64,000 nt of DNA, from positions 1,364,001 through 1,428,000 of the forward strand of contig NZ_CP071848.1 in NCBI RefSeq assembly GCF_023716565.1. The letters are read 5' to 3'. The notes below the pieces were generated by a model. The model searched no databases. It saw only the letters and a list, made by a program, of their open reading frames with translations, and had not been told where the DNA came from. Numbering within the stretch: the first letter of the stretch is position 1; every line of letters begins with the position of its first letter. A program made the translations under genes and the position numbers. This DNA comes from Vibrio sp. SCSIO 43136. Lineage in GTDB: Bacteria > Pseudomonadota > Gammaproteobacteria > Enterobacterales > Vibrionaceae. Positions 1-64,000 of this stretch are shown here, piece after piece.

Positions 1-966
1 CAACCAAACCTTCATGAGCACCTAGGAAGTGACCAAAGTAGCTTGAAGTGATTGCAGCGAATGCAACGATTGGGCCTAGGATAGAGATCAGAGGTGAAGC
101 GTGGATGTTTGCTAGGTAAGAAAGCACGCTTAGGTTTTGCTCTTGCGCTTGTGCCAGTTGCGCTGGAGAAAGCGATAGAACTACAGAGAACACGAAGAAC
201 ATCACAAAGCCCATCAGCATCATTGCTGCGCCACCTGTGATCATATCGGTTTTCTTAACCGCATCATCACCGTGTTGTAGACGTTGTTCTTTGGTGAACT
301 GGCTGATCACAGGGCTGTGGTTAAAAGAGAATACGATGATTGGGATCGCAAGCCAGATAACAGAAGGCATAGTGCTCCAATCTGGGGCTACTTCGATCAT
401 TGACGTGTTCCAGTCAGGGATCAGGTAAACAGACAATGCCAGTAAGATTGCTACCAATGGGTAAACCATTGCAGACGTAGCTTTGAGCATTAGATCTTTA
501 CCAAATACCACACCGCAAGTCATTGCTGCGATTAGCGCTCCAGAAAGGATTGGACGTGGAATCGTACCGAACCCCATTTGGTTTACTAGGAAAGAATCGA
601 CAGTATTGGTGATACCTACACCGTAAATTAGAACAATTGGGTAGATTGCAAAAAAGTAAGCAAAAGTGATGATATTTGCGCCAGTCTTACCAAAGTGTTC
701 TTCAACGGTGTCCGTGATATCGGCTTCTTTGTTTGATGCTGAAAGAACGAAGCGAGCGAGGCTCTTATGAGCAAACCAAGTCATTGGCAATGCTAGTAGG
801 GCTAGCATTACTAGAGGCCAGAAGCCACCAGCGCCAGCTTTGATCGGTAGGAACAGTACACCTGCGCCAACCGCTGTACCGAACAGGGAAAGAGCCCATG
901 TAAAATCTTTATAGGTCCACTTGGACTTATTAGTGTTAGTGGCGACTGTATTTGTAGTAGTAGTCA
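1..966 (-). CDS. sdaC: Serine/threonine:H+ symporter of the HAAAP family (SdaC-like), 5' part
   Basis: This is the first 322 codons of an inner-membrane amino-acid permease; the gene runs off the left edge, so its 3' end is not seen. The protein starts with a short Thr/Asn-rich cytoplasmic tail, then a first membrane helix with the GTAVGAGVLFLPI signature of hydroxy/aromatic amino-acid permeases. Many further hydrophobic helices follow, with the conserved PIIVFSFNHSPVIS stretch. Proteins of this kind import serine (SdaC) or threonine by proton symport and are often paired with serine deaminase, whose gene would lie outside the window. The ATG at 966-964 follows a long non-coding leader. SdaC and related YhaO/TdcC-like permeases cannot be fully told apart from this part, but SdaC is the best fit. 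Confidence 0.85.
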
Positions 967-1278
967 TAGTTAAAAACTCGTGAAATTTATTGGGAACAGG
1001 AATTTCGAGCGCTATTTTGCCGTTTTTATCAATAAATACTAGGTGTGAGATCAATAAAAAATAGTTGATTGTCGAATTGATTTATCAATTGTGCGAGTAG
1101 TCACGAAAAATACGTGCCACTCATGAGGAATACTAGGCCATTAGATTAGAAAATCTAATGTTGTTGGGTGGTTGTTAATAAGCGGTGATTCCTGAAACCC
1201 TTTATTAGCAAAGGGCGATCATTGATTTGGTGATTAGAATGGTTATAGGTGAATTAGTGACGTCTATAGCTGCTATTG
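967..1278. other. Intergenic leader upstream of sdaC with three inverted repeats
   Basis: There is no convincing reading frame here. Three hairpin-forming repeats are visible: AATTGA/TCAATT with a 4-nt spacer (1075-1090), a perfect 9-bp pair CATTAGATT/AATCTAATG with a 4-nt loop (1139-1160), and CCCTTT/AAAGGG (1198-1215). The region holds the sdaC promoter on the minus strand, so the first two are candidate operators or leader structures. The last may help end nudL transcription, but none has a proper T-run. Functions are inferred. Confidence 0.4.
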
Positions 1279-1881
1279 TTATGCAGTTGGGGCGAGCTTG
1301 TTGTGCAACTGTAGCTGAAGTGCATGGACTATCTGCGCTGTAACACCCCAGATTAGATGTTGCTCATAAGGCACGGCAAACACGTGATGCAGCCTATTTT
1401 TGCGTGGAACTTTAAGTTGATGAAGATTGTTGGGATTGAGCAAGAAACTGGCAGGAACCTCAAAAACTGACTCAACTTCATTATGGTCGATCTTGGTCTT
1501 ATAGTTTCTGTCAATATTAGCAATGACTGGTGTAACACTAAAACGACTGATGGTATCAAACGTTGGCAGTTCGCCGATTAGAGACACTTGAGACGGCATG
1601 ATTCCCACTTCCTCCCAAGCTTCCCTTACAGCGGTTGCATAAGCGGACGGGTCTTCGGGTTCTACTTTTCCGCCAGGAAAACTGACTTGCCCAGGGTGGT
1701 GGCGTAGGTGGGCGGCTCGTTTGGTTAGAATGACATGTAGGCCATTGGTACGCTCAACTAAACCAATCAATACTGCTGCTGGCCTTGGTGGTGCTTTAGT
1801 TGAAGCGTTTGCAAAGTGATACGGTGGAATTTCGTAGGGTGTTGAAAGATTGAATCGCTGCAAGAAGTCATACTTATCCAT
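1279..1881 (-). CDS. nudL: Nudix hydrolase, probable coenzyme A pyrophosphatase (NudL/YeaB type)
   Basis: A 200-residue cytoplasmic protein. Around residues 53-92 it carries the NuCoA signature (LTKR..HLRHHPGQVSFPGG) running directly into the Nudix box (REAWEEVGI). This combination marks the CoA-pyrophosphatase branch, which splits CoA into 3',5'-ADP and phosphopantetheine using Mg2+ or Mn2+. The metal-binding glutamates of REAWEEVG are intact and the length matches NudL. It lies near pabB and sdaC, as yeaB lies near pabB and sdaA in E. coli. The ATG at 1881 was chosen because the N-terminus lines up with NudL. In vivo substrate is known only for the family. Confidence 0.88.
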   Translation of the reverse strand: MDKYDFLQRFNLSTPYEIPPYHFANASTKAPPRPAAVLIGLVERTNGLHVILTKRAAHLRHHPGQVSFPGGKVEPEDPSAYATAVREAWEEVGIMPSQVSLIGELPTFDTISRFSVTPVIANIDRNYKTKIDHNEVESVFEVPASFLLNPNNLHQLKVPRKNRLHHVFAVPYEQHLIWGVTAQIVHALQLQLHNKLAPTA

Positions 1882-1982
1882 CGGCTAACTCTCATCCTCA
1901 TTCTAAGCTCTTTAGTTTAATACTAGCAGCTTGAATGAGAACAAGTGTTATTTCAAAGGGTAATGATGATAGATTTCATTTT

Positions 1983-3245
1983 TTAGTTGGCCGCCACGCT
2001 GTTGGCAATGAGCGATAGTTGGTTCCCTCCAGCTTGTTGAGCTTGGGTCAACGCCTTGCTCGCTTCATCGATACAAGCTTGGGTAGAAGTCTGCTTTTCG
2101 ATTTTCAAAACACCTGCACTGACGGTGTAGGGAATTTGCTGTTCGTTAAACATGGCAGGTTGGTTGCGAGTTTGAGCCAAGAACTCGTTGAGCTGCTCTT
2201 GTAGCTTATTAATATCATTGCCAGAGAGAAGCAATCCAAATTCAGCACCGTAAAATCTTGCTCGGATGCAGTGCTTAAATTGCGATTTGACCCGTTGGGC
2301 GAAGTGAATTAGAACTTGGTCTGCGCCTGTTGAACCATGAGTGGCATTGAGTTTCTGGAAATGGTCAATGTGGAAAACGACCAATAAGAAACAAAGGTTG
2401 CTCGCTTGAATGGTATCAAGTTTTTGCTCAACTTCCGTAATGAAGTTGGCTCGTGTCGGCAGGGAAGTTAAATAATCGATGGTCGTCTGACTCTTAATGT
2501 CTTCAATGTATTGCAGGCGCTCAACGTTTTTGAAAATCCTGCAGTAGAACTCTTCGGGGCAGAAGGGCTTGTGCATGTAGTCATCCGCTCCACTTTTAAT
2601 GAAGCGTGCAGAATGGTGTCCTTTCTCTAGCGAGGAATATCCTAAAATGACAATATCGCGCTCAACGAACAGCTTACGAATATTCTGCACCAAATCGACC
2701 CCACTCATTCCTGGCATTTCATAGTCGGTAACTACCAGCTTAATGTCTTTATTGTCAGCAATGGTGCGCAGGGCTTTTTTCCCATCTGGCTCGACGTATA
2801 GGCTGAAGTTTCTTCGCTCTAGTAAACTGGCCACGTAACTGCGAACAGAGAGAGAGTCATCGACAACCAACACACCGATCTTATGATTGATGAGTTGGCT
2901 TCTAAGAATACGTTGCAGGTAGAAATAGGCTTGAGCATTCTCTTTGGTGATGTAATCGACTATTGGGAGCTTAAGCAGTTCATTGCGAATTTTTTCACTC
3001 GCCCGTGCCGTCATAACGATGACAGGGATCTCTTCGTTAATCAGGTAAGGAATAGCTTGTCCTTCATAGGCGTCAGGTAAGCTGAAATCAACGGTAGCAA
3101 TGAAAAAATCGCTCTCCTTTTCGAGGATGCGTTTAACTTCTAATAAAGAGTAGGCAATTGTTACTTCATAGCCAGATGATTCGCCAATCCTTTGAATGAC
3201 TCCGGCTATAGATTTGTTGTCTTCGACGACAAGCATCTTTTTCAT
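1983..3245 (-). CDS. Response regulator with two receiver domains and a degenerate GGDEF domain
   Basis: A 420-residue cytoplasmic signalling protein. Receiver 1 spans about residues 3-118 (acidic pocket E8/D9, phospho-acceptor D53) and receiver 2 about 124-240 (D129/D130, D174). A GGDEF fold covers about 250-415. The GGDEF signature reads YGAEF (332-336): the first glycine and the metal-binding acidic residue are lost. The usual DID motif reads HID (292-294), and the RxxD inhibitory site is FKHC. It is therefore unlikely to make c-di-GMP and may act as a binding or protein-interaction output. No kinase gene is adjacent. The start at 3245 has an AGGGA box six bases upstream. Confidence 0.85.
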   Translation of the reverse strand: MKKMLVVEDNKSIAGVIQRIGESSGYEVTIAYSLLEVKRILEKESDFFIATVDFSLPDAYEGQAIPYLINEEIPVIVMTARASEKIRNELLKLPIVDYITKENAQAYFYLQRILRSQLINHKIGVLVVDDSLSVRSYVASLLERRNFSLYVEPDGKKALRTIADNKDIKLVVTDYEMPGMSGVDLVQNIRKLFVERDIVILGYSSLEKGHHSARFIKSGADDYMHKPFCPEEFYCRIFKNVERLQYIEDIKSQTTIDYLTSLPTRANFITEVEQKLDTIQASNLCFLLVVFHIDHFQKLNATHGSTGADQVLIHFAQRVKSQFKHCIRARFYGAEFGLLLSGNDINKLQEQLNEFLAQTRNQPAMFNEQQIPYTVSAGVLKIEKQTSTQACIDEASKALTQAQQAGGNQLSLIANSVAAN

Positions 3246-3316
3246 AGTTTATCCCTAGCTAGCCAATTGTTTAGTTATGCTTATGAGATAAATATAGGAG
3301 TAAATTGGAAAAACGG

Positions 3317-3346
3317 TAAAAAAGCGGAGCCCGATTTGAGGCTCCG
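3317..3346 (-). terminator. Rho-independent terminator after pabB
   Basis: Perfect 7-bp stem CGGAGCC/GGCTCCG (3325-3331 with 3340-3346), followed on the minus strand by a run of T (A's at 3318-3323 on the plus strand). It lies just past the pabB stop codon and separates pabB from the downstream response regulator. Confidence 0.85.
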
Positions 3347-3352
3347 AATTGG

Positions 3353-4723
3353 TTATTTTTCGAGTGTTGGCAAGATTCGACTCAACTTGTCGAGTGTTTC
3401 TTGGTATTCAGCATCGACTTGGCTGTCAGCAACCAGTCCTCCGCCAGCCCAAGCGTGGATCTTACCTTTGTCAGTGATCAAGGTGCGGATGGTGATACTA
3501 GAGTCCATTTGACCGCATCGGCTGATGTAACCAATACTGCCACAATAGGCACTACGACGATGGGGCTCTAGCTCTTCGATGATTTCCATTGCCCTAACTT
3601 TAGGTGCACCCGTAATCGAGCCACCAGGGAAACAGGCTCGCAGTAGATCAGTTGCACTGTATTGTGAATCCAGTTTGGCCCGAATTGTACTAACTAGGTG
3701 ATGAACCGCTGGGAAGCTCTCAACTTCAAATAGATGAGGTACATGAACGCTGCCAGGTTTAGCCACACGACCGATATCATTACGTAACAGATCAACGATC
3801 ATTAAGTTCTCTGCTTGGTCTTTGTCAGTGGTTTTGAGTTCTTGTGCTAGTAACTCATCAGCGCTTTTATCTTCGAGATTACGCGGACGCGTCCCTTTTA
3901 TTGGCTTGGTTTCAATAAGATCGCCTTTGAGCTCTAAGAAGCGCTCTGGAGAGACACTTAATATTGCATTATCTGTGGTACGAATGAATGCCGAGAAAGG
4001 GGCTCCGTTAGCCTGTTCCAGCTTGTTGTATGCAAGCCACTCACTGCCTTGGTACTCAGCACTAAAACGCTGCGCCAAGTTGATCTGATAGCAATCACCC
4101 GATTGGAGATAAGCCTGCACTTTCTCAAAGCGGCTTGCGTATTGGGCTTTATCCATGTTGGATGCCCAAGCCGTAGTCAGTGCAAAAGCAGGTTTGGCTG
4201 GACAAGTTTGGGCGAGCAGGTTTTGATAGTTTTCTTGAGCATTCACACCGACGGCATAGGCTTTCTTTAATTGGTGATCGGCTATGATTGCCCAATCATA
4301 AATTCCCACCGCCATGTCTGGTGCGCCCAGATCTTGCTGCGCAATGGCTGGAATTTTCTCTACGCAACGCCCAAGATCGTAACTGAAGTAACCTAAAGCG
4401 CCACCAAGAAAAGGAATATCTGCAATCGGTTCGAGCTCACCCAGAAGCTTTTTTTGCCAAATGTCGAGCAGGGTAAACGGGTCTTCTCGACTAATTTCTA
4501 CTTTTCCTTGGTATTCTACCTGAGATTCTTGCCCCCTAGTTTCAATGGTTGCAACAGGGTTGGTCACCAAGATATCGAACCGATTATCTGGATGCGCTGG
4601 TGATACAGAGCGAAGTAACATCGACCATGGCGTTGATTCAATAGAAGAAAACAGCGATTGAGCCAAGTCTAGCTGATAGTCGATAGAGAAAATTGCGAAA
4701 TTTTGCGCAGATGTGTAATTCAT
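3353..4723 (-). CDS. pabB: Aminodeoxychorismate synthase component I
   Basis: Makes 4-amino-4-deoxychorismate from chorismate, using ammonia from the glutaminase PabA, in p-aminobenzoate and folate synthesis. The 456-residue product has the Anth_synt_I N-terminal domain and a chorismate-binding C-terminal half with ETKPIKGTRPR (the PabB-type PIKGT lysine), DLLRNDIGRV, GSITGAPK and GGGLVADS. Length matches E. coli PabB (453 aa). The ATG at 4723 is preferred over an in-frame TTG at 4741, which would add six residues; neither has a strong ribosome-binding site. It is divergent from the fumarase gene. TrpE is unlikely because the PIKGT motif and folate-type context favour PabB. Confidence 0.93.
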   Translation of the reverse strand: MNYTSAQNFAIFSIDYQLDLAQSLFSSIESTPWSMLLRSVSPAHPDNRFDILVTNPVATIETRGQESQVEYQGKVEISREDPFTLLDIWQKKLLGELEPIADIPFLGGALGYFSYDLGRCVEKIPAIAQQDLGAPDMAVGIYDWAIIADHQLKKAYAVGVNAQENYQNLLAQTCPAKPAFALTTAWASNMDKAQYASRFEKVQAYLQSGDCYQINLAQRFSAEYQGSEWLAYNKLEQANGAPFSAFIRTTDNAILSVSPERFLELKGDLIETKPIKGTRPRNLEDKSADELLAQELKTTDKDQAENLMIVDLLRNDIGRVAKPGSVHVPHLFEVESFPAVHHLVSTIRAKLDSQYSATDLLRACFPGGSITGAPKVRAMEIIEELEPHRRSAYCGSIGYISRCGQMDSSITIRTLITDKGKIHAWAGGGLVADSQVDAEYQETLDKLSRILPTLEK

Positions 4724-4851
4724 TTGTGTATTTTGTGACAAAAAGAGTAATGCTTGCGTAGCGCCTGATGGCGAGCAAGAGTATCATAATACTCACAAAA
4801 ATGGGTGTTCTACCCAAGCTGGAAGTACAAATAATAATATCGAGGCAAGCA

Positions 4852-6366
4852 ATGACGGTCATTCGAAAGCAAGATCTTATCAGCAGTGTGGCAGACGCAC
4901 TGCAATACATCTCTTATTACCACCCTCTAGATTTCGTGCATGCATTGAATGATGCATATGAGAAAGAGCAAAGCCAAGCGGCGAAAGATGCGATTGCGCA
5001 GATCTTGATTAACTCTCGAATGGCAGCCGAAGGTCATCGCCCTATCTGTCAAGATACAGGTATCGTGACCTGTTTCGTTAAAATTGGTATGAATGTGCAG
5101 TGGGAAACCGATCAAACTGTGCAAGAGATGGTTGATGAAGGTGTTCGTCAAGCGTACAACAACCCAGATAACCCGCTACGTGCGTCAGTATTGATGGACC
5201 CTGCGGGTAAACGCATCAACACCAAAGACAATACCCCTGCGGTGGTATACATCGACATGGTACCGGGTGACAAAGTTGAAATTCAAATCGCTGCAAAAGG
5301 TGGCGGTTCTGAGAACAAGACTAAGATGGTGATGCTGAACCCATCGGACGATATTGCAGAATGGGTCGAGAAGACACTGCCAACCATGGGGGCGGGCTGG
5401 TGTCCACCGGGCATGCTGGGCATAGGTATTGGTGGTACGGCAGAAAAAGCCGCAGTGCTTGCCAAAGAATCTTTGATGGAACACATCGATATTCAAGAGC
5501 TGATTGAGCGTGGACCGCAAAATGCTGAAGAAGAGCTACGTATTGATATCTTTAATCGAGTGAATCGTTTGGGTATTGGTGCTCAAGGTCTAGGTGGCTT
5601 GACGACGGTTGTGGATGTCAAAATCAAAACGGCGCCGACGCACGCAGCGTCTAAGCCTGTTTGTATGATCCCAAACTGTGCAGCGACAAGACACGTTCAC
5701 TTTACGCTTGATGGCTCTGGCCCTGCGGAACTTACACCTCCTAAACTGGAAGATTGGCCAGAAATTACTTGGGAAGCAGGTGAGAATACTCGCCGAGTAA
5801 ACCTAGATGATGTGACTGCAGAAGACGTGCAGCAGTGGAAAACAGGTGAAACCGTATTGCTATCGGGCAAGATCCTTACTGGCCGTGATGCGGCGCATAA
5901 GCGTATTCAAGGCATGCTTGAGAGCGGTGAAGGACTTCCAGAAGGCGTGGATCTTAAAGGTAAGTTCATTTACTACGTAGGCCCAGTAGATGCAGTTGGC
6001 GATGAAGTGGTTGGCCCTGCTGGTCCTACAACATCGACTCGTATGGATAAGTTCACTGACATGATGCTAGAGAAAACGGGCATCATGGGCATGATTGGTA
6101 AAGCAGAGCGTGGACCTGCAACCGTTGATTCGATCAAAAAACATAAGTCAGTTTATTTGATGGCTGTTGGCGGCGCAGCTTACTTAGTGGCGAAAGCAAT
6201 CAAGAAAGCGCGTGTGGTAGCGTTCGAAGATCTTGGTATGGAAGCTATCTACGAGTTTGAAGTGGAAGATATGCCGGTTACTGTTGCCGTTGATTCAGGT
6301 GGTGCAAATGCTCACCAAATCGGTCCAGACACATGGAAAGTTAAAATCGCCGAAATGGATAGTTAA
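4852..6366 (+). CDS. fumA: Class I (iron-sulfur) fumarate hydratase
   Basis: Interconverts fumarate and L-malate in the TCA cycle with an oxygen-sensitive [4Fe-4S] cluster. The 504-residue protein carries both class I halves: an N-terminal Fe-S domain with cluster cysteines in RPICQDTG and PNCAATRHVHF, and a C-terminal beta domain with KGKFIYYVGPVD, GPTTSTRMDKF and MIGKAERG. An upstream in-frame ATG at 4768 exists, but the ATG at 4852 has a GAGG box six bases before it and begins the conserved N-terminus. The gene stands alone and ends at a terminator. The symbol denotes the FumA/FumB type; the two paralogues cannot be separated by sequence alone here. Confidence 0.92.
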   Translation: MTVIRKQDLISSVADALQYISYYHPLDFVHALNDAYEKEQSQAAKDAIAQILINSRMAAEGHRPICQDTGIVTCFVKIGMNVQWETDQTVQEMVDEGVRQAYNNPDNPLRASVLMDPAGKRINTKDNTPAVVYIDMVPGDKVEIQIAAKGGGSENKTKMVMLNPSDDIAEWVEKTLPTMGAGWCPPGMLGIGIGGTAEKAAVLAKESLMEHIDIQELIERGPQNAEEELRIDIFNRVNRLGIGAQGLGGLTTVVDVKIKTAPTHAASKPVCMIPNCAATRHVHFTLDGSGPAELTPPKLEDWPEITWEAGENTRRVNLDDVTAEDVQQWKTGETVLLSGKILTGRDAAHKRIQGMLESGEGLPEGVDLKGKFIYYVGPVDAVGDEVVGPAGPTTSTRMDKFTDMMLEKTGIMGMIGKAERGPATVDSIKKHKSVYLMAVGGAAYLVAKAIKKARVVAFEDLGMEAIYEFEVEDMPVTVAVDSGGANAHQIGPDTWKVKIAEMDS

Positions 6367-6418
6367 TTTAATCAGTCCCTTCACTCTTGTTAGGGAGAAG
6401 GGGATATGAACTGAATAT

Positions 6419-6454
6419 AGGTGTAGTTGCTTTTATAGCTCCTACACCTTTTTT
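6419..6454 (+). terminator. Terminator after fumarase
   Basis: Stem AGGTGTAG (6419-6426) with CTACACCT (6442-6449), closing a 15-nt loop and followed by a six-T run. It lies about 50 nt after the fumarase stop. Confidence 0.85.
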
Positions 6455-6548
6455 GATCCTGAAACCGTCATTCATCTCGCATTAAGCTAGATATTTGCAT
6501 ACTCTGTGGCTATTAAAGCAAAACGCCTGATTAGGCTGGAGTAATTGA

Positions 6549-7925
6549 ATGCAGAGAATTAGCCAAGAAGTGACGGATCTGGTAAATCGAGGTATGGATA
6601 GGCATCTTAAACTCGCCGTAACTGGACTTTCGCGTGCAGGTAAAACCGCTTTTATTACCTCGTTGGTTAACCAACTTCTCTACACGTCAACTCATGACAG
6701 TTTGCCTCTACTTCAAGTTAGTGCTGACGATCGATTAATTGGTGCCAAGCGTGAGCCACAAACAAACCTCTTAGTGCCACGGTTTAGTTACGATGAAGCG
6801 TTAGAGTATTTGTCCGCCGAGCCTCCGCAGTGGCCCAAGCCAACTAAAGATGTGAGTGAAATTCGCTTGGCTATTAAGTACAAACCGAGCTCTGGCGTGC
6901 TTAAATATTTCACTCAAACGGCCACCTTGTATTTAGATATTGTCGACTATCCGGGGGAGTGGCTGCTGGATTTGCCTTTACTTGAAATGGACTTTGAGCA
7001 ATGGAGCCAAACTCAGTTAGATTCACTGAAAGGTAAGCGACTAGAACTGGCAAAACCTTGGCTCGATGCAATGCAAGATTTTGAACTAGGTGCAGACGTC
7101 GATGAAAAGCGCTTGGCTGAGATAAGTGAGCTTTACACTGACTACTTGCATGCTTGCAAAGATGCGGGTTTGCATTGGGTACAGCCTGGACGTTTTGTAC
7201 TTCCTGGAGATCTTGCAGGAGCACCAGTGCTACAGTTCTTCCCAGTCAAAGCCTTGCCGGAAGAGACACAAAGTAAAACCAACCAATATGCGATGCTTAA
7301 GGCGAGATACGAAGAGTATCAAAACAAAGTTGTGAAGAAGTTCTATAAAGAGCACTTTTCAACGTTTGATCGCCAAATTGTGCTGGTGGATTGTTTGCAG
7401 CCTTTGAACGCTGGACAAGAGTCCTTTGGCGATATGCAGACGGCGATAGAACAGTTGCTCAAAAGCTTTAAGTATGGTCGCAGCAACCTATTGAGTCGCT
7501 TGCTTGCACCTAAGATAGATAAAGTACTGTTTGCTGCGACGAAAGCGGATCATGTCACTCCGGATCAGCATGCGAACCTTGTCTCATTGCTCAAACAAAT
7601 GGTGCACCCAGCGTGGCGACACGCAGCATACGAAAACATCGATATGAGTTGCATGAGCCTTGCCTCCATTACTGCAACAGAAGCGGGTTATGTTGCGTCG
7701 AATGGTGGCAATCAAGCGGCGATTCAAGGTGTTACTGAGCAGGGTCAGTCGATGACGTTGTATCCAGGAGAAGTTCCTGCGTCACTACCCGATGCCAAAT
7801 ATTGGCAACAGGCTGGATTTGATTTTCAAACCTTCCTGCCTAAGCCAATGGCGCTTAACCAGCCATGCGGTCATATTCGACTCGACAAGGCATTAGAATT
7901 TCTAGTGGGAGACAAGCTGCAATGA
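6549..7925 (+). CDS. ycjX: YcjX family P-loop NTPase
   Basis: A 458-residue YcjX-like (DUF463) protein. The Walker A loop GLSRAGKT lies at residues 26-33 of a helix-rich N-terminus, and LDIVDYPGEWLLDLPL supplies the switch/Walker B region. C-terminal motifs such as FAATKADHV resemble the base-recognition TKxD of G proteins. The family is a GTP-binding protein induced by envelope or heat stress in enterobacteria; its exact role is unknown. A GGAG box precedes the ATG. The stop codon overlaps the ycjF start (ATGA), so the two are translationally coupled, as in E. coli. Confidence 0.92.
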   Translation: MQRISQEVTDLVNRGMDRHLKLAVTGLSRAGKTAFITSLVNQLLYTSTHDSLPLLQVSADDRLIGAKREPQTNLLVPRFSYDEALEYLSAEPPQWPKPTKDVSEIRLAIKYKPSSGVLKYFTQTATLYLDIVDYPGEWLLDLPLLEMDFEQWSQTQLDSLKGKRLELAKPWLDAMQDFELGADVDEKRLAEISELYTDYLHACKDAGLHWVQPGRFVLPGDLAGAPVLQFFPVKALPEETQSKTNQYAMLKARYEEYQNKVVKKFYKEHFSTFDRQIVLVDCLQPLNAGQESFGDMQTAIEQLLKSFKYGRSNLLSRLLAPKIDKVLFAATKADHVTPDQHANLVSLLKQMVHPAWRHAAYENIDMSCMSLASITATEAGYVASNGGNQAAIQGVTEQGQSMTLYPGEVPASLPDAKYWQQAGFDFQTFLPKPMALNQPCGHIRLDKALEFLVGDKLQ

Positions 7926-8941
7926 GTGATTTAAAAACCAAGCAAGTTTTTGAGCAGCCGCTTTCAGACAACCCAAGCGATATTGAACTGACTGCTCAAG
8001 TACAATTTGAGTCAGCAGAGAAATTTGTACCGGTTTCGGTCGAAGAGCCGCAAATAGAGCAGGCCATTGCCGATGCCGTTAAGCCTAAAGGCAAGGGGCG
8101 CTGGCTTTTTGGTGGAATAGCAGCAACTTTTCTCGCACTAGTGGGCTGGCAAGGGGTCGATAGTGTAGTGACTGCGTTGCAGGCTGGTGATTGGCTAGGC
8201 CTAGGCTGGGGTGGATTTATCGCTGCATTGTCTGCGCTAGGGGGCAGTGCGCTTGCTAAAGAGTGGTGGAAATTGCGTCGGCTTAAACAGCGCTTTTCAA
8301 CCCAAGAACAAGCGGTAGAGCTGTTAGAGTCTGATCAATTGGGTAAAGCCAAACCATTTTGCCAGCAACTGGCCAAGCAAAGTGAATTACCAGCAGAACA
8401 CACAGGCTATGAGCGATGGATTAATGCGGTTAACAGTACTCACAGCGATCAAGAAGTGCTAACCATGTACGACAGCTTTGTACTTGAAACGCTAGACCAA
8501 AAAGCGAAAAAGCTGATCGCAAAGTCAGCCGGTGAATCGGCGCTGTTGGTTGCTATCAGCCCATTAGCGATTGCGGATATGTTGTTGGTTGCCTGGCGTA
8601 ATTTAAAGCTGGTTAATGACCTTGCTAACCTGTACGGGGTGGAGCTGGGGTACTGGTCTCGCATTCGCTTACTCAAGTTAGTGTTTGTGAACATGGCTGC
8701 TGCCGGAGCTACTGAGCTCGTCGCCGATGCCAGTATGGATCTACTGTCGATGGATCTCGCTGGCAAGCTATCGACTCGCGCTGCTCAAGGGTTAGGTGTT
8801 GGGCTTTTAACGGCAAGGTTGGGCTTAAAGGCTGTTCAGTTGGTGAGACCACTACCGTGGCAAAAAGATAAGCAAATTAAAATCGGTGAGATACGTAGCT
8901 CGATTTTACAGCGATTAAAACCTGCTAAAAACGACGCATAA
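7922..8941 (+). CDS. ycjF: YcjF family inner-membrane protein (TIGR01620)
   Basis: A 339-residue membrane protein coupled to ycjX. A charged, probably cytoplasmic N-terminal tail of about 70 residues precedes two hydrophobic segments (roughly 75-95 and 100-120). A soluble helical region follows, then a C-terminal segment with conserved AISPLAIADMLLVAWRNLKLV typical of YcjF. An upstream in-frame GTG or ATG would start inside ycjX; the ATG at 7922, overlapping the ycjX TGA, is the natural start. Function is unknown. The fixed pairing with YcjX and location before tyrR argue for a shared envelope role. Confidence 0.9.
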   Translation: MSDLKTKQVFEQPLSDNPSDIELTAQVQFESAEKFVPVSVEEPQIEQAIADAVKPKGKGRWLFGGIAATFLALVGWQGVDSVVTALQAGDWLGLGWGGFIAALSALGGSALAKEWWKLRRLKQRFSTQEQAVELLESDQLGKAKPFCQQLAKQSELPAEHTGYERWINAVNSTHSDQEVLTMYDSFVLETLDQKAKKLIAKSAGESALLVAISPLAIADMLLVAWRNLKLVNDLANLYGVELGYWSRIRLLKLVFVNMAAAGATELVADASMDLLSMDLAGKLSTRAAQGLGVGLLTARLGLKAVQLVRPLPWQKDKQIKIGEIRSSILQRLKPAKNDA

Positions 8942-9006
8942 TTGTGCACACAGTGTTGATTTCATGCCTGATTTCTTGACTGGAATAGCCGCTTGACTCA
9001 GACTTA

Positions 9007-9026
9007 GTGTCAACTTTTCCTGACAC
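9007..9026. promoter_or_regulatory. Inverted repeat in the tyrR leader
   Basis: GTGTCA (9007-9012) and TGACAC (9021-9026) form a perfect 6-bp pair with an 8-nt spacer, ending 16 nt before the likely tyrR start. It could be a protein-binding site for tyrR autoregulation or a small leader hairpin. It does not match the TGTAAA-N6-TTTACA TyrR box well, so the regulator is unknown. Confidence 0.35.
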
Positions 9027-9042
9027 CCTAATGGACAACACT

Positions 9043-10587
9043 GTGCGCCTAGAAGTTTTGTGTGAAGACCGACTTGGATTGACCCGTGAACTGCTGGATA
9101 TTCTTGCCTCTAAACAGATCGATTTACGTGGGATTGAGATCGACCGTCGTGGCATTATCTACCTGAATTGCCCAGAAATTGAGTTTGATACTTTTCGTGA
9201 ACTGATGGCTCAAATCCGGTTGATTAGTGGTGTCACGGATGTACGCAAGATTCAGTTTATGCCTAGTGAGCGCCACAGCACCGAGTTGATGGCACTATTA
9301 GCAAACCTTCCAGACCCTGTGTTATCAGTGAGTCTTAAAGGTACCATCGACGTTGCCAACCATGCAGCAACTGATCTGTTCTCCATCCATGGTGAGTCTA
9401 TTTTGGATGAGCCAGTTAACCACTACATACCTCAGCTCAGCATTGCAAAATGGCTCGACGGCAGCCCAGCACGTTTTCGTGATAATGTAGTCATTAACGG
9501 CTTGGACTACTCACTCGAAGTGATGCCTGTTTATATTTCGGGCGAGAACAAGGAATCCGTCCTTGCCAGTGCGGTAGTCACTCTAAAATCGAATCAAACT
9601 CAAGTCCGAGCAACACAGTATCTGTCCGAGCAAAACGCACTCGGTTTTGAGCATTTTGTTGGTATTTCTGCTAAGCACAAAGCGCTACTTAGCCAAGCGA
9701 AAAAACTGTCCATGATGAGTCAGCCGCTGCTAATTGAAGGGGAAACTGGTACCGGTAAAGAGATGCTTGCCCGTGCTTGTCACAATCGCAGTGAGCGAGC
9801 CAGTTCACCATTTTTGGTGTTGAGTTGTGCCTCAATGCCTGATGACGTCGCTGAGACCGAATTATTTGGTCATGCACCAGGTGCCTTTAACAATGAAAAG
9901 GGGCATGTGGGCATCTTTGAACAGGCCGATGGCGGTACAGTTTTTCTTGATGAAATCGGGGAGATGAGCCCGCACCTGCAAATTAAGCTGTTGCGCTTTC
10001 TTCAAGATGGCACCTTCCGCCGTGTTGGGGAAGAACACGAAATGCACGTCGATGTACGAGTCATCGCAGCGACCAAAGAAAAGCTATCGGAGATGACCGA
10101 GAAAGGTTCATTCCGTGAAGATCTCTATTATCGTTTGAACGTACTCAATCTTCATATCCCGCCACTACGTGAGCGTAGCAGTGATGTTACCCCGCTGCTT
10201 GAGTTGTTTGTTGCCAAGTATGCACAGCAACTAGGCATGCGTAAGCCTTCGCTTGATGACGCCTTGATAGACAAACTGAGCCATTACCCTTGGCCCGGAA
10301 ATATCCGTCAGTTAGATAATATGGTGCTTCGAGCGTTAACCCAATTAATGGGAGATGAGCTTGAGGTATCTCATTTTGAATTACCAGAAGTTGAAACCAC
10401 TGCGGCGCAAGCGCAGCTCAATCTTGATGGCTCACTTGATGAGATTATGAAAGAGTACGAAGCGCAGATCCTTGCACATTTGTATCATTCGTTTCCTTCC
10501 AGCCGAAAACTGGCGAAACGCTTGAACGTATCCCATACCTCGATTGCCAATAAGTTGCGTGATTACGGGATTAGAAAAGGGGACTAA
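9043..10587 (+). CDS. tyrR: Aromatic amino-acid transcriptional regulator TyrR
   Basis: Controls aromatic amino-acid biosynthesis and transport genes in response to tyrosine, phenylalanine and tryptophan. The 514-residue protein has an ACT domain (1-75), a PAS domain (about 80-150), a sigma-54-type AAA+ ATPase (about 205-430, Walker A GETGTGKE, FLDEIGEMSP) and a Fis-type helix-turn-helix ending in SHTSIANKLRDYGI. The sigma-54 contact loop reads GAFNNE instead of GAFTGA, fitting a regulator of sigma-70 promoters. The GTG at 9043 aligns with the E. coli start (MRLEV); an ATG at 9031 adds four residues. The gene is 101 nt after ycjF and two nt before rimJ. Confidence 0.95.
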   Translation: MRLEVLCEDRLGLTRELLDILASKQIDLRGIEIDRRGIIYLNCPEIEFDTFRELMAQIRLISGVTDVRKIQFMPSERHSTELMALLANLPDPVLSVSLKGTIDVANHAATDLFSIHGESILDEPVNHYIPQLSIAKWLDGSPARFRDNVVINGLDYSLEVMPVYISGENKESVLASAVVTLKSNQTQVRATQYLSEQNALGFEHFVGISAKHKALLSQAKKLSMMSQPLLIEGETGTGKEMLARACHNRSERASSPFLVLSCASMPDDVAETELFGHAPGAFNNEKGHVGIFEQADGGTVFLDEIGEMSPHLQIKLLRFLQDGTFRRVGEEHEMHVDVRVIAATKEKLSEMTEKGSFREDLYYRLNVLNLHIPPLRERSSDVTPLLELFVAKYAQQLGMRKPSLDDALIDKLSHYPWPGNIRQLDNMVLRALTQLMGDELEVSHFELPEVETTAAQAQLNLDGSLDEIMKEYEAQILAHLYHSFPSSRKLAKRLNVSHTSIANKLRDYGIRKGD

Positions 10588-10589
10588 GT

Positions 10590-11162
10590 GTGGGGTTTTA
10601 CCAAGTCGATAAAATCGACGGCACGATTCAGTTAAGGAGCTCGCATCCAGGAGATGCGGAAATGATCAGCCGTTACTTCCAAGAAAACGTCGATCACCTC
10701 ACCCAATGGGAGCCTAAACGCGAAAAGGACTTTTATGAGGTCAGCCACTGGAAGCAACGCTTAATTAAGTTGCACGAGCTCCAACGTATGGCGTTGGGCT
10801 ATTATCTGGTGATACTCGATACCGAGACTAACCAAATGATGGGAACTGTCTCGTTCAGTAACATTTCTCGTCACCCGTTTCATGCGTGCAGTGTCGGTTA
10901 TTCAATGCATAAAGATCATCAAGGTAAAGGGGTGATGAAGCGTGCCTTGAAAATGGCCATCGAATATATGTTTGAAGAACAGAATCTTCACCGTATCATG
11001 GCGGCCTATATACCCACTAACCGCCGCAGCGAGGCGGTGTTGGAAGCGCTGGGATTTGTTAAAGAAGGATTTGCCAAAGACTACTTGCTGATCAACGGTG
11101 AGTGGCGAGACCATAATTTAACGGCGTTAGTTAATTCCAACTGGCGTCAGCAACCTGTTTGA
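10590..11162 (+). CDS. rimJ: Ribosomal protein S5 alanine N-acetyltransferase (RimJ)
   Basis: A GNAT acetyltransferase of 190 residues that acetylates the N-terminal alanine of ribosomal protein S5. The acetyl-CoA loop is at about 108-116 (DHQGKGVMK). The C-terminus matches RimJ closely: HRIMAAYIPTNRRSEAVLEAL followed by a DYLLINGEWRDH-type end. The start is a GTG two bases after the tyrR stop, with an AAGGGG box inside the end of tyrR, so it is probably cotranscribed. RimL is the main alternative, but the FHAC..GYS and DYLLI.GEWRDH features are of RimJ type. Confidence 0.88.
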   Translation: MGFYQVDKIDGTIQLRSSHPGDAEMISRYFQENVDHLTQWEPKREKDFYEVSHWKQRLIKLHELQRMALGYYLVILDTETNQMMGTVSFSNISRHPFHACSVGYSMHKDHQGKGVMKRALKMAIEYMFEEQNLHRIMAAYIPTNRRSEAVLEALGFVKEGFAKDYLLINGEWRDHNLTALVNSNWRQQPV

Positions 11163-11171
11163 GGAGACAGC

Positions 11172-11645
11172 ATGTCGTACATGTCTCTGGACGAATATTC
11201 CAGAAAGTGGATTTTTACACATCAATCCATGCCAGTATCTGAGCAAGAACTTGAAGCAATAAAGCCGATGACCCAAGCACGCTCAGCTCAACTTTGGAAA
11301 GAGAATATCAGCCAGCAAAGCCCAGATGCGGAGCGTATGAGCAACCAAGACTGGCCGATGAAAACCAGTAACTGGCTACATGAAGTAGAGTGGATGCCAG
11401 AGTGGGATGCGGATGAAAATGATATGCCAGCGGAAGTGCTTGAGCATATTGATTGGCAAGATGATGTTACCGTGTACTTCTGTTACGAAAAGTACAATGT
11501 CATCGAAACCAAGTGGTCAGTGTTTAAAAATAACTGGAAGAATTTCTTGTTCTTCGACGATGGACCGATACTTATTGCCCGCCGCCGCAAGCAAGCCTTG
11601 TGGTTCAATGGCAACGGCACCGTGAAAATCGGTAATCGTGAATAA
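11172..11645 (+). CDS. Conserved hypothetical protein, Trp-rich (DUF2947-like)
   Basis: A 157-residue soluble acidic protein with many tryptophans (about eleven) and no signal peptide or membrane helix. It contains a charged middle (EWDADENDMPAEVLEH) and a C-terminal beta-rich part (FDDGPILIARRRKQALWF). It looks like the uncharacterised Vibrio proteins that follow tyrR/rimJ, possibly DUF2947, but this assignment is from memory and not certain. A GAGGAG box sits just upstream of the ATG. It is nine nt after rimJ, likely the last gene of the tyrR-rimJ transcript, and ends at a terminator. Confidence 0.7.
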   Translation: MSYMSLDEYSRKWIFTHQSMPVSEQELEAIKPMTQARSAQLWKENISQQSPDAERMSNQDWPMKTSNWLHEVEWMPEWDADENDMPAEVLEHIDWQDDVTVYFCYEKYNVIETKWSVFKNNWKNFLFFDDGPILIARRRKQALWFNGNGTVKIGNRE

Positions 11646-11649
11646 TTCT

Positions 11650-11673
11650 AGCCTCCCACTTGGGAGGCTTTTT
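11650..11673 (+). terminator. Terminator of the tyrR-rimJ transcript
   Basis: AGCCTCCC/GGGAGGCT stem closed by a 4-nt loop and followed by TTTTT, immediately after the stop codon of the Trp-rich hypothetical gene. Confidence 0.88.
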
Positions 11674-11802
11674 ATATCTATAGCAATCTAAAGTCTATAC
11701 AGTGGTACTGGTTGAATACTGTATAAATACCCAATAAAAACCTTGATCTCTTTCCTTTAAGAGCTAAACTGTGTATATGAACAGTGTGTAAGGAGAGAGA
11801 TT

Positions 11803-12021
11803 ATGTTGTGGGAAAAACTAGAACAGGTAAATCGCTTACGCAAACAAGCGATGGCTAATGAAGAGTTCCTCCGTTCAGCGCAAGAACATGAACACGCTCT
11901 TCAATCTGAAACATGCCCAAGAACCGGGAAAAAACGAACTCGGACTGCTAAGCCAAAATCGATGGCAGATATCTACAGCGGCACAGAATTTGGCTATCGT
12001 GACTCCGACTTGTCGCATTGA
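11803..12021 (+). CDS. Small hypothetical protein
   Basis: A 72-residue basic, hydrophilic protein. The first half is helical and charged (EKLEQVNRLRKQAMANEEFLR). The second half is Lys/Arg/Thr-rich (TGKKRTRTAKPK) and ends with an aromatic patch. An AAGGAGAG box lies nine bases before the ATG, supporting translation. It has its own promoter-sized gap upstream and stands before the YcaQ-like gene with a 64-nt gap. The family was not recognised; a nucleic-acid or ribosome association would fit the charge but is speculative. Confidence 0.6.
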   Translation: MLWEKLEQVNRLRKQAMANEEFLRSAQEHEHALQSETCPRTGKKRTRTAKPKSMADIYSGTEFGYRDSDLSH

Positions 12022-12085
12022 TAATGCGTTAATCAATAAGCGAGAGTGTTATGCTTAATCGATTGTTTTACTTTAAGTAGGTGTT

Positions 12086-13231
12086 ATGCAGACACTCTCG
12101 TTATCTCAGGCAAGAAAGCTGGCTCTGTTGTCGCAATGTTTGCCTCATAAACGTTCCAAATCTTCCTCTGTTAAGTCGTCTCATGCTGCGACATTAAGTG
12201 CTATTGAGCGCCTCGGCTATGTGCAAATAGATACCATCTCAGTGGTTGAGCGAGCACATCACCACGTGTTGTGGAGCCGAAATGTAGACTACCTACCTAA
12301 CCACCTTGACGACTTGGTGGCGAATAAACAGGTCTATGAATACTGGTCGCATGCTGCTGCATACCTTCCAATGAAAGACTTTCGTTTCAGTTTACCTCGC
12401 AAAGAAGCCCTCAAGTCCGGTCAACAAAACCATTGGTATCGTAAAGACCAACGATTGATGGATGGAGTGTTACAGCGCATCAAAGCCGAAGGGCCGCTGA
12501 TGGCGAAAGACTTTGATTCGCCAAGTCACAAAGTACAAGGGTGGGGAAGTAAGCCAACCAAGCAAGCGCTAGAAAGTCTGTTTATGCAAGGGGATTTAAT
12601 GATCCGCGAGCGTTCAAACTTTCATAAAGTGTATGACTTAACCGAGCGAGTACTGCCTGCAGACATTGATACCTCAACTCCAACCCCTAGCGAACATGCA
12701 AAGCACTTAATACTGTCCTATTTGAGAGCACATGGTTTGGGAACGGAGGCTGAGATGACTTATCAGCTCAAGGGGATAAAGCCACTAGTAAACACGGTGT
12801 TGAATGAAATGTGTGAGAGCGGAGAACTCGAGATTGTAATGGTGGATAGAGTTCGCTATTACACGACAGCTCAAGCGCTTTTACAGTTAAACCTTCGTTT
12901 AAATCGCAGACAGGCGGTGATCTTGTCTCCATTTGATAATCTTGTTATCCAGCGCAAGCGCATTGGTCATTTATTTAAGTTCGACTACTTGCTTGAGTGC
13001 TATGTCCCTGAAGCTAAACGTCAATACGGCTATTTCTGTTTACCAGTGCTTTGGAATGGCAAATTGGTGGCACGAATCGACGCCAAAGTTGACAGAAAAC
13101 GTCATATATTCAGAGTATTGAAGACGCATATAGAGCCAAACCTTAAGCGCTACGAAGAGTTTCAAGCGGCTTTTGAAGTCGAGCTGCAATCTTTCGCCCA
13201 ATTTAATGGTTGCCAGGTTATTGAGCGCTAG
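12086..13231 (+). CDS. YcaQ/AlkX-type DNA glycosylase (HTH_42 family)
   Basis: A 381-residue winged-helix protein of the AlkZ/YcaQ superfamily. In this family, interstrand crosslinks and bulky alkylated bases are removed using a catalytic Q-x-D or Q-x-Q motif. Here YVQIDTISVVERAHH (about residues 47-61) carries the Q-I-D of the YcaQ branch. Further YcaQ landmarks are EYWSHAAAYLPMKDF, LSPFDNLVIQRKR, YVPEAKRQYGYF and the closing DAKVDRK. E. coli YcaQ is about 410 aa, so the length is similar. The ATG has a modest AGTAGG box. It appears monocistronic. Crosslink repair is known for the E. coli family member and only inferred here. Confidence 0.85.
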   Translation: MQTLSLSQARKLALLSQCLPHKRSKSSSVKSSHAATLSAIERLGYVQIDTISVVERAHHHVLWSRNVDYLPNHLDDLVANKQVYEYWSHAAAYLPMKDFRFSLPRKEALKSGQQNHWYRKDQRLMDGVLQRIKAEGPLMAKDFDSPSHKVQGWGSKPTKQALESLFMQGDLMIRERSNFHKVYDLTERVLPADIDTSTPTPSEHAKHLILSYLRAHGLGTEAEMTYQLKGIKPLVNTVLNEMCESGELEIVMVDRVRYYTTAQALLQLNLRLNRRQAVILSPFDNLVIQRKRIGHLFKFDYLLECYVPEAKRQYGYFCLPVLWNGKLVARIDAKVDRKRHIFRVLKTHIEPNLKRYEEFQAAFEVELQSFAQFNGCQVIER

Positions 13232-13341
13232 AAAATAGCTTTCTTTTTTCTTGTGGCTCACACTTTGTGGGCGTGATTGGGGCAGGTTTATTCGCTGTGC
13301 TCTAGTCTCGGTGTCAGACACACAACAAGAAAAGGAACTTC

Positions 13342-15087
13342 ATGGCTAGATTGACAATACTTGCGACAGCGATATCGATGGCTTCATTCGCTGTTTGGGC
13401 CGGTTCTCAGGTTGCTGATTCGGTTGCGCCAGAAGCGACTAGCGATATCCAATCAAAAAAAGCGGTCGAGGCGGACAAATTTATCGTTACTGCGGCAAAT
13501 CCCTTAGCGGTAGAAGCGGGTTATAAGGTGTTGAAATCAGGTGGTAGCGCTGCCGATGCATTGGTAGCAGTCCAGACGGTATTGGGCTTGGTGGAACCCC
13601 AATCTTCTGGATTAGGCGGCGGTGCATTCTTGGTCTATTGGGATGCCAAAACCCAGTCTCTCACCAGTTACGATGGACGAGAAACAGCACCACTTGCTGT
13701 GACACCCGAGTTATTTCAAGATAAAAATGGTAAGCCATTAAAGTTTTTTGATGCTGTCGTTGGTGGTCGCTCCGTAGGAACACCAGGTACGGTCAAGCTA
13801 TTGGAAGCAGTGCATCAGAAATACGGCAATAAGCCTTGGTCAGAACTTATGGATCCTGCGATATCGTTAGCAACCGATGGCTTTAGCGTATCGGCTCGTA
13901 TGGCGGCATCGATAGCGAGAGATAAAGCTAGGCTTGCACGTTATCCAGATACTCAAGCCTATTTCTTCGATAAGGAGGGCGAGCCTCTTAGTGAAGGGCA
14001 TCTATTGGTAAATCAGGCTTATGCTCAAACCTTAAAGACACTCGCCGCTAAAGGCTCTGATGCTTTCTATACTGGTGCTATCGCCAAGGAGATGGTGAGC
14101 AAGGTTCAGTCTATTGAGGATAATCCAGGTTACTTGGCTATGGAAGATCTTGCGACTTACAAGGTTAAGGAAAGACCTGTCGTGTGTTCTGCATATCACC
14201 AATATCAGGTATGTGGTATGGGGCCACCAAGTTCTGGAGCGTTAACCGTTGGGCAGATCCTAGGAATATCCAGTCACTTTGATTTAGCCAAGCTGGGTAA
14301 GGACAACCCCACGTCGTGGCAAATTATAGGCGATGCCTCTCGACTCGCCTTTGCTGATCGTGGTCGCTATATGGCTGACTCAGACTTCGTGCCAATGCCG
14401 GAGGGGTTACTCGACTCGGAATATCTTGCACAACGTGCCAAGCTCATTGAGCCGGGTAAAGCTTTGGATTCAGTGGCTGCTGGAGAGCCACCTTGGAGCA
14501 TGAACATTGCTATGGCAGATGATCAGTCGATTGAACTGCCAAGCACGACGCACATAGTGATTGTTGATGCGAAAGGCAATATTATTTCCATGACAAGTAC
14601 TATTGAAAATGGCTTTGGCTCCCGAGTGATGAGTAATGGCTTTTTGCTTAATAACGAGCTAACCGACTTCTCCTTTGCTGCTCATAAAAATGGTTACCCG
14701 ATTGCAAATAGAGTGGAACCAGGCAAACGTCCTCGCTCCTCCATGGCACCAACCATAGTGCTGAAAGACGGTGCGCCATACATGGCCATTGGTTCCCCTG
14801 GTGGCTCTCGTATCATCGGCTATGTCGCAAAAACGCTTATCGCTCATATCGACTGGGGAATGCCAATTCAACAGGCAATAGAAATGCCTAACATGCTCAA
14901 TCGGTTCGGTACCTTTGATCTCGAGGCAGATACAGACGCACAAAAGTTCAAGCAGCCGCTAGAGGCAATGGGCTTTAAGGTCAATGTGAGAGATTTAAAC
15001 TCCGGTTTGCATGGTGTTGTATTTGAAAATGGCAAACTAATCGGAGGTGCCGATTCAAGGCGTGAAGGTATCGTCTTAGGGGATTAA
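13342..15087 (+). CDS. ggt: Gamma-glutamyltransferase precursor
   Basis: A periplasmic, self-cleaving Ntn hydrolase of 581 residues that breaks down glutathione and other gamma-glutamyl compounds. It begins with a signal peptide (about 1-20, AVWA-GS). The large-subunit region contains SSGLGGGAFLVYWD and the substrate-binding DGRETAP (111-117). The precursor is cut before T402 of PSTTH, the new N-terminal nucleophile of the small subunit. GSRV and the PGKRPRSSMAPT oxyanion region follow, then GSPGGSRI. An AAAGGAA box precedes the ATG. Single gene with its own terminator. Confidence 0.94.
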   Translation: MARLTILATAISMASFAVWAGSQVADSVAPEATSDIQSKKAVEADKFIVTAANPLAVEAGYKVLKSGGSAADALVAVQTVLGLVEPQSSGLGGGAFLVYWDAKTQSLTSYDGRETAPLAVTPELFQDKNGKPLKFFDAVVGGRSVGTPGTVKLLEAVHQKYGNKPWSELMDPAISLATDGFSVSARMAASIARDKARLARYPDTQAYFFDKEGEPLSEGHLLVNQAYAQTLKTLAAKGSDAFYTGAIAKEMVSKVQSIEDNPGYLAMEDLATYKVKERPVVCSAYHQYQVCGMGPPSSGALTVGQILGISSHFDLAKLGKDNPTSWQIIGDASRLAFADRGRYMADSDFVPMPEGLLDSEYLAQRAKLIEPGKALDSVAAGEPPWSMNIAMADDQSIELPSTTHIVIVDAKGNIISMTSTIENGFGSRVMSNGFLLNNELTDFSFAAHKNGYPIANRVEPGKRPRSSMAPTIVLKDGAPYMAIGSPGGSRIIGYVAKTLIAHIDWGMPIQQAIEMPNMLNRFGTFDLEADTDAQKFKQPLEAMGFKVNVRDLNSGLHGVVFENGKLIGGADSRREGIVLGD

Positions 15088-15134
15088 GCATATAGTTATA
15101 ATTCTTTGTGCTGTGCTTTTAAGTACTTAACGAT

Positions 15135-15159
15135 TGCCCCGTGTAAACGGGGCATTTTT
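15135..15159 (+). terminator. Terminator after ggt
   Basis: Stem TGCCCCGT/ACGGGGCA with a 4-nt loop followed by TTTTT. Confidence 0.9.
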
Positions 15160-15178
15160 GATTCAAAAGTCAGATTAA

Positions 15179-16648
<1,470 letters not shown>

Positions 16649-16664
16649 CGCCAACTAGCTAAAG

Positions 16665-16995
16665 TTGACAGGAAAGTAGGGAAATACACCTTCCCTACTA
16701 AATCATTAAATTGCTATCAAGCTACACTCACTTAGGTTCGCTTTCCGAAAGCGCTTTCGCCTCCGAAACTAACTCTAACCATGCATCCGGCGTCTTGATT
16801 ACATATAGTCTATCGATGATGTACTGGTGGAAGTGATCAGTTACACCCACTGCTCGGTTACCAGTTTTACGGCTGATAAGTACGGTAGAGAACACAATCA
16901 TTGGCTCTTGGTTCTAATCTTGTATTAGCAGTTTCGATAGCGATGGCTTAACCACCCTTTTACGCTAACCTGCTCGTTTGTAACATTGTTGGCTT
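16665..16995 (-). pseudogene. Decayed second copy of the 3' end of the DUF3731 Hsp70 gene
   Basis: The minus strand encodes a fragment closely matching the C-terminus of the Hsp70-like gene at 19604-22405. From 16912 down to 16736, about 42 of 58 residues agree by eye (PMI.F.TVLI.RKTG.RAV...KTPDAWLELVSE..LSESE.K). A tryptophan codon of the intact gene is TAG here (near 16919), and the frame ends early at TGA just after the match. Weaker DNA similarity continues upstream to about 16995. A hairpin at 16675-16699 (AGTAGGGAA/TTCCCTACT) corresponds to the hairpin after the intact gene. It is a non-functional duplicate or a leftover from recombination with a related genome. Confidence 0.8.
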
Positions 16996-17135
16996 TACTT
17001 AGAATCCATAACAATGTCCTATATGTGAGACTGTGAGTGTAGGTGTTCAATGATTTAAGTCACGGTTTTTTCTTCATTTTTCGAAAACAATCGATTCCCT
17101 CAATATGCAATAAATTGTATATATTAAGGATTGAT

Positions 17136-17201
17136 ATGGGAAAGCCTGCCGCTACTATAACGTCTATGCACGTCTGTCCTAAAGTCACCTCAAAAGGTTA
17201 G
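17136..17201 (+). pseudogene. Stub resembling the N-terminus of a PAAR-domain (type VI secretion tip) protein
   Basis: An AAGGA box six bases upstream introduces an ATG and 21 codons reading MGKPAATITSMHVCPKVTSK plus Gly, then TAG. This is strikingly like the start of T6SS PAAR spike proteins, which commonly open with MGKPAA, a Met/Asp-His region and CPxVTPG before a PHVGGP segment. The match stops after about 18 residues, and the next sequence is the unrelated spermidine-synthase-like fragment. It therefore appears to be a truncated PAAR gene. Recognition is by eye on a short stretch, so it is moderately secure. Confidence 0.5.
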
Positions 17202-17205
17202 GTCA

Positions 17206-17595
17206 TTGCTAACAGAGAGTGGTGCTTTCGTTACTCAGGCCGGACATTTGAATACCCTTGATTTAGGCTTTCATTTGCGGGCAAGAGATACAGTCAGGAA
17301 CTGCTTTGATTTCGTAAGTAGCTATTCAAACTTTGTCCCCTCGTACGGGACGCCTTGGAGCTTTTTATATGCAAGCATAAATATTAATCCTGACAGGTTG
17401 TCTACTAATGATTTGGAAAATAATCTCAGGCAGATAAACTTAGACGCTTTAAAATACTACGACCGCACCAGCCACGAACATTGTTTCAACCTTCCAAAAC
17501 CGATTAGGAAGGCTATATCTTCTAGTGGAAATAAAGTGATTGACGATAACAACCTTGCGACAGTAGATATTGCAGACACAGTAGGAGGTGTTTGA
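17206..17595 (+). pseudogene. Spermidine-synthase-like C-terminal fragment
   Basis: A 129-codon open frame that begins at a TTG without a ribosome-binding site, five bases after the PAAR-like stub. The text resembles the C-terminal third of spermidine synthases (SpeE): a LTESGAFVTQAG strand, YGTPWSFLYAS in the place of YYGG..FA.AS, and KYYDRTSHEHCFNLPKPIRKAI matching the YY...H...F.LP end. The N-terminal and SAM-binding domains are absent and a stop lies shortly upstream, so it looks 5'-truncated. It is one base from the EamA start, so the two were probably one operon before truncation. Confidence 0.55.
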
Positions 17596-18549
17596 ATGAG
17601 TACAGGGGTATTTATAGCATTAGGAATACTTGTAAATTGCATATGGGGAATGGCGTTCCTTATCCCTTATATTCTCCCGGAAGTTAACCCAATGGTTATC
17701 GCTTTTGGTCGATATATGGTCTACGGCTTAGTTTCTCTGGTATTAATACTATTAGCTCGAAAAAGCTGGGATAAGCTGTCAAATAACCAGTGGATGACTG
17801 CTTTCACTTTAGCTTTTTCAGGTAACGTAGGATATTACTTGTTCCTTACGAGCAGCATACACTATAGCGGTATTACGATATCAGCCTTGATAGTTGGAAT
17901 CCTTCCAGTGTCGCTAATTATTGTAGGTAACTTCGTAGAGAAAGAGTATTCATTCAAGAGCCTAGTCGTTCCCGTAGCACTCATTTTAAGTGGAATGGTG
18001 ACTCTTAGCATAAGTAATATCGAAAGTGGTAGAAGCAATAATTTGCTGGAGGGAGCATTATTCGCCTTCATATCATTGGTTCTATGGACTTATTACGGGG
18101 TGAAAAATGCGGATTTCTTGAAAAAGAATCCAAATGTATCATCTAACTCATGGTCTCTAGCGATTGGAGTATGCTGTCTTACTCAAAGCATTATCGCTCT
18201 CCCAATCTTAATAGTGTTCACAAATACGATGGATTTTTCCACAGGTACTGGAGGTGGTCATTTTACTCAAATCATTGCTGCATGCCTCTTCCTTGGGGTC
18301 GTCGTTTCATGGCTCGCCACGATACTATGGAATCAAACTTCAAGATATCTACCAGTTGCTTTAGCTGGGCAGCTAATTGTGTTTGAAACGATTTCTGGTT
18401 TGATTTATGGATTTATTGCTGATGAGAGACTCCCAAATAGTGGAGAGTTTGCAGCAATAGTGCTTGTCATCTTAGGTGTTGTTTCTGGGTTAAGGGGAAG
18501 TAAGCGATTGAAAGCGAATGTAAAAGCTAGCCAATGCACGACAACTTAA
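17596..18549 (+). CDS. EamA/DMT-superfamily transporter
   Basis: A 317-residue inner-membrane protein with about ten hydrophobic helices arranged as two EamA repeats. The first starts at residue 4 (ALGILVNCIWGMAFLIPYIL) and the second at about residue 150. Such proteins export or exchange metabolites, often amino acids or related amines; the substrate is unknown. It starts at the ATG directly after the TGA of the SpeE-like fragment with no clear ribosome-binding site of its own, so it may once have been coupled to that gene. Codon use is AT-richer than in neighbouring core genes, suggesting transfer. The frame is intact. Confidence 0.8.
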   Translation: MSTGVFIALGILVNCIWGMAFLIPYILPEVNPMVIAFGRYMVYGLVSLVLILLARKSWDKLSNNQWMTAFTLAFSGNVGYYLFLTSSIHYSGITISALIVGILPVSLIIVGNFVEKEYSFKSLVVPVALILSGMVTLSISNIESGRSNNLLEGALFAFISLVLWTYYGVKNADFLKKNPNVSSNSWSLAIGVCCLTQSIIALPILIVFTNTMDFSTGTGGGHFTQIIAACLFLGVVVSWLATILWNQTSRYLPVALAGQLIVFETISGLIYGFIADERLPNSGEFAAIVLVILGVVSGLRGSKRLKANVKASQCTTT

Positions 18550-18720
18550 GGTAGAGGCGCATTACTAGAGCGTGTTGACCTTTGGAGGCAAAGTTTTGTT
18601 CAATCTAGATGAGCCTTCCATACAGCGTTTATCAGCTCTTTCTCCGGCGTTTTAAAATATTTGCATAGCATGACTATATAGGAGCTTGGAGTGGTCATAC
18701 GCTTCAAGCCTTTTTAGTTT

Positions 18721-19449
18721 CTATTGCAATGAATCTTCAATGGTTTTAATTCGAATTTTCTCAAGCTCGCCACTGTTTGTCATATCGATGAACACTCGAT
18801 CTAACTTCCCAACTAAGTCGGCATTTGATTTGTGTAAGTAATGATGCAACTCAGTTCTTTTTAATGCGGGCGTTAGTGGTTTAATGTTGGCGTAATGAGG
18901 GTCTCTTTCGAAAGGGTAGCCTGTTACTCGTGCGGCGATGGCAAAGTCTAGTCTTCCTAAATTTAGAACCTTCATTAAATCAGTAACATTATTGAATACA
19001 ACCACTTCTTTAGCGTGTTCTGCGCAGGTTGTAGCGTGTTTTACTCCTCTTATTATCCCCACTTTATAGTTGGTGAGTTGTGAACAGTCGGTGATCGGCC
19101 CTGAGTGCAGTGAAGAATAAAGTACTTGTTCAACATAATTTATTGGCGTTGGCACCATAATTAGATTAGGAAAACTGGCACCAATGGCCTCGACTCGATT
19201 GACTTCGCCATCCAGAGCCCCTTTGTTGGCTTCTACCAGTGAACGCTTAGCTGGCATCTCGACAAAGTGCGCTTCTAACCCGATCTTTTGGTAAGCAATC
19301 GACAGAATGTTTTTGCCAATTTCAACGGTCAAAAATCCTGATGGGCTAGATATATGTATTGCAGGTTTGCTTTCCTGAGCCGCACAGTTGGAGCTACTGC
19401 TGAGAGCGAAAAGAAACAAAGCGCAAGGGGCAAAATGGGTCGACTTCAT
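18721..19449 (-). CDS. Solo periplasmic substrate-binding protein (SBP family 3-like)
   Basis: A 242-residue exported protein with an N-terminal signal peptide (about 1-24, SSSNCAA-QE). The mature part resembles family 3 solute-binding proteins (HisJ/GlnH fold): SPSGFLTVEIGKNILSIAYQKIGL, R.LVEAN.G..DGE..R, YKVGIIRGVKH and LDFAIAAR. No ABC permease or ATPase is adjacent, so it may serve a sensor or a distant transporter. The ATG at 19449 was chosen over an upstream TTG because GAGGTG lies five bases before it. It sits in the accessory patch next to the Hsp70 operon end. Confidence 0.78.
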   Translation of the reverse strand: MKSTHFAPCALFLFALSSSSNCAAQESKPAIHISSPSGFLTVEIGKNILSIAYQKIGLEAHFVEMPAKRSLVEANKGALDGEVNRVEAIGASFPNLIMVPTPINYVEQVLYSSLHSGPITDCSQLTNYKVGIIRGVKHATTCAEHAKEVVVFNNVTDLMKVLNLGRLDFAIAARVTGYPFERDPHYANIKPLTPALKRTELHHYLHKSNADLVGKLDRVFIDMTNSGELEKIRIKTIEDSLQ

Positions 19450-19557
19450 CGGACACCTCAATTCGTAGAATCTATAAAAGCTTAGGTGTTTGCTTGAGAT
19501 AAAGCCATGTTGTGTGAGCTGTTTGAATAAATGATGAGGTAATAAATAACTGGTGAA

Positions 19558-19587
19558 GAACGTAGGGAAGAAAGCCTCCCCACGTTC
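19558..19587 (-). terminator. Hairpin after the Hsp70 operon
   Basis: GAACGT and ACGTTC flank a GGGA/TCCC core just past the operon's last stop codon. It lacks a strong T-run, so termination strength is uncertain. A diverged version exists at 16675-16699 beside the decayed gene copy. Confidence 0.5.
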
Positions 19588-19603
19588 TTAGTTATTGCTT
19601 GGC

Positions 19604-22405
19604 TTAGTTTTTTACCAAGCTAAGGCCACTTGGCAGTGCATCACCAAACACGCGTTTAGATTCGCTTTCCGACAGCTCCTTGACCTCAGAAACCAACTCT
19701 AACCATGCGTCTGGCGTTTTACTGCTTTTGAGCTTATCGATGATCTGTTGGCGGAAGTCATCATTTACGTCGACTGCTCGGTCACCAGTTTTGCGGCAGA
19801 TAAGTACGGTGGCGAATGCAATCATTGGCTCTTGGTTCCAATCTTGCTCAAGTAGCTTTGGTAACCATTGCTCAACTTGCTCACGTGGGATCACATTATG
19901 TTGGCTGCCGTACATGAGGCTGCGAGAACCCAAACGGCCAAGAGCCCACCAGTGGGCTTGGGCAAACTGGGTTTGATTGCTCGCTTTGTTCATAAACCAA
20001 GTTGCTAGCAGAACTTTATCTTCAACTTCTAGGTGTTCAAGTGAGGCCGCTAGGCGAACCATCGCCTCATAGCCGTTGTCTTGTGCTTCTTGCCATGTAC
20101 CTTTGTTACGAGCTGCGCCCGGATGTAGGTATTTGGCGATATCCGCTAAGATAGTCTCTTGCTGTTCTTGGTTAAGACCGCCTGCGATACGACGCCAGAA
20201 CACCCACCAATCTGTCCAACCTTGGTGGTTTTTAAACTGAATGCCTTGCTGGTATAGGCTCCAAACTTGCTCGATACGCCAGTTATCAGTCGCATCACCA
20301 AATCCTGGACGCAATGAGAAGCCTGCTAGACGTAACCAGTTCTTTTCATGGTGCTCAGAGCGGCGACGGCGCTTGCGGCCTAGCGCAAAAGTGTCGAATA
20401 GGGAGCGCAGGGTAGAAGAGTCCCAAGCATCTCGCTTGCCAAGGTTTTTCTCTAGTGTCTTGGCGAGCGTCTTGATCGCTTTCTCGTCTTTGTTTTGCTT
20501 GCTACCGCTGTAAAGCGACGTGATAAGCGTCTTGCAGCTTTCCAGTTTCGGGTTGGCTTGTTTCTCTTCTAGCTCTTCGGCTTGTTGATTACGAACCTCA
20601 AATTCCAACGCCCAACGTTTATTGTCATCATCGGCTTGTACACATTCGATCTTTAGCGTGCCGACTTCCGTGAGTTGGCACGCAAGCTGTACTTCCACAC
20701 GCTCTTTTTGGTTAGCTTGCAGCTCTTTGCCTTCGCTCTCTAGGGTGGTGATATAAGGCGGCAGTGGTGCAAACATATCTGGATCGATATCGAGCATCAC
20801 ACCGTTTTGAATGGTGACGCCTTGTGGTGATTGGTCGTGGGTAGAGGTGAGCAAGCTGAACTTCACCGGCTGGCCTAACGTAAGGTTGAAGCGACGCCCT
20901 GACAGACGGATCTCTTGGCCCTCTTCGGTACCTTTCGCCAACAGGCAAAGCGCATTGCCTCGCTTGTTTTTCTCTTGCAGATGCAGGAAGTAGGAGCGAG
21001 CGGCACCACCACCAATCTTCAATTGTGCACCACGGCGAGCCTTACCAAAGGCAACGGCGCCAAGGGCAACGGAATGATCGGGATGTGGGTTATCTAGCAG
21101 CGTGATCGGGCCACCACGCCAGTTTTCTAGCAGTTTGGTGATACGCTCGGTGACGAGTTCACTGTTAAACACACCACCGTTGAGTAGCAGGCCAACAGGG
21201 ATTGCAGGATCAGAGTCATCTTTTAGGGCTGCTTTAGATACCTGCTGGTGGTGATGCAGGAACTCTGCAAGGTGTTTACTTACCGCAGGATCTGATACGT
21301 AAGGCAGACCAAACTCAACCACCGCACTGCGGCGTTTGTCTGGTACTTGGTCAAACTCAGAGATTGGGAAGAAGCCATCAAGGGCAATCTGATGAACTTC
21401 CTCTTTGCTCAGAGAAACACTGCGGGTACCACCAAGTAGCTTTGAACCACTACCTAGCATGGTGATCTTTACATCTTCCGGTGCATTGGAAGAGAGTAGG
21501 TCCTCTTTCGCTTGGCGAGTTTGCTGGATAAGCTTAGTTAATGCGGCTGCGTTGAGTTTTTTACTGTTGCTAAAACGCTGCTCTGCAAGGTGCGCTAGGG
21601 CAAGGTCGAGGTTGTCACCACCCAGCATTAGGTGATCGCCAACACCGATACGAGCCAGTGCTAGTTGATCCTTTTCATATTTGGCTTCAATCAAACTAAG
21701 GTCAGTCGTACCTCCGCCCACATCACAAACAAGTACCAGAGGTAAAGATTCTAGTTGCTGTGCTGCCGTCTCTTGGTGGCGAGCGTACCAGTCATAACAA
21801 ACCGCTTGTGGCTCTTCGAGCAATACGATCTTGTGTAGGCCCGCTAGCTTGGCTGCATCCAGAGTGAGCTTACGCGCCGTCTCATCAAATGATGCTGGTA
21901 CGGTCACAACCACTTCTTGGTTTTCAAGACGATCGCTTGGGTTGCGATAGTTCCACGCAAGACGGATATGGTTTAGGTAGCTTGCACTGGCGATGACAGG
22001 AGAGACACGCTCAACATCGGCAGCTGCTGCCCAAGGCAAGATCTCTGAGTTACGATCAACCGCTTGGTGAGATAGCCAGCTTTTAGCACTCGATACTTGG
22101 CGACCTTCGACTTTCGCACCTAACTCACGAGCCCATTCACCGATGATCACTTGAGGTAAGTCCCCTTCGACGGCTTCATGTTGCCATGGAAGCGTCAGAT
22201 CGTTTTCACTTACCTGACCATTAGCGGGGTGGTAACGAAAAGAGGGGAGTAGTGGTTTACGCACCACTTCACCTGCACCAATCAGTTGGTCTATTTCGAA
22301 GAGGTGAATTGGGGCTTGTTGCAGCTCTTGGCTTATTTCGCAATAAGCAACAACAGTATTGGTAGTACCGAGGTCAATACCAACCAAAAAACGGGGAGTG
22401 GACAT
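19604..22405 (-). CDS. Atypical Hsp70-family protein with long C-terminal DUF3731-like region
   Basis: A 933-residue DnaK-related protein. The N-terminal actin-like ATPase keeps phosphate-1 (VGIDLGTTNTVVAY), phosphate-2 (LVLVCDVGGGTTDLSL) and the adenosine region (GLLLNGGVFNSELV). It lacks a standard DnaK substrate lid. After about residue 500 there is a short beta-rich region and then a long helical, Trp-rich C-terminus (DUF3731 type, SLRPGFGDATDNWRIEQVW). The ATG at 22405 has AGGAG six bases upstream. It is the last gene of an operon with a second Hsp70 and a membrane-anchored DUF2760 protein. Substrate and cochaperones are unknown; no J-domain or GrpE gene is nearby. Confidence 0.85.
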   Translation of the reverse strand: MSTPRFLVGIDLGTTNTVVAYCEISQELQQAPIHLFEIDQLIGAGEVVRKPLLPSFRYHPANGQVSENDLTLPWQHEAVEGDLPQVIIGEWARELGAKVEGRQVSSAKSWLSHQAVDRNSEILPWAAAADVERVSPVIASASYLNHIRLAWNYRNPSDRLENQEVVVTVPASFDETARKLTLDAAKLAGLHKIVLLEEPQAVCYDWYARHQETAAQQLESLPLVLVCDVGGGTTDLSLIEAKYEKDQLALARIGVGDHLMLGGDNLDLALAHLAEQRFSNSKKLNAAALTKLIQQTRQAKEDLLSSNAPEDVKITMLGSGSKLLGGTRSVSLSKEEVHQIALDGFFPISEFDQVPDKRRSAVVEFGLPYVSDPAVSKHLAEFLHHHQQVSKAALKDDSDPAIPVGLLLNGGVFNSELVTERITKLLENWRGGPITLLDNPHPDHSVALGAVAFGKARRGAQLKIGGGAARSYFLHLQEKNKRGNALCLLAKGTEEGQEIRLSGRRFNLTLGQPVKFSLLTSTHDQSPQGVTIQNGVMLDIDPDMFAPLPPYITTLESEGKELQANQKERVEVQLACQLTEVGTLKIECVQADDDNKRWALEFEVRNQQAEELEEKQANPKLESCKTLITSLYSGSKQNKDEKAIKTLAKTLEKNLGKRDAWDSSTLRSLFDTFALGRKRRRRSEHHEKNWLRLAGFSLRPGFGDATDNWRIEQVWSLYQQGIQFKNHQGWTDWWVFWRRIAGGLNQEQQETILADIAKYLHPGAARNKGTWQEAQDNGYEAMVRLAASLEHLEVEDKVLLATWFMNKASNQTQFAQAHWWALGRLGSRSLMYGSQHNVIPREQVEQWLPKLLEQDWNQEPMIAFATVLICRKTGDRAVDVNDDFRQQIIDKLKSSKTPDAWLELVSEVKELSESESKRVFGDALPSGLSLVKN

Positions 22406-22488
22406 CAATAACTCCTGTTAAAACGGCACCCGCGATCGAAGATCAGGGGTGCCGTGATGTTTACTTTATTAAGCGAGAGCTATTAGCC

Positions 22489-24444
22489 TTAGTGGCTTTC
22501 TTGTTGCTCTGGCTGTTGGCTTGTTTCTTCGCCTTGTTCGTCACGAACATCAAACTCGACATGCCACTTTTGACCATTGTCAGCAGCGATAGCTTCCAAG
22601 TATAGCGTGCCTAGCTCGGTAACACGTGAGGCAAGCGTCACAGGAACGACTTCGCCTTCACGACGACCTTCGGAAACTGGCAAAGTTACCTGAATTTCAG
22701 GCAGCTCTTCTAGCTCTTCTGGTGCCCAGTGATCTAGGTGCACACCGGCTTCATCGTCACGACGAATGGTTGAACCGAAGAACTGGAAGTTGACTGGTTG
22801 GCCGATGATCAAACCAAACTCTTGGCTTGGTACGGCAGCACCAGTACCTTCTTCCATACCAAATGGAGCGACACACAGTGCTTCCATTGGAGGAGCCATA
22901 CCCGGAATCGCAGGCATAGCACTCTCGATACCTACGTAGTAAGCCGAAGCGATACCACCACGGATACGAACGCCTTGACCACGACGAACTGAGCCGTAGT
23001 AAGCCGCACCGCTAGCAACTGCTAGGTCTAGATCTAGGCCAGATAGGCGTTTAGCTTCTTCACTACCAGCGGTGGTTAGCCATTGGTTGATGGTGCTAAA
23101 TAGACGTTCAGATAGAAGCTGAGACTTAAGCACACCACCGTTAAATAGAATCGCTGTCGGCTTGATGAAATCTGCTGATTGCTCAGCGCCTGGCATACCC
23201 GGCATGTTGGCAAATGGGTCAAAGCCCGCATCCGTTGCTTGTTCGCCGCCTTGAGCATTGGCTTGCTTAGCAAGGAAAGCAGCAATATGACGAGTGATGC
23301 CCGCATCTTGAGCGTATGGCAGACCCATTTGAGTCAGTGCACCACGGTTACGCTGAACAGGGTGATCAGTAATCGCCACTTGTGGGAAGAAACCATCTAC
23401 AAGTGTTTGCTGAACTTCTTGCTGAGTTAGTTCAGTTTTCAGCGTTGCACCAAGTAGCTTAGAGCCACGGCTTGGTACGACGATTGGCATAGATTCAAGC
23501 TCTGCATCATTTAGAAGGGCTTCTTTTGCATCACGACATGCGTGAGTCATCGCCTGAACCTGCCATGGTTGAAGCTCTTTGCCATCTTGAGCAAGCTTCA
23601 TCTTAAGGCGGTACGCCAGCGCGAGATCCATGTTATCACCGCCAAGCAGGATATGCTCGCCAACGGCAATACGGTTTAGGGTTAGGTTACCGTCATCTTC
23701 GGTGACTTCGACCAGTGAAAGGTCAGTCGTACCACCACCGATATCAACTACCAGTACAATGTCACCCACGTTAACTTCATCACGCCAAGCGTCTGAGCTG
23801 TTATCAATCCAGCTGTATAGCGCAGCTTGTGGCTCTTCTAGCAGGGTTAGGTGCTCAAAGCCCACGTGACGAGCAGCTTCTGCGGTAAGGTCGCGAGCGG
23901 CTGGATCAAAAGATGCTGGTACGGTAATGGTTACGTCTTGCTCCGCAAGTGGGTGCTCAGGGTGCTTGTGATCCCATGCTTGCTTAAGGTGCTCTAGGTA
24001 TAGCTCAGTTGCACGCAGTGGCGATACCTTACTCACTTCTTCTGGGCTACCTGCAGGTAGGAACGCATCACGACGGTTTACGCCGCCGTGACATAGCCAA
24101 GATTTAGCACTAGCGATTAGACGAATTGGTGTTTTAGAGCCTAGGTTACGAGCGATTGCGCCCACAAGCGCTGTTGGTTCAGTGGTCCAAGGCAGCACTC
24201 GTGATGCTGGGCTCATCTCATGTTCGTGTGGCTGGTATAGGAAAGAGCCAAGCTGAGTGCGCTCTTCTACCGTGCCCGGAGCGGTTAGCTGCGGGATAGC
24301 CATCACTTCTACGCTGGCTTCTTCATTAGTCGTATCAAGAAACGACATAACGCAGTGCGTGGTACCAAGGTCGATACCTACGCTGAATTTAGGGGTTTGC
24401 TTCTCAGTAACCTGCTCGGTTACTTGGTCAGTCATCTGTTCCAT
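22489..24444 (-). CDS. Atypical Hsp70-family protein
   Basis: A 651-residue DnaK-related ATPase. Motifs: SVGIDLGTTHCVMSFLD near residue 22, DIVLVVDIGGGTTDLSLVEV, LLGGDNMDLALAYRLK and AILFNGGVLKSQLLSERL. The C-terminal part after about residue 530 is a reduced beta domain (GLIIGQPVNFQFFGS), with no long helical lid. Its ATG overlaps the stop of the DUF2760 gene by one base (TAATG), and the next Hsp70 gene follows after about 80 nt, so the three are an operon. The short acidic, Gln-rich tail ends in EEQTSQQPEQQ-like sequence. It may work with the larger Hsp70 and the membrane protein as one unit; that is inference from gene order. Confidence 0.86.
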   Translation of the reverse strand: MEQMTDQVTEQVTEKQTPKFSVGIDLGTTHCVMSFLDTTNEEASVEVMAIPQLTAPGTVEERTQLGSFLYQPHEHEMSPASRVLPWTTEPTALVGAIARNLGSKTPIRLIASAKSWLCHGGVNRRDAFLPAGSPEEVSKVSPLRATELYLEHLKQAWDHKHPEHPLAEQDVTITVPASFDPAARDLTAEAARHVGFEHLTLLEEPQAALYSWIDNSSDAWRDEVNVGDIVLVVDIGGGTTDLSLVEVTEDDGNLTLNRIAVGEHILLGGDNMDLALAYRLKMKLAQDGKELQPWQVQAMTHACRDAKEALLNDAELESMPIVVPSRGSKLLGATLKTELTQQEVQQTLVDGFFPQVAITDHPVQRNRGALTQMGLPYAQDAGITRHIAAFLAKQANAQGGEQATDAGFDPFANMPGMPGAEQSADFIKPTAILFNGGVLKSQLLSERLFSTINQWLTTAGSEEAKRLSGLDLDLAVASGAAYYGSVRRGQGVRIRGGIASAYYVGIESAMPAIPGMAPPMEALCVAPFGMEEGTGAAVPSQEFGLIIGQPVNFQFFGSTIRRDDEAGVHLDHWAPEELEELPEIQVTLPVSEGRREGEVVPVTLASRVTELGTLYLEAIAADNGQKWHVEFDVRDEQGEETSQQPEQQESH

Positions 24445-25070
24445 TACAGTTCTACCTCTGCTGGAGCGATGATGCTAGCGTCGTAATCTTCAGCAAGTTT
24501 TGGCAGTTTGATTTCGTCAGCTTTCCAGCCTTTGTGAACCAAAGTACCGTGGAAAGGCGCATTGCCTGTTACGTTACCTGTTAGGCGAACCTGCTGTGGG
24601 TTGAAGCCTTCTTCTACCGTGATACGAGTCTCTTCATCTTCGCTGCGAACAGGAGTTAGGGTTAGGTACTCTTTAAGTACTTTCTGGCCGCCAGTGTGGA
24701 TAACACGAGCCGCTGCGCCAACTTCTTCGTCCGCAAAATGGGTTAGGTCTTCTTGTAGGAAGTCGATCAGACGTGCTTCTTTTTGCATGATAGAAAGCAA
24801 CTGCATTGCAGAGTCAGTAGAAGCGGTTGCTAGTTTAGACTCTACCTCAACGATTTTCTCGACTTGTTTCTCGACAATCTTTTCAACTTCTACGATCTTC
24901 TCGACCGGCTTTTCTACTTCAACAATTTTCTCTACTGGCTTCTCTACCACTTTCTCAATCACTTTAGATTTACGAGAAACGGCTAGAATAAGAAGCAGAA
25001 CGCTTGATGCCGCTAGGCCTGTGTGCAGCATGTCAAACGTGGTAGGAATCATGTTTATGTCAAAGTTCAT
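24444..25070 (-). CDS. DUF2760 membrane-anchored protein with VEK repeats
   Basis: A 208-residue protein. One hydrophobic helix (about residues 14-31) is followed by a linker of near-identical Val-Glu-Lys-Pro/Ile units (37-77), then a soluble C-terminal DUF2760-like domain (HFADEEVGAAARVIH, VRLTGNVTGNAPFHGTLVHKGW). The linker is probably an extended or coiled stalk holding the domain away from the inner membrane. It is the first gene of the operon and is translationally coupled to the Hsp70 that follows. The ATG at 25070 begins the compact protein; longer in-frame starts lack support. The function is not known, but pairing with Hsp70s suggests a membrane adaptor. Confidence 0.82.
   Translation of the reverse strand: MNFDINMIPTTFDMLHTGLAASSVLLLILAVSRKSKVIEKVVEKPVEKIVEVEKPVEKIVEVEKIVEKQVEKIVEVESKLATASTDSAMQLLSIMQKEARLIDFLQEDLTHFADEEVGAAARVIHTGGQKVLKEYLTLTPVRSEDEETRITVEEGFNPQQVRLTGNVTGNAPFHGTLVHKGWKADEIKLPKLAEDYDASIIAPAEVEL
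24840..24962 (-). repeat. Short in-frame repeat coding for VEK(P/I)VEKIVE units
   Basis: About 120 nt of imperfect 30- to 33-nt direct repeats inside the DUF2760 gene encode residues 37-77, alternating VEKPVEKIVE and VEKIVEKQVE. Such runs expand and contract by slippage or recombination, so the stalk length may differ among strains. Confidence 0.85.
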
Positions 25071-25351
25071 AAATGTAATCTCTAGTTTGTTATGTCTTTC
25101 TTCAATGAAGACATGTCCGGATAAGGCGGAAATATGGGCGAACTTTATCATATTCAAGGGAGTAGGCATGAAGATTAATTGACGTTTCCCTGTCATTTCA
25201 GTGTCGTTAGCTGAAAAAACATCCTCATCTGGTGGTTTAGTCGACGGCTAGAGCGCTCATCAGGCATTTATTGAGCAATCGAAGGGTCATGGGTTTAGCT
25301 TCAAAGCGGGGTAAGGTAAAATGCGCCAAATTTCGAATTTTAAGGTTGGTG

Positions 25352-25882
25352 ATGAACTACAATCGTGTTGTTTGCTTTGATTTAGAGATGTGCTGTTGGA
25401 ACGTGGATGGCGTGGGCACAACGGGTGAGATCATCGAAGTTGGTCTTGCTGAAATAGATCTGGTCAAAGGTGAAGTGGTCAAGCGTGCTCAGTATTACGT
25501 GAAACCCGATCACGACGAAGTTTCCCTGTTTTGCTCTGAGCTTACGGGCATTACGCCACGCAAAATTGAAAAACAAGGTCGTCCGCTTGCTGAAGTGATG
25601 AAGTCGATGGTGAAAAACTTTGGTGGAGCGAATAAGATCTATGCCGCTTGGGGGCGAGATGATCTGATCCTTGCGAAAGAATGTGAGCAAAAAGGCCTTG
25701 AGATGCCATTTAATGAGTTCATCAACTTAGCAACGATCTACCGTATCCAAAATCGCCTCAAAGATAAGCGTATCGGCCATAAAGCGGCCCAAGAAGCGAA
25801 GGGTATTGAGTGGGAAGGTCGCCATCATTCTGGGTTTGATGATGCGCACAACTTGGCGAAACTAGCCTTAACCATGCTTTAG
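25352..25882 (+). CDS. DEDDh-type 3'-5' exonuclease domain protein
   Basis: A 176-residue single-domain protein of the DnaQ/ERI-1 exonuclease fold. Motif Exo I is CFDLEMCCW (D and E), Exo II falls around the AWGRDDLILAKEC region, and Exo III is HHSGFDDAHN with the final H and D of the DEDDh set. SELTGITPRKIE is typical of KapD/ERI-like members. It likely trims RNA or DNA 3' ends; the substrate is not known. The ATG at 25352 has an AAGGT box seven bases upstream and begins directly before the catalytic strand, so upstream in-frame starts were rejected. It ends at a strong terminator. Confidence 0.82.
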   Translation: MNYNRVVCFDLEMCCWNVDGVGTTGEIIEVGLAEIDLVKGEVVKRAQYYVKPDHDEVSLFCSELTGITPRKIEKQGRPLAEVMKSMVKNFGGANKIYAAWGRDDLILAKECEQKGLEMPFNEFINLATIYRIQNRLKDKRIGHKAAQEAKGIEWEGRHHSGFDDAHNLAKLALTML

Positions 25883-25890
25883 CATTGATT

Positions 25891-25925
25891 AACTAAAAAA
25901 GGAGCCATCGGCTCCTTTTTTAGTT
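25891..25925. terminator. Bidirectional terminator with 16-bp arms
   Basis: AACTAAAAAAGGAGCC (25891-25906) and its exact complement (25910-25925) enclose a 3-nt loop, giving A-run, GC stem and T-run on both strands. It serves the exonuclease gene on plus and the TerB-like gene on minus, and overlaps the last two codons of the latter. Confidence 0.92.
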
Positions 25926-26363
25926 AATGACCGCAAGCTTTGCCCGAATGAACTCTTGATGGTCAACATAAAGCAGTTCAGCCACTTTTCTGATCACGGC
26001 TTCTTCCAGAGGGTCGATAACACCATCGGCGTAGGCAACTTGCCACATGCCTTTGATGACATCAAAACGTTGTTCTTGCTCGAGAGTTCGCAGCTGAGAG
26101 GTGAAATCGTATAAAGAGGCTGATTGCTGGGTCTTCTCTAATGCAGAGCTGAGCAGTTGCTCTGCTCGGGATTTATCGACTTCTAAGACTTTTTGCAGCA
26201 TGGATACTTTTGCCTCATGCTCTTCGACATCGATACTGTGGTCTGCGTTAGCCACTTCACAAAATAATGCTGCAATGGCAAGTTCTGGATTGTCATTTGG
26301 TTGAGCGTTTAAGTCTTGTCCTTCGATAAGCTGTTTAAACAGTTTGGATAGTGAGTTAATCAT
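25920..26363 (-). CDS. TerB-like (tellurite resistance/DjlA-type) helical protein
   Basis: A 147-residue soluble all-helical protein resembling the TerB domain. Two acidic, Asp-containing segments, VANADHSIDVEEHEA and VAYADGVIDPLEEAVI, correspond to the paired metal-binding helical hairpins of TerB. The family is linked to tellurite and phage stress, and also occurs as a general domain in co-chaperones; function here is unknown. The ATG at 26363 has a GGAGTG box seven bases upstream; the upstream in-frame codons lack one. It is a single gene convergent with the exonuclease and shares its terminator. Confidence 0.82.
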   Translation of the reverse strand: MINSLSKLFKQLIEGQDLNAQPNDNPELAIAALFCEVANADHSIDVEEHEAKVSMLQKVLEVDKSRAEQLLSSALEKTQQSASLYDFTSQLRTLEQEQRFDVIKGMWQVAYADGVIDPLEEAVIRKVAELLYVDHQEFIRAKLAVIN

Positions 26364-26539
26364 GTAGCACTCCAAAAATTGTTTCGTTATCCATGTAGAT
26401 AGTGTTTGAACAGTCAAAAAACAAGCGGCTTTACATAATCCTTACATTTAAGCCTTTTTTAGTACTAGCCCGATATTGTTATACGAGGCTACAATAGCAG
26501 CGGCTCATTTTCCCCTCACTCGCCACAGGAACTCATTGT

Positions 26540-27253
26540 TTGGACTCGATAACTCTCATTGCTATGGGGCTTATATTTGTAGGCTCGTTTGTACAAAGTG
26601 CCATCGGTTTTGGTCTCGCTATCGTTGCAGCCCCTTTACTGTTTATGTTGTCACCGATTTATGTTCCTGCACCCATCTGTTTGGTCGCTCTGTTCATCTC
26701 TCTACTTAACGCATTTAAGCATAAATCTGAGGTGAGTTTAGGCGGACTAAAAATGGCAGTGATTGGGAGAATACCCGGCTCAATTATCGGGGGAGCGATA
26801 CTGCTTTATATCTCACCGGACATGCTGTCACTAGGGCTTGGGGTTTTTGTATTAATTGCCGTAGCCATCAGTCTGCTACCGCTGCGAATTGAGCCCACCC
26901 CTAACCGAATGTGTGTTGCGGGATTTTTTTCGGGATTCATGGGTACAAGCTCAAGTATAGGTGGGCCACCGATGGCACTACTTCTCCAGCATCAAGAAGC
27001 GAACTCATTGCGTGGTAATTTATCCGCATTTTTTGTAGCGAGCTCTTTGATCTCCCTTATTGTTCAACTGTTTATCGGCTTTTTCACGCTCGAACATCTG
27101 TGGGCAATCTTGCCTTTACTCCCAGCAGCTTGGTTGGGTTATTTCTTGGCAGGCAAATTTGTTCACCATTTCTCTAAACAGTGGATCCGATATTGTGCAT
27201 TAGCACTTTGTCTAACGAGCGGGATTGGTGCGGTGTGGCAAGCTCTCACTTAG
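26540..27253 (+). CDS. TauE/SafE-family permease
   Basis: A 237-residue inner-membrane protein with about eight hydrophobic helices arranged as two repeats. Landmarks are FVGSFVQSAIGFGLAIVAAPLLF and FFSGFMGTSSSIGGPPMALLLQ, the conserved Gly/Pro-rich motifs of sulfite or organosulfonate exporters (TauE/SafE, formerly DUF81). The start is a TTG with AGGA ten bases upstream; an ATG eight codons later is possible. It overlaps the convergent next gene by four bases. Substrate is not known from sequence. Confidence 0.85.
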   Translation: MDSITLIAMGLIFVGSFVQSAIGFGLAIVAAPLLFMLSPIYVPAPICLVALFISLLNAFKHKSEVSLGGLKMAVIGRIPGSIIGGAILLYISPDMLSLGLGVFVLIAVAISLLPLRIEPTPNRMCVAGFFSGFMGTSSSIGGPPMALLLQHQEANSLRGNLSAFFVASSLISLIVQLFIGFFTLEHLWAILPLLPAAWLGYFLAGKFVHHFSKQWIRYCALALCLTSGIGAVWQALT

Positions 27254-27621
27254 AGAGCTTGGGGATCTTCGGAGGCGGACTCCGCCTCTTCAAGCAGTTC
27301 AATCACTTCTGATGAGGACTTCTCGTGGCTGATCAGTAGCATCGCAAGCAAAGCTTCTGTTTTGCTGCTGATATCTGAGTCTTCTACTAACAATTGGCGG
27401 ATACGGTGTCTAAGTAGTGCCATTTCATGCTCGACAAAACCTCGCCCTTCGGTGTCACCACCAAGGTCTTCTGGTTGATGGTCAAAATTCAGAAACAGGA
27501 AATCGTCATCGTATCGCGATGCGATAAGACGTTCTGGTAACCACTCTTCACCAGTCACGACATCTAAGTCTTTGTCTGATGGTAGGGTATTAAGTATTTG
27601 TAATAATTCCGATACTTTCAC
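27250..27621 (-). CDS. Conserved hypothetical acidic protein
   Basis: A 123-residue soluble protein beginning KVSELLQILNTLPSDKDLDVV (GTG start at 27621 preferred). An in-frame TTG at 27636 would add five residues, and neither start has a good ribosome-binding site. The middle is an acidic beta-like segment (RYDDDFLFLNFDHQPEDLGG) and the C-terminus is a long Glu/Ser-rich helix. The family was not recognised. It converges on the TauE-like gene with a four-base overlap at their 3' ends, so no terminator separates them. Confidence 0.68.
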   Translation of the reverse strand: MKVSELLQILNTLPSDKDLDVVTGEEWLPERLIASRYDDDFLFLNFDHQPEDLGGDTEGRGFVEHEMALLRHRIRQLLVEDSDISSKTEALLAMLLISHEKSSSEVIELLEEAESASEDPQAL

Positions 27622-27786
27622 AATGATTTTATACAATCTAGGCTGCTATTTAGTATAGTAGCGGCAAAAGGGCGTGCATCTTAATTGATATTTCATTTTT
27701 TGACTAGGGTTGTGATATGTCAGCATAGTCGAAAATACGCAGGGATTGCGAAGTAATAAATTCAGCAACTTTAATCGTAGATATAT

Positions 27787-29100
27787 ATGACGACTCATAA
27801 AAAACTGTATAGCGTAGTGACGCTCGGCTTGGTTTCTTGTTTTGCCAACGCAGCACAAGAGCAAGAGTGGGGGTTGGCTGCGGCATTTCGCTCATCAACG
27901 CTTATTCATGATACTTCTAGTCAGGGGTTAAACACTTCACATACCGAGGTGAATACTTTCACACCACTTTTTTACTATCAAGGTGAACACCTCTACATGG
28001 ATGGCTTGGAAGGTGGTGTCCACCTTTACGAGCAAGATCAACACAGTTTTAATCTGTTTACCCGTTTACGTTTTGTTGATATGCCAGCGGCTTATCAAAA
28101 TCAGGCGGGTGGTGATCAGTTTGATTTAGGTCTTCAGCACCGCTACCAAGTCGATGAATCTTGGTACACAGATACTGAGCTTTTGGGCGATAGTTATGGG
28201 CGCATGCATGCTAATCTGCGTGCGACGGCTGAATATGCGACGGAAAGTTGGGACTTCAAGCCTAGCGTTCAGGTGAGATATAAGAGTTCGGATTTCAACT
28301 CGTATTACTACGCAGGTTCTAGCCTTGGCTACGATACCATTGGCGCAGGTGTTGATCTAAAAGCTGGCTTTGAAGCTCGTTACCATGTTACTTCAAACTT
28401 GTATTTACTCGGTTCTGCTTATGCGACCGTGCTTGATAATCAAGCCTACAGCGCTGACCTAGTAGATAGTCGATACAATGCAGAATACTTCATCGGATTT
28501 GGTCTTTTTAACGATAAATCCGGTGTGAAGAAGCAAGAAATTGGCGCTAAGCCATATTTACGTGTTGCTCAAGGCTTCGCGACGCCTTCGGACATGGGGG
28601 ATATCTTCCAAGGTAAGGGCGAGCCAGATCCTAACGGTAACAAGATGACATCGGTCTTCTATGGCCATCCATTGACTGATGAGTTGTTTGGTGCGCCGAT
28701 TGATGTGTATTTAACGCCGGGTATGGCGTGGCACTGGTCTAGTAGCACTCAGAGTTCATCACCAGAATATGTGGTTGCAGTGAAAGCCTACTATACGTTC
28801 GAGTGGCCAATTCGCTGGAAGTTTGGTGCCGCAGAAGGGGTCTCGTACGTCGTTAACCCAACTCACATAGAATCCAGTGAGCTGGAAGCTAAAGGGTACG
28901 AAAACAGCAACTTGATGAACTACCTAGATATCTCATTTGACTTTAATGTCGGTGATATGTTTGGTCAGTCAGATTGGGATCATTTGTGGATTGGTTACAG
29001 CTTGCATCACCGCTCTTCTATCTTTGAAAAGGCGTCTCAATTCGGACGAATCAAAGGTGGCAGTAACTACAACACTATCTATCTGCAATACGATTTCTAA
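27787..29100 (+). CDS. MipA/OmpV-family outer-membrane protein
   Basis: A 437-residue exported protein with a signal peptide (1-22, SCFANA-AQ) and a predicted beta-barrel: alternating aromatic strands, and a final strand ending NTIYLQYDF with the terminal phenylalanine recognised by BAM. Sequence such as EWGLAAAFRSSTLIHD and the pattern of long strands matches the MipA/OmpV family (MltA-interacting protein; OmpV is a Vibrio porin-like antigen). It is longer than most members (about 250 aa), mainly through extra loops. No strong ribosome-binding site is visible before the ATG. It ends at a clear terminator. Confidence 0.78.
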   Translation: MTTHKKLYSVVTLGLVSCFANAAQEQEWGLAAAFRSSTLIHDTSSQGLNTSHTEVNTFTPLFYYQGEHLYMDGLEGGVHLYEQDQHSFNLFTRLRFVDMPAAYQNQAGGDQFDLGLQHRYQVDESWYTDTELLGDSYGRMHANLRATAEYATESWDFKPSVQVRYKSSDFNSYYYAGSSLGYDTIGAGVDLKAGFEARYHVTSNLYLLGSAYATVLDNQAYSADLVDSRYNAEYFIGFGLFNDKSGVKKQEIGAKPYLRVAQGFATPSDMGDIFQGKGEPDPNGNKMTSVFYGHPLTDELFGAPIDVYLTPGMAWHWSSSTQSSSPEYVVAVKAYYTFEWPIRWKFGAAEGVSYVVNPTHIESSELEAKGYENSNLMNYLDISFDFNVGDMFGQSDWDHLWIGYSLHHRSSIFEKASQFGRIKGGSNYNTIYLQYDF

Positions 29101-29106
29101 AAAAGA

Positions 29107-29136
29107 GAGCCGACCTATCTACAGGTCGGCTTTTTT
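29107..29136 (+). terminator. Terminator after the MipA/OmpV-like gene
   Basis: GCCGACCT/AGGTCGGC stem with a 6-nt loop and a six-T run. Confidence 0.9.
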
Positions 29137-29160
29137 ATATGGGCAGTGAATTCGGTTAAA

Positions 29161-29748
29161 CTAGATAGTTAATTGAGCGATCTGGTCCTCTGCTTGGGCT
29201 AATCCTTTGGCCGCCATTTCGTCACCCATGGCAAGCGCTTCAGCGTATACATACTCTTGTTCGGTGATGCCTACAAAGCCAAGTACGGTTTGCAGATATG
29301 GTTTAATAATGTCGGTAGCCGCATCTTTATGGATGCCACCGCGAGTAGTCACTACGATGGCTTTTTTGCCTTCTAATAAACCTTTTGGACCTTGCTCGGT
29401 GTAGCTAAACGTGACGCCTGCTCGGGCGATAAGGTCAATCCAGTTTTTAAGCTGGGTTGGCACAGTAAAGTTGTACATTGGCGCTGCAATGATAAGCGTA
29501 TCAGCTTGTTTTACTTCCTCTACTAAGGTGTCTGATAGTGCCAAAACTTCTTGTTGCTCAGGGCTTAGGTTATCTCCACCACGAAGTGCTGTTGCGATAG
29601 ACATATCAAGAACTGGCAGTTGGTTAGCCGCCAAATCTCTGACCGTGACATCTGTGCTTTGATAGTTTTTCACAAGATTATCAATCAATTTGTTTGACTG
29701 TGAGTATTCACCAAGAATGCTAGATTTAAGAACCAAGATGCGAGACAT
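29161..29748 (-). CDS. azoR: FMN-dependent NADH:quinone/azo reductase
   Basis: A 195-residue flavodoxin-like protein of the AzoR family, which reduces quinones and azo dyes with two-electron transfer from NADH and protects from thiol stress. Motifs: [16 protein letters not shown] (FMN phosphate loop, residues 5-20), the flavin-binding [14 protein letters not shown] and [15 protein letters not shown]. The length fits AzoR (201 aa in E. coli). The ATG at 29748 has AAAGGAAA upstream. It is divergent from hrpA with about 190 nt between starts. Confidence 0.92.
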
Positions 29749-29937
29749 AAGCTTTCCTTTTTGCAAGTGCTTTCGTTTGTGTTGCACTCATAATAGAAAC
29801 CCCAGTCAGGGCAAAACAGCCGTTAATTACGTTGGACTTGTTCGAAAATTTTGAATACTCCTCTTTGCTCACGCCAAATCTATGGTTGTGATACAATCCC
29901 GCCAGCTTTTTAGAATGATAAGAATATAGGTAACGCT

Positions 29938-32900
29938 TTGACCTCGTCACAGCCAAAAACACAAGCGAATAACGCTAAATCGCTTAGAGCAGCATTGCAA
30001 AGCTGCATGATGAAACACCGATTTCGTTTAAGTAAACGTATTGCTGGAGCTAGCAAAATCAAAAAAGATGAAGCTCGCAATGCGGTATTTGACGAAATTG
30101 CATTAGAAATTGCTCACTCAATGGCAGAAGTAGAGCAACGTAGTAACTTTATTGCCAAGATTGAATATCCTGAGCTGCTTCCAGTTAGTCAGAAAAGACA
30201 AGATATAGCTGATGCGATTGAAAAGCATCAGGTAGTCATTGTTGCGGGTGAAACGGGATCGGGTAAAACCACACAGCTACCTAAGATTTGTGCTGAACTT
30301 GGTCGTGGTAAATTTGGCTTGATTGGTCATACCCAACCACGTCGTCTTGCGGCTCGCTCAGTTGCCAACCGCATCGCTGAAGAGATGGAAACTAGCCTAG
30401 GTGAATTTGTAGGTTATAAGGTTCGCTTTAACGATCAGATCTCAGACAATACCCAGATCAAGTTAATGACGGACGGTATCTTACTTGCTGAAATTCAACA
30501 TGACCGTTTCCTGAATCAGTACGACACTATCATTATCGATGAAGCGCACGAACGTAGCCTCAATATCGACTTTATCATGGGCTACCTGAAACAGCTGCTT
30601 CCAAAACGCCCCGATTTGAAAGTTATCATTACTTCTGCAACGATCGACCCTGAGCGTTTCTCTAAGCACTTTAGCGATGCGCCTATCATTGAAGTGTCGG
30701 GTCGCACATACCCAGTGGAGACTCGTTATCGCCCGCTTTCTGGCGAAGATAATGATGATCGGGATCAGCTAGAAGGTATTTTTGAAGCGGTAGATGAACT
30801 GGTAGATGAAGGTCTGGGTGATATCTTGATCTTTATGAATGGTGAGCGTGAGATCCGAGATACTGCGGAAGCGCTGAATAAGCGAAACTTACGTGATACC
30901 GAGGTAGTGCCACTGTATGCGCGCCTATCAGCTGGTGAACAGAATAAGATTTTCCAGCCTCACGCAGGTCGTCGAATCGTATTGGCAACTAACGTTGCTG
31001 AAACCTCGTTGACTGTGCCGGGTATTAAATACGTTATTGACCCAGGTACGGCACGTATTAGCCGTTACAGCTACCGCACTAAAGTGCAACGCTTGCCGAT
31101 TGAACCCGTTTCTCAAGCAAGTGCCAACCAACGTAAAGGTCGTTGTGGCCGTGTTGAAGCGGGTATCTGTATCCGCCTTTACTCTGAGGAGGATTTTGAA
31201 AGCCGTCCAGAGTTCACTGATCCTGAGATCCTGCGTACTAACTTAGCATCGGTTATCCTTCAGATGACCTCGCTTGGCCTTGGCGATATCGACGCTTTCC
31301 CATTTGTTGAAGCGCCGGATAAACGCAATATTCAAGACGGTGTTCGCCTGCTTGAAGAGCTTGGCGCTATCAATGATAAAGCTAAAGACCCTCGCAAGCG
31401 CCTGACCTCAATGGGTCGCCAGCTGGCTAGATTGCCAATTGATCCTCGTATGGCGCGTATGGTACTTGAAGCGCCAAAAACTGGTTCTTTGAAAGAAGTG
31501 ATGATCATTGCATCCGCACTATCTATTCAAGATCCTCGAGAGCGTCCTAGTGATAAGCAACAGTCTTCTGACGATAAGCATCGTCGCTTCTTCCACGAAG
31601 AATCAGACTTCCTGACGTTTGTTAACCTTTGGGAATACATTCAGAAACAGCAAAAAGCACTCTCTTCGAACCAGTTCCGTAAGCAGTGTAAGCAAGATTA
31701 CTTGAACTATTTACGTATCCGAGAGTGGCAAGATGTTTACTTCCAGATTCATCAAGCGATGCGTGAGATGGATTATAAACTTAACACCGAGCCTGCGAGC
31801 TACCATGGTGTGCACACCGCACTACTAGTGGGGCTGTTATCTCACATCGGTATGAAAGATCAGGAAAAGAACGAGTATCAAGGCGCACGCAACGCAAGGT
31901 TCCATATCTTCCCTGCATCAGGTCTATTTAAGAAACAGCCAAAATGGATCATGTCCGCTGAGCTGGTGGAAACTTCCAAGCTGTGGGGGCGCATCATTGC
32001 CAAGATCCAGCCAGAGTGGATTGAGCCATTAGCTAAGCACTTAATTAAACGCAGCTATAGTGAGCCTCATTGGTCGAAGAAACGTGCAGCCGTCATGGCC
32101 TATGAGAAAGTGACGCTTTACGGTATTCCTGTCGTCGCTAAGCGCTTGATGAACTATGGTGCAATTGATTCAACAATCAGCCGAGAGATCTTCATTCGCA
32201 GCGCACTGGTTGAAGGTGAGTGGGAAACCAAACACGCATTCTTTAAGCAGAATCGTCGATTGCTACAAGAAGTCGAAGAGCTTGAGCATAAGTCTCGCCG
32301 TCGTGACATTTTGGTAGACGACGATGAGCTGTTTGATTTTTACGATCAGCGAGTTAGCACAGAGGTCGTTTCTGGCCGCCACTTTGATACTTGGTGGAAA
32401 AAAGCCAGCAAAGAGAATCCAGAGCAACTTAATTTTGAAAAAGAGATGCTGTTTCGTGGCGATGCTAGCCATGTCACGGACCTCGACTACCCGAACTTCT
32501 GGCATCAAAACGGTTTGAAACTCAAGCTGAGCTACCAGTTCGAGCCAGGTGATGATAACGACGGTGTGACGGTGCATCTACCACTACCAATCTTAAACCA
32601 AGTGGAAACCGCAGGGTTTGATTGGCAGATCCCAGGTCTGCGTCATGAACTAGTGGTGAGTTTGATTAAGTCGCTGCCAAAGACGGTACGTAAGAACTTC
32701 GTGCCGGCACCGAACTACGCAGATGCATTCTTAGCTGCGGTGACACCAATGGACGCACCGCTATTAGATGCACTTGAAAAACAGCTACTGCGCATGACGG
32801 GTGTCCAAGTACTGCGTGAAGATTGGAAACTGGAGCAAGTGCCAGAGCACTTGAAAGTGACCTATCGAGCCGTCGATCATCGTAATCGTAAACTGAAAGA

Positions 32901-33843
32901 GCACAAAGATCTTTACGAGCTAAAAGATAGCTTGAAAGAGAAAGTGCAGCAGACACTGTCGAAAGTTGCAGACGACGATATCGAGCAGCAAGGTCTACAT
33001 ACGTGGAGCTTTGGTGAGTTGCCTAAAGTTTATCAACAAAAGCGTGGTGGGTATGAAGTTAAAGCTTTCCCTGCGATTGTAGATAGCAAAGATAGTGTTG
33101 AGATCAAGCTATTCGAAACTGAGCAAGAGCAGCAGCAAGCTATGGCTGCGGGACAACGCCGTTTGGTACTGCTAAATGTTCCGTCGCCGATTAAATACCT
33201 TCACTCCAATTTGCCAAACAAGTCCAAACTTGGGCTTTACTTCAACTCATATGGTCGTGTGCAAGATTTGATTGATGATTGTATCGCATGTGGTGTGGAC
33301 AAATTGATAGAGGAGCGGGGAGGCATTGTCTGGGAATCAGAGCAGTTCGAAGCGTTAAAAGAGCACGTTCGAGCGGAATTGGGGGATACGGTTGTCGATA
33401 TCGCCAAGCAAGTGGAAACTATTTTGACTACAGCCTTTAACATCAACAAAAAGTTAAAAGGTAAGGTTGATTTCACCATGGCATTTGCGTTGTCGGACAT
33501 TAAAGCGCAAATAGAAGGCTTGATTTGCAAAGGTTTCGCTACGGATTGTGGTTGGAAGCGACTGCCGGACATTCTCCGCTATATGAAGGCCATCGAGCGC
33601 CGTATGGAAAAACTGCCGATTGATCCGAATAAAGACCGTTTGCACATGCTTAAAGTTGAAGCGGTGACCAAGGAGTACAAAGAGTTGTTAAACAAGATCC
33701 CTAAAGGGGTTGAGGTTCCAGCTCAGGTCAAAGAGATCCGCTGGATGATTGAGGAACTACGTGTGAGCTTCTTCGCTCAGCAACTAGGCACACCTTATCC
33801 AGTTTCGGATAAACGTGTGAAAAATGCGATAGCTGATTGTTAA
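29938..33843 (+). CDS. hrpA: ATP-dependent RNA helicase HrpA
   Basis: A 1301-residue DEAH-box helicase of the same length as E. coli HrpA (1300). Walker A is GETGSGKTTQLPK (near residue 102), the DEAH box DEAHERSLN near 200, SATID follows, and motif VI reads QRKGRCGRV. HA2 and OB-fold domains follow, then the long C-terminal DUF3418 region unique to HrpA. HrpA is linked to ribosome rescue and mRNA processing. The start is a TTG with an AGGTAA box just before it; no later in-frame ATG gives a better N-terminus. There is no clear terminator before the next gene. Confidence 0.95.
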   Translation: MTSSQPKTQANNAKSLRAALQSCMMKHRFRLSKRIAGASKIKKDEARNAVFDEIALEIAHSMAEVEQRSNFIAKIEYPELLPVSQKRQDIADAIEKHQVVIVAGETGSGKTTQLPKICAELGRGKFGLIGHTQPRRLAARSVANRIAEEMETSLGEFVGYKVRFNDQISDNTQIKLMTDGILLAEIQHDRFLNQYDTIIIDEAHERSLNIDFIMGYLKQLLPKRPDLKVIITSATIDPERFSKHFSDAPIIEVSGRTYPVETRYRPLSGEDNDDRDQLEGIFEAVDELVDEGLGDILIFMNGEREIRDTAEALNKRNLRDTEVVPLYARLSAGEQNKIFQPHAGRRIVLATNVAETSLTVPGIKYVIDPGTARISRYSYRTKVQRLPIEPVSQASANQRKGRCGRVEAGICIRLYSEEDFESRPEFTDPEILRTNLASVILQMTSLGLGDIDAFPFVEAPDKRNIQDGVRLLEELGAINDKAKDPRKRLTSMGRQLARLPIDPRMARMVLEAPKTGSLKEVMIIASALSIQDPRERPSDKQQSSDDKHRRFFHEESDFLTFVNLWEYIQKQQKALSSNQFRKQCKQDYLNYLRIREWQDVYFQIHQAMREMDYKLNTEPASYHGVHTALLVGLLSHIGMKDQEKNEYQGARNARFHIFPASGLFKKQPKWIMSAELVETSKLWGRIIAKIQPEWIEPLAKHLIKRSYSEPHWSKKRAAVMAYEKVTLYGIPVVAKRLMNYGAIDSTISREIFIRSALVEGEWETKHAFFKQNRRLLQEVEELEHKSRRRDILVDDDELFDFYDQRVSTEVVSGRHFDTWWKKASKENPEQLNFEKEMLFRGDASHVTDLDYPNFWHQNGLKLKLSYQFEPGDDNDGVTVHLPLPILNQVETAGFDWQIPGLRHELVVSLIKSLPKTVRKNFVPAPNYADAFLAAVTPMDAPLLDALEKQLLRMTGVQVLREDWKLEQVPEHLKVTYRAVDHRNRKLKEHKDLYELKDSLKEKVQQTLSKVADDDIEQQGLHTWSFGELPKVYQQKRGGYEVKAFPAIVDSKDSVEIKLFETEQEQQQAMAAGQRRLVLLNVPSPIKYLHSNLPNKSKLGLYFNSYGRVQDLIDDCIACGVDKLIEERGGIVWESEQFEALKEHVRAELGDTVVDIAKQVETILTTAFNINKKLKGKVDFTMAFALSDIKAQIEGLICKGFATDCGWKRLPDILRYMKAIERRMEKLPIDPNKDRLHMLKVEAVTKEYKELLNKIPKGVEVPAQVKEIRWMIEELRVSFFAQQLGTPYPVSDKRVKNAIADC

Positions 33844-33878
33844 TTGGAATAATAATTGCTTATCTTTCAATTGAAGTG

Positions 33879-33919
33879 GCACGGTGTATAGTGAGTCAAA
33901 AAGGTGACTATCACCGTGC
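33879..33919 (+). other. Long hairpin in the leader of the first beta-barrel gene
   Basis: GCACGGTG plus ATAGT (33879-33892, one bulged T) pairs with ACTATCACCGTGC (33907-33919), a 13-bp stem. It lies 36-70 nt after the hrpA stop and ends 28 nt before the next ATG, with no T-run. It may be part of the beta-barrel mRNA leader (stability or sRNA target) or a weak hrpA terminator. Confidence 0.5.
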
Positions 33920-33947
33920 ATAAACAATATACAAAGGACATATTGCA

Positions 33948-34421
33948 ATGAAAAAGACAGCTCTAGCAGTGGCTCTTGGCCTATTCGCAACGACCGCTTC
34001 GGCTGATGCATTTTTTTATGCGGGTGCTAACGTTGGTCAAGGCACTATCGATAGCGATAAATCAACGGTTTATGGTTTTCATGTGGGTACTGGTATCTTG
34101 CCATTCATTGGTGTAGAAGCGGGTTATCAAACGCTAAGCAAGACACCAGATGCAACAACGATTTACCTAGCCGCTAAACCAAGTGTTGATCTAGGCCCAA
34201 TCCAAGTCTATGCCAAAGCGGGTATCCACTCTTGGAGCGCTGATGTGACTTCAAGCATTGATGACAAAGATACGGATTTAATGTTTGGCTTTGGTGCTGA
34301 GTATTACCTCATTGACAACTTGTCGGTCGGAGCGAGCTGGATGCAATACCAGATGGGTGGTGATTACATCAAAGACAACTCTGATCAGGTATCTCTGACG
34401 GCGACATTCCACTTTTTGTAA
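33948..34421 (+). CDS. Small outer-membrane beta-barrel protein, family A
   Basis: A 157-residue exported protein. The signal peptide covers 1-19 (ATTASA-DA). The mature part is a predicted eight-stranded barrel: FYAGANVGQG first strand, FHVGTGILPFIGVEAGYQ, AAKPSVDLGPIQVYAKAGIHSW, FGFGAEYYL and a last strand SLTATFHFL. Two paralogues follow (34650 and 35257) with the same pattern. They look like OmpA-barrel or OmpW-like small proteins of unknown role, possibly membrane stability or host contact. AAAGGA lies about nine bases before the ATG. Confidence 0.78.
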   Translation: MKKTALAVALGLFATTASADAFFYAGANVGQGTIDSDKSTVYGFHVGTGILPFIGVEAGYQTLSKTPDATTIYLAAKPSVDLGPIQVYAKAGIHSWSADVTSSIDDKDTDLMFGFGAEYYLIDNLSVGASWMQYQMGGDYIKDNSDQVSLTATFHFL

Positions 34422-34440
34422 GCCTCGCTTAACGATTGAA

Positions 34441-34468
34441 AAGCCAGCCAATAGTTGCTGGCTTTTTT
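34441..34468 (+). terminator. Terminator after first beta-barrel gene
   Basis: AGCCAGC/GCTGGCT stem followed by TTTTTT. Confidence 0.88.
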
Positions 34469-34649
34469 GTGCCTGAAAGAACATAACGGTGTGATTTTTG
34501 ATTATTTGTAAATCAATATGATTTATCGATTGCGCTAGGTACTAAGCTATAGTTAAAATCTGCGCACAAAAAAATGCTTAGGGATTAAAGCATCTTCACG
34601 CTCGGCCGATAAAGGAAGAATATCGAGCATTTATAAATAAAGGCAGAAG

Positions 34650-35114
34650 ATGAAAAAGATTATTCTTGCAGCGGTACTTGCCGGTGCTGCTACAACCGCA
34701 TCAGCAGACGCATTGATTTACGCAGGTGCTAACATCGGTCAGTCGGATATCGATGGCCACACTGGTACGGCAACGGGCTTCCACGTGGGCACGGGTATCC
34801 TACCAATCATTGGTGTTGAGGCAGGTTACAACCATCACGGCAAGATCAATGGTGTTAATGCACACTCAACATTTTTTGCATTGAAACCAAGCATTGATCT
34901 AGGTCCGCTACATATCTACGGTAAAGCAGGTATTCACCAGTTTAAAGGTGAGAAGAGCGGTTACTCAACAGACGGTACAGACACTATGTACGGCCTAGGT
35001 GTTGAGTATTCTGTACTGCCAATGATCACCGTGGGTGGTGGTTACCAGTCTTTCAAAGTGGAAGGCGGCAACATCAACTCTTTCAACCTAACTGCAACGT
35101 TCCACTTTCTATAA
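34650..35114 (+). CDS. Small outer-membrane beta-barrel protein, family A paralogue
   Basis: A 154-residue exported barrel closely related to the gene at 33948: signal peptide to residue 19 (TTASA-DA), then IYAGANIGQSDI, FHVGTGILPIIGVEAGYN, LKPSIDLGPLHIYGKAGIH and the end strand NLTATFHFL. The loops differ in sequence and length, especially after residue 50, as expected of surface-exposed segments under diversifying pressure. It has its own leader (about 180 nt), containing ATGCTT/AAGCAT (34573-34592), and its own terminator, so it is separately controlled. Confidence 0.77.
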   Translation: MKKIILAAVLAGAATTASADALIYAGANIGQSDIDGHTGTATGFHVGTGILPIIGVEAGYNHHGKINGVNAHSTFFALKPSIDLGPLHIYGKAGIHQFKGEKSGYSTDGTDTMYGLGVEYSVLPMITVGGGYQSFKVEGGNINSFNLTATFHFL

Positions 35115-35138
35115 GTAGAAATAGAAATCTTTAATACT

Positions 35139-35164
35139 AACGCCAGCATTGCTGGCGTTTTTTT
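35139..35164 (+). terminator. Terminator after second beta-barrel gene
   Basis: Perfect 9-bp stem AACGCCAGC/GCTGGCGTT with a 3-nt loop, then a long T-run. Confidence 0.92.
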
Positions 35165-35256
35165 GACATAAAACTAACCGTTGTTCGTAAACTAAGCTTA
35201 CAAGATTTGATATAGTATCTTTGATTTATATCCCATTATTTTGAGTAAAGTTAACG

Positions 35257-35787
35257 ATGAAAAAGACTCTTCTTGCACTTGCTGCGCTAACACTGTCTGC
35301 AAATGCAGCGGCAACTGGCATGTACATTGGTTTGAACGCTGGTCAATCTAAATTTGAAAGCGAAAAAGATGTTGGTGTTGGTGCTTACTTAGGTGCAAAT
35401 CTATTGCCTTTCCTAGGTGTAGAATTAGGTTTCCAAGGTCACGGTCAATATGAGTACGATAAGTACATGCCTGTATATAAAGAAGAAGTTAAAACTGACT
35501 CTTTTTACTTTGCGCTTAAACCACAAATCGCAGTAGGTCCAGTCCAACTATTTGCAAAAGTGGGTGGTCATGCATGGAGCCAAGAGTACAGCTATGAATT
35601 GTTCGATACGAATATCAATGACTACGTTGATGACCGTAAAGTAAGCGGCAATGGCATGATGTACGGTGTTGGCGCAGAATACTTCTTCTCGGAAGGTTTA
35701 TCGGCGGGTATCCAAGCACAGAAATTCAAAACTAAGCATGGTGACGTTGACCACATTGGTATCAACATGACACTTCACTTCATGTAA
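35257..35787 (+). CDS. Small outer-membrane beta-barrel protein, family A paralogue
   Basis: A 176-residue exported barrel, the longest of the three family A genes. Signal peptide to about residue 20 (SANAAA). Shared landmarks are MYIGLNAGQSKF, GAYLGANLLPFLGVELGFQ, LKPQIAVGPVQLFAKVGGHAWS, YGVGAEYFF and the last strand GINMTLHFM. Two loops (around residues 65-80 and 115-130) are longer and more charged than in its neighbours. No strong ribosome-binding site is apparent. It has its own promoter-sized gap and terminator, like its paralogues. Confidence 0.76.
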   Translation: MKKTLLALAALTLSANAAATGMYIGLNAGQSKFESEKDVGVGAYLGANLLPFLGVELGFQGHGQYEYDKYMPVYKEEVKTDSFYFALKPQIAVGPVQLFAKVGGHAWSQEYSYELFDTNINDYVDDRKVSGNGMMYGVGAEYFFSEGLSAGIQAQKFKTKHGDVDHIGINMTLHFM

Positions 35788-35802
35788 TTAGTTCCTTATA
35801 TA

Positions 35803-35832
35803 AATACCAGACCTAGTGTCTGGTATTTTTTT
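35803..35832 (+). terminator. Terminator after third beta-barrel gene
   Basis: 10-bp stem AATACCAGAC/GTCTGGTATT followed by TTTTTTTG. Confidence 0.9.
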
Positions 35833-35866
35833 GTTTCTAATAATTGATACTAGAATAGTTTGAATG

Positions 35867-35900
35867 CAAAAAAGCCCCCACTGATTTCTCAGCAGGGGCT
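35867..35900 (-). terminator. Terminator after family B beta-barrel gene
   Basis: AGCCCC/GGGGCT stem with an inner CTGA/TCAG pair; the minus strand continues with six T. It ends the gene at 35923-36411. Confidence 0.85.
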
Positions 35901-35922
35901 CATTATTAGGGTTTGATTCAAG

Positions 35923-36411
35923 TTAGAAACGGTAACCCGCTAGCAGACCAATGCTATCGTCATAAGTGTGTAGCTCAGTGTCCGCTTGAATTTCACCAGA
36001 CATCGTGTAGTGAAGATCAACCACAACATTTGGATTAACGTCGAAGCCAAAACCGATCATTGGGCGAATGACAGATCCACTCTTAGACTCTTTTTGGCCC
36101 AAAGCTTCAGCCGACTTTTCTAGAGAAGTGATCATTGCGCCCGCTTTGACTGTCATGCCGTTACCAAGGCGGAAACCACCATAGATAGTGTCATGCCCTG
36201 TGCTCTCAGTGAATGTAACCATTTGGTTTGCACTCATAGATTCTGACCCGCCGAGACCTTTGTAACCGATCACTGCAGCGCCAAAACCTACTTCAGCGCC
36301 AAGATTTAAACCGTCAGAGCTTTCGAAGCCGCCAAGCACGGTGAAATCAACATTAGCAGAAGCAATACCAGATACAGTAACAAGTGCTGTTGCAAGAAGT
36401 AACTTTTTCAT
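35923..36411 (-). CDS. Small outer-membrane beta-barrel protein, family B
   Basis: A 162-residue exported protein with a signal peptide (1-19, SGIASA-NV) and barrel strands such as NLGAEVGFGAAVIGYKGLGG, FRLGNGMTVKAGAMITS, RPMIGFGFDVNPNVVVDLHY and the closing GLLAGYRF, a BAM-type final Phe. Its nearest relative is the gene at 36643 on the same strand. It differs from the three family A barrels in motifs but is alike in size. Function is not recognised. It lies with its own terminator and a long AT-rich leader. Confidence 0.76.
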   Translation of the reverse strand: MKKLLLATALVTVSGIASANVDFTVLGGFESSDGLNLGAEVGFGAAVIGYKGLGGSESMSANQMVTFTESTGHDTIYGGFRLGNGMTVKAGAMITSLEKSAEALGQKESKSGSVIRPMIGFGFDVNPNVVVDLHYTMSGEIQADTELHTYDDSIGLLAGYRF

Positions 36412-36587
36412 TTTTTCTCCAAAAGTTTATCGGCTCCTTGCCCGGCTCTTCAAATGAGGCTATTCCTTCAATAAAAGATATGAGATGGTGTCTTAATTTA
36501 GAAATAATTCTAATAACTCAATAGTTTTTTATCAAATCAATTTATGGTTAGTTTTGTCAGTTATTTGTTAAGTTGTATTCTTGGAAC

Positions 36588-36615
36588 AAAAAAGCCTGCG
36601 ACAGTGCGCAGGCTT
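36588..36615 (-). terminator. Terminator after second family B beta-barrel gene
   Basis: AAGCCTGCG/CGCAGGCTT stem with a T-run on the minus strand, just beyond the stop of the gene at 36643. Confidence 0.9.
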
Positions 36616-36642
36616 AACTATGCTCAGAATCAATAAATGAGA

Positions 36643-37200
36643 TTAGAAACGGTAACCAACCATGATCGCAGCGTTGGTTTCAAATTCATAAGTCTTTAGC
36701 TCGCTTAACTTAGAGTTTTCAAATTCAAAGTCAACTTCTTGGCCGCTAGATACGTGTAGGTTTACGTTAACAGAATTGCTGAATGTGTAGCCCAAACCGA
36801 CCATAGGGCGGAAAGCCGTATTCAACATCTCTTCACCTTCAAACTTGCCTTCAACACTTGTCATCGCAAAACCGCCTTTCACCGAGAAGCCGTTGTCGAA
36901 GTTGTAGCCCGCATAAATCACTGAATCTTTTTGTGTTCTAGTGAAGTCAAAACCGTCAGGCGTTTGCTCGTTAGCGTCGATAACCTTTCGACTATCGATG
37001 TCTCCAACCATTTGGTAACCAGCAAACGCAGAACCAAGGCCGATTTCCGCAGCAATTGTAGGGCCTGCGTTGCTGTCCGCACCTGCTAGCACATTCAGGT
37101 TCAAACCTTGGTATCTAGAAACCTCTTGAGTTTGTGAGGTCTCAACTGCGAAAGAAGATGTAGATGCAAGGATTGCTGCAGCAGCGAATAGTTTTTTCAT
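36643..37200 (-). CDS. Small outer-membrane beta-barrel protein, family B paralogue
   Basis: A 185-residue exported barrel. After the signal peptide (1-18, TSSFA-VE) it shares LNLNVLAGAD, IAAEIGLGSAFAGYQM, YAGYNFDNGFSVKGGFAMTS, FRPMVGLGYTFSNSVNVNLHVSSG and final MVGYRF with the gene at 35923. It carries a longer N-terminal linker and a charged loop near residue 65. A 260-nt leader with AT-rich promoter elements and a TACTGA/TCAGTA repeat near 37227 precedes it on the minus strand. Function unknown. Confidence 0.76.
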   Translation of the reverse strand: MKKLFAAAAILASTSSFAVETSQTQEVSRYQGLNLNVLAGADSNAGPTIAAEIGLGSAFAGYQMVGDIDSRKVIDANEQTPDGFDFTRTQKDSVIYAGYNFDNGFSVKGGFAMTSVEGKFEGEEMLNTAFRPMVGLGYTFSNSVNVNLHVSSGQEVDFEFENSKLSELKTYEFETNAAIMVGYRF

Positions 37201-37461
37201 TGTAACTCCGAGAGGGAATGAACCTCATACTGATTTTCAGTAAGGTTTAGGGTGGTATCTATTTCTGGTTCGGCATCCTAGTTTCTATTAAGTTTGTCGT
37301 CAAATAATTAAGCCTTTTTGTTGTTAAGATAATGTCAAAACTTTAGTCGGGCCAACTAATCAAGGTATTCTGCACCGACAAGGTGATAACCAGTTGATCT
37401 AAAAAGACAACGCCTCTAATGTATTTTAGTTGCGCCCTAGATGAATTGTTCGGAGTTTAAA

Positions 37462-38094
37462 ATGGATGGAAAATCTAAACAGCAGCTTGGTGAGCTGCTA
37501 GTGGATCAAGAGAGGCTGCTTGAAGTGTTATCACACAATACAGGCGCACTTGATGATTACCCAGAGTTGCAGATGCATCTACTTGAAAAGAGTCAGAAGT
37601 CAGTAGACTTTAGGCGGGGTTTGCGTGAAAAAGCCTATACCAAAGACGAATATAAAGAGGAGATTTTCGCCAGGTTAGATTGGATAGTGTACGACATTAC
37701 CAGCGAACTCGACGTGGATTTCCTGATCACTAAAGTGGCGTCTTTAGTCGGTGATGATATGTCTGCTATCAAGAACCTTACTGCCAAAGAGATTGGTGAA
37801 AACCATATATCGAAACTATTGCACATGGTGGGAAATGCACTGCATACCTCAGGAGATACTAAGTCCTTTCCCTTTTTGCAAAAACGTGGCCATGCCAGCG
37901 ACAAGTTTTGGCTTCAGGCGGATAAAGCTTACGATCTGTATCATCAAGGCTATAAGAGTCACTATAAACTCAATGCCGCATTTAAGGATGCGTTTGATAC
38001 CAGTGTACCGCAAAGTTTTATCAAGTTTATTCAAACCTATGGTGATCCAAGAGCGATTGTCGAATGGCGAGAGTATGCAAACTATAGCGATTGA
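37462..38094 (+). CDS. Hypothetical cytoplasmic protein
   Basis: A 210-residue soluble, largely helical protein without recognised motifs. The N-terminal half is charged (DGKSKQQLGELLVDQERLLEVL). A central DWIVYDITSELDVDFLITKVASLVGDD segment and a C-terminal QSFIKFIQTYGDPRAIVEWREYANY end are the most distinctive parts. The ATG at 37462 has GGAG six bases upstream and is preferred over the ATG at 37441, which has no such site. It has its own promoter gap and no operon partner. No function assigned. Confidence 0.62.
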   Translation: MDGKSKQQLGELLVDQERLLEVLSHNTGALDDYPELQMHLLEKSQKSVDFRRGLREKAYTKDEYKEEIFARLDWIVYDITSELDVDFLITKVASLVGDDMSAIKNLTAKEIGENHISKLLHMVGNALHTSGDTKSFPFLQKRGHASDKFWLQADKAYDLYHQGYKSHYKLNAAFKDAFDTSVPQSFIKFIQTYGDPRAIVEWREYANYSD

Positions 38095-38223
38095 TTTCTA
38101 AGTTTTTCCAAATTCGTTTTCGTATTCGCGAAATCCGTTGTGACGTAATTTAAACCCATCGAAGCTCAACCCAGTCGAGCTAACGAGTCGGTCTTAAACT
38201 GAACGCAATTGACGAGAACGAAT

Positions 38224-39591
38224 ATGAAAAAATCAATTATTGCTTTAACTGTAGGTCTTGGTATTTCTTTTGGCGCTGCCGCTGTAGAGTACAAGGGCCC
38301 GAACCCTCAGTTTGATAAAAACCTAGCACCTTATGGCATCAGTGTTGATAACTGGGAGGTTCGAGATTTCCAACGCTTCACCATGGCGGATTCCTACCTA
38401 AACCACTATCACTCAGTGGTCAAGCATGGTGAGCCGATGCCTTTGAAAGTCATCAACTCTCTAGACATTTCTAAGATGATGGTTGATGACGTCATCCCAA
38501 ACAAAAAAATCAGCATGTATAACTTGATGCGTGATCGTGCTGAGATCCAAAGCTATGTCATCATGAATAAAAAAGGTGAGATTGTCTCAGAAGATTACTG
38601 GTCGAATACAGATAAAGATACTAAACACCACTTGATGTCTGCGCATAAATCTTTCTCTTCGATGCTGTTTGGTATTGCCGTTGAGAAAGGTTTTCTGAAA
38701 GCAGATGATCCTGTGGGCAAATACGTGCCTGAGTTTAAAGGTACAGAGTGGGAAAACATCCCAGTTCAAGCATTTGCTGATATGACCTCGGGCGTCAACA
38801 CCATGTACTTTACTCGTGAGGGCTACCACAACTGGGGAATGCCTGACGGATCTTCTTGCTGGGATTCGGCGATGTCAACTGCAACAGGCTATAACGGTCT
38901 GGTTGAGCGAGATGGGAAACTTGTGCCACCCGCGGATGCGCTTGGAGAAATCACCTCTTTTAGTGAATATCTGCGAGCGTTTGCACTCAAAGCAAAACCT
39001 GAGTTCGAAACTGGCAAAGTGTATCAATACCGCGGTTTGAACACTGAGATCATGGCGCGAGCAGTTGAAGGTGCGACGGGCAAAAACTTGTCTGAATTGA
39101 TGGAAGAGTTTTTGTGGAGCAAAGGTGGCTTTACTTCAGATATGACGCTTTACGTTAACCAGAACAAAGAGTCACTAGCCGCAGGCTCGATGAACTCCAC
39201 TGCTCGAGATTTTGCAATTGGCTCTTACTTGATGGCGAATGACGGAAAAAACTGGAAAGGCGAGCAGGTGCTTCCAAAACACTATGTTGATCAAGTGAAG
39301 TTTGGTGATGATGAAGTAAAACAAGCGTGGGATAAATTGTCATACGAGCATCTACTTGTGCCTGATGCATTTTACAAAAACCAATGGCGCACTATGACTC
39401 ACCCTGTAACGGGGCGAACCATTTCGCTAATGATTGGTGTGAATGGCCAGTTCTCTGCATTTGACCATGAAACTGGGATGTCGATTGCGACGTTTGGTGC
39501 TTACCGAGAGCATACAGGCCAGCGTTTTGTGCAAGTTTACATCTACGATGTGCTGTTCCCGCTATTCGACGAGTTAGCAAAGCAGGCTTGA
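38224..39591 (+). CDS. Exported serine hydrolase of the beta-lactamase/6-aminohexanoate-dimer hydrolase family
   Basis: A 455-residue periplasmic enzyme with a signal peptide (1-20, SFGAAA-VE). The class C beta-lactamase-like fold has the serine motif SAHK (S139-K142) and a Tyr in YQYRGLNT serving as the second catalytic element. It is close to 6-aminohexanoate-dimer hydrolases and EstB-type esterases rather than to antibiotic-hydrolysing enzymes. Substrate unknown. The ATG at 38224 was preferred over an upstream TTG because it begins the signal peptide; a GAGAACGA region is a weak ribosome-binding site. It ends near a shared hairpin. Confidence 0.83.
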   Translation: MKKSIIALTVGLGISFGAAAVEYKGPNPQFDKNLAPYGISVDNWEVRDFQRFTMADSYLNHYHSVVKHGEPMPLKVINSLDISKMMVDDVIPNKKISMYNLMRDRAEIQSYVIMNKKGEIVSEDYWSNTDKDTKHHLMSAHKSFSSMLFGIAVEKGFLKADDPVGKYVPEFKGTEWENIPVQAFADMTSGVNTMYFTREGYHNWGMPDGSSCWDSAMSTATGYNGLVERDGKLVPPADALGEITSFSEYLRAFALKAKPEFETGKVYQYRGLNTEIMARAVEGATGKNLSELMEEFLWSKGGFTSDMTLYVNQNKESLAAGSMNSTARDFAIGSYLMANDGKNWKGEQVLPKHYVDQVKFGDDEVKQAWDKLSYEHLLVPDAFYKNQWRTMTHPVTGRTISLMIGVNGQFSAFDHETGMSIATFGAYREHTGQRFVQVYIYDVLFPLFDELAKQA

Positions 39592-39708
39592 TCGCACTTA
39601 GGTGCAAACCTTGAGTGTTGATTTGAAATGATTTCAATGGAAATGCGATTTGCAGTGAAATCAATTGAAATTGTGTGATATCAAAACTGACATACAACGC
39701 AACAAAGA

Positions 39709-39736
39709 AGGGAGTAGCCCAAGCTACTCCCTCTGT
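39709..39736. terminator. Shared terminator between hydrolase and carboxypeptidase genes
   Basis: AGGGAGTAGC/GCTACTCCCT, a perfect 10-bp stem with a CCAA loop. T-rich flank on the plus strand (CTGTTTCT), so it may end the hydrolase gene; the carboxypeptidase ends three bases beyond it on the other strand. Confidence 0.78.
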
Positions 39737-39738
39737 TT

Positions 39739-41220
39739 CTATAAGTAACGATTTCTCAAGTGAGATTGGAAATGCTGAGCATTCAGTATCTCGCCAGTGG
39801 CCTGTTTTACAAGCTCATTAGTGCTTAATAGACTACCGTGACGCCATACTTTCTCTTCTAGCCATGTGAAAATAGGAGAAAGGTCGCCACTTCTGATCAC
39901 GGCATCAGTATCGATGGTTGATTTCATCGCCGCCATAAACTGAGCCGCATACATTGCACCAAGCGTGTAGCTTGGGAAGTAACCAAATGCACCATCTGTC
40001 CAGTGGATATCTTGCATACAACCATTGGTGTAGTTGCCAACAGTATCTAGGCCGAGATAGTCCTTCATTTTTTGTGCCCACAATTCTGGGACGTCGGTAT
40101 GTTCAATCTTGCCGTTGATCAAGTCACGTTCAATCTCATAACGTAAGATCACGTGCGCAGGGTAGGTCAGTTCATCGGCATCGACTCGAATAAAACCTTT
40201 TTCAACCTTGGTATAGATTTTGTGGAAATTCTCTGGCGAGAATGCGGCATCTTGCTCGCGGCCAAATTGTTTGGCAGATTTAGCAGCCAGAATTTCAATG
40301 AATGGGTCGCTACGTCCTACCTGCATTTCAAAGAATAGGCTTTGCGACTCATGAATCCCCATCGAACGAGCTTCCCCAACAGGTAAACCCGCTAGAGATT
40401 TTGGCAAACCTTGTTCGTAACGAGCATGGCCTGTTTCGTGAACGGTTCCCATCAGAGATTGCACGAAATCTGACTCATCGTAACGAGTGGTTAATCGCAC
40501 GTCGGAAGGGACACCACCGCAGAATGGATGAACACTGACATCGAGTCGACCATGGTTGAAGTCAAATTGCAGCAGTTTCATCACATCTAGACCTAGCTGG
40601 CGCTGAGATTCAGTTGAGAAGTTGCCCTCAGGAATGATGATTTTGCTTTGGCTCTGTTTCTCAATAACTTCATCGATTAAGCTAGGAAGCCAAGTCTTTA
40701 CATCACCAAACAGAGACTCTAAGAACTCATTGTTAGTTCCCGGCTCAAAAAGGTCGAGCATGGCGTCGTAAGGGGTAAGTCCGGTGGCATCGGCGCGAAC
40801 TTGCGCCTCTTCGCGTGACAGCTTAACTACTTCACGCCAGTTTTTCTCAAAACCTTGCCAGTCATTGTCGCCACGTTGAGAGCGCCATGCGTGTTCACAT
40901 TTAGACCCTGCTAGTGATTTTGCTTCTACGAGTTCTTCTGGTAGTACGTTACTGCTAAGCCAAGAGCGTTTCATTTCTCTTAGGCTTGCCTGTTCGTCAA
41001 CAGATAGTGTTTCGTCTGCGGCCTTGTCAAACCATTCGCCAAGTTGCGGCGCTGTAGATAGTTGATGTATGTGTACCGACAGCTCTGCCATTGCTTCCGA
41101 GCGAGCTTGGTTGCCACCTGAAGGCATCATTGCGGCCTGATCCCAGCCACAAATTGCGCCTAAGTGGCTGAAACGGGATATTTTTTGATGGTGCTGAACC
41201 AGCTTTTGATAATAGCTCAT
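39739..41220 (-). CDS. M32-family metallocarboxypeptidase (carboxypeptidase Taq type)
   Basis: A 493-residue cytoplasmic zinc peptidase that removes C-terminal amino acids. Catalytic HETGH is at 261-265 and the third ligand region HESQSLFFE at 290-298; the HPFCGG at 231 and VRLTTRYDE motif are typical of M32. Length agrees with the family (about 500). The ATG at 41220 has AAGGAG upstream (GAGTACC region). Monocistronic, facing the serine hydrolase. Role is general peptide turnover, by family knowledge. Confidence 0.9.
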   Translation of the reverse strand: MSYYQKLVQHHQKISRFSHLGAICGWDQAAMMPSGGNQARSEAMAELSVHIHQLSTAPQLGEWFDKAADETLSVDEQASLREMKRSWLSSNVLPEELVEAKSLAGSKCEHAWRSQRGDNDWQGFEKNWREVVKLSREEAQVRADATGLTPYDAMLDLFEPGTNNEFLESLFGDVKTWLPSLIDEVIEKQSQSKIIIPEGNFSTESQRQLGLDVMKLLQFDFNHGRLDVSVHPFCGGVPSDVRLTTRYDESDFVQSLMGTVHETGHARYEQGLPKSLAGLPVGEARSMGIHESQSLFFEMQVGRSDPFIEILAAKSAKQFGREQDAAFSPENFHKIYTKVEKGFIRVDADELTYPAHVILRYEIERDLINGKIEHTDVPELWAQKMKDYLGLDTVGNYTNGCMQDIHWTDGAFGYFPSYTLGAMYAAQFMAAMKSTIDTDAVIRSGDLSPIFTWLEEKVWRHGSLLSTNELVKQATGEILNAQHFQSHLRNRYL

Positions 41221-41369
41221 GGTACTCCTTGTTTCTGAGCGTATAGAGAATTTGGCTACTATAGCAATACTTGGAAGGGGATTTATAGTGCTTTTATTCT
41301 CGAGTGAGAGACTTTACCTCGATTCATCAAGTTGTTATAACCACTCCATCACTGAACGATGAGCAATGT

Positions 41370-41999
41370 ATGAACATTTTAAATCCGGAAGCTTTTTTGA
41401 TTGCGATAACTATTCTGACTCTAACCCCAGGACTAGATACAGCACTTGTGATCAGAAACACAACGCGAAGTGGAGGTTTCCAAGGGTGTTTAACTAGTTT
41501 GGGAGTATGTGCGGGCTTGTTTGTGCATGCCACGTTCTCTGCGATCGGAATTTCAGCTATTTTGCTGCAATCTGCAGAGCTTTTCATGCTCGTCAAAAGT
41601 ATTGGTGCAGCTTACCTGATTTGGCTCGGGATAAATTCTCTTAAAGCTATGTGGCAAGGAGAGGCAGGCATTCGTGTAGCGAATGAGAGTCAGCACAAGG
41701 CTCAGTGGCAACAGTCACTTAAAGAGGGTTTTCTTTCCAATGTACTCAATCCGAAAACCGGTGTTTTCTATTTGGCCTTCTTGCCCCAATTCATCAACCC
41801 AGAGCATTCAGCATTGCTGCAATCTTTTACCATGGCCGCGATTCATTTCTTGATTGCAATGGTTTGGCAGTGTGGATTGGCTGCGACGGTAGATAAAGCC
41901 AAAACCTATTTGAGTAATGGTAGTGCGATGCGCTGGCTTGAAGGTGTTACGGGTGCGGTATTGGTTGGTTTAGGGATTAAACTGATGATCGAGAAGTAA
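41370..41999 (+). CDS. LysE/RhtB-family amino-acid exporter
   Basis: A 209-residue membrane protein of the LysE (RhtB) family with about six hydrophobic helices. The N-terminus EAFLIAITILTLTPGLDTALVIRN holds the characteristic TPGxD motif; GIxxLxxxxGAAYLIWLGI and LNPKTGVFYLAFLPQF follow. Such proteins export threonine, homoserine or other amino acids. The ATG at 41370 is used because it begins the first helix; upstream in-frame starts would add a non-membrane tail. Substrate not resolved. Confidence 0.84.
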   Translation: MNILNPEAFLIAITILTLTPGLDTALVIRNTTRSGGFQGCLTSLGVCAGLFVHATFSAIGISAILLQSAELFMLVKSIGAAYLIWLGINSLKAMWQGEAGIRVANESQHKAQWQQSLKEGFLSNVLNPKTGVFYLAFLPQFINPEHSALLQSFTMAAIHFLIAMVWQCGLAATVDKAKTYLSNGSAMRWLEGVTGAVLVGLGIKLMIEK

Positions 42000-42158
42000 C
42001 CACCAGAGTACTCGTGCTTTAAGTGGATTCAGGTGGATTGGATAGACTTGAAAATTTCCCTTAGTAACTCTGTGTCTATTGCGATGATTTTCTACTTCTG
42101 TGCTATTTTTTAATTGAGGACTTTATAAGTTAACTCGATAAAAAGTCAGGAGTCTTTG

Positions 42159-43199
42159 ATGAAGTCATTACAGTTTTATGCAAGAAGAGACATCCGATTA
42201 GAGGATATTCCCAAACCAGAACCGAGTGACAATCAGGTTCAGATTCGAGTGACTGATGCCGGGCTAAGTCAAACACAGGTGAATGAGTTTATTGAAGGCC
42301 CATTTATTATTAGCAATGTTCCACATCCTAAAACGGGAATTGGTGTGCCTATCATCCCGTGCCAAGAATATGGGGGAGAGGTGGTTCAAGTGGGGGCAGG
42401 TGTTGATCCTAGTTGGCTTGGAAAGACTGTTGCTGTTTTGCCGCTAACTTATTGCGGCAAGTGTGATTTTTGTTTGGCAGGACAAGTTAACCAGTGTTCA
42501 GAGCTGACCTATCATGGGCTTGTAGGGGATCATGGTGGCTTCTGTGAATTTTCAGTCGTCGATGAATCCAACTTGTTAGAGGTCGACCCAAACAAGCCAG
42601 AGCTTCTGACGTTTGTTGAACCACTCCTAGTGGGAGTCCATGCTTATCATCGATATGGCCAGCCGTTAGACAACAAGAAAGTGCTGATTCTGGGGGCTGG
42701 TGCCATTGGAATGGCATGTGCCGCTGTCTGGCAGACGTTGAGCCGCTGTGAAATTACCTTATGCGATTACTTACCAAAACGTCTTGATGCTGCGAAAGCT
42801 CTAGGCTTTTCAGCCATTGCTAATAGTGATGTTACACCCTGGGGTTTTGATGTTGTTGTCGATGCCGCTGGAAAAGACATTTACCACGACTCGCAAGCGT
42901 TTGAACAAGCGCCAAGTTTTGTTCGACCAGGTGGATGCGTGATGTCTCTAGGGACTTACTTCTTTCCAATGCAAGTGACACCTATAGAAACTCTTGCGAC
43001 AGAAGTGTCTCATATCCCTTCTTTTATGTATAACCAACAGGACGTCGAGGTGCTGAAATCGATCCTTCCAGACATAAACATCGAACTGGATCGGTTAATT
43101 ACTAGAGTTGCTTTCGAGAACCTTATTCAGGATGGCTACTATCAAGCCGAACTCGATCGAGACGCATTTATTAGGATAGTGACTAGTGCCAACGGATAA
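42159..43199 (+). CDS. Zinc-type MDR dehydrogenase with a degenerate catalytic zinc site
   Basis: A 346-residue medium-chain dehydrogenase/reductase. The structural zinc lobe is intact (CGKCDFCLAGQVNQC), and the Rossmann motif VLILGAGAIGMACA binds NAD(P). The catalytic zinc ligands are changed: the usual GICGTD is GLSQTQ (Cys to Ser) and GHE is CQE (His to Gln). Butanediol or sorbitol dehydrogenase-like activity cannot be assumed. The ATG at 42159 has AGGAG six bases upstream. Its 3' end overlaps the start of the diguanylate cyclase gene, so the two are cotranscribed. Confidence 0.82.
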   Translation: MKSLQFYARRDIRLEDIPKPEPSDNQVQIRVTDAGLSQTQVNEFIEGPFIISNVPHPKTGIGVPIIPCQEYGGEVVQVGAGVDPSWLGKTVAVLPLTYCGKCDFCLAGQVNQCSELTYHGLVGDHGGFCEFSVVDESNLLEVDPNKPELLTFVEPLLVGVHAYHRYGQPLDNKKVLILGAGAIGMACAAVWQTLSRCEITLCDYLPKRLDAAKALGFSAIANSDVTPWGFDVVVDAAGKDIYHDSQAFEQAPSFVRPGGCVMSLGTYFFPMQVTPIETLATEVSHIPSFMYNQQDVEVLKSILPDINIELDRLITRVAFENLIQDGYYQAELDRDAFIRIVTSANG

Positions 43200-44361
43200 A
43201 AATGAACGAGACAGATTCCTTGACGCTATTCGGCAAGCGGGAGTCGTGTCGCTTAGTCAGTCAACTGACACGCTTCCAGCCGATCAACAACGCCTCTCAT
43301 TACCAGAATCCGGTATGTATTGTGGCGTGAGTTCAGATCTATCTCCTCAGCAACAACTAAATATCCGAGAGGTATTGGACGAGAGTATCTCTGCGCTGGG
43401 GGCAGTGGCTGAGTTAAGCTTGAAATACGCTACGCTCAAGCGTGATTTTGAAGCAATTATAGAGAAAGGCTCAGAAGATCGCTTTGAGCAGGCTTTGTGT
43501 CAAAATTTACATGGTTTTGTTGGGGATACAGAGCAGTTTGGTGTTTTAAAGGAAGGCGAACCAGTGTTCGTGACTGAGTTAAACAATCATACAGTGCAAG
43601 TTGTAAGTCTCCAGCTAAAACATCGAGACGAGTTATCGACCCAAGTTTCTCGAGGCGAGCTTTATGCTTTTCGCTCTGAGCAGTTTACGTTGATCGTGCA
43701 ACGAACGCCTCCTTTGACGGATACGCAAAAAAACCATATCAAGCTCACCATCAAGCATTTATCGCTGCTTAGTTTGCAAAAAACCTTGAGTAAGGCGATG
43801 GCTATCTTGTTTGAAGACCCTGGTAGTGACAATCTCGTAAATCACTATGAAAAAGAGACGAGTCTCCAGCAAAGTCTAGATAACTTGGTCCAGTGTGCTT
43901 CTATTGACCCGTTGACTATGGTTTACAACCGTCGTTATTTAATGCGTCATGTTGAGAAGCTTGAGCATGATTGCTGTGCATTCTCTCTTATTTTGATTGA
44001 TATAGATTGGTTTAAGCGGATCAATGATCAATACGGACACGATGTCGGTGATGAAGTATTGCAGGAATTTTCTCAGATATTAAAAACGCACTGCCGAGCC
44101 ACAGATACTTTGTGTCGGTGGGGAGGAGAAGAGTTTCTAGTGGTTTTAAAAGGTGTTGATGTCGCTAGCGCCGTAGACCAAGCGGATAGATTGCGATTGG
44201 AAGTAGAAAAGCACAAATTTGTTGATAATATCTCGGTCTCTGCCAGCTTTGGTGTTGCTGCTAGTCTGAGTAATCCTGGATTTTTGGATGCGGTGCGCCG
44301 AGCAGACACTGCACTTTACCAAGCTAAGCATCTTGGTCGAAATCGGGTAGAGCAGGGGTGA
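43186..44361 (+). CDS. Diguanylate cyclase with intact GGDEF and I-site
   Basis: A 391-residue soluble signalling protein. An N-terminal GAF-like sensory region of about 220 residues is followed by a complete GGDEF domain: LIDIDWFKRIND, the RATD inhibitory site, and WGGEEF with all catalytic residues. It therefore probably makes c-di-GMP and is feedback inhibited. No membrane segment or receiver domain is seen; the signal is unknown. The start is a GTG at 43186, overlapping the dehydrogenase gene by 14 nt; an AGGA box lies nine bases upstream. Confidence 0.86.
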   Translation: MPTDKNERDRFLDAIRQAGVVSLSQSTDTLPADQQRLSLPESGMYCGVSSDLSPQQQLNIREVLDESISALGAVAELSLKYATLKRDFEAIIEKGSEDRFEQALCQNLHGFVGDTEQFGVLKEGEPVFVTELNNHTVQVVSLQLKHRDELSTQVSRGELYAFRSEQFTLIVQRTPPLTDTQKNHIKLTIKHLSLLSLQKTLSKAMAILFEDPGSDNLVNHYEKETSLQQSLDNLVQCASIDPLTMVYNRRYLMRHVEKLEHDCCAFSLILIDIDWFKRINDQYGHDVGDEVLQEFSQILKTHCRATDTLCRWGGEEFLVVLKGVDVASAVDQADRLRLEVEKHKFVDNISVSASFGVAASLSNPGFLDAVRRADTALYQAKHLGRNRVEQG

Positions 44362-44383
44362 ACCCGAGTCAATAGCGAATAAC

Positions 44384-44412
44384 AATAACGCTCGCCATAC
44401 GCGAGCGTTATT
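44384..44412. terminator. Bidirectional terminator between cyclase and symporter
   Basis: 12-bp stem AATAACGCTCGC/GCGAGCGTTATT with a 5-nt loop between convergent genes. It lacks a long T-run on either side (TTATTGATT), so it may be only partly efficient. Confidence 0.7.
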
Positions 44413-44427
44413 GATTGAACCAGAGCG

Positions 44428-45804
44428 CTAAACTTGTGACGGCTGTGAAGTTGCCACCGGATTGATTTTATCGAAATAGTGTCTGGTCTCTTCGATCACA
44501 ACATGACGAAGTGCAATCAAGCCAATTAGGTTTGGAATAGCCATTAAACCATTCACGATGTCGGCAATTAGCCAAATCATATCCAGTTTCAAGAACGCAC
44601 CAGATGCGACCAAGGCAACAAAGATGATCTTATATGGCAGAACGGCTTTGGTTCCCATCAGGTAAACTACGCAGCGTTCACCATAGTAGTTCCAGCCAAG
44701 AATGGTGGTAAATGCAAAGAACATCAAACCAATAGATACCATCATAGGGCCGAACGTATCAGAACCAAGGCCAGCTGCAAAGGCATAGGTCGTCATTTCA
44801 GCACCCGCCAAATCACCTTGCCATGCACCTGTCATAATAAGAGTCAGACCTGTCATGGTACAGATGATGATAGTGTCAAAGAATGTGCCTGTCATAGAGA
44901 TTAACCCTTGCTTAACACAAGAGTTCGTCTTGGCTGCTGCGGCTGCCATTGGTGCACTACCGAGGCCAGATTCGTTCGAGAACACACCTCGGGCAATACC
45001 TGACTGGATAGCGAGCATAATGCTAGCGCCCAAGAAACCACCCGTCGCAGCAGTGTTAGTAAATGCACTTGATACTACCAGCTGAATCGCCGGTAAGATT
45101 CGCTCAGCGTTCATCACCAGAACCGACAAACATGCAACAACATAGAACACTGCCATGGTTGGTACGACTTTGCCTGCTACTTTAGCGATAGATTGGATGC
45201 CACCAAGCGTCACCACTGCCACTAAACTAGTCAGAATTACGGCTGAAATCTCGCGAGAGATACCAAATGACAGTTGGCTAGCGTCGAGAATCGCATTGAC
45301 TTGTGGGAAAGTACCAATGCCAAAGCAAGCCACACCTAAAGCAAACACAGCAAACATAATGGCTAAGAATTTTGAGCCAACACCATGTTCTAGATAGAAC
45401 ATAGGACCGCCCATCATCTGACCATTAGCATCTTTCTTACGGTATTTCACCGCCAGCAAACATTCTGCATATTTGGTCGCAATCCCAAAAAGAGCTGCTA
45501 GCCACATCCAAAACAGTGCGCCCGGGCCACCAAGCTTGATTGCAGTAGCAACACCAACGATGTTACCCGTACCTATGGTTGCAGAAAGAGCAGTACAAAG
45601 TGCGGCGAAGCTTGATACATCACCATTGGCTTTAGCATTATCATCTTTGCCAAAGACGAGTTTAAGCGCGGTTGGTAGATGGCGAAATTGCAAAATGTTG
45701 AGACGAAAAGTGAAATAAATACCCGTACCAACCAGCAAGATCAGCAGTGGTGGACCCCATACGAGGTTGTCGATAGTTTGAAGCAGTGAATAGAAGTTGT
45801 TCAT
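44428..45804 (-). CDS. Sodium:alanine/glycine symporter (AGCS family)
   Basis: A 458-residue inner-membrane symporter of the AGCS family with about eleven helices. Conserved features include NLVWGPPLLILLVGTGIYFT at the N-terminus, GTGNIVGVATAI and GLGSAPMAAAAAKT, with LGWNYYGERC near residue 370. It takes up alanine or glycine with Na+. The gene follows a tandem glycine riboswitch, which strongly suggests glycine as a physiological ligand. In Vibrio, this riboswitch-plus-symporter arrangement is known. The ATG at 45804 begins the conserved N-terminus. Confidence 0.93.
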   Translation of the reverse strand: MNNFYSLLQTIDNLVWGPPLLILLVGTGIYFTFRLNILQFRHLPTALKLVFGKDDNAKANGDVSSFAALCTALSATIGTGNIVGVATAIKLGGPGALFWMWLAALFGIATKYAECLLAVKYRKKDANGQMMGGPMFYLEHGVGSKFLAIMFAVFALGVACFGIGTFPQVNAILDASQLSFGISREISAVILTSLVAVVTLGGIQSIAKVAGKVVPTMAVFYVVACLSVLVMNAERILPAIQLVVSSAFTNTAATGGFLGASIMLAIQSGIARGVFSNESGLGSAPMAAAAAKTNSCVKQGLISMTGTFFDTIIICTMTGLTLIMTGAWQGDLAGAEMTTYAFAAGLGSDTFGPMMVSIGLMFFAFTTILGWNYYGERCVVYLMGTKAVLPYKIIFVALVASGAFLKLDMIWLIADIVNGLMAIPNLIGLIALRHVVIEETRHYFDKINPVATSQPSQV

Positions 45805-45902
45805 GATTTCCCCTTAAAATACAACGTATAAGGAGAAGAGAGAAAGGGTGGATCAGTGATCCAAAATGTCTATGTAGAAAAATACTTAGGTTTTGCCTTT
45901 CA

Positions 45903-46112
45903 CTCCTCTGTCCTTTTGCCTGAGAGTTTCACTGACTGCAAAATGCAGCTAGCTTGCTCCTTCGGCGGCCGATTTCTACAACAAAGTAGTACGGCTCTCT
46001 CCAGAGGTTCCTCCAATGACAGTCCCCGCTGTATCACTACAGCACCTGAAAGATTTACTTCTTCGGTAGGCATCACTTGATAGTGAAATACCACTCTCCT
46101 GCCATCTTCATC
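45903..46112 (-). promoter_or_regulatory. Tandem glycine riboswitch controlling the AGCS gene
   Basis: On the minus strand two glycine aptamers follow each other. The first (about 46009-46112) has GGAGAG, CCGAAGAAG and CAGGTGC; the second (about 45903-46003) has GGAGAGA, CCGAAGGAGCAAGC and CTCTCAGGCAAAAGGACAG. The linker GGAACCTCTGG joins them. This is the gcvT-type glycine RNA, known in Vibrio to sense glycine cooperatively. Sequence between the second aptamer and the symporter start (45805-45902) is the expression platform. Whether it turns the gene on or off was not determined. Confidence 0.95.
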
Positions 46113-46431
46113 GGAACAAATGCCCAAAATTTGAGCGTCTGTTGGTCAACAATGAAAATGTTAACGGGCGCTAGGTTATCATCAAATTTGAAAAGTTCAA
46201 CTTGATTTTGATCAACAGATTAAATGTTTTTCTAACTACCAAACTTACGTAAAATGAAGTGCTTACGAATAAATCGTTTGCCTGTACCTGTGAATGTAGA
46301 TCTAACAGGGTTTAGTACGCCAACCCAGACCGAATTGCACAAACTTAGGCGTGACCATTGAGAACTAATATTTTTAGTGATGAGGTAGTCTAGATTATGC
46401 CGATGAGCTTTCCTTAGATATGAATGGAAAA
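46113..46431. other. Intergenic region between glycine riboswitch and unknown gene pair
   Basis: No convincing gene was found. It contains the promoter of the riboswitch transcript on the minus strand and AT-rich sequence beyond it. No hairpin with a T-run is visible near 46431, so how the upstream unknown gene pair is terminated is unclear. Confidence 0.4.
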
Positions 46432-46932
46432 TTATTGTTTTATTAAATTTATTCTTTCATAAGCATCAACGAGATTAAATGGCTTTAATTCCTCAGATAG
46501 CTCAAGAATCATTCGTTGATCGTTATCTGAAAGCGAGAGTAACTTTGATTCCAAATATAGATCTGAACCAGTGTACATAATGTTCTTAATGCTATCTGCG
46601 AACTTAGAGCTCAGTGGTAAGTCAGTTTTCTCTCCCTGATCAATCATAAGAATTAACCGCATGACGTCAGTACGTTCTTTACTAGAGCATAATTCTAACG
46701 ACATTTTATACGGGTATCCTATGACTACTGAGTTATCAATATCTAGACCGTTTATTATTTCTAGAACCGATTCACTTATCTTGGAGTTATTTGCGATAGC
46801 TGAACACTTAGCATGTTTTTCTTGGTAGAGGATGAATTTCTTTTCAAGATGATTAAACAGCTTAGAGTCGTTAAGTGTCATTGACGCTAAACAGGACAAA
46901 GGTAGAAACCAAAGAACAGTTAGCCATTTCAT
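46432..46932 (-). CDS. Hypothetical exported protein
   Basis: A 166-residue protein with an N-terminal signal-like segment (1-17, MKWLTVLWFLPLSCLAS); the Cys at 14 hints at a lipoprotein but the site is not canonical. The rest is polar and helical, with two cysteines. The ATG at 46932 overlaps the stop of the upstream gene (ATGA), so it is translated by coupling. No family recognised. The region is AT-richer than the neighbouring core genes. Confidence 0.6.
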   Translation of the reverse strand: MKWLTVLWFLPLSCLASMTLNDSKLFNHLEKKFILYQEKHAKCSAIANNSKISESVLEIINGLDIDNSVVIGYPYKMSLELCSSKERTDVMRLILMIDQGEKTDLPLSSKFADSIKNIMYTGSDLYLESKLLSLSDNDQRMILELSEELKPFNLVDAYERINLIKQ

Positions 46933-47345
46933 TGAACTTCCACCTTGCACCCTAGATGTATTGCTTTCCAGAATTCTCGTTGCTTTTGGTCGATGTTGGA
47001 TCGTATCATTTGCAGCCCAGCAATAGTGCTTATTTGGTTTTTCGCATAGGACTCTAGCGCTCCAAAAGAGAGAAAAAAATACTCCCAGTTCGTTTGGTAT
47101 ATATTCCAAGAGGTGCTAGCTACATCGCTTGATATAATTTGGAACCCTAGCATATTTTCTACGGGGCCAGCAGAGTTAGGTGTTTTGACTGCTAAACCTC
47201 CAAATATTATAGCAAGATGGCCTAGCGCTATAGCCATCCACCCTTTTTCGATAGAAGTGTTGATGTCATTAATGCTTTTAATCGCTTGTAAGCTTTCTTG
47301 GTCAAAGTTGAGCCCAACGAGAACTGGGCATGTTTGGTTTTTCAT
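46929..47345 (-). CDS. Hypothetical protein with a hydrophobic segment
   Basis: A 138-residue protein. One hydrophobic stretch around residues 36-53 (MAIALGHLAIIFGGLAV) may be a membrane segment; the rest is mixed with many Ser/Asn and Gln. AGGAGG lies seven bases before the ATG at 47345, an excellent ribosome-binding site. It forms a two-gene unit with the exported protein that follows (ATGA overlap). No family recognised; possible immunity or envelope role is speculation. Confidence 0.6.
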   Translation of the reverse strand: MKNQTCPVLVGLNFDQESLQAIKSINDINTSIEKGWMAIALGHLAIIFGGLAVKTPNSAGPVENMLGFQIISSDVASTSWNIYQTNWEYFFLSFGALESYAKNQISTIAGLQMIRSNIDQKQREFWKAIHLGCKVEVQ

Positions 47346-47535
47346 TGGTAAACCTCCTTGTTCGTTAAGCATAACAAACTAAAGAATCTCTATTTAATGT
47401 GGTGAAATTATTTGCGAGTTGGACTTTCCTTTAACGAAATTGATAACTTTTTAATTTTCACTAGTACTTTAACCATAAGTTATCGATTTTAAGAACAGTT
47501 TTAGTAAGGGCTTCTACCTGCGGTTGAGGAGCTCA

Positions 47536-47679
47536 ATGAGTACCACAAACCATTTTGAATTAATGGTTGCTTTTTGTACGTCAAACATTAATCCGCTATC
47601 GACTCTCGAATTAATTGCGTGGATTTATGCCCTCTTTGCTGCAAAAAATGGTATAAAAAGGAGTAGGTTGTTGGCTTGA
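47536..47679 (+). CDS. Possible small protein (47 residues)
   Basis: An ATG with a GAGGAG box four bases upstream begins 47 codons ending at TGA. The centre is hydrophobic (LSTLELIAWIYALFAAKNG) and the end is basic (IKRSRLLA), the shape of a small single-helix membrane protein. It lies 22 nt before the ribosome-binding region of the next small gene. No homologue is recalled, so it could be a chance frame. Confidence 0.4.
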   Translation: MSTTNHFELMVAFCTSNINPLSTLELIAWIYALFAAKNGIKRSRLLA

Positions 47680-47701
47680 TACCAGACGTTAGGAGGATGC
47701 C

Positions 47702-47860
47702 ATGATCCGATTACTTGCTATAGCAGCGTTGCTGGTGTTGGCGGTGTTATTGTTTAAATATCGCACCAATGAAAAGCTTCAAAAGGGCGTTGTTACCGTC
47801 GCTATAACAGGATTTGTGTTGTACGTGATCTATGTGGTCACGATGGAATTGATTCGCTAG
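47702..47860 (+). CDS. Small two-helix membrane protein (52 residues)
   Basis: AGGAGG six bases upstream of an ATG introduces 52 codons: a first hydrophobic helix (LLAIAALLVLAVLLFKY), a short charged loop (RTNEKLQKG) and a second helix (VTVAITGFVLYVIYVVTM). The next gene, also with a membrane anchor, starts 15 nt later, so they are very likely cotranscribed. It is below the size cut of usual gene tables. Function unknown. Confidence 0.65.
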   Translation: MIRLLAIAALLVLAVLLFKYRTNEKLQKGVVTVAITGFVLYVIYVVTMELIR

Positions 47861-47875
47861 GGTGGAGAATAAAGA

Positions 47876-48625
47876 GTGAGCAAAGACCCTATAAATGACC
47901 AAGATGATAACCTAGGTGACGAAGTGGTTATTGTTGAAGAGCGCAATAAAACTTCTTATGCATATATTGCGATTGCGGCGGTAGTAGGCCTTGCGGTAGG
48001 TGGCTTGGGTGGTGCATTGCTTACTCAAAATAGTTGGCAAAAAACATACTCTAGTGCGGAAGAACGTGTGCAAAAGCTTGAAGGCCAAAAGGTGGTGCTT
48101 CAACAGCAAGTCACCAGCTACAAAGAGGATGTGGAGAAAAAAATCACTCAGGTGCTTGAAGATCAAAAGCAGGCGCTAAGTTCAGACTTTGATGCTCAAT
48201 TGAAAGAACTCGAAACCACGGTGACTGAACTAGAAAAGGTCAACCTTGACCAGGAAAAGTTAATTGCCGAACAAAAAAGCCAACTTGAGGCTTTTGATAA
48301 GAGTAATCGTCAGTTGAATCGCCAAGCTGATTTGCAAGCAAGCATGTTTGAACGATCTCGTGAAGTATTCCAGCGTGAAATGCTGATCAAACAAGAAATG
48401 GAGACACTGCAAACTGAGCGCAAAACACTTTTGCCACAAGTTGATAAGTTGAAGAATGAGTGTGATGTCTTCTTAGAAGGAGCATCATGGGATGCAAGCA
48501 GTAACGCCTGTGACAAGAGTGATGAAGTGACATCTCGATTGAGCCAAATCGATCAGATGTTAGAAGTGCATCGCTTAGATCTGGAGCAAATTCAATCTCT
48601 TGCCGAGCAAATGGGATTAAATTAG
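47876..48625 (+). CDS. Membrane-anchored coiled-coil protein
   Basis: A 249-residue protein: acidic N-terminal tail (1-25), one transmembrane helix (about 28-49, with a GLAVGGLGGALL glycine-rich core), then a long coiled coil to residue 180 with strong heptads (EERVQKLEGQKVVLQQQVTS and further) and two cysteines near the C-terminus. It is probably an inner-membrane protein with a periplasmic coil. GTG start with GGAG eight bases upstream. It follows the small two-helix protein and ends at a terminator. No named family is recognised. Confidence 0.72.
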   Translation: MSKDPINDQDDNLGDEVVIVEERNKTSYAYIAIAAVVGLAVGGLGGALLTQNSWQKTYSSAEERVQKLEGQKVVLQQQVTSYKEDVEKKITQVLEDQKQALSSDFDAQLKELETTVTELEKVNLDQEKLIAEQKSQLEAFDKSNRQLNRQADLQASMFERSREVFQREMLIKQEMETLQTERKTLLPQVDKLKNECDVFLEGASWDASSNACDKSDEVTSRLSQIDQMLEVHRLDLEQIQSLAEQMGLN

Positions 48626-48644
48626 ATCGAACACAGTTAAAGAC

Positions 48645-48671
48645 AAACGCAGCCATTAGGCTGCGTTTTTT
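48645..48671 (+). terminator. Terminator after the coiled-coil gene
   Basis: AAACGCAGCC/GGCTGCGTTT stem, 4-nt loop, then a T-run. The arm overlaps the last codons of the convergent permease gene. Confidence 0.9.
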
Positions 48672-49789
48672 GTTGGACGAATAGTCAATATAGCAATGGT
48701 TAACCATCCTGCTGCAAGCATCCATAACTGGGCGAGCTCGTGCTTGATGAGTGGCAGCTCAGCCCCCATTTGATTGGATTTCAAGAAGCCCATTATAGCA
48801 GGGGTACTTGGGATGAGGTTGCTCACAATGACAATAGGCTCAGGAATACTCTCTATTGGCCATATAAAGCCTGCGCTGAAAATTAACGGCATTGAGCTGA
48901 GAAGCACCAACATAGTAACTAATTCTGTTCTTGGAACCCAGTTTCCTATCACCACACCTAGGGCGCCAGCGGCGATTAGGAAGGGGATGAGCAGAATGAA
49001 TATTGTTTCGATAGACGCAAGTCGGTTGATGTCATACATATCAAAGCTAACGCCGAGATAGAACATACTAATTAGCACATATATCAGAGCGAATGCAGTG
49101 ATTCTTGCAAGCGTTAATCTAGCCGGATGGATATTCTGCCAATAACCCGACCGACTTTTTTGGTTACAGGTTAATATGCCTGTACCCATGATGAGCGTTT
49201 GGTGCAAGATTAAGATAAACACCGCTGGAACGACGTAGTCAACGTAACCCATCTTAGGGTTAAAGGTCGGTTTGAAGTTCAGATGCGTAGACGAGTATTG
49301 ATCTTTGGCTAAAGCCATCGGTTCGCCATCCATGACCAACTTTGTCACTTTCACTTGCGCCGATAAGGTGCCTGCAGATTTCGCTAAACCTTCCACGACC
49401 GTACCATAGACAAGAAAATACGAAGCATCACCAGCATAAGCTAGAACTGGGCTTTTCCCCATCAGCAGATCACGGTGGAAATGTTCGGGGATCACCAGTA
49501 TGCCCGCAACCTTTCCAGCCAAAAACTGGCTTTTAGCTTCTTCAACAGAGTGGGTTCGTGAAACCACTGAGACTTGAGGTGTCGCATCCACCATTCTTTC
49601 AAGTTTAAAGCTGGTTTGTGACTTATCTAAGTTCACTACAGTGATTTGCTGTTCTTGCGCAACTTGGTGTGCGTAAGGCAACGGGTAGAGGAAGGAGTAA
49701 AAAACCGTTCCTCCGAAGATAGTGATCACAATAGCTGGATGCGCCAATAGTGACTTAAGTTCTTGTTTTAATAAATCGAAGAAGCTCAT
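48656..49789 (-). CDS. ABC-2-type permease of an export system
   Basis: A 377-residue membrane protein of the ABC-2 permease family (YhhJ/YbhR type). One N-terminal helix (about 18-35) is followed by a large periplasmic domain (to about 190) and five helices in the C-terminal half (VVPAVFILILHQTLIMGTG first). It probably forms the exporter channel with its neighbour. Its ATG overlaps the stop of the second permease gene (ATGA). The operon order is TolC, HlyD, permease, permease. No ATP-binding gene is present. Confidence 0.84.
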   Translation of the reverse strand: MSFFDLLKQELKSLLAHPAIVITIFGGTVFYSFLYPLPYAHQVAQEQQITVVNLDKSQTSFKLERMVDATPQVSVVSRTHSVEEAKSQFLAGKVAGILVIPEHFHRDLLMGKSPVLAYAGDASYFLVYGTVVEGLAKSAGTLSAQVKVTKLVMDGEPMALAKDQYSSTHLNFKPTFNPKMGYVDYVVPAVFILILHQTLIMGTGILTCNQKSRSGYWQNIHPARLTLARITAFALIYVLISMFYLGVSFDMYDINRLASIETIFILLIPFLIAAGALGVVIGNWVPRTELVTMLVLLSSMPLIFSAGFIWPIESIPEPIVIVSNLIPSTPAIMGFLKSNQMGAELPLIKHELAQLWMLAAGWLTIAILTIRPTKNAA

Positions 49790-50934
49790 GCAGTCACCTT
49801 ATGTTTTGCGTGTTTTTTGCGTATTAGTACCACCACAATGACCAGTGGTCCGAGGTAACCTAGCAATGATTCGAGCATGGGTAGCACTTCAAGGAAGCTA
49901 CTGCCGTAGTGAGCTTGAGAAGTTTGCACTTCAATGTAATGGCTAACAGGCAGTAGGTTTCTCCAAGTTTGCGCCAAGAGATTCATATCAGTTACCGGGA
50001 AGGTGATCCCCATAAAAGCAAAACTTGGCGCTGTAAATGCACCTGCAAAGCTCATAGCGCGGGTCGCATCCATACTCAGAAAATAGAACATGCTGCCCAT
50101 GACGATACAGGCAAACACCATTAATATTTGAGCGCAAATTAAGATCCAGAACTGTCCATGAAACGGCCAACTAAGAGCGATATAAAGCCAATAAGTGAAA
50201 GCAAGACCTTGCATGATGAATATTGGTACGTAAGGCGCTAAAGTTTTGAGCCAGTTTTTGACAGGTGTTTCACCTAGCCATGCCTGCATTCCGTGTAAAC
50301 GATAGTTTGCCGCTAAAATCATTACTGTTGAGACAACAAGAGCGATCTGCCAAATCGCAGGCACTAGCGCTGATATCAAGAATTGGGCGTAATTCGCCCC
50401 TTTATTAAATAGTGCCGTGATCTGACTTCTTACTGGCACCGCTTTGCCTAATGCTTGAGTCGGAGTGTTGTTGCCTTGGACTAACACCTTGCCAGCATCG
50501 AGTTTGGCATTTAGCGTGCCTTGCGCTTGCACCAACGCGGAATTGACCAACCGCCCAACCAAGATAAATTGTGTGTTCACAAACGCACTGATCTGTGGTG
50601 GTTGAGAGATGTAGACGTCCTTACTCGCCCCTTTAGGGATCACTACATAAGCGTAGATATCGCCAGATTTAAGTGCTTGTTTAGCCGCTGTGGCATCGCT
50701 ATACATATGCTTAATGGCTAGACTAGGGGATGCATCATAATGATGTACAATTTGACGTGACAATTGCGAGTGATCTAAGTCGACCACCCCAATCGGCATA
50801 TCTCGAGCAATGCCTTGAGCAAATATCCACCATAAGCAAGCAATCAAGGCGACAGGTAGCCAAGTTAAGACCGCAACTAACCAGCGGTCTTTGGCTAATA
50901 TCTCTTTCTGACGGCGAAGCCAGTTACGGTGCAT
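49786..50934 (-). CDS. ABC-2-type permease of an export system
   Basis: A 382-residue permease paralogous in layout to the next gene: helix at about 24-42 (VLTWLPVALIACLWWIF), periplasmic domain with VDLDHSQLSRQIV, then a cluster of helices near the C-terminus. It follows the HlyD gene with an 11-base overlap and precedes the other permease with a four-base overlap. YbhS/YbhR-like systems have such paired permeases with an ATPase (YbhF), which is absent here. Confidence 0.84.
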   Translation of the reverse strand: MHRNWLRRQKEILAKDRWLVAVLTWLPVALIACLWWIFAQGIARDMPIGVVDLDHSQLSRQIVHHYDASPSLAIKHMYSDATAAKQALKSGDIYAYVVIPKGASKDVYISQPPQISAFVNTQFILVGRLVNSALVQAQGTLNAKLDAGKVLVQGNNTPTQALGKAVPVRSQITALFNKGANYAQFLISALVPAIWQIALVVSTVMILAANYRLHGMQAWLGETPVKNWLKTLAPYVPIFIMQGLAFTYWLYIALSWPFHGQFWILICAQILMVFACIVMGSMFYFLSMDATRAMSFAGAFTAPSFAFMGITFPVTDMNLLAQTWRNLLPVSHYIEVQTSQAHYGSSFLEVLPMLESLLGYLGPLVIVVVLIRKKHAKHKVTA

Positions 50935-51919
50935 ACTTAAGTCCCTCTAGAACAACGCTCATGCCCATTCGAAGTTCTGGCTGAGCGGTTGTTGGACGTG
51001 CTTCTACTTCGAAAGTACGCATATCAAATCCTTGAGAAGGATCGGTAGAACGCCATGTCGCAAAATCACCCATTACAGCTACGTGGCTTACTTCAAACTC
51101 AATGCTTTGGTTAAGTGCAGGGACAAAAGCTTCAAATTGAGAGCCTTTTTTGAACTCGCTGAGCAAGTCTTCTCGGACGTTAAAGACCGCCCAAGCATCT
51201 TGAGTATCAACAACGGTCACGACTGGAAAGCCTTGTGGTGCAAGCTCACCACTGTTCAATAAGACTTGAGATACCTCGCCTTCGAACCAACTTTTAATCT
51301 TGGTGTCTGCAGCGTACGCTTCTACTTCTGCAACGCTTCCTGCCGCCATTCGAGCTTTCTCGGCTGCTGCGCGTTTGGTCTCATCGCGGGCACCTTCTTT
51401 AGCCATTTGATACATCTGGAATGCTGCGCTTTCGGTGTATTTTGCCGCTTGCCACTGGGTTAATGCTTCATCTCTTTTTTGTTCGGCAACCACGCCATCT
51501 TGGAATAGGTTATTGACTCGTTTATAGGTCTTTTCCATCAAATCTGCTGCGGCTTTCGCTTTTTGCCATTGGTCTTTCGAGGCTTGTATTTGTTGAGTTC
51601 GAGCACCTTTTTCCGCCTCTTGGGCTAGTGCGGTTGCAGCCTCTTTGCCTGCTAGTGCTTGTTCAAGCTTAGCGTCAAGTTCAGGGCTGTATATGGTAAA
51701 CACTAAATCGCCTTGTTTAACCATGTCACCTTTGCGAACTAGTACTTCATCTATGCGTCCAGCTACCTTAGACGAAATATTGTATTGTTGAGCTTCAATC
51801 AAACCTTGAAGGCGAACGGGCTGTGGTTGATAAGCTTGGTAGAAGCTATAACCAATCCAGCTCACCATAGCGATTGCAGCAGTGCCAGCGATGGCAGGTT
51901 TTAGAAGATTACGGTTCAT
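50924..51919 (-). CDS. HlyD-family periplasmic adaptor
   Basis: A 331-residue membrane-fusion protein. A single N-terminal helix (about 12-29) is followed by the lipoyl half (AGRIDEVLVRKGDMVKQGD), a coiled-coil hairpin rich in Ala/Gln/Lys (about 80-180), the second lipoyl half (SWFEGEVSQVLLNSGELAPQG) and a barrel domain. It joins the inner-membrane permeases to the TolC-like channel. SD AAGGAC precedes the ATG at 51919. It overlaps the next gene by 11 nt. Confidence 0.9.
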   Translation of the reverse strand: MNRNLLKPAIAGTAAIAMVSWIGYSFYQAYQPQPVRLQGLIEAQQYNISSKVAGRIDEVLVRKGDMVKQGDLVFTIYSPELDAKLEQALAGKEAATALAQEAEKGARTQQIQASKDQWQKAKAAADLMEKTYKRVNNLFQDGVVAEQKRDEALTQWQAAKYTESAAFQMYQMAKEGARDETKRAAAEKARMAAGSVAEVEAYAADTKIKSWFEGEVSQVLLNSGELAPQGFPVVTVVDTQDAWAVFNVREDLLSEFKKGSQFEAFVPALNQSIEFEVSHVAVMGDFATWRSTDPSQGFDMRTFEVEARPTTAQPELRMGMSVVLEGLKYAP

Positions 51920-51929
51920 TACTTTGTCC

Positions 51930-53330
51930 TTATTGGCTGTCAGTCGCTGACTGTTGATATTGTGCGAAAGTACTCATTTCATTGCTCAGTGCAAGAAGCT
52001 TACTTAGGGAGATCAGATAGTTGTATTTAGCGAGGTGTTGTTGAGTTTTGATGCTCGCAAGGTAAAGCTCGGCATCAACGACTTCTAACGAATTCGATAA
52101 ACCTTGGGTGAAGGCTTTGCTGCGCAGATTCAAATTTTCATTGGCGAGCTTCAGGCTTGAGTTGAGTCCGTGGACTTCCTCGACCGCTTGCTCAGCTTCA
52201 AGGTAGGTTTTCTCCACCAATACTGATAAATCACGCTTTGCTTGATCTCTTAAGTATTGGACTTGAAGTACGGCGCTGTGAGCGGCTTGGGCGCGATCAG
52301 AACGTCCATTGGTATCGATGATGGGAACACTGACGCCAATACCGACTAACCAATCCGGTTTCATTTGGCTGGCAAGGCTGTCATGCTCGTATAAGCTGTA
52401 GTCACCATATAAATAAACGTTTGGGTAGTAGGCACTTTTCTCAACTTTGACTAAGTTGCTCGCTTGCTTTTCTTTGGCATCTAATATGCGAAGGCCAGGG
52501 TAGGTGGCAATGGTTTGGTCGATAAATGCATCCAGTGGTGGAAGCACTTCGTTAACAAACAGTCGGCTGTCTAAGCTAATGTCAGATTGATTGAGCAAAC
52601 TTGCCAATGCGGTGATGGCAATATCTAAGTCGCGTTGGGCTTTTTGGCGATCGACTTTGGCTTTATCTAACGAAGCTTCGGCTTGAAGACGCTCTACTTT
52701 GGCGATTTGACCTTGTTTCTCGAGTTTGATGGCAAAATCTCGGTGTTGGCTTAACCCTTTCTCTACCGCTTTTCGTGTTTCAAGCACTTCTTGCGCAAGC
52801 ACTACACCAAAATAGTATTTGCTTAAGTCTTCGTACTTGGCTTGGCGCTCCATTTCAAATTGACTGCGAGCTTCCTCGGTTTGCCCAGCGGCAATGTCTT
52901 GTGCTGCCGTGATTTTACCCCCTGTAAAAATTGGCCACACTGCTCGAATAGATGAGCCGTACACGTGACGGTCGGAGATGGTCGTGGACAGCCCAGAGGC
53001 ATCAATATTCCCTACAAGACCGCCAATGATTGATGCAAGTGCAGCATTATCAATGGATGTTGCATCGAGTAACTGTTGACCATTCACTGAAACGTTTTGG
53101 TCCAACATAGTGTAGTTAGCCGAGAGTGAAATACTCGGTAGATTCAACGAGTCTCGTGAATCTTGCATGTATTGATAACGCTGTAGGTTCGCTTGCGACG
53201 CAGCTAGTGAATCGTTGTTTTGTTGAACCAACTGCCAAGCTTGTTCGAAGCTAACGGGTTGAGCGAGCGCACTGATTGGTGCTAAGCAAAAAACACTTCC
53301 GAGCATGAGTGCGAGCGAGGATTTTTTCAT
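51930..53330 (-). CDS. TolC-family outer-membrane efflux channel
   Basis: A 466-residue outer-membrane factor with a signal peptide (1-23, APISALA-QP) and two OEP repeats typical of TolC: QAWQLVQQNNDSLAASQANL in the first and NLRSKAFTQGLSNSLEVVDAELYL in the second. The channel is joined to the HlyD adaptor. The ATG at 53330 begins the signal peptide; an in-frame TTG upstream is less likely. A 24-bp palindrome sits 22 nt before the ATG, so the operon is probably under repressor or activator control. Confidence 0.9.
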   Translation of the reverse strand: MKKSSLALMLGSVFCLAPISALAQPVSFEQAWQLVQQNNDSLAASQANLQRYQYMQDSRDSLNLPSISLSANYTMLDQNVSVNGQQLLDATSIDNAALASIIGGLVGNIDASGLSTTISDRHVYGSSIRAVWPIFTGGKITAAQDIAAGQTEEARSQFEMERQAKYEDLSKYYFGVVLAQEVLETRKAVEKGLSQHRDFAIKLEKQGQIAKVERLQAEASLDKAKVDRQKAQRDLDIAITALASLLNQSDISLDSRLFVNEVLPPLDAFIDQTIATYPGLRILDAKEKQASNLVKVEKSAYYPNVYLYGDYSLYEHDSLASQMKPDWLVGIGVSVPIIDTNGRSDRAQAAHSAVLQVQYLRDQAKRDLSVLVEKTYLEAEQAVEEVHGLNSSLKLANENLNLRSKAFTQGLSNSLEVVDAELYLASIKTQQHLAKYNYLISLSKLLALSNEMSTFAQYQQSATDSQ

Positions 53331-53351
53331 GACTTTCTCGTGCAAAATTTC

Positions 53352-53375
53352 AAATTAGAGTATTAACTCTAATTT
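53352..53375. promoter_or_regulatory. 24-bp palindrome at the export operon promoter
   Basis: AAATTAGAGT and its exact complement are separated by ATTA, giving a perfect two-fold site just upstream of the TolC-like gene. Size and position fit a TetR-, MarR- or MerR-type operator controlling this efflux operon. No such regulator gene is adjacent, so the partner is elsewhere. Confidence 0.6.
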
Positions 53376-53497
53376 ATACCTCAAACCTATGCCTCAGTGC
53401 AATAAATTGATCAGTACGGCGGCTTTTTCTGTCATGGCTCTCGGAAAAACTGTAACAAGTTTGTTAACGTCATGGTGTCAGCGAAAGGAGAGTAGAT

Positions 53498-55093
53498 GTG
53501 ACATGGAATCAGTTGAGCTTTCGGCACAGGTTGTTGATTATCATGACGCTTTCAGGACTAGTGGAGCTATTGGTCCTCACCTGGGCAGGGTTTGCCTATA
53601 TTAAACATTCTCAACAATTGGAAATGGGTGAAAAAGCGTTGGGGATTGCCCAGTTTCTTGCTCAAACTCCCGCAGTTGTTGAAATGGTTGAGAAAAAACA
53701 ACCCAATCCAATGCCGGTCAAACTTGATAATTTGACCAACCTAATTGGCGCAACTTTTATCGTGCTTGGGGACCAAGATGGCATTCGCTTGACCCACCCG
53801 ATCAAAGAGCGTGTTGGAAAACCGATGAAAGGCGGTGACAACGTTCGAGCTCTGGTGCATGGAGAGTCGTACGTCTCGTTTGCTGAAGGTTCTTTGGGCA
53901 AGTCTGTACGTGGCAAAACACCAGTATTCGATGGGCACGGCAATATAATTGGTGTTATCTCCGTTGGTTATCTTCTAGATTCTCTTCAAGACAGAATTGA
54001 GCCTTACCTCGCGTTTCTTATTGCGATGGCGCTGCTGGTGGTCGTGGCCAATGGTGTACTTTCCAACTATTTATCAAGAAGGTTCCAGCGCGCAATACTT
54101 GGATTTGAACCAGAAGAACTCGCACGTTTGTACGTTGAGCAGGATGTGACTATGAGTACCATCCGAGAAGGGATATTGAGCGTAGATAAAGCGGGAGTGA
54201 TACGTTCAATCAATAAGAGTGCTTGTGAAATCCTAGGGATTGATCAATTTAGAGTTTTAAATAAGCCCATCACACAGGTGTTGCCGAGTAGCGATTTGAT
54301 GACGGTGTTGGCAACCAAGCAGCCTCAAGTAGATGTAGAGTTGCGCCTCAACGGACACCATGTAGTTGCAAACCGCAACCCTATTTTTGTCGAAGGTGAA
54401 GTGGTGGGTGTGGTCTCTAGTTTCCGCCCGAAAGATGAGATAACTGAACTCACTAAGAAGCTTGCTCAAACAAGGCAATACGCAGACATGCTGCGGTCGC
54501 AAACCCATGAACATCGAAATAAGTTGAACACCATTAGTGGCTTAGTGCAATTGGGTGAAACAGACACGGTCCAACAGTTGATAGGACAAGAGACTGAACG
54601 TTATCAGTCGTTGATAGGTGTAATTCGAGAAACCATTAAAGATCCATTAGTGGCAGGGTTGTTGCTCGGTAAGTCCGAGCGAGCGGGTGAGCTCGGGGTG
54701 AATTTGCGAATTGACCAAGAGTCGCACCTCGACCCACTCACCACCTTACGCTCCGATGACCTAGTGACAGTTTTAGGTAACTTGATCGATAACGGGTTTG
54801 AAGCACTGCTGCACAGCCAGCACAGTAAAGACCTAATGGTGTCGATTAGTGACTATGGCACTGATGTTATTTTGGAAGTTGAAGACAATGGCTGCGGCTG
54901 GCCTGAAGATATGAGTGAAGCGCAACTGTTTGAGCGTGGTGTTACCAGCAAACAAGGGGCAGATAGAGGTGTAGGTTTGCATTTGGTGCGCCAGATTGTC
55001 GACAAATACCATGGAAATATTGAGATAGGTGAACGCAAGCCAAATGGGGCACGAATTACCGTTTATCTGTCCAAGGAAGGAAACAATGACTAG
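53498..55093 (+). CDS. Sensor histidine kinase of the CitA/DcuS/DpiB family
   Basis: A 531-residue membrane kinase: TM1 about 11-34, periplasmic PDC/Cache-like sensor (35-165) with GIRLTHP and KGGDN motifs of carboxylate-sensing kinases, TM2 about 170-189, cytoplasmic PAS (about 215-315), H-box THEHRNKLNTI (H337 phospho-acceptor) and an HATPase with NLIDNGFEAL and DNGCGWPEDM, then GVGLHLV. It likely senses citrate or a related carboxylate. GTG start with AAAGGAGAG upstream. It overlaps the response-regulator gene by eight bases. Confidence 0.9.
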   Translation: MTWNQLSFRHRLLIIMTLSGLVELLVLTWAGFAYIKHSQQLEMGEKALGIAQFLAQTPAVVEMVEKKQPNPMPVKLDNLTNLIGATFIVLGDQDGIRLTHPIKERVGKPMKGGDNVRALVHGESYVSFAEGSLGKSVRGKTPVFDGHGNIIGVISVGYLLDSLQDRIEPYLAFLIAMALLVVVANGVLSNYLSRRFQRAILGFEPEELARLYVEQDVTMSTIREGILSVDKAGVIRSINKSACEILGIDQFRVLNKPITQVLPSSDLMTVLATKQPQVDVELRLNGHHVVANRNPIFVEGEVVGVVSSFRPKDEITELTKKLAQTRQYADMLRSQTHEHRNKLNTISGLVQLGETDTVQQLIGQETERYQSLIGVIRETIKDPLVAGLLLGKSERAGELGVNLRIDQESHLDPLTTLRSDDLVTVLGNLIDNGFEALLHSQHSKDLMVSISDYGTDVILEVEDNGCGWPEDMSEAQLFERGVTSKQGADRGVGLHLVRQIVDKYHGNIEIGERKPNGARITVYLSKEGNND

Positions 55094-55772
55094 TACAACC
55101 CGAGTGATGATTGTGGAAGATGATATGGCGCTGGCAGAGGTACATCGGCGCTATCTCGAACAAATTGGCGGTTATGACGTGGTAGGCCTTGCAACGTCTG
55201 AGCAAGAGGCGTTGATGCAACTTGATGTCATTCAGCCGGAATTGGTATTGCTCGACGTATACCTGCCTGACGGCAATGGGCTTAATATTTTACGAGAGAT
55301 CCGCCAACTGCAGCAGCCAAGTGACATCATCCTAATCACTGCCGCCCGTGATGTAGATACCTTGCAGGAGGCCATGCGCGGTGGTGTGGTTGATTATCTG
55401 CTCAAACCCGTGATGTTTCCGCGTCTAGAAGCAGCACTGACTAAATTTCAGCAACAGCGCAATAAACTGGATATGGCATCAGGATTAGATCAGAGTTTAG
55501 TCGACACTATGATGCAAACCAGTGCTGATAAACAGCCCCAATCGATACGCCTACCAAAGGGCATTGATGCGGTAACGTTGGATAAGATCCGAGCACTGTT
55601 TAACAACAACACAAAGCTAACTGCTGATGAAGCAGGAACAAATATTGGGGCCAGTCGCACCACTGCTCGTCGTTATCTTGAATACCTCATTACTAGCGGC
55701 GAACTCGAAGCCGATGTGTTGTATGGCAGTGTTGGCCGTCCCGAGAGAACCTATAAAAAGTTACTTCGCTAG
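55086..55772 (+). CDS. CitB/DcuR/DpiA-type response regulator
   Basis: A 228-residue response regulator. The receiver domain (1-125) has acidic D12/D13, phospho-acceptor D57 and a KPVMFPRLE switch end; the C-terminal HTH (about 175-225) has ADEAGTNIGASRTTARRYLEYL typical of the CitB group. It would bind operators of carboxylate transport genes, most simply the tctCBA promoter across the locus. The ATG at 55086 is eight bases inside the kinase gene; AAGGAA precedes it. Confidence 0.92.
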   Translation: MTSTTRVMIVEDDMALAEVHRRYLEQIGGYDVVGLATSEQEALMQLDVIQPELVLLDVYLPDGNGLNILREIRQLQQPSDIILITAARDVDTLQEAMRGGVVDYLLKPVMFPRLEAALTKFQQQRNKLDMASGLDQSLVDTMMQTSADKQPQSIRLPKGIDAVTLDKIRALFNNNTKLTADEAGTNIGASRTTARRYLEYLITSGELEADVLYGSVGRPERTYKKLLR

Positions 55773-55835
55773 CTCAAAATCACTTAGCTTGTTCTACACT
55801 GACAATATAAGAAAAACTTCTTATTGGAGAGTAAG

Positions 55836-56804
55836 ATGAGTTGGATTGTGCGTGGACTAGCTATGATGGTGTTATTGCTTTCACAGCAGGTTTTAGCCAA
55901 AAATCTGGTTTTTATCCATAGCTACCACTTTGAGTATCCTTGGGTAGGTGAATATCGTATTGGTTTTTTGAACAGTATCGATGAAGTCACCATCCACGAT
56001 TTCCAGATGGATACTAAGCGTAAGCCTGCCAGTGAGTTTGAAGCGATCGCAGATCAAGCGTGGAAGTTTATCGAATCCAAAAATGCCGATCTTGTCCTGT
56101 TGGCCGATGACAACGCCTTAAAATTCTTGGGCCCACGACTTGTCAGTAAAGAGATTCCCTTTATATTTTTAGGGATCAATGCCAATCCGAGAAACTATAT
56201 TCCCATCACGAGTGTCTCTTCAGGGGTGTTAGAGCGTCCTTTGCTGAAGCGTTCAGTGTTTATGGTCAATAAAGTGATTCCAGGCGTTAAGCGAGTCTTG
56301 GTGCTCATGGATAGCGCTCACACGTCCAATGCGATCATCGAAACGGCCTTTAACAACAAGATGAAGCAAGATGTACTCGGGATCTACGTAGAAACACGTA
56401 AAACTGAGGATTTTGCAACCTGGCAGCGAGAAATTGTCGATAGTGAAGCAAACGGGTTTGATGCGGTGATTATCGCCAACTACGCAGCACTGTCCGATGT
56501 TCATGGTCAAAACGTCTCTCTTGATGATGTTAGCGAATGGACGAGCAAAAATACCCCATTGCCTCTATTTGCGTTTTGGTCATACTCAGTTGGGGAAAAC
56601 AAAGCCGTCGGTGGTCTGAGTATTAGCGCACTGGAGCAGGGGATTACTGCGGCTGAGCAGGCCAATGAGTTTTTGCGCAGCGGTACTATGCCCCCGATAA
56701 TCACTCCTAAACGAGGTGCGTTTATTTTCAGCCGTTCTGAGCTGGCGAAATGGGGGTTAGAGTTACCCGAAGACATTCTGTCGAAAGCGGTGTTGAAGGA
56801 TTGA
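55836..56804 (+). CDS. Periplasmic binding protein, ABC_sub_bind-like (first of a pair)
   Basis: A 322-residue exported protein with a signal peptide (1-21, QQVLA-KN). The mature part has the HSYHFEYPWVGEYRIGF motif, DLVLLADDNALKFLG, and FIFLGINANPRNYI, matching a branch of the ABC_sub_bind family of solo binding proteins. Sequence shows no lipobox. The ATG at 55836 has GGAGAG upstream. It is 63 nt after the response-regulator stop. It shares about half its residues with the next gene. As no permease is linked to it, it may feed the sensor kinase or a distant importer. Confidence 0.8.
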   Translation: MSWIVRGLAMMVLLLSQQVLAKNLVFIHSYHFEYPWVGEYRIGFLNSIDEVTIHDFQMDTKRKPASEFEAIADQAWKFIESKNADLVLLADDNALKFLGPRLVSKEIPFIFLGINANPRNYIPITSVSSGVLERPLLKRSVFMVNKVIPGVKRVLVLMDSAHTSNAIIETAFNNKMKQDVLGIYVETRKTEDFATWQREIVDSEANGFDAVIIANYAALSDVHGQNVSLDDVSEWTSKNTPLPLFAFWSYSVGENKAVGGLSISALEQGITAAEQANEFLRSGTMPPIITPKRGAFIFSRSELAKWGLELPEDILSKAVLKD

Positions 56805-56806
56805 GG

Positions 56807-57784
56807 ATGATTATGGTGAGATTAAGGATACTGCTTGGATTGATACTCATCACCTCCTTTGCTGAGGCGAAAACCGTGTCATTTATCCACAGCTATCATC
56901 AAGAATATTTGTGGGTAAAAGAGTACAGACAAGGCTTTTTCGATTATTTGGCTGAAGGCATCACCGTAGATGAATTTGAGATGGATACTAAACGCCGTCA
57001 TAGCTTAGAAGATTTAAAAGTTGCCCAGCTTTCCGCTATCGAATACCTAAAAAACAGTTCGTCTGATCTAGTGATTTTATCTGACGACAATGCTCTCAAC
57101 TATCTTGGTCGATACGTGCAAGCGAATAATATTCCTTTGTTGTTTTCAGGTATCAATGCAAATCCTCGAGATTATGTGGACGTAAACTCTCTCACCAGTG
57201 GCGTATTGGAGAGGCCACTATTGAGGCGTTCGGTAAGCTTAATTCGAAAATTTGCACCTTCGCTAAAAAAAGTAAAAGTGTTGATGGATGATTCCCCTTC
57301 TTCGCAAGCGATACTAAGTACCTCTTTTGGTGGGAGAGCTTCTCAAAAAATTGCAGGTGTGGTCATAGATGGTGTAATGCTGCCTTCATTTGAAGCTTGG
57401 AAGTCAGAGGTGAATACAGCTTCGACAGAGGGGTATGACGCAATCTTATTACTTGTCTATTCTCGTTTGGATGGCGAGGATGGAAGTGGTGCAGTGCCGG
57501 TGAAAGATGTTGACACATGGACCAGTAAGCATGCGGGACTACCAGTATTTGGGACATGGGAGTTTTCTGTAGGCAAGGGGCGAACGATTGGGGGCTTTTG
57601 CTTGAGCGGTTATGAACAAGGCAAGGCGCTTGCTTTGCAAGCTAATCGTTACTTTTCCTCGGGTAAAATGCCAACCATAGTGACACCAGAAAAGGGCAAA
57701 TTTGTTTTTAGTCGAACCGAGTTAGAACGTTGGCAAATTGAGCTGCCCGCTAGTATTCAAAATATTGCGGTCTATCATGAATAA
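56807..57784 (+). CDS. Periplasmic binding protein, ABC_sub_bind-like (second of a pair)
   Basis: A 325-residue exported paralogue of the previous gene. Signal peptide about 1-21 (SFAEA-KT). Shared motifs: FIHSYHQEYLWVKEYRQGF, SDLVILSDDNALNYLG, FSGINANPRDYVDV, SGVLERPLLRRSV, WTSKHAGLPVFGTWEFSVG and GKFVFSRTELERWQIELP. The stop of the first gene is two bases before this ATG, so the two are coupled; a second ATG at 56813 also fits. It ends at a symmetrical terminator facing tctA. Twin copies suggest two ligands or two sensing states. Confidence 0.8.
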   Translation: MIMVRLRILLGLILITSFAEAKTVSFIHSYHQEYLWVKEYRQGFFDYLAEGITVDEFEMDTKRRHSLEDLKVAQLSAIEYLKNSSSDLVILSDDNALNYLGRYVQANNIPLLFSGINANPRDYVDVNSLTSGVLERPLLRRSVSLIRKFAPSLKKVKVLMDDSPSSQAILSTSFGGRASQKIAGVVIDGVMLPSFEAWKSEVNTASTEGYDAILLLVYSRLDGEDGSGAVPVKDVDTWTSKHAGLPVFGTWEFSVGKGRTIGGFCLSGYEQGKALALQANRYFSSGKMPTIVTPEKGKFVFSRTELERWQIELPASIQNIAVYHE

Positions 57785-57817
57785 CGAAGGGAGCAAATTT
57801 GCTCCCTTCGATTTTTA
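57785..57817 (+). terminator. Terminator after the twin binding-protein genes
   Basis: CGAAGGGAGCAAA/TTTGCTCCCTTCG, a perfect 13-bp palindrome with no loop gap in sequence, then ATTTTTATT. It lies between the convergent binding-protein and tctA genes. Confidence 0.9.
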
Positions 57818-57833
57818 TTACCTTTTATCGCTT

Positions 57834-59381
57834 TTAGTGATCGACTTGGTTTGGATTCCCTGTGTCTACCATGTTGCGCTTTTTATAGCTTTGGATTATT
57901 CGGGTGATCACGGGGGAAGCGAGTACTGCGATAGCAAGTACAGTAAACACCGCTGTAATAGGGCGCTCCCATAGGAAACTCAATTCACCATCACTGATCA
58001 TCAGCGCTCTTCGCAGGTTCTCCTCCATTAGCCCTCCTAAAATAAAGCCCAGCAGTAATGGTGCTAATGGGAAGTTAGCCAGTCTTAGCATGATTGCAGC
58101 CATAGCAATCAACAGCATGATAAAAACATCGACAGTATTGAAAGAAACCAAATACACGCCAGTAATAGAGAAAAACAAAATCATTGGCAGCAATACGGTT
58201 CTTGGTACCGCTAATAGTTTAGAAATATATGGAATGAGCGGCAGGTTCAAGATGACCAGCACGATGTTGCCAAAGTACATCGAGATGATCACTGACCAAA
58301 ACACGTCCGGATGATCGACAAACAAGCGAGGTCCAGGTTGAATTCCGTAAGCAATCAGCGCACCTAGCATGATCGCTGTAGTACCAGAGCCTGGGATACC
58401 CAGTGTGAGCAGTGGGACGAAAGAGCCGCTTGATGCTGCGTTGTTGGCAGACTCTGGTGCTACTAATCCACGAATACTGCCTTTTCCGAACTCCTCACGC
58501 TTTTCTTTTGGCGCAAGGTTACGCTCCATGCCATAGCTGAGAAATGCTGCGATTGTCGCCCCAGCACCGGGTAATACCCCAGTAAAGAAACCAACAATCG
58601 ATGAGCGAATAGAAACTGGTGCAACTTCTTTGACCTCTTCCTTGGTCACCTTCATGCTGCCAATATTGGCCATCTGCTCATTTTCTTGATTGCGGGTGTC
58701 TTGCTCTGGCTTCAAAATGCCCATTAACGTTTCACCTAATGCGAAAGTCGCCATTGCTAGTAGCAAGAAACTAAAGCCATCAATTAGGTCAGTTAACCCA
58801 AAGGTAAACCTTTCTACACCGACGCCTTTGTCTATGCCGACCGTCGAGAGCATTAACCCAAGTATCGTCATCATCCATGCTTTAAGCACCTGACCTTTGC
58901 CTGCAAATGCGGCCACGGCGGATAGACCAAGTAACATTAATGCAAAGTAGTCAGAAGACTGAAAACTCAGTGATACAGATGCAAGTGCAGGGGCTGCAAC
59001 AAGCAGCATAATGGCGGATAAGGTTCCACCAGTGAAAGAAGAGTAGGCAGCCAGCGCAAGTGCTTTACCTGCCTGTCCTTTTTGTGCCATTGGGTAGCCA
59101 TCAAATGCGGTGACTACAGTCGACGAGCAACCTGGGGCATTGATTAAAATAGAAGAAGTTGAACCACCAAATACAGCGCCGTAATAAACACCCGCCATCA
59201 AAATCAGGCCAGATGCGGGGTCGAGGCCATAGCTGATAGGGATCATTAGGGCGATTGCCGATATTGGACCAAGCCCCGGAAGCATACCAATGAAGGTGCC
59301 AACAAAACAGCCGATCACCACCATCATGATATTCATTGGCATGATAGCGGTGGACAATCCAGATAAAATTCCATCTAACAT
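57834..59381 (-). CDS. tctA: Tripartite tricarboxylate transporter, large permease subunit
   Basis: A 515-residue inner-membrane protein with about twelve helices, the large subunit of a TTT transporter. Conserved motifs include GLGPISAIALMIPISYGLDP, FGGSTSSILINAPG and ATIAAFLSYGMERNLA. With TctB and TctC it imports citrate or other carboxylates using an ion gradient. The ATG at 59381 starts MLDGILSGL. It follows tctB by ten bases, so the two are cotranscribed. Ligand is inferred from the CitA-like kinase. Confidence 0.93.
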   Translation of the reverse strand: MLDGILSGLSTAIMPMNIMMVVIGCFVGTFIGMLPGLGPISAIALMIPISYGLDPASGLILMAGVYYGAVFGGSTSSILINAPGCSSTVVTAFDGYPMAQKGQAGKALALAAYSSFTGGTLSAIMLLVAAPALASVSLSFQSSDYFALMLLGLSAVAAFAGKGQVLKAWMMTILGLMLSTVGIDKGVGVERFTFGLTDLIDGFSFLLLAMATFALGETLMGILKPEQDTRNQENEQMANIGSMKVTKEEVKEVAPVSIRSSIVGFFTGVLPGAGATIAAFLSYGMERNLAPKEKREEFGKGSIRGLVAPESANNAASSGSFVPLLTLGIPGSGTTAIMLGALIAYGIQPGPRLFVDHPDVFWSVIISMYFGNIVLVILNLPLIPYISKLLAVPRTVLLPMILFFSITGVYLVSFNTVDVFIMLLIAMAAIMLRLANFPLAPLLLGFILGGLMEENLRRALMISDGELSFLWERPITAVFTVLAIAVLASPVITRIIQSYKKRNMVDTGNPNQVDH

Positions 59382-59391
59382 CTTGATTCTC

Positions 59392-59871
59392 CTACCAAGC
59401 GTTAAAGATAATGCCCGGCTCTAGATAGATATCCAGTCCTTGGGTCAATAGTAGATAAAAAGCGGTAACAAACGGGAACGATGCGCCAAACAGTATCGAT
59501 TTCCGACGCTCACCTAACAGGTAAAAACCTGCGAGCAAAAATAGACTTGTTGCGAGTAGGAAGCCTAAGTAGGTTAATCCCAACCCGTAAAGCGCCATCA
59601 AGACTAAAAATGAAATCAGCAGTTTCCAGTTAAAATCCAACACAGCACCAGTCTCTTCATCAGGCTTGGCTGTAATGATTAGAGCCAAAGCAAGCAGTGA
59701 CCCAACAATGGACAAAATGGTTGGTAAGGTTCGAGCAGTAAAAGGTTCGTACTCATCACCGGGAAACATCGGGATAAGGCTGGTTTGGTAACCGTAGGTA
59801 AGACAAACTACCAAAAAGATAATTGCTCCCACTCGGTCACGACATAAAAGTTGGGTGGGCTGCTTGGTCAT
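59392..59871 (-). CDS. tctB: Tripartite tricarboxylate transporter, small permease subunit
   Basis: A 159-residue membrane protein with about four helices, the small subunit of the TTT transporter. The N-terminal DRVGAIIFLVVCLTYGY helix, the Pro-rich FTARTLPTILSIVG region and the LTQGLDIYLEP end fit TctB. It precedes tctA by ten bases. A 154-nt gap containing a large inverted repeat separates it from tctC. Low sequence conservation is typical for TctB. Confidence 0.85.
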   Translation of the reverse strand: MTKQPTQLLCRDRVGAIIFLVVCLTYGYQTSLIPMFPGDEYEPFTARTLPTILSIVGSLLALALIITAKPDEETGAVLDFNWKLLISFLVLMALYGLGLTYLGFLLATSLFLLAGFYLLGERRKSILFGASFPFVTAFYLLLTQGLDIYLEPGIIFNAW

Positions 59872-59897
59872 ATTAGGCTCCTAAACAGTGGAAAAAG

Positions 59898-59995
59898 TCC
59901 GCCAAGGACGAGTTCTAGAGGCATTTGCTCAAAAACTGAAAGGAGAGTGTCGGATAGAACAAGCGATGGGGATCGTTGCTATCGTCCTTGGCGGA
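59898..59995. repeat. 14-bp inverted repeat between tctC and tctB
   Basis: TCCGCCAAGGACGA (59898-59911) and its exact complement (59982-59995) are 70 nt apart in the tctC-tctB gap. On the minus-strand transcript they would form a long stem followed by CTTTTTCC. It may attenuate or process the mRNA so that tctC exceeds tctBA, as is common for binding proteins. The inner 70 nt contain no gene. Confidence 0.7.
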
Positions 59996-60025
59996 AAACT
60001 GAATCATTGCGTGTCGAAAAGTTTC

Positions 60026-60997
60026 TTACTTCAAGAAACCAAGCTCGCGCATTAAATTGCCCATCACAGTCTCTTGCTCTTCAAGGAACTTGTAGAACTC
60101 CTGATCAGGTTTGTAGCTGTCAATCCAACCGTTACGATCTCTAACAGTGGCCCATTGCTGAGTCTTGTACATCTTGGTGAGGGCGTCATTGTACTCATCA
60201 ATTTTGGCTTGGCTCGTGCCCGGGGCTGCAAAGAATCCACGCCAGTTTGCAAATACAGTGTTATTGCCATATTCGGTAAGTGTTGGAATATCAGGAGCGG
60301 CTGGTAGACGTTTAGGTGCGGTGACTGCGAGGATTTTCACTTGCCCACTTTTCGACATCTCTAGCACTTCACCAAGACCAGTCGAGAGCAGTTGCGTTTC
60401 ACCTGACAATAACGCTGCCAGCGCTTTACCACCTGCATCAAAGGAGATGTAACGCACCGCTTTAGCATCAAAGCCTTCACCTTTAAATGCAGCTGCGACG
60501 ACAAGGTGGTCCATGCTTCCGCGCGCTGAGCCCCCAGCGATTTTAACGCTGCGTGGGTTTTCTTTAAAATCAGCGACAACGTCTTCCCATGTTTCATACT
60601 TTGAGCCAGGTTTTGCAACGATAGCGCCGTAGTCAGCGATAGTTGCAGCCACTGGAGTTAAGTCTCGGAAAGACTGAGGGAAGATACCTGTTAATGAACG
60701 CACCACAATCGGGGTTGAATTCACCATCAAGGTGTCTTCTTGGCGTTCTGCTGTTTCAATGAGGTGGGCAATGGCTTTACCGCCGCCGCCGCCAGATAGA
60801 TTTTGGAAAGATACGTTTTCTACGATGTCTGATTTTATCAGTGCGTCACCTGTACCTCGGGCAGTCATATCCCAACCACCACCAGCACCACCTGGGATCA
60901 AGAAATGGATTTTCTCAATATCTGCGGCGTTGGCAGAGAAAGATACAACACCTGCAATTAGTGCTGCCAGTAGGGTAGGTTTTGTCTGTTTCAACAT
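60026..60997 (-). CDS. tctC: Tripartite tricarboxylate transporter, periplasmic binding protein
   Basis: A 323-residue exported Bug/TctC-family binding protein with a signal peptide (1-24, SFSANA-AD). The mature N-terminus has IHFLIPGGAGGGWDMTARG, the conserved β-strand and Gly loop of the family, followed by YISFDAGGKALAALLSGE. It captures the carboxylate and presents it to TctAB. An AAGGA box is present before the ATG. It is the first gene of the tct operon and has a long leader with hairpins, consistent with regulation by the linked response regulator. Confidence 0.92.
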   Translation of the reverse strand: MLKQTKPTLLAALIAGVVSFSANAADIEKIHFLIPGGAGGGWDMTARGTGDALIKSDIVENVSFQNLSGGGGGKAIAHLIETAERQEDTLMVNSTPIVVRSLTGIFPQSFRDLTPVAATIADYGAIVAKPGSKYETWEDVVADFKENPRSVKIAGGSARGSMDHLVVAAAFKGEGFDAKAVRYISFDAGGKALAALLSGETQLLSTGLGEVLEMSKSGQVKILAVTAPKRLPAAPDIPTLTEYGNNTVFANWRGFFAAPGTSQAKIDEYNDALTKMYKTQQWATVRDRNGWIDSYKPDQEFYKFLEEQETVMGNLMRELGFLK

Positions 60998-61155
60998 GTC
61001 ACGTTCCTTATGTGGACTAGGCCTTGTTAGCCATCACTGCGAAAAGTCTGGGAGCAGGGGCTAAGGTTTTTAGTTATCTCTCGCTTGAGGCGATAGTGAT
61101 TAACATAAGTGCAACAAATGGGGTTGGCTAGTTAGAGAACGTAATGGCAATAAAC

Positions 61156-61175
61156 AACAAAACTTTCATTTTGTT
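61156..61175. promoter_or_regulatory. AT-rich inverted repeat in the tctC upstream region
   Basis: AACAAAA (61156-61162) and TTTTGTT (61169-61175) with a 6-nt spacer lie 159-178 nt before the tctC ATG. CitB/DpiA-type regulators bind AT-rich sites, so it is a candidate operator for the response regulator. This is inference only. Confidence 0.35.
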
Positions 61176-61259
61176 CATAAAGTTCACCGGCCACGAAGGA
61201 CCGGTGAGAGTTGGGAGCATAAAACTGTGGAGCAGTTTTAAGGTTTACATAGCGATCTA

Positions 61260-61442
61260 TTAGTTTGGGAAGCGGCGGTGCGAACGATGGCTTTGACCAG
61301 TCGATGCCACCAGAACCTCCTTAAAGTGCTGGTTAAGATTTTGGTGTGAATGACGACCTGTAGCAGGACAAGAGGTACTGTACTTGCCTTTGTCTACAAT
61401 TGGTTTTGCGATAAGTATTGCGTTAAATAGTTGGTCCGACAT
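61260..61442 (-). CDS. Possible small protein upstream of tctC
   Basis: An ATG with a GGAG box eight to nine bases upstream opens 60 codons, on the same strand as tctC and 263 nt before it. The protein is basic, with two Cys-free halves: LFNAILIAKPIVDKG and a His/Ser/Arg-rich end (GQSHRSHRRF). It could be a leader peptide or a chance frame. A hairpin AAAACTG/CAGTTTT lies just after its stop (61223-61241), with another at 61186-61207. Confidence 0.4.
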   Translation of the reverse strand: MSDQLFNAILIAKPIVDKGKYSTSCPATGRHSHQNLNQHFKEVLVASTGQSHRSHRRFPN

Positions 61443-61593
61443 ATCTGTGACTCCGAAGATTAAAACTAATTATATTTTTCTTTTAGTTAATCAAGAGATA
61501 TGCCAAAACTTAAGTTATTGTTATTTGTGAATATTTTAGTTTTTGGTGCTACCAGCGTGCACTAGATTGAAACAGTTGTTGGGCTAAATGAGT

Positions 61594-61621
61594 GCAAGAG
61601 AGCCGATGAGAGCTCTCTTGC
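61594..61621 (-). terminator. Hairpin after the chemoreceptor gene
   Basis: 10-bp stem GCAAGAGAGC/GCTCTCTTGC with an 8-nt loop, twelve bases past the gene's stop. It has no T-run on the minus strand, so it may be a stability element rather than a full terminator. Confidence 0.55.
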
Positions 61622-61632
61622 GATAGTGGGTG

Positions 61633-63393
61633 CTAACGCAGTTTAAATTGGGTAACTATATCTGCTAGCTGGCACTGAGTGGTGTTTAGGTGAATAGCAC
61701 TCTCTTGAGTCGAATCACTGTGATAATTGAGCTGTTCAATCATGGATTGTAACTTGCTCATAATCTGATTGATCTCATCACTCACTGTATTTTGTTCGCT
61801 TGCGGCCAATGAAATGCTAGACGCCAGTTGGTCGATCTCTTGTACAGAGGTAGAGACCACTTCCAACGCTGTGCGCACTTCCTCAGTACGCCGGTTTGCA
61901 AGTTGGCATCCTGTTCGAGTCGCTTCCATCCCGAATACCACCTCTTCGCTACCTTGATGCAATTTGGCAAGCATATCTTGGATCTCAAAAGTACTAGATT
62001 GAGTGCGGGCGGCAAGCGAACGCACTTCATCGGCGACCACCGCAAAACCTCGGCCCTGCTCACCAGCACGAGCGGCTTCAATGGCTGCGTTGAGCGCCAA
62101 CAGATTCGTTTGTTCAGCAATTTCGCCAATGACAGAGAGCACTTTTCCTATGGTTTGCGTCTCTTGGTTCATGTGGTGGACGGCGTGCTCCATTTTTTCG
62201 ACTTCTATTGTCAGGTTTTCGACGCTGCTGATAGCACTACTTACCGCCTGGTGTGAGCGCTCGACTTCACTACTGGCTTGGTTGGTGAGTTGTGCGGCCA
62301 CGTTTGCACTGCTAGCGACTGCATCGGCACTTTGGCTCATTTGCGCTACCGCCGCCGCAGCTTGCTCGGTTTCTGTGGTGTGATTGAGCAATATCTGTTG
62401 GCTAGCTTGCGTCTGTTGAGAAAGCTGGTTCGTTTGGGTGTTGATTTGGCTTTCAGCATCTTTAACCGATATCAGTAATGTTTGCAGTTTTTCGATAAAC
62501 AGATTGATACTTTGGCTTATCTTTCCTAAATCGTCTTGAGAGCGGACAATTAGACGTTTGGTAAGATCGCTATCACCTTGGGCAAGGTCGGTCACTATGT
62601 CTCTCAATGAAGCAATGGGTTTCATAGTCAGGTGCAACATGAGTACGCTGATAGGAATAATGCCCAGTGCTGCGCTCAATAGGCTAAGAGTAATGCCTTG
62701 ATTAATTTTGGCGACATTTTGTTGGATCGCTTGTTGATCAATGTAACCTGTCAGCATCCAATCATGGTCATGTACGCGAATCGTATTTTGAAATGCGGTG
62801 AGGTCGCCATCAATTTTATTGGTAAAAACCACGGCTTGGTGTTGGTCTTTAAGCTCTAGAAAGCTTCCTGCGACGGTCATATCTTCAAGTTTTTTGGTCA
62901 AGGTGTTTAGGTTAATCACAAACATATCGGCAGCCCCTTCCGAGTGACGAACTGTTATTGCAAGGTGAGGGGCGTCATTAAGTCGATAGATATTGCTAAC
63001 TGAGAGCTTATCTGTTGAAGCTGCAAATCGAGCGCTGATGTCTTGGGAGTGCGTCGAAGCGCTAAGTTCGCCATGACGATCAAAAATCATTCCGTATGAA
63101 AGCTTGTAGATCTGTTCAAAATCAGTGCTTTCCAGTAGTGCTTCTATATTGGTTAGTTTCACCGTTAAGCTTTGAGCTAGTAGAATTTTTTGCTCGATAC
63201 TTTCTGAAAGCACGTCTCGTATTACGTTGAGTTGACTCTCGATATGGCTTTGCTCGTTTACCTTGATGTAATCGCTAATAAAGTAGTTAGCACTGATGTT
63301 GGAGGTGGTAATGGTTCCCGCAACAATACAGAACACCACAATGAGCAATTTGATTTTGAATCCAATGCGTTGAAGTGAATTAGCTATCATCAT
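61633..63393 (-). CDS. Methyl-accepting chemotaxis protein
   Basis: A 586-residue transmembrane chemoreceptor. TM1 is about 13-33, a periplasmic ligand-binding domain of about 200 residues follows, then TM2 near 236-256, HAMP (260-310) and the signalling coiled coil with the tip motif [24 protein letters not shown] and [15 protein letters not shown]. The ligand is unknown. The ATG overlaps the stop of the YhcH-like gene (TAATG), so the two are cotranslated. The methylation and tip regions are complete, so it should signal through CheA/CheW. Confidence 0.92.
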
Positions 63394-63863
63394 TAAACCT
63401 CGACCAAAGCACGATCAATTTTAATTACCGCTTTTTTTACTCGATTAGGGGTATCTTTTGCGAGCATCGGACGATGTGGTTGGTTTGGGTAAAAGACCAT
63501 AAACTCGTTAGGACTCAGAGTATAAAACCGTTCATTCTCTACCTGTGATGTATAGGCTACATCTTTCTCTCTTAGTTTTACCTCCTCTAGTGCACAAGGG
63601 GCTATGGGGCTAAAACCATAGGTTTCTTGCCCTTCAAGAACAATTTGCACATCAATAAATTTGTGGTGGATTTCAGCGCGTGTTTGTTCAAACGGTTTGG
63701 TTTGCTCTTCGACAATAAAGTAAAAGCTGTTTAAGTGGCGGATGGTGTAGTGCCCAACTCGTGCTGAGTTCTTTAGTCGCTGTTTTACATCATTGATGAT
63801 GTCGATGATTTTTTCGGGGAGATCTGAGCTTTTGTCAAACTGGTCTAACTGATAAATCGTCAT
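63393..63863 (-). CDS. YhcH/YjgK/YiaL family protein
   Basis: A 156-residue cupin-like protein (DUF386; EbgC/YiaL/NanQ group). Conserved histidines and acids include [16 protein letters not shown], and YPNQPHRP near the end, likely metal or sugar-contact residues. Members act on sugars or sialic acid derivatives, for example as anomerases. It is cotranscribed with a chemoreceptor (one-base overlap), suggesting the two respond to the same sugar or acid. The exact reaction is not deduced. Confidence 0.85.
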
Positions 63864-63978
63864 CTTATTTACCTTGTGCGCGCTGTTTATCGAAGGTTTT
63901 TGATGGTAAAACGGCCGAAATTTCTCTCAAGCAGGAGAGAGAGAAACATCGCCAGAACTCTCGAAGATTCTCAATGTG

Positions 63979-63994
63979 GGTGACTTAGATCACA
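63979..63994. promoter_or_regulatory. Candidate CRP-binding site upstream of the YhcH-chemoreceptor operon
   Basis: GGTGA-CTTAGA-TCACA fits the TGTGA-N6-TCACA consensus with one mismatch. It lies 116 nt before the YhcH-like start at the window edge, so it could also serve a divergent gene beyond the window. cAMP-CRP control would fit a carbon-source-responsive gene pair. Confidence 0.6.
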
Positions 63995-64000
63995 GGAAGT

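Follow-up and report, generated by a model that had tools for sequence, protein, structure and literature searches.

A conserved, little-studied locus in Vibrio combining two divergent Hsp70s with a putatively membrane-tethered DUF2760 protein

The well-known Hsp70s rely on J-proteins and, for the most part, on exchange factors as well. In Escherichia coli K-12, the gene of the Hsp70 HscC lies in a neighbourhood that reads djlB, ybeT, ybeU, djlC, hscC, and DjlB and DjlC are membrane-anchored. In eukaryotes, Hsp110:Hsp70 (Sse1) and Ssz1/Zuotin bring together two diverged Hsp70 paralogues, one of them without the usual lid. Here we describe a bacterial locus of three genes, D, A and B, found in 64,000 nucleotides of Vibrio sp. 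SCSIO 43136 (NZ_CP071848.1, positions 1,364,001 to 1,428,000; hereafter the window). The locus is a real, conserved and little-studied chaperone module, and its likely role is that of a stress-linked Hsp70 pair which is recruited to the membrane and works without DnaJ and GrpE.

An ORF check of the window returned D, A and B on the minus strand, exactly where the first-pass annotation had placed two Hsp70s and a DUF2760 protein, and Pfam matches bear this description out, PF10816 (185 bits) and PF12531 (334 bits) both passing the gathering score of 25. D and A overlap by a single base, while A and B are separated by 80 nt containing a hairpin (Table 1). Starting D at a conserved ATG yields a length matching the 200-212 aa of most orthologues among the matches listed; for B, an ATG at 22405 is a likelier start than the listed TTG at 22408. 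Judged by this locus, the closest relatives among the matches listed are Vibrio. The genome (two contigs, 4.97 Mb) holds six HSP70 matches, namely A, B, the two strongest, which are taken for DnaK and HscA, and a shorter pair (347 and 450 aa). It further holds six J-domain matches and one GrpE; tblastn with these seven found no match in the window, which upholds the earlier remark that no J-protein or GrpE is encoded nearby. Some 2.7 kb from gene B, at 16724-16952 on the minus strand, we noted a decayed copy of its 3' end (80% identical DNA over ~200 nt, 70% identity to B residues 845-918, in-frame stops), apparently the relic of another copy.

Table 1. Features of the D-A-B locus, in window coordinates.
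Feature	Position	Strand	Basis
Gene D, DUF2760 protein with predicted membrane tether, 208 aa	24444..25070	-	conserved ATG; PF10816 185 bits
Gene A, lidless Hsp70, 651 aa	22489..24444	-	PF00012 63 bits; 47-sequence alignment
Gene B, Hsp70 carrying DUF3731 towards its C-terminus, 933-934 aa	19604..22408	-	PF00012 69 bits; PF12531 334 bits
Predicted transmembrane helix of D, residues 14-32	24975..25031	-	KD 1.91, charges; helix in AlphaFold model
VEK-repeat linker of D, ~residues 36-84	24819..24965	-	tandem repeat, period 30
DUF2760 domain of D, residues 85-208, helices then strands	24447..24818	-	pLDDT 10-residue means 80-97 from residue 81
SBD-beta-like region close to the C-terminus of A	22537..22977	-	alignment to SBD-beta of B
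SBD-beta of B, ~residues 465-603	20600..21016	-	fold of model
Helical C-terminal region of B, residues 607-921	19646..20590	-	AlphaFold model, Pfam
Sigma32-like element CTTGAA-N14-CCCATAT, nested imperfect extended -10	25132..25158	-	61 nt before D start
Hairpin and short T tract in A-B gap, possible attenuator	22420..22454	-	sequence, fold

Across genomes the three genes behave as a constant unit. In a survey of the phylum (299 genomes), DUF3731 occurred in 21 genomes and DUF2760 in 22, with 21 common to both; in a survey of the class (369 genomes), the figures were 14, 13 and 13, two genomes (G000 and G082) having been drawn in both. Each survey's single mismatch coincides with a contig end, before B in G026 and within A in G462. 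The neighbourhood, on whose conservation the first-pass annotation had made its proposal depend, is indeed conserved: the order D-A-B on one strand was found in 19 of 20 regions from the phylum survey, G026 being the remaining one (of the 22 genomes, the window itself and G053, with two genes on different contigs, were left out), and in 76 of the 80 named loci that ranked best among at least 491 confirmed. Three of the other four lie on cut contigs, and the last is a Comamonas exception (L133; L148-L149) in which B lies ~18 kb downstream of A on the same strand, as if by insertion; in G082, 2.9 kb separate A from B. In 11 of the 13 class genomes with both DUFs, these share a contig and a strand; in G487 and G587 they are on different contigs. 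All seven same-genus genomes listed in the phylum survey, our own included, have the unit in place, and the matches listed for D include a DUF2760 orthologue in the laboratory species V. natriegens. The gap between D and A has a median of -1 nt across 65 Vibrionaceae loci and of -4 nt across 30 from elsewhere, whereas that between A and B has a median of 77 nt in Vibrionaceae versus 6 nt in other clades. A survey of neighbourhoods for a constant partner had been suggested; no constant extra neighbour was seen across clades in the 20 regions and the window, ORFs being called crudely. In two Vibrio assemblies (L090 and L092) the match to A is split in pieces, as is that to B in L092, as from frame breaks or sequencing errors.

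On plasmids, D matches were found in 11 of 72,556 records, and four of the five inspected carry the trio. The fifth, from Thiodictyon (L144), has D-A and no B within 14.4 kb, which counts against a constant trio; its neighbours include proteins annotated as anti-phage, VapC and TIR. Two Bradyrhizobium plasmids typed as conjugative (L142 and L143) carry the trio, in one case near trb genes and in the other followed by groES-groEL. An IMG/VR scan returned no relative of the unit.

By their sequences, A and B are old paralogues. Residues D8, T11, K70, E171, D194, T199, D201 and K270, which we take to be the ATP-binding and catalytic residues of the Hsp70 nucleotide-binding domain (NBD), are invariant in 47/47 A and 52/52 B sequences. 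A beta-type substrate-binding domain (SBD-beta) follows the NBD in both proteins, by fold in B and by alignment to B in A. The helical lid (SBD-alpha) is absent from A, which stops shortly past SBD-beta. In its position, B is predicted to have ~315 mostly helical residues, a stretch longer than a lid whose placement implies no relation to it; DUF3731 proper covers residues 684-931. The substrate domains had been described beforehand as reduced or replaced, which is apt for the lid, lost in A and replaced in B, but not for the beta domain, kept in both. The AlphaFold model of B (mean pLDDT 84.7, pTM 0.63) aligns with ATP-open Hsp70 forms. Against the NCBIfam models for DnaK, HscA and YegD (PRK11678, which we take to be YegD), B scores 66.5, 90.5 and 27.7 bits and A 55.1, 78.8 and 33.8 bits, below the respective cut-offs of 648, 620 and 331.

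The two Hsp70s differ from DnaK, HscA and HscC at the site where J-proteins dock. These three retain R167 and N170, both of which are missing from A and B of the window; 99/99 sequences (47 A and 52 B) have E at the N170 site, and R167 is found in 2/47 A and 13/52 B. The LLLD-type linker pattern, sought in the sequences in which the linker could be located (42/47 A and 47/52 B), had no match in A and two in B, both positioned after the linker. Such losses are compatible with J-protein contact of another sort. In 5/100 loci, all Photobacterium (L102, L103, L104, L110 and L122), a C2:860770-type J-domain gene lies ~3-6 kb upstream of D. D itself has no HPD motif and no PF00226 (J domain) among its Pfam matches.

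The N-terminus of D takes three unlike membrane-type forms across clades. In the window and in L037-L042 a single helix comes with the VEK repeat; L043-L050 and their relatives have a FLSRIAIAIGSFFAILG-like helix; and a pair of helices is seen in L051-L056, all from one genus. In a hydropathy scan of 101 D proteins, 84 reached KD 1.6, eight fell at 1.2-1.6 and nine lower, although the scored segment missed a helix otherwise seen in L043 and L046. An amphipathic helix is a tentative reading of some of these N-termini; by hydrophobic moment, the VEK linker is as high as the candidate helices, and the two are not separated. Net charge around the helix in the window is -2 before and +2 after, and in the Vibrio sequences displayed -1 or -2 before and +2 after; because of this bias, the DUF2760 domain is predicted to be cytoplasmic. 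The domain has 24 invariant columns in 35 aligned sequences and is confidently modelled, yet a fold search found no confident relative. The VEK linker is modelled at low confidence (pLDDT <50 at residues 36-77). Of the anchor, repeat stalk and DUF2760 domain which the first-pass annotation had described in D, the first is predicted and the other two are present in the window, but the VEK stalk is one clade's version and other clades carry other linkers. The broader idea of a dedicated, membrane-positioned chaperone machine is partly supported, by the constant gene set and by an N-terminal membrane element that differs among clades and is nonetheless retained.

Upstream of D, a promoter may be read in two ways. 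The sigma32-like element has four exact matches in the genome, against one for a reversed control. Another of these (G000:C1:2166141-2166168) lies 266 nt before an ORF which is presumably trigger factor, and the genome's own dnaK has GTTGAA-N15-CCCCATTT upstream. A sigma32-like score of at least 11 of 13 was reached by 41/69 Vibrionaceae D upstream regions versus 6/425 other ORFs of the same loci, counts that draw on related rather than independent sequences; this control is fairer than a mononucleotide shuffle, in which 35/2,020 reached 11. The signal is weak in many Photobacterium loci, and outside the Vibrionaceae 2/32 D genes scored 11. Nested in the element, an extended -10 anchor occurs in 62/69 Vibrionaceae regions, and TGNTANNAT in 55/69 (a count without control). 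Among 43 distinct promoter strings, one T outside the anchored and the scored positions is invariant; the strings were picked partly by their CTTGAA/CCCCA match, and counts in those columns are not independent evidence. Both the sigma70 and the sigma32 reading of this putative promoter stand.

Between A and B, the gap in the window folds at -28.1 kcal/mol, its hairpin being followed by only 4 T, and did not pass the terminator scan. A terminator-like hairpin was found here in 59/65 Vibrionaceae (shuffles 9/325) versus 3/30 outside the family (shuffles 5/150). Given this hairpin, and the tight packing of A and B elsewhere, Vibrionaceae may produce B in smaller amounts.

Our literature search found no paper naming DUF2760, DUF3731 or their Pfam numbers. 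By annotation, VC1373-1375 are the probable Vibrio cholerae counterpart of the unit, and traces of these genes may be found in the available sections of four papers. HapR acts as an activator of the VC1375 promoter, both in vivo and, with the housekeeping polymerase, in vitro (PMC10328515). In a ribD mutant, VC1373 shifts by log2 -1.04, alongside ibpA (-1.74) and htpX (-1.07) (PMC5816637). VC1374 appears on a biofilm-repressed list (PMC9201469), and a vc1639 comparison gives it log2 -2.68 (PMC5636140). The function of the unit is not a subject of those sections. Upstream of the window's D there is no clear HapR site, its 13 of 22 being the commonest score across the 69 regions, and HapR control is therefore claimed for V. 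cholerae only. Further afield, the available sections of a study of Photobacterium damselae at 37 C report a 7.3-fold fall of a YegD-named gene and a 6.4-fold rise of a second DnaK on chromosome II, neither matched up with A or B (PMC7396505), and a DnaK-related protein, likewise not matched up, is listed in a differential-expression table for Thiodictyon syntrophicum (PMC6413534). Two apparent leads were set aside: "VC1374" in PMC9608740 is a strain name rather than the gene, and a carbonylated peptide of a P. angustum DnaK-related protein (PMC3706606) is absent from the six Photobacterium loci checked.

We give roughly even chances to the proposal that the locus is a self-contained, stress-linked inner-membrane Hsp70 unit, in which D serves as anchor and dock for ATP-cycling A and B, activated in-house. 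D would be held in the inner membrane by one helix in Vibrio, and by two helices or an amphipathic helix in other clades, and its sequence and charge bias suggest that it presents the DUF2760 domain to the cytoplasm on a flexible linker. Constant linkage and invariance point to this domain as the dock of A and/or B, both of which appear to be ATP-cycling Hsp70s with a substrate-binding beta domain. Because A and B have neither the J-docking residues nor the linker of the DnaK/HscA/HscC type, ATPase stimulation and nucleotide exchange are probably provided in-house, perhaps by D, by mutual action of A and B in the manner of Hsp110:Hsp70, or by both. The helical region of B may stand in for the lid and is probably where clients or partners are held. 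Vibrionaceae would make the unit under stress, as the promoter elements suggest, and at high cell density, as HapR activation of the probable V. cholerae counterpart suggests. A possible but doubtful extension is a membrane-anchored system wholly free of J-proteins and GrpE, with A and B driving each other's nucleotide cycle, DUF2760 as activator as well as anchor, and DUF3731 as a new Hsp70 lid. A conserved unit in which the ATPase residues are intact and those for J docking are missing would, if true, mean that an Hsp70 can be operated in a different fashion, at the membrane moreover. Any function established for D-A-B would also be the first for the DUF2760 and DUF3731 families, named in no paper of the literature searched.

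Three other explanations merit consideration. A and B may be ordinary client-binding Hsp70s which borrow DnaJ-family proteins and GrpE from elsewhere, with D merely a membrane anchor. The helpers exist in the genome (six J-domain matches and one GrpE), and the ATPase residues and SBD-beta are kept in both proteins, but we consider the idea unlikely in view of R167, N170 and the LLLD linker of DnaK, HscA and HscC, kept in neither. The lidless A, the divergent linker and the activation of the probable V. cholerae promoter by a quorum regulator, as described in the available sections of PMC10328515, would also suit actin-fold ATPase switches at the membrane, controlling, for example, an envelope complex via D rather than folding proteins. 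The presence of SBD-beta, the alignment of the B model with ATP-open Hsp70 forms and the sigma32-like element before D make such switches improbable. An anti-phage or mobile-element function, to which the patchy distribution in genome surveys and the plasmid copies (that of Thiodictyon lying among genes annotated as anti-phage) might point, we regard as very improbable indeed: PADLOC returned weak NBD similarity of A and B to one candidate family and nothing more, the IMG/VR scan held no relative, the unit is present in all seven same-genus genomes listed, own included, and on one Bradyrhizobium plasmid it adjoins groES-groEL.

The proposed membrane-recruited pair may finally be set beside the systems introduced above. 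With DnaK-DnaJ-GrpE it shares the fold of the Hsp70 NBD and SBD-beta, but the unit contains no J or GrpE gene and its DnaK-model scores (66.5 bits for B, 55.1 for A) compare with a cut-off of 648. E. coli HscC, with DjlB and DjlC, is similarly a specialised bacterial Hsp70 with partner genes nearby; its partners, however, are J-domain proteins, whereas D has neither an HPD motif nor a J-domain match, and HscC keeps R167, N170 and an LTD-type linker which A and B do not, matching DnaK at 259 bits versus 42 for A and 52 for B. In Hsp110:Hsp70 and Ssz1/Zuotin, diverged paralogues likewise occur together and one lacks the usual lid; Sse1/Hsp110 entries fell within the general Hsp70 fold matches and did not rank above them. 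Unlike those pairs, the present unit, known here from its genes, is bacterial, has a membrane protein as neighbour and carries DUF3731 in place of a lid.
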